Shown one piece after another: positions 1 through 6,784 of a stretch of DNA of 6,784 nucleotides. This stretch comes from an uncultured Candidatus Saccharibacteria bacterium. GTDB lineage: Bacteria; Patescibacteria; Saccharimonadia; Saccharimonadales; 2-12-FULL-41-12. The notes beneath the pieces were generated by a model that searched no databases, was not told the origin of the DNA, and worked only from the letters and a program-made list of their open reading frames with translations. Numbering within the stretch: position 1 is the first letter of the stretch; each line of letters opens with the position of its first letter. The stretch is taken from NCBI GenBank assembly GCA_946478995.1, contig CAMLDK010000050.1, positions 1 through 6,784 of the forward strand, given 5' to 3'. Made by a program: the position numbers and the translations under genes.

Positions 1-821
1 GCGTGATCTGGGTCTACGTTTTCCTGGGCATCGGCCTGGCAGGACTGGTAACCGGCTGACTGGCAGTCGCTGGTAGGATTTATGAATGTCGCAATCCTTT
101 CCCGTCTATATGGCGTAGCTATGACCGCTATAAGCAGCCCGAGAGCCACCACGCCGGTAATTATCCCGATCCTTTTTACCGGCATGCCAGCAGAATATGA
201 CAATATACCTATGATAGCCACGCATACTCCCGCCGAACCCAAATCGCTCTGTAAAACTACGACTACCAGACCGACCAAAGCCAATAATATAAGGATCGGG
301 CCAAGCGTCTTATCTTTGCGGATAGATCCTTCCGCAAGTTTCGAAACAAGAAAACCAGCCAGCCATAATATTATCGTAAACTTTATCAATTCGGCCACCT
401 GAAATGAGATCCCGCCGACCTGAATCCATCTCGAAGCTCCGTTAACTTCTTCCCCGAGTAATTGAACCAATACTATCATGATGAATGTAATCCAAATCAG
501 CAGCTTGGTATTGCGCCTTAAAATCTGGAGCGGCAAAGAACTTAATACTGCAAAGGCTGTAAGGCCCAACAAAATAGCGATTATCTGTTTAGTTACATAA
601 TAGCTACCACTTACATCCTGGCCGGCAGCTAAAGCCGGGCTTATCGAATAAACCACTATCAGGCCGGTTATGAGAAGCGCGACTGCTATGAGGATTATCA
701 TATAGTCAGGTTTATGGCGCCGGAAAGGTGATGAAGGCTCGGTTCCCTCTTCCCTACTATCCTCTGACTTATAATACGATCGTCTAGGCCTTTGTTTTTT
801 GAATAGATTAAACGTGAGCAT
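1..821 (-). CDS. ftsW: FtsW, SEDS-family septal peptidoglycan polymerase (partial, 3' end outside window)
   Basis: FtsW is a membrane glycosyltransferase that polymerises lipid II at the septum together with its cognate transpeptidase FtsI. The first 273 codons are present and the frame runs off the window edge. A basic, charged cytoplasmic tail (residues 1-40) precedes about seven hydrophobic segments, near 41-60, 77-95, 107-122, 146-160, 173-190, 196-212 and 217-236. Family landmarks are NGASRWI (127-133), VAELIKF (142-148, where many relatives have PSE), QSDLGSA (191-197, usually QPDxGTA) and ERIATFINP (241-249). The chosen ATG overlaps the end of mraY by 14 bases and has no clear Shine-Dalgarno sequence, which suggests translation coupled to mraY. 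Met41 is an alternative start but would remove the tail. The last 11 or so visible codons, after SCQA, do not look like the family. SEDS identity is firm; FtsW rather than RodA is inferred from the cluster. Confidence 0.9.
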   Translation of the reverse strand, partial: MLTFNLFKKQRPRRSYYKSEDSREEGTEPSSPFRRHKPDYMIILIAVALLITGLIVVYSISPALAAGQDVSGSYYVTKQIIAILLGLTAFAVLSSLPLQILRRNTKLLIWITFIMIVLVQLLGEEVNGASRWIQVGGISFQVAELIKFTIILWLAGFLVSKLAEGSIRKDKTLGPILILLALVGLVVVVLQSDLGSAGVCVAIIGILSYSAGMPVKRIGIITGVVALGLLIAVIATPYRRERIATFINPTSDCQSAGYQSCQADAQENVDPDH

Positions 822-1854
822 TTGTAAGTATGAAGATAATTAATCCAGCGAATGCGCTTACTTGACCAAGGATCCAAAAACGCATTGTTATTTTTGTCTC
901 AGGCCAGCCTATCGCTTCGAAATGGTGATGTATAGGTGAACTTAAGAAAACTTTTTTACCGTTCCTGAATTTTCTGGACGTTATGTTAATGATTACTGAA
1001 CCGACTTCAGCTACAAAAACCGCGGCAATTATCGGCAAAAGCAGGACTGTATTGGTAATCATAGCTACTACGCCGAGAGCCGTTCCTAGCGCATAAGATC
1101 CGCTGTCGCCCATAAAAAACCGGGCCGGATAGACATTGAACCAGGTATAACTCAGCAGCGCGCCGACTATGGTAAGACAAAAGCCCGCTATTCCGTACCT
1201 GCCCTGCAAAAAAGCAATCACTGCGTAAGCGGCGAAAGCTGAGGTTGCCAAGCCGCCGGCCAGTCCGTCCAAGCCGTCTGAGACATTTACCGCATTAGTG
1301 GTGCTGACTACTACCAGGATAAACAGAGGGACTATGAGCCAGCCGATCGATATGTCGCCATAGCCCGGTATGAACAAGCTGTCTACGTCCAGTTTCGTAT
1401 AGAAATAAATTCCTCCGAGTAATCCTATCAGGCCGGTGAGCAGCAGTTTCATCTTAGCCGGAAGCCCTGCTACGCCCTTGCCTGATCCTCTTATATTTAC
1501 TATGTCGTCGCTCAAGCCTATAAGCCCCGCGCCGATAAAAGCCGCTAATGGCAGCCATGTCTGTTCCCTGGACAGATTAAACACCAGTGTAACTATGACG
1601 ATCGCCAAGATAAAGATAATACCGGCCATGGTAGGTATGTTGCGGCTATGTTTCTCTTTATGAAGCTTCGCGAAAACAGTGGCCTTGTGTCCGGTCAATG
1701 TGGTTGTGCGCTGTTTTTTCCACCAGCTGTATTTAAAGGCAAAATGAGTATATATAGGAGTGATGAGCATGCCCAGGGCAAAGCCTAAGAATGCTACCAA
1801 TACAAGCTCGACCAGTCGGCTGCTTTCGATAGAGATCAAAAATGTTTCGCTCAT
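808..1854 (-). CDS. mraY: MraY, phospho-N-acetylmuramoyl-pentapeptide transferase
   Basis: This integral membrane enzyme transfers phospho-MurNAc-pentapeptide from its UDP carrier to undecaprenyl phosphate, giving lipid I. At 348 residues it has the usual length, with about ten hydrophobic segments. The Mg-binding and catalytic landmarks are all present: the DD pair at 116-117, NAVNVSDGLDGLAGG (187-201), FFMGDSGS (246-253, Asp250) and PIHHHFEAIGWPE (307-319) with the three-histidine motif. The first cytoplasmic motif reads RNIPTMAG (71-78), a variant of the common GTPTMGG. The gene starts 55 bases after ftsI, without murE or murF in between. An AGGA lies about 15 bases before the ATG, too far for a good Shine-Dalgarno. 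A promoter-like pair in the end of ftsI may give it separate expression. Its last codons overlap the start of ftsW. Confidence 0.97.
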   Translation of the reverse strand: MSETFLISIESSRLVELVLVAFLGFALGMLITPIYTHFAFKYSWWKKQRTTTLTGHKATVFAKLHKEKHSRNIPTMAGIIFILAIVIVTLVFNLSREQTWLPLAAFIGAGLIGLSDDIVNIRGSGKGVAGLPAKMKLLLTGLIGLLGGIYFYTKLDVDSLFIPGYGDISIGWLIVPLFILVVVSTTNAVNVSDGLDGLAGGLATSAFAAYAVIAFLQGRYGIAGFCLTIVGALLSYTWFNVYPARFFMGDSGSYALGTALGVVAMITNTVLLLPIIAAVFVAEVGSVIINITSRKFRNGKKVFLSSPIHHHFEAIGWPETKITMRFWILGQVSAFAGLIIFILTNAHV

Positions 1855-1873
1855 ATATAACTTTACTTATCCT

Positions 1874-1883
1874 GTTTTTATTT
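1874..1883 (-). promoter_or_regulatory. AAATAAAAAC leader motif before mraY
   Basis: The 10-mer AAATAAAAAC lies 19 bases before the mraY ATG and is followed by AGGATAAG. The identical 10-mer stands before mraZ, rsmH, the 19-codon ORF and ftsL, always on the coding strand. What it does is unknown; an unstructured ribosome-loading site is a reasonable guess. Confidence 0.45.
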
Positions 1884-1900
1884 GCATATTATGTTTAAAC

Positions 1901-1929
1901 ATTATACTTCTAATTCGTCTTTCTGGAAA
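1901..1929 (-). promoter_or_regulatory. Candidate promoter for mraY-ftsW inside the end of ftsI
   Basis: A perfect -10 hexamer TATAAT (1906 to 1901) follows a -35-like TTTCCA (1929 to 1924, 4 of 6 matches to TTGACA) at the ideal spacing of 17. The -35 lies in the last codons of ftsI, and the predicted start site, near 1894, would give a leader of about 40 bases. A GTTTAAAC palindrome sits at the predicted start. This is a consensus match only. Confidence 0.45.
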
Positions 1930-3646
1930 CGGAAAAATCGTCGATCAGCATATCTGAAAGCTTGCCAAAAAGCGGAGCGGCGGCGGCTATTCCGGCATGA
2001 TCAGCTACATGAGGCTCATCGACCTTAACGATAATGACATATTCCGGCTTATCACCTCCTACATAACCGACAAACGTCCCGTTAAATATATTGTCTTTAT
2101 ATCCTCCCTGTCCGTCCGGTATTTGCGCCGTGCCGGTCTTGCCGCCTATCCTATAACCATCCCGCTCGATCACCGTGTACCAATTATGCACGGTGTTTTC
2201 ATGCAGCATTCTAAGCTCTTTTGAAGTTTCGGGTTTTACCACTTCTTTGCTTTTTATATATTGTCCTTTATCGCCGTCAAGCAGATGAGGCTGGAAATAT
2301 GTTCCGCCATTTATAGTAGCCGCGAAAGCCGCCGCGAATTGCAACGGCGTCACGGTAATACCCTGCCCGAACGACGTATTGGCATATGTCAGATCCCTGG
2401 CAAAACCTTCAATAGGATCCGGTACTATGCCTTCGGCTTCATAGCCCTGTTCAATGCCCGTATTTTGTCCGAAAAAGTAGTGTTCGGTTAGATATTTATG
2501 CAGTGTAGTACGGGCGCGTTCATTTATTTCCCCTCCGCCGAGTTGTTTTAATGTCCAGACAGCGCCTGTATTAAGAGAGTATTTCAATATATCAGAAATA
2601 CTTCTTTTCTGCGGGTTGTCATAACCTTCCACGTTGGTGACGACTGCCCCGTCTATGGTGTAACGCGCCGGATCGAAGAAGGTCTGGTTTGGTTTGATAG
2701 CTCCTTCATTAAGAGCAGTAGCCACTGTAAGCGTCTTCATGATCGACCCGACTTCAAGCGGCTCGCTTACCGCAGGGTTGGTAAAGACTGAAATATCTTT
2801 TACAGAGGAAAATTTAGCGGGGTCATAAGTGGGATAATTAGCCATAGCTTTAATAGAACCGTCGTTAGGGTCCATAATTATAACGCTACCTGCCTTTGAA
2901 CTTACCTCGGATAAATGCTTCTTCAGGATTGATTCAGCCTTTCTTTGCATGCCTATATCCAGAGTAAGTCTGGTTCTTTCGCCGGGAATAGGATCCTTGA
3001 TAACATTGTCCGGATTCGATACAAGCGGCACGCCGTGTACGTCGGTTATTGCTTTTAGTTGTCCTGGCTGCCCCGCTAATTTACCATTTAGGAACTGTTC
3101 TAATCCGTATGTACCCGCCCCTTCATCATTCACAAAGCCTAGGAGCTGTGAAGCCAGCTTACCCTGCGGATAGGTTCGGATCGATTCCTCCCTAAGCCCT
3201 ATGCCTTTTATGTCCAGGGCTTCTATAGCCTTCTTTATATTTCCGTTAAGCTTCTTTTCCAAAACCGCGTAGCGGGTATTCTGGTTCATTTTTTCTTCAT
3301 AGTCAGATGCTTTACCGCCGGTAATCCTGCTCAAGGAATCGGCCGTAGCTTTTATATCCTTTACATACACAGGGTCGGCGAACAAAGTATACACAGCCTC
3401 ATTCAATACGATCGGAACCACATTATCGCCGTCATACGCTTCAATAATTCCTCTCTCGGGCTGTATAAGATATTCTTTCATCTGGCCGCTTAAAGCGGCT
3501 GCTTTGTACTGCTCATGCTGTAAGACCTGTATATAAAAAAGCCTGACTATAAAAACCGCCAAAATGAGCATCAATATAAGATAAACAAGATCTATTCTTA
3601 CATTATTGAAACTAATTCTGGTGTTTTCGAGCCTGTTAGGACGCAT
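1910..3646 (-). CDS. ftsI: FtsI / PBP3-like class B penicillin-binding protein (septal transpeptidase)
   Basis: This protein cross-links peptidoglycan at the septum and works as a pair with FtsW. Its 578 residues show the class B layout. A short cytoplasmic tail is followed by one membrane anchor (about 19-42). A non-penicillin-binding domain opens with ERGIIEA (64-70), and the transpeptidase domain runs from about 225 to 570. The three active-site motifs are intact: SIMK (301-304) with the nucleophilic serine, SLN (357-359) and KTG (503-505). There are no PASTA repeats at the C-terminus, which ends in a short polar tail. The start is supported by AAGGA four bases before the ATG, and the gene begins 13 bases after ftsL. 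The wording near the SLN motif looks saccharibacterial to me. FtsI rather than an elongation PBP2 is inferred from its place next to ftsL, mraY and ftsW. Confidence 0.95.
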   Translation of the reverse strand: MRPNRLENTRISFNNVRIDLVYLILMLILAVFIVRLFYIQVLQHEQYKAAALSGQMKEYLIQPERGIIEAYDGDNVVPIVLNEAVYTLFADPVYVKDIKATADSLSRITGGKASDYEEKMNQNTRYAVLEKKLNGNIKKAIEALDIKGIGLREESIRTYPQGKLASQLLGFVNDEGAGTYGLEQFLNGKLAGQPGQLKAITDVHGVPLVSNPDNVIKDPIPGERTRLTLDIGMQRKAESILKKHLSEVSSKAGSVIIMDPNDGSIKAMANYPTYDPAKFSSVKDISVFTNPAVSEPLEVGSIMKTLTVATALNEGAIKPNQTFFDPARYTIDGAVVTNVEGYDNPQKRSISDILKYSLNTGAVWTLKQLGGGEINERARTTLHKYLTEHYFFGQNTGIEQGYEAEGIVPDPIEGFARDLTYANTSFGQGITVTPLQFAAAFAATINGGTYFQPHLLDGDKGQYIKSKEVVKPETSKELRMLHENTVHNWYTVIERDGYRIGGKTGTAQIPDGQGGYKDNIFNGTFVGYVGGDKPEYVIIVKVDEPHVADHAGIAAAAPLFGKLSDMLIDDFSVSRKTN

Positions 3647-3659
3647 CGTTTCCTTTCTT

Positions 3660-4004
3660 TTACTCGATCACGGAAGTCGGAGATACGCTGACCAGTTCCT
3701 TGGATACATCGCTCTTGCTTACACGATCTATCGATTGCAATCTGGCGGCACTCAGCTCAAGCTGGCCATTCTCTTTTTCAAGCTCCTCATACTGATTCTG
3801 CAGTTCGTTTATGCGGTAGCCTGTGGCATTCGTCTTAGTGACCTGCGTAAGATAAAGCAGGCCGATAAGACAAGCGAGCACAACTAAAATAATCGTATTG
3901 CTTATTGGTCCGACGGTTTTTGAGGCCTCGGCCATGGATACGGCATTTTGGTGGCGCCGCGCGAACTTCCTTCTGCCGATAGATATCGAGCTGGAATATG
4001 TCAT
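3660..4004 (-). CDS. ftsL: FtsL/DivIC-like septum assembly protein
   Basis: This is a small bitopic division protein, expected to form a coiled-coil complex with a FtsB/DivIC partner and to control FtsW-FtsI. In its 114 residues, a basic cytoplasmic tail (RRKFARRHQ at 11-19) precedes one membrane segment (about 34-53). An extracytoplasmic heptad-like stretch (about 62-92) follows, with the typical pattern INELQNQYEELEKENGQL. Sequence identity in this family is always low, so the call rests on size, topology and position between rsmH and ftsI. A strong AAGGA lies seven bases before the ATG. The leader before it is unusual, with a GC-rich hairpin followed by an A-rich hexamer tract. A DivIC/FtsB name would fit the sequence as well; position favours FtsL. 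Confidence 0.8.
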   Translation of the reverse strand: MTYSSSISIGRRKFARRHQNAVSMAEASKTVGPISNTIILVVLACLIGLLYLTQVTKTNATGYRINELQNQYEELEKENGQLELSAARLQSIDRVSKSDVSKELVSVSPTSVIE

Positions 4005-4013
4005 ATTTTTTCC

Positions 4014-4039
4014 TTTTTGTTTTTATTTTTGTTTTTGTT
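4014..4039 (-). repeat. A-rich hexamer tract before ftsL (copy 1 of an exact 26-base repeat)
   Basis: On the plus strand this reads T5G, T5A, T5G, T5G, TT. The copy at 5066-5091 before rsmH is identical over 26 bases. On the transcript it is a run of A5C and A5U units lying just before the ftsL Shine-Dalgarno. It includes the AAATAAAAAC motif (4028 to 4019, 14 bases before the ATG). Confidence 0.7.
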
Positions 4040-4040
4040 C

Positions 4041-4072
4041 GGCGTATCCCGCTATAAAAACGGGATACCGCC
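4041..4072 (-). other. Strong hairpin in the ftsL leader
   Basis: GGCG plus TATCCCG pairs with CGGGATA plus CGCC: 11 base pairs with one bulged base (4068) and a 9-base loop (4052-4060). On the transcribed strand it is followed by an A-rich tract, not a T-run, so it is not a standard intrinsic terminator. It separates the 19-codon ORF from ftsL and could insulate or process the message. Confidence 0.65.
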
Positions 4073-4085
4073 AAATGTTACCTAT

Positions 4086-4145
4086 CTAGAGTACGCGTAC
4101 ACGCACTTTATAGGTACGGGAGCTACTTTTTACCTGTATTGGCAT
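4086..4145 (-). CDS. Possible 19-residue leader or small peptide between rsmH and ftsL
   Basis: The frame encodes MPIQVKSSSRTYKVRVRVL and then TAG. It starts 21 bases after the rsmH stop, with AAAGGGAG just before the ATG. Its leader carries the same AAATAAAAAC motif (17 bases upstream) as the other leadered genes of the cluster. The peptide is basic, with an alternating Lys/Arg-Val tail that would form a beta strand or bind nucleic acid or membrane. A strong hairpin begins 13 bases after its stop. I recognise no family. Short frames with a chance Shine-Dalgarno do occur, so the case rests on the shared leader architecture. It could be a leader peptide affecting ftsL expression, a genuine small protein, or only a ribosome-binding decoy. 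Confidence 0.35.
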   Translation of the reverse strand: MPIQVKSSSRTYKVRVRVL

Positions 4146-4162
4146 ATCTCCCTTTCTTTTTT

Positions 4163-4172
4163 GTTTTTATTT
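4163..4172 (-). promoter_or_regulatory. AAATAAAAAC leader motif at the rsmH stop
   Basis: The motif overlaps the last codon and the TAA stop of rsmH and runs into an A-rich stretch that leads to the AAAGGGAG before the 19-codon ORF. It lies 17 bases before that ATG and is identical to the copies before mraZ, rsmH, ftsL and mraY. Confidence 0.4.
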
Positions 4173-5045
4173 TCGCTGCGCCACCCTTAGCTTAGCGCTA
4201 CGGGCACGCGGATTAAAAACAATTTCATGTTCACTGCTAACGACCGGCTTTTTGGTCAGTATGTGCAGCCTGGCATCATATCTTTTTCCTCCGTAGTCTT
4301 TGAAGAATCGTTTCACGATCCTGTCTTCCAGACTATGGAAAGATATGACCCCTAACCTGCCTCTTGGTTTTAAAATATCCAGCCATAATGGTAAAGATTC
4401 CCTGAGCTGGTTTAGCTCGTCATTCACAGCTATGCGCAATGCTTGGAATGTAAGCGTGGATGGGTCTATTTTCCTTCTTTTGTTTGCAAGTTGTGCAATT
4501 CTTTTACTCAATTCATCCGTATCTTTATAAGGACGCCCTCCTACTATATGCTCGGCTAGCTTATAAGGATTTCTTATCTCGCCGTACCGGCGAAGAATAT
4601 CGCTGATTTCTTCTACTGGAAAATCATTGACTATCTTATTCGCTGTCAGCTTTTGGCCTTGGTCCATACGCATATCTATAGGCCCTCGCTTGCTGAACGA
4701 AAAGCCTCTTTGTGGATTGTTAAAGTGCTGGGACGAAACCCCTAAGTCCGCCAAAATCACGTCAAACTTCTTTCCCGCCTCGCTTAAAGTCCGGCTGGCA
4801 GCCAGAAAATCATTATGCAGTACAGCTAGATGCTGATCCAGGCTGAATTTATCCCTTAGGAAACGGATAGCTTCGATATCGCGGTCGACAAGCGTCATCG
4901 AGCCTTCCTTACCCAGATGTTCTTTTATGGCTGTGGCATGTCCGCCATAGCCTGCCGTCAGATCAAGATAGCTTTCGCCCTTCGCGGGCTTTAGCAGCTC
5001 TATAACCTCGGTCAAAAGAACTGGGATGTGTTTTTGGTGATTCAT
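4167..5045 (-). CDS. rsmH: RsmH (MraW), 16S rRNA C1402 N4-methyltransferase
   Basis: RsmH is a cytosolic AdoMet-dependent enzyme that methylates N4 of C1402 in the 16S rRNA decoding centre. At 292 residues it is slightly shorter than the usual 310 or so, but complete. Landmarks are HIPVLLTEV (6-14), the AdoMet loop DLTAGYGGHA (28-37), ILADLGVSS (97-105), FSFSKRGPIDMRMD (115-128), TFQALRIAVNDEL (199-211), ISFHSLEDRIVKRFF (234-248) and the C-terminal NPRARSAKLRVA (278-289). The start agrees with the family N-terminus, but no Shine-Dalgarno is visible (GATCACCG before the ATG). Instead a long A-rich tract precedes it. In most bacteria rsmH follows mraZ closely; here 545 bases of apparently structured sequence come between them. 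Confidence 0.97.
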   Translation of the reverse strand: MNHQKHIPVLLTEVIELLKPAKGESYLDLTAGYGGHATAIKEHLGKEGSMTLVDRDIEAIRFLRDKFSLDQHLAVLHNDFLAASRTLSEAGKKFDVILADLGVSSQHFNNPQRGFSFSKRGPIDMRMDQGQKLTANKIVNDFPVEEISDILRRYGEIRNPYKLAEHIVGGRPYKDTDELSKRIAQLANKRRKIDPSTLTFQALRIAVNDELNQLRESLPLWLDILKPRGRLGVISFHSLEDRIVKRFFKDYGGKRYDARLHILTKKPVVSSEHEIVFNPRARSAKLRVAQRK

Positions 5046-5065
5046 CGGTGATCTTATTTTACAAT

Positions 5066-5091
5066 TTTTTGTTTTTATTTTTGTTTTTGTT
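5066..5091 (-). repeat. A-rich hexamer tract before rsmH (copy 2 of the exact 26-base repeat)
   Basis: Identical over 26 bases to 4014-4039 and again immediately upstream of a gene. It contains AAATAAAAAC (5080 to 5071), 25 bases before the rsmH ATG. The A-richness continues to about 5095. As rsmH lacks a Shine-Dalgarno, this tract is the obvious candidate for its ribosome-loading site. Confidence 0.7.
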
Positions 5092-5092
5092 T

Positions 5093-5120
5093 TTTATAAG
5101 GTCACCTATTCAGCAGTCAG
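5093..5120 (-). promoter_or_regulatory. Weak candidate promoter for rsmH
   Basis: CTGACT (5120 to 5115, 4 of 6 to TTGACA) and TATAAA (5098 to 5093, 5 of 6 to TATAAT) are 16 bases apart. Transcription would begin near 5086 in the A-rich tract. The -35 falls inside the 3' arm of the long-range helix, so the sequence may be conserved for RNA pairing instead. Confidence 0.25.
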
Positions 5121-5361
5121 TTTTTTGTTTTTGCTATAGTTTTTGTTTTTGTTTATTCGCATGTGGGTCAAGCGAATATGGTTGTCTGGCCGTATGTAAA
5201 GGATGTTTGTTAAAGATTTGAAAAATCTTTTGAAATCCTTACTTCCAGGACAACTAGAGACTTATGTGTGAGGTGGAGTTTTGGGAGGTGTTTTATAGAA
5301 AGAGCGAGGGTTTTTTAAGTGGTTACCCTAAGTCCACTTACTGACTGCCGAATAGCTAACC
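5100..5361 (-). ncRNA. Candidate structured RNA domain between mraZ and rsmH, family unknown
   Basis: In minus-strand RNA, bases 5355 to 5340 pair with 5121 to 5106 as a 16-bp helix with one G-U. After one G-G mismatch a further 5 bp (5361-5357 with 5104-5100, one G-U) extends it outward. Inside lie, in order, a possible H-type pseudoknot (5307-5339), an unpaired stretch with two CACCTC copies, a long imperfect hairpin (5181-5254) and a 7-bp hairpin (5154-5160 with 5172-5178). An A-rich tract (5121-5153) closes the loop. The two wobbles would be A-C mismatches on the plus strand, which favours minus-strand RNA over a DNA inverted repeat. It may be a cis-acting leader of rsmH or a processed ncRNA. 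I do not recognise RNase P RNA, tmRNA, SRP RNA or 6S RNA. The mraW motif of Actinobacteria occupies a comparable place, but I cannot show homology. Confidence 0.45.
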
Positions 5362-5375
5362 CCAAATTTTGTACC

Positions 5376-5557
5376 ATATAATCCTGCTTCCCGGCAAAGC
5401 CGGAAACCCTGATTATATTTTCGGCGCATTGCTGCGTCAGATTCTCCGGTAATCCTTTACCGTATCGGCAATACGGCTCAGTCCTTTCCTCAAATCTTCC
5501 TTGCACTGCTTCCGAATACAAACTTTGGATTCATTTCTTCGAGCTAGGATGAATCAC
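5376..5557 (-). other. Hairpin series downstream of mraZ, probably part of the same RNA
   Basis: Read on the minus strand there are four successive stems. The first is 7 bp (5528-5534 with 5549-5555). The second is CCGTAT/ATACGG (5460-5465 with 5471-5476), followed by a 4-bp stem with a GCAA tetraloop (5425-5436). The fourth is an 8-bp outer stem (5376-5383 with 5411-5418) holding an 8-bp inner stem (5388-5395 with 5399-5406) that includes one minus-strand G-U. An alternative stem CGGTAA/TTACCG (5447-5452 with 5457-5462) shares bases with the second, so the two exclude each other. The GNRA loop and the wobble both read correctly only on the minus strand. No gene that I can support lies here. 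Confidence 0.45.
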
Positions 5558-5590
5558 TTCTGGTTTTTGTGATTGTTTTTTAAAGTACGC

Positions 5591-5980
5591 TTAAACACTC
5601 TTTGCAGACTTATTGGCCTCGGCAGGCGACATCAGCCTCCAGTATGAGCCAACCCCTACGGCGACAATATCCCTATCGATACCGCTGTAATCCAGCAGGT
5701 GCTGCTCGATTGTAATCCGCCCCTGCTTCTGATCCAGCTCAGCTTCGATCTTGCCCGTTCTAAAACGAACATTCAGATCAGCTATCCGCTCATCTAGAAC
5801 ATCGCCGTCCAGCTTGGGTTCTACCCTCCTATCCCAAATATCCTTGGGATATAGGTGTAGATACTTGCCGAATCCACGGGTGACTACTGCTCCACTCACA
5901 AACTGATGTCTAAGCTCCGGCGGTATGGTTAGCCGGCGCTTTTCATCTAGTTTCCTCTCAAAGTAGTCTACTGCGGCCAT
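5591..5980 (-). CDS. mraZ: MraZ, AbrB-fold transcriptional regulator of the dcw cluster
   Basis: MraZ forms a ring-shaped oligomer that binds short direct repeats upstream of its own gene and adjusts dcw transcription. The 129 residues hold the expected two AbrB-like repeats, about 5-50 with DEKRRLTIP (12-20) and about 79-120 with ELDQKQGRITI (81-91). The family's DxKGR core is intact in the second half as DQKQGR, but is DEKRR in the first, where Arg replaces the usual Gly. The length is a little under the common 140-150. The start matches the family N-terminus; no Shine-Dalgarno precedes it (TTAAATAT before the ATG). A leader of about 125 bases holds four candidate MraZ boxes, a hairpin and an A-rich tract. 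The gene opens the cluster, after a converging-free 234-base gap from the HAD gene on the same strand. Confidence 0.93.
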   Translation of the reverse strand: MAAVDYFERKLDEKRRLTIPPELRHQFVSGAVVTRGFGKYLHLYPKDIWDRRVEPKLDGDVLDERIADLNVRFRTGKIEAELDQKQGRITIEQHLLDYSGIDRDIVAVGVGSYWRLMSPAEANKSAKSV

Positions 5981-6002
5981 ATATTTAAGTGTTTTAACAG
6001 TG

Positions 6003-6012
6003 GTTTTTATTT
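6003..6012 (-). promoter_or_regulatory. AAATAAAAAC leader motif before mraZ
   Basis: Lies 22 bases before the mraZ ATG, directly after the small hairpin at 6015-6039. It is identical to the copies before rsmH, the 19-codon ORF, ftsL and mraY. mraZ has no Shine-Dalgarno, so this may help ribosome loading. Confidence 0.45.
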
Positions 6013-6014
6013 TT

Positions 6015-6039
6015 CATCGACGCCCCTTTGGCAACGATG
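6015..6039 (-). other. Small hairpin in the mraZ leader
   Basis: CATCG (6015-6019) pairs with CGATG (6035-6039). After a two-by-two internal loop, GCC (6022-6024) pairs with GGC (6030-6032) around a five-base loop. The A-rich tract follows at once in the direction of transcription, as in the ftsL leader. There is no T-run, so it is not a standard terminator. Confidence 0.4.
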
Positions 6040-6055
6040 TCGTAAGTATTGATTA

Positions 6056-6101
6056 CCTACATTTACCCACTGAAGATAGTTTACTACCCACATAATCCCA
6101 C
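6056..6101 (-). promoter_or_regulatory. MraZ operator: four GTGGG-type boxes
   Basis: On the minus strand the boxes are GTGGG (6101-6097), GTGGG (6091-6087), GTGGG (6070-6066) and GTAGG (6060-6056). Their spacings are 10, 21 and 10 bases, so all face the same side of the helix. MraZ of E. coli is known to bind TGGG-type repeats at 10-base intervals upstream of mraZ. These boxes lie 76-121 bases before the mraZ ATG and just past the predicted start site, where binding could repress transcription. Confidence 0.75.
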
Positions 6102-6111
6102 GTACAAGGGT

Positions 6112-6139
6112 TTTATAGTTAAAAATGAAGAGTTTTCCA
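6112..6139 (-). promoter_or_regulatory. Candidate promoter of the dcw cluster (mraZ)
   Basis: TGGAAA (6139 to 6134, 4 of 6 to TTGACA) and TATAAA (6117 to 6112, 5 of 6 to TATAAT) stand 16 bases apart. Transcription would begin near 6105, immediately before the first MraZ box. The AT-rich stretch offers other -10-like strings, for instance in the palindrome at 6143-6154, so the exact promoter is uncertain. Confidence 0.45.
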
Positions 6140-6164
6140 CAGATTTTATAAAATATACTACATA

Positions 6165-6192
6165 TAGCGTCTATACTATTATTGAAACGCTA
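6165..6192 (-). other. Inverted repeat after the HAD gene
   Basis: TAGCGT (6165-6170) and ACGCTA (6187-6192) are 6-bp arms around a 16-base loop, starting 23 bases after the HAD-gene stop. Only a broken T-run follows on the minus strand. It could be a weak terminator for the upstream gene or an operator; neither is compelling. Confidence 0.25.
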
Positions 6193-6214
6193 CAGGTAGG
6201 CCGGGATGGCAATT

Positions 6215-6784
6215 TTATATATTGATTTCAGAGAGGCTTTGAATGACTTTAATCGATGAAGGTAGCGAGTACTGACTTTTGCTTCCAGCCCTATCAAGTA
6301 AATAGCCTTGGCATACGGACGGCAGGTCTTCAAAAGCGATTTCCCTGTCGTCCACCAATACACACTCATCATATACGCCCAGACCAGATACATTTGGGTT
6401 GATTTTATTTCCTTGGTACCAATTTTTTATCAGGCGTCCTTTATACCTGTCCTTGATGATAACCAGAGGCGTGCCAGCAAAACCCGCAGCCTCTATCTTT
6501 AGAATCTGCCACTCATCATCCACACCATAAGTTAAGATTACATGATCTAGGGTTTTAGACTTGATCTTCCCTATAAAGTCCGGGCTGTCTGGAAATAGAA
6601 GCCCCCCCTCTGCAGCAAGTTCAATAAATATTTTCTTAAACTTTTCCAGGCTCTCTCGGGTTTGTCTCGAAATGTATGTAAGGGGGCTATAGGATATATC
6701 TTCTTTGGCGAGCTTTGCATACTCACCGCGTATCTTATTGAAATCAATGTCCATCTGACGGCATGTTTGTTCGGTCAGAGCTAA
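6215..6784 (-). CDS. HAD-like hydrolase, 3' part (start outside window)
   Basis: The frame stays open to the window edge: ten codons (LALTEQTCRQ) precede the first internal ATG at 6754. So 189 C-terminal residues are visible and the true start is likely outside. Counting from that internal Met, the remains of a haloacid dehalogenase core are visible: hydrophobic strand plus VILTYG (72-77, motif II Thr75), lysines near VIIKDRYKG (98-106, motif III), and CVLVDDREIAFEDLP (131-145, motif IV acidic pair), followed by GYLLDR (150-155). The helical stretch at 25-60 would be the cap. The nucleophile motif DxDxT should lie beyond the edge. Such proteins are phosphatases of many kinds and I cannot name the substrate. 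The gene points the same way as mraZ but is separated from it by a promoter region, so it is probably a separate unit. Confidence 0.6.
   Translation of the reverse strand, partial: LALTEQTCRQMDIDFNKIRGEYAKLAKEDISYSPLTYISRQTRESLEKFKKIFIELAAEGGLLFPDSPDFIGKIKSKTLDHVILTYGVDDEWQILKIEAAGFAGTPLVIIKDRYKGRLIKNWYQGNKINPNVSGLGVYDECVLVDDREIAFEDLPSVCQGYLLDRAGSKSQYSLPSSIKVIQSLSEINI

What the first reader, a model, noticed from the sequence alone, without database searches (positions are those of the whole stretch)
5100..5361. Long-range 16+5 bp helix enclosing a structured RNA domain between mraZ and rsmH
Bases 5106-5121 and 5340-5355 are complementary over 16 positions with one G-U, and 5100-5104 and 5357-5361 add five more pairs beyond a single mismatch. 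Both imperfect pairs are G-U only in minus-strand RNA, the direction in which the operon is read. The enclosed 218 bases hold further stems. mraZ and rsmH are usually adjacent, so a 545-base insertion with this much pairing implies a functional RNA: a cis-regulator of rsmH and the genes after it, or a separate ncRNA. I recognise no known family.
Basis: partly seen in the sequence, partly recalled or inferred. Interest (0 to 1): 0.72.

Follow-up and report, generated by a model that had tools for sequence, protein, structure and literature searches.

The report
Conserved rRNA-like leader RNA before rsmH
Between two cell-division genes of Saccharibacteria lies a strongly conserved, folded RNA that the public RNA library searched does not hold; it is laid out like the start of a ribosomal RNA transcript and probably controls the gene that follows, a ribosome-modifying enzyme.

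Summary
The window comes from a Saccharibacterium. The long-range helix P1 (24 pairs, 5097-5121 with 5340-5364, minus strand) closes an RNA conserved in class Saccharimonadia: a covariance model hits 349 of 392 genomes, nearly always once; the 30 best-scoring hits of a phylum-wide scan all lie directly upstream of rsmH. Covariation is decisive: 25 of 29 pairs show compensatory changes, 360 covarying cells against 73 in shuffles; a sequence-only alignment agrees. Inside are a covarying pseudoknot, a nearly invariant single-stranded CACCUCCCAA, AAGUCUCU and A-rich strands. A boxA like those of the class's rRNA leaders lies between mraZ and P1 in 100 of 138 loci (4.6% in shuffles), though weak in this window. 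NusB is found in 12 of 12 genomes, Rho above cut-off in 0 of 12. A related leader occurs in 11 of 14 loci read in another Patescibacteria class. Rfam has no match. Best reading: a cis-acting leader of the rsmH/dcw operon that folds with NusB-S10 help, like pre-16S rRNA. An excised trans-acting RNA is not excluded. The RNA is shown; the mechanism is inferred.

The parts
5591..5980 (-). mraZ (129 aa), upstream gene
   Evidence: Pfam MraZ E 6.8e-14
5574..5588 (-). boxA-like GUACUUUAAAAAACA directly after the mraZ stop (weak in this window)
   Evidence: 6.6 bits with a matrix from six Saccharibacteria rRNA leaders; 13% of shuffled spacers reach 6 bits. At 8 bits or more in 100 of 138 loci
5365..5545 (-). 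accessory module between boxA and P1, found in 5 of 138 loci including this one; limits approximate
   Evidence: L082, L115, L144, L154, window; not part of the conserved element
5097..5364 (-). the conserved RNA element
   Evidence: model R1 match, 140.9 bits, E 7.7e-33
5340..5364 (-). P1, 5' strand
5097..5121 (-). P1, 3' strand (24 pairs, one G.G mismatch)
5317..5339 (-). hairpin H1 (AAGUGG / CCACUU)
   Evidence: helix 3: 5 of 5 pairs with changes on both sides, 91.0% of cells paired
5325..5329 (-). pseudoknot 5' strand AGGGU in the H1 loop
5307..5311 (-). pseudoknot 3' strand ACCCU
5299..5305 (-). internal boxA-like GCUCUUU
   Evidence: G[ACT][AT]C[ACT]TT here in 133 of 138, shuffled 2.3% (the pattern was set after seeing the loci)
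5283..5290 (-). nearly invariant single-stranded CACCUCCC (anti-Shine-Dalgarno-like)
   Evidence: CACCTCCCAA with at most 1 mismatch in 139 of 142; predicted unpaired probability 0.84 here, mean 0.82
5268..5276 (-). second C-rich motif CCACCUCAC
   Evidence: not found within 1 mismatch in most of the divergent subgroup
5256..5263 (-). AAGUCUCU motif
   Evidence: exact in 134 of 142
5156..5255 (-). variable hairpins (limits approximate)
   Evidence: poorly alignable between relatives
5122..5155 (-). conserved A-rich strand AAACAAAAACAAAAAC...AAAACAAAAAA
   Evidence: consensus
4167..5045 (-). rsmH (mraW), 292 aa, first gene after the RNA
   Evidence: Pfam Methyltransf_5 E 6.3e-87

Best explanation
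It is the 5' leader RNA of the rsmH (dcw) operon and acts in cis. Shown: a conserved RNA with a long-range helix P1 of about 25 bp enclosing a pseudoknot, exposed C-rich motifs and A-rich strands, next to rsmH in every locus examined for it, in most loci preceded by a boxA. Inferred: as RNA polymerase leaves mraZ, NusB-S10 binds boxA and holds the nascent leader near the polymerase until the 3' strand of P1 is made, as in pre-16S rRNA, so that P1 and the pseudoknot form; the folded leader then sets how much RsmH (and the genes after it) is made, coupling a 30S-maturation enzyme and the division operon to the supply of NusB/S10, i.e. to ribosome assembly. In the related class P1 itself reaches into the rsmH start region in about half of the loci read, which would make P1 formation the repressing state there; in Saccharimonadia P1 ends a median 55.5 nt upstream, so the output step (cleavage of P1 by RNase III, mRNA stability, or access of ribosomes) is open.
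For: Structure: 97.1% of 2861 cells paired, 25 of 29 pairs with double changes, 0 of 500 shuffles equal, slid versions at most 50 covarying cells against 360 (100 of the 142 loci, alignment fitted to the model); sequence-only alignment of 136: 436 double-change cells against at most 161 in 100 permutations; pseudoknot own 11.91 against swapped 11.02 sd 0.19, maximum 11.61 of 200. Linkage: the 30 best of 36 R1 hits of the phylum scan have rsmH downstream on the same strand (30 of 30), mraZ upstream in 25 of 30, so the RNA stays with rsmH when mraZ is not detected. boxA: 100 of 138 at 8 bits or more with a matrix from rRNA leaders, 4.6% shuffled, starting a median 15.5 nt after the mraZ stop and ending 27 nt before P1; internal boxA-like motif 133 of 138. 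NusB in 12 of 12 genomes, Rho above cut-off in 0 of 12, so boxA here is unlikely to serve Rho suppression. A run of five T within 60 nt after P1 in only 2 of 138, so no general intrinsic terminator before rsmH. Related leader in 11 of 14 loci read of another class, P1 ending -7 to +3 from the computed rsmH start in 6 of these 11. Precedents: Nus complex on non-rRNA leaders (PMC5725501, passages); leader-trailer helix over 17 bp critical for active 30S (PMC10250234, passages).
Against: No expression or binding data. The window's own boxA is weak (6.6 bits) and 209 nt from P1. 38 of 138 spacers do not reach 8 bits, and the matrix was made after the motif had been noticed upstream of P1, two of its six members being picked by eye. 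The distance from P1 to the rsmH match varies from 19 to 248 nt, not what a fixed-geometry translational switch would need. A predicted alternative pairing of the P1 3' strand with the rsmH start was tested and not supported (own 14.68, swapped 14.53 sd 0.18). Rho absence rests on 12 genomes and one family model, which itself passes its cut-off in only 8 of 14 control genomes.
Confidence: 0.45

Rival explanations
1. A separate ncRNA cut out of the mraZ-rsmH transcript (P1 would be a good RNase III substrate) that acts in trans: its exposed CACCUCCC, and in most species CCACCUCAC, pair with Shine-Dalgarno sequences of mRNAs.
For: CACCUCCC is nearly invariant (139 of 142 with at most 1 mismatch) and predicted single-stranded (unpaired probability 0.82 against 0.58 for the inner region); CACCUCC also recurs in 3 of 60 leaders of other Patescibacteria lineages; the gap to rsmH varies widely.
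Against: Linkage to rsmH (30 of 30) is not needed for a trans RNA; no general terminator of its own; trans targets not tested. In the related class the motif is CAUCCAYCUC in 10 and AAUCCACCUUU in 1 of the 11 leaders, not CACCUCC.
Confidence: 0.25
2. Autogenous control by RsmH: the leader imitates the enzyme's rRNA target (16S 1396-1404 ACACCGCCC against ACACCUCCC; numbering recalled).
For: ACACC-N-CCC is shared and the gene is rsmH itself.
Against: Not significant: the RsmH site ranks 79th of 1440 30-nt windows of one 16S, and whole-core alignments to six 16S genes score no better than shuffles (p 0.14 to 0.98). From recall, RsmH acts on assembled 30S, not naked RNA.
Confidence: 0.06
3. A riboswitch-like aptamer for a small molecule of wall synthesis or ribosome metabolism.
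For: Conserved single-stranded core and pseudoknot upstream of an operon.
Against: No general terminator, no species-specific pairing with the start in Saccharimonadia; boxA points to the Nus machinery.
Confidence: 0.12
4. A DNA-level feature: MraZ operator or mobile-element ends.
For: mraZ is next door in 25 of 30 loci.
Against: Changes keep the pairing of the minus-strand RNA, antisense scores are far lower, usually one copy per genome in a fixed place, present without a detectable mraZ.
Confidence: 0.02

Closest known systems
pre-16S rRNA leader (boxA plus leader-trailer helix), PMC10250234 (passages)
   Same: boxA of the form found in the class's own rRNA leaders, then a long-range helix of more than 17 bp that closes a domain
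   Different: encloses about 200 nt, not 16S rRNA; followed by an mRNA; processing untested
suhB leader and other Nus-controlled mRNA leaders, PMC5725501 (passages)
   Same: boxA in the leader of a protein-coding gene with a translation-related function
   Different: here also a covarying long-range helix and pseudoknot; no Rho found above cut-off in 12 genomes
mraW RNA motif, Rfam RF01746 (table row of PMC2864571, passage)
   Same: by its name tied to mraW = rsmH (its place upstream of mraW is recalled)
   Different: listed for Actinomycetales; no cmscan match to the window or 12 relatives' loci
UpsM, 5' leader sRNA of the dcw cluster of Rhodobacter, PMC5089854 (abstract)
   Same: long RNA leader in the dcw region, possibly acting in trans
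   Different: upstream of mraZ, made by a Rho-independent terminator, reported for Rhodobacteraceae only

Membership tests
Any Rfam 15 family | match at gathering score | tested here: not met
   0 matches in the window and in 12 loci of relatives; at E up to 10 only two weak matches in 5000-5620, both outside the element
mraW RNA motif (RF01746) | covariance-model match | tested here: not met
   not among the matches
RNase P RNA or tmRNA in disguise | the genome lacks the usual gene elsewhere | tested here: not met
   each over its cut-off in 39 of 41 genomes
Nus-controlled (boxA) leader | boxA in the leader | tested here: met
   100 of 138 loci at 8 bits or more, 4.6% shuffled; in this window itself weak (6.6 bits), so for the window alone inconclusive
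Nus-controlled (boxA) leader | NusB encoded in the genome | tested here: met
   12 of 12 genomes of the class; the window's own genome is not held
Nus-controlled (boxA) leader | NusB-S10 binds and expression changes | not testable with these tools
   needs experiment
rRNA-type leader-trailer helix | long-range covarying helix downstream of boxA | tested here: met
rRNA-type leader-trailer helix | RNase III processing | not testable with these tools
   needs experiment
Translational switch at the rsmH start | species-specific pairing of P1 3' strand with the start region | tested here: not met
   own 14.68 against swapped 14.53 sd 0.18, 138 Saccharimonadia loci
rRNA-mimic autoregulatory leader | significant resemblance to the rRNA target | tested here: not met
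   rank 79 of 1440
Riboswitch | ligand binding | not testable with these tools
   needs experiment

The most novel reading that the evidence does not exclude
A new class of regulatory RNA in Patescibacteria that re-uses the logic of ribosomal RNA maturation (boxA and NusB-S10, a leader-trailer helix, an exposed anti-Shine-Dalgarno) inside an mRNA, so that the cell reads the state of 30S assembly from free S10/NusB and sets RsmH and the division/cell-wall operon accordingly, in bacteria without Rho.
Probability: 0.2. Interest if true: 0.87.

Novelty: new variant of a known kind. Interest (0 to 1): 0.75.

Why it matters
A strongly conserved non-coding element of a whole class of tiny, host-dependent bacteria is absent from the RNA library searched. 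If it works as proposed it links ribosome assembly to cell division and wall synthesis through RNA, and shows what boxA does where Rho is missing, a question that is hard to ask in E. coli. Genetic manipulation of cultured Saccharibacteria has been reported (PMC10633639, title and passages), so it can be tested.

Tried and rejected
Start-codon switch: pairing of the P1 3' strand with the rsmH start looked convincing by eye in the window and a few relatives, but failed the swap test. RsmH-substrate mimicry: attractive, not significant. Leader peptide: rejected by eye only, the core is conserved at nearly every base and its parts are separated by indels not in threes. Own promoter in most loci: no common -10 position upstream of P1; only the subgroup without detectable mraZ shows a promoter-like TTG..TATACT (by eye). 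First pseudoknot test gave almost nothing (own 10.40, swapped 10.05 sd 0.18, maximum 10.38 of 40) because the script picked the wrong hairpin in many rows; the repeat with the hairpin defined by GUGG/CCAC-type stems (104 of 138 loci, 101 distinct) is the one cited. R1 outside Saccharimonadia: 36 of 379 genomes hit, 34 of them handles known from the class search; the other two (G610, G403) are weak, E 2.4e-4 and 4.6e-4, and were not followed. R1 misses divergent members: G110 counts as no match although its locus L208 matches; on G418 and G518 R1 gives only E 0.05 to 1. Rows dropped: L009 (contig starts inside rsmH); L008, L094, L114, L205 from the 138 (core pattern not met; L094 and L114 end inside the element, L008 and L205 carry variants by eye); 16 opposite-strand or weak rows by a stricter E-value before counting. 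Three genomes are in the 142 and 138 twice (L001/L085, L002/L091, L059/L103). In the 60 further upstream regions, five helices of score 40 or more without the C-rich motif (L276, L277, L289, L304, L329; 20 shuffles reach at most 32) were not counted as the element. Literature: searches listed no paper on this RNA that I recognised; word searches of the main texts of the 26- and 50-genome ncRNA papers found none of Saccharibacteria, TM7, mraZ, rsmH or mraW (supplements not searched). Subscription papers and preprints are not held.

Full report
What the window is. The minus strand reads orf6215-6754, mraZ (5591-5980), a 545-base spacer, rsmH (4167-5045), an ftsL-like ORF, a penicillin-binding protein, mraY and ftsW (mraZ, rsmH, the penicillin-binding protein and a Glycos_transf_4 protein taken as MraY by Pfam, ftsL and ftsW by position and look only).

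The observation. The minus strand folds far better than shuffles (z -7.07).

Conservation. CACCTCCCAA with at most one mismatch is in 139 of 142; AAGTCTCT exactly in 134 of 142. Taking the core as anchor and searching for the best antiparallel arms without a model, P1-like arms were found in 138 of 138. A covariance model R1 built from 14 short elements hits 349 of 392 Saccharimonadia genomes, with two hits in 6 of them, and 100 of 100 upstream loci given to it (the window and 99 of the 142), best on the coding strand. Since R1 misses a genome whose locus carries the element (G110/L208), 349 is a lower bound.

Covariation. On the R1-fitted alignment of these 100 loci, 97.1% of 2861 cells pair, 25 of 29 pairs change on both sides, and 360 cells covary against 73.0 sd 11.1 in shuffles and at most 50 when the partner is slid. 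Because that alignment leans towards the structure, I repeated P1 on a sequence-only alignment of 136 elements: 92.7% paired, 436 double-change cells in 22 of 25 pairs, against 123 on average and 161 at most in 100 permutations, and at most 90 when slid. A subgroup without detectable mraZ (for example L172, L189, L208) has a P1 of quite different sequence that still pairs.

Anatomy. 5' to 3': boxA; (in some loci an accessory module); P1 5' strand; hairpin H1 whose loop pairs with a stretch further on, an H-type pseudoknot (own stack score 11.91 against 11.02 sd 0.19 with partners swapped, maximum of 200 swaps 11.61; 101 distinct loci of 138; an earlier, badly parsed version was near null); a boxA-like G[ACT][AT]C[ACT]TT (133 of 138, shuffled 2.3%); CACCUCCCAA; usually CUCCACCUCAC; AAGUCUCU; variable hairpins; A-rich strand; P1 3' strand. 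By prediction on the element alone CACCUCCC is open (unpaired probability 0.82 against 0.58 for the inner region) and P1 has a mean pair probability over 0.5 in 138 of 138.

Context. R1 hits taken from a phylum-wide scan without regard to genes (the 30 best-scoring of 36, which were given as loci) lie directly before rsmH on the same strand in 30 of 30 cases and behind mraZ in 25 of 30. Runs of five T within 60 nt after P1 are seen in 2 of 138, so the RNA is probably part of the rsmH transcript; P1 ends a median 55.5 nt (19-248) before the matched start of rsmH.

boxA. Of six Saccharibacteria 16S leaders read, four carry by pattern, and two more by eye, a boxA such as GTTCATTAACAATT (that this is boxA rests on the recalled E. 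coli form TGCTCTTTAACA). A matrix from these six finds the same signal between mraZ and P1 at 8 bits or more in 100 of 138 spacers against 4.6% of dinucleotide shuffles, starting a median 15.5 nt after the mraZ stop and ending 27 nt before P1. In this window it is weak: 6.6 bits (13% of shuffles reach 6 bits), and 209 nt from P1. NusB is found in 12 of 12 genomes; no Rho reaches its cut-off in 12, only weak partial matches in 11 of them (that these are other ATPases is my reading; in 14 control genomes the model rings in 12 and passes its cut-off in 8). In E. coli the Nus complex mainly serves rRNA folding and also controls the suhB leader, and about 25% of gene functions with an upstream boxA relate to translation (PMC5725501, passages); a leader-trailer helix over 17 bp is critical for active 30S (PMC10250234, passages). 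The leader here has both elements in the same order.

Beyond the class. In the class of L035 (16 genomes held, no name given; 15 with an rsmH match) 11 of the 14 loci I read (L257-L270; the broken match of G538 was left out) carry a related leader, judged by eye and by the helix search: P1 of about 22-29 bp, AACAUCCAYCUC in 10 of 11 (AAUCCACCUUU in L267), A-rich strand, and in several a boxA; not so L268-L270. In 6 of the 11 (L257, L258, L262, L264, L266, L267) P1 ends -7 to +3 from the computed rsmH start, in L265 at -18, in the rest 38 to 118 nt upstream. In 60 further Patescibacteria rsmH upstream regions, picked by hand from the best-scoring rows listed outside both classes, 3 (L292, L319, L320) have a long-range helix (scores 44-65, 20 shuffles at most 32) around CACCUCC, and 2 (L299, L309) a short helix like that of L035 without it (scores 34 and 33, barely above shuffles). 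So the kind seems older than Saccharimonadia but patchy.

What was tested against my reading. The start-region switch failed. Mimicry of the RsmH target failed. The Saccharibacteria 16S tail reads GGATTACCTCC in 5 of 6 genes and GATGGATTACCTCC in all six, so the leader shares only ACCUCC with its own anti-Shine-Dalgarno region. Two housekeeping RNAs are accounted for: RNase P RNA and tmRNA are each over cut-off in 39 of 41 genomes; SRP RNA and 6S RNA were not tested.

Verdict. A real structured RNA family, not in Rfam 15 and not met in the papers searched, tied to rsmH. The cis-acting, Nus-assisted leader is the best-supported mechanism (0.45); an excised trans-acting RNA with anti-Shine-Dalgarno seeds is the main rival (0.25).

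Noticed in passing
window 5365-5545 (-); L082, L115, L144, L154: Accessory module (GCAAGGAAG ... CUGACGCAGCAAU ... GCCGGCUUUGCCGGG) between boxA and P1 in 5 of 138 loci; a different module (GGGAAGAGCAGCC ... GAUGAGAAACCC-GGGUGUCUC) in 10 of 138 by pattern, L152 doubtful. Possibly further RNA families or mobile repeats.
   Followed up: partly
L172, L177, L189, L193, L194, L197, L200, L208 upstream of P1: Subgroup without detectable mraZ shows by eye a promoter-like TTG...TATACT-type pair, a 5' hairpin with A-rich loop, then boxA and P1: the leader may have its own promoter.
   Followed up: partly
12 Saccharimonadia genomes: No Rho above the family cut-off in 12 of 12 genomes searched.
   Followed up: partly
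window 6066-6101 (-): Three GUGGG on the minus strand upstream of mraZ, two of them 10 bases apart, like MraZ operator boxes (consensus recalled).
   Followed up: no
L001, L003, L154, L176 just downstream of P1: A second copy of a 5'-arm-like sequence (for example AAGATCGGCTAAT) that could pair with the P1 3' strand, in a few loci only.
   Followed up: partly
L299, L309: rsmH leaders in another lineage with a P1-like helix that encloses AAGGAGGGG, a Shine-Dalgarno-like stretch without a start codon behind it.
   Followed up: no
genomes G026, G213, G326: Two rsmH matches and two R1 matches each: the RNA is doubled together with rsmH, or the assemblies are mixed.
   Followed up: no
window 6215-6754 (-): ORF of 179 aa upstream of mraZ without a Pfam match at E 0.001.
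   Followed up: no
window 4009-4035, 4155-4175, 5070-5097: AAAAACAAAAACAAAAA-type A/C-rich stretches (minus strand) before genes, like those inside the RNA; perhaps general ribosome-landing leaders in this lineage.
   Followed up: no
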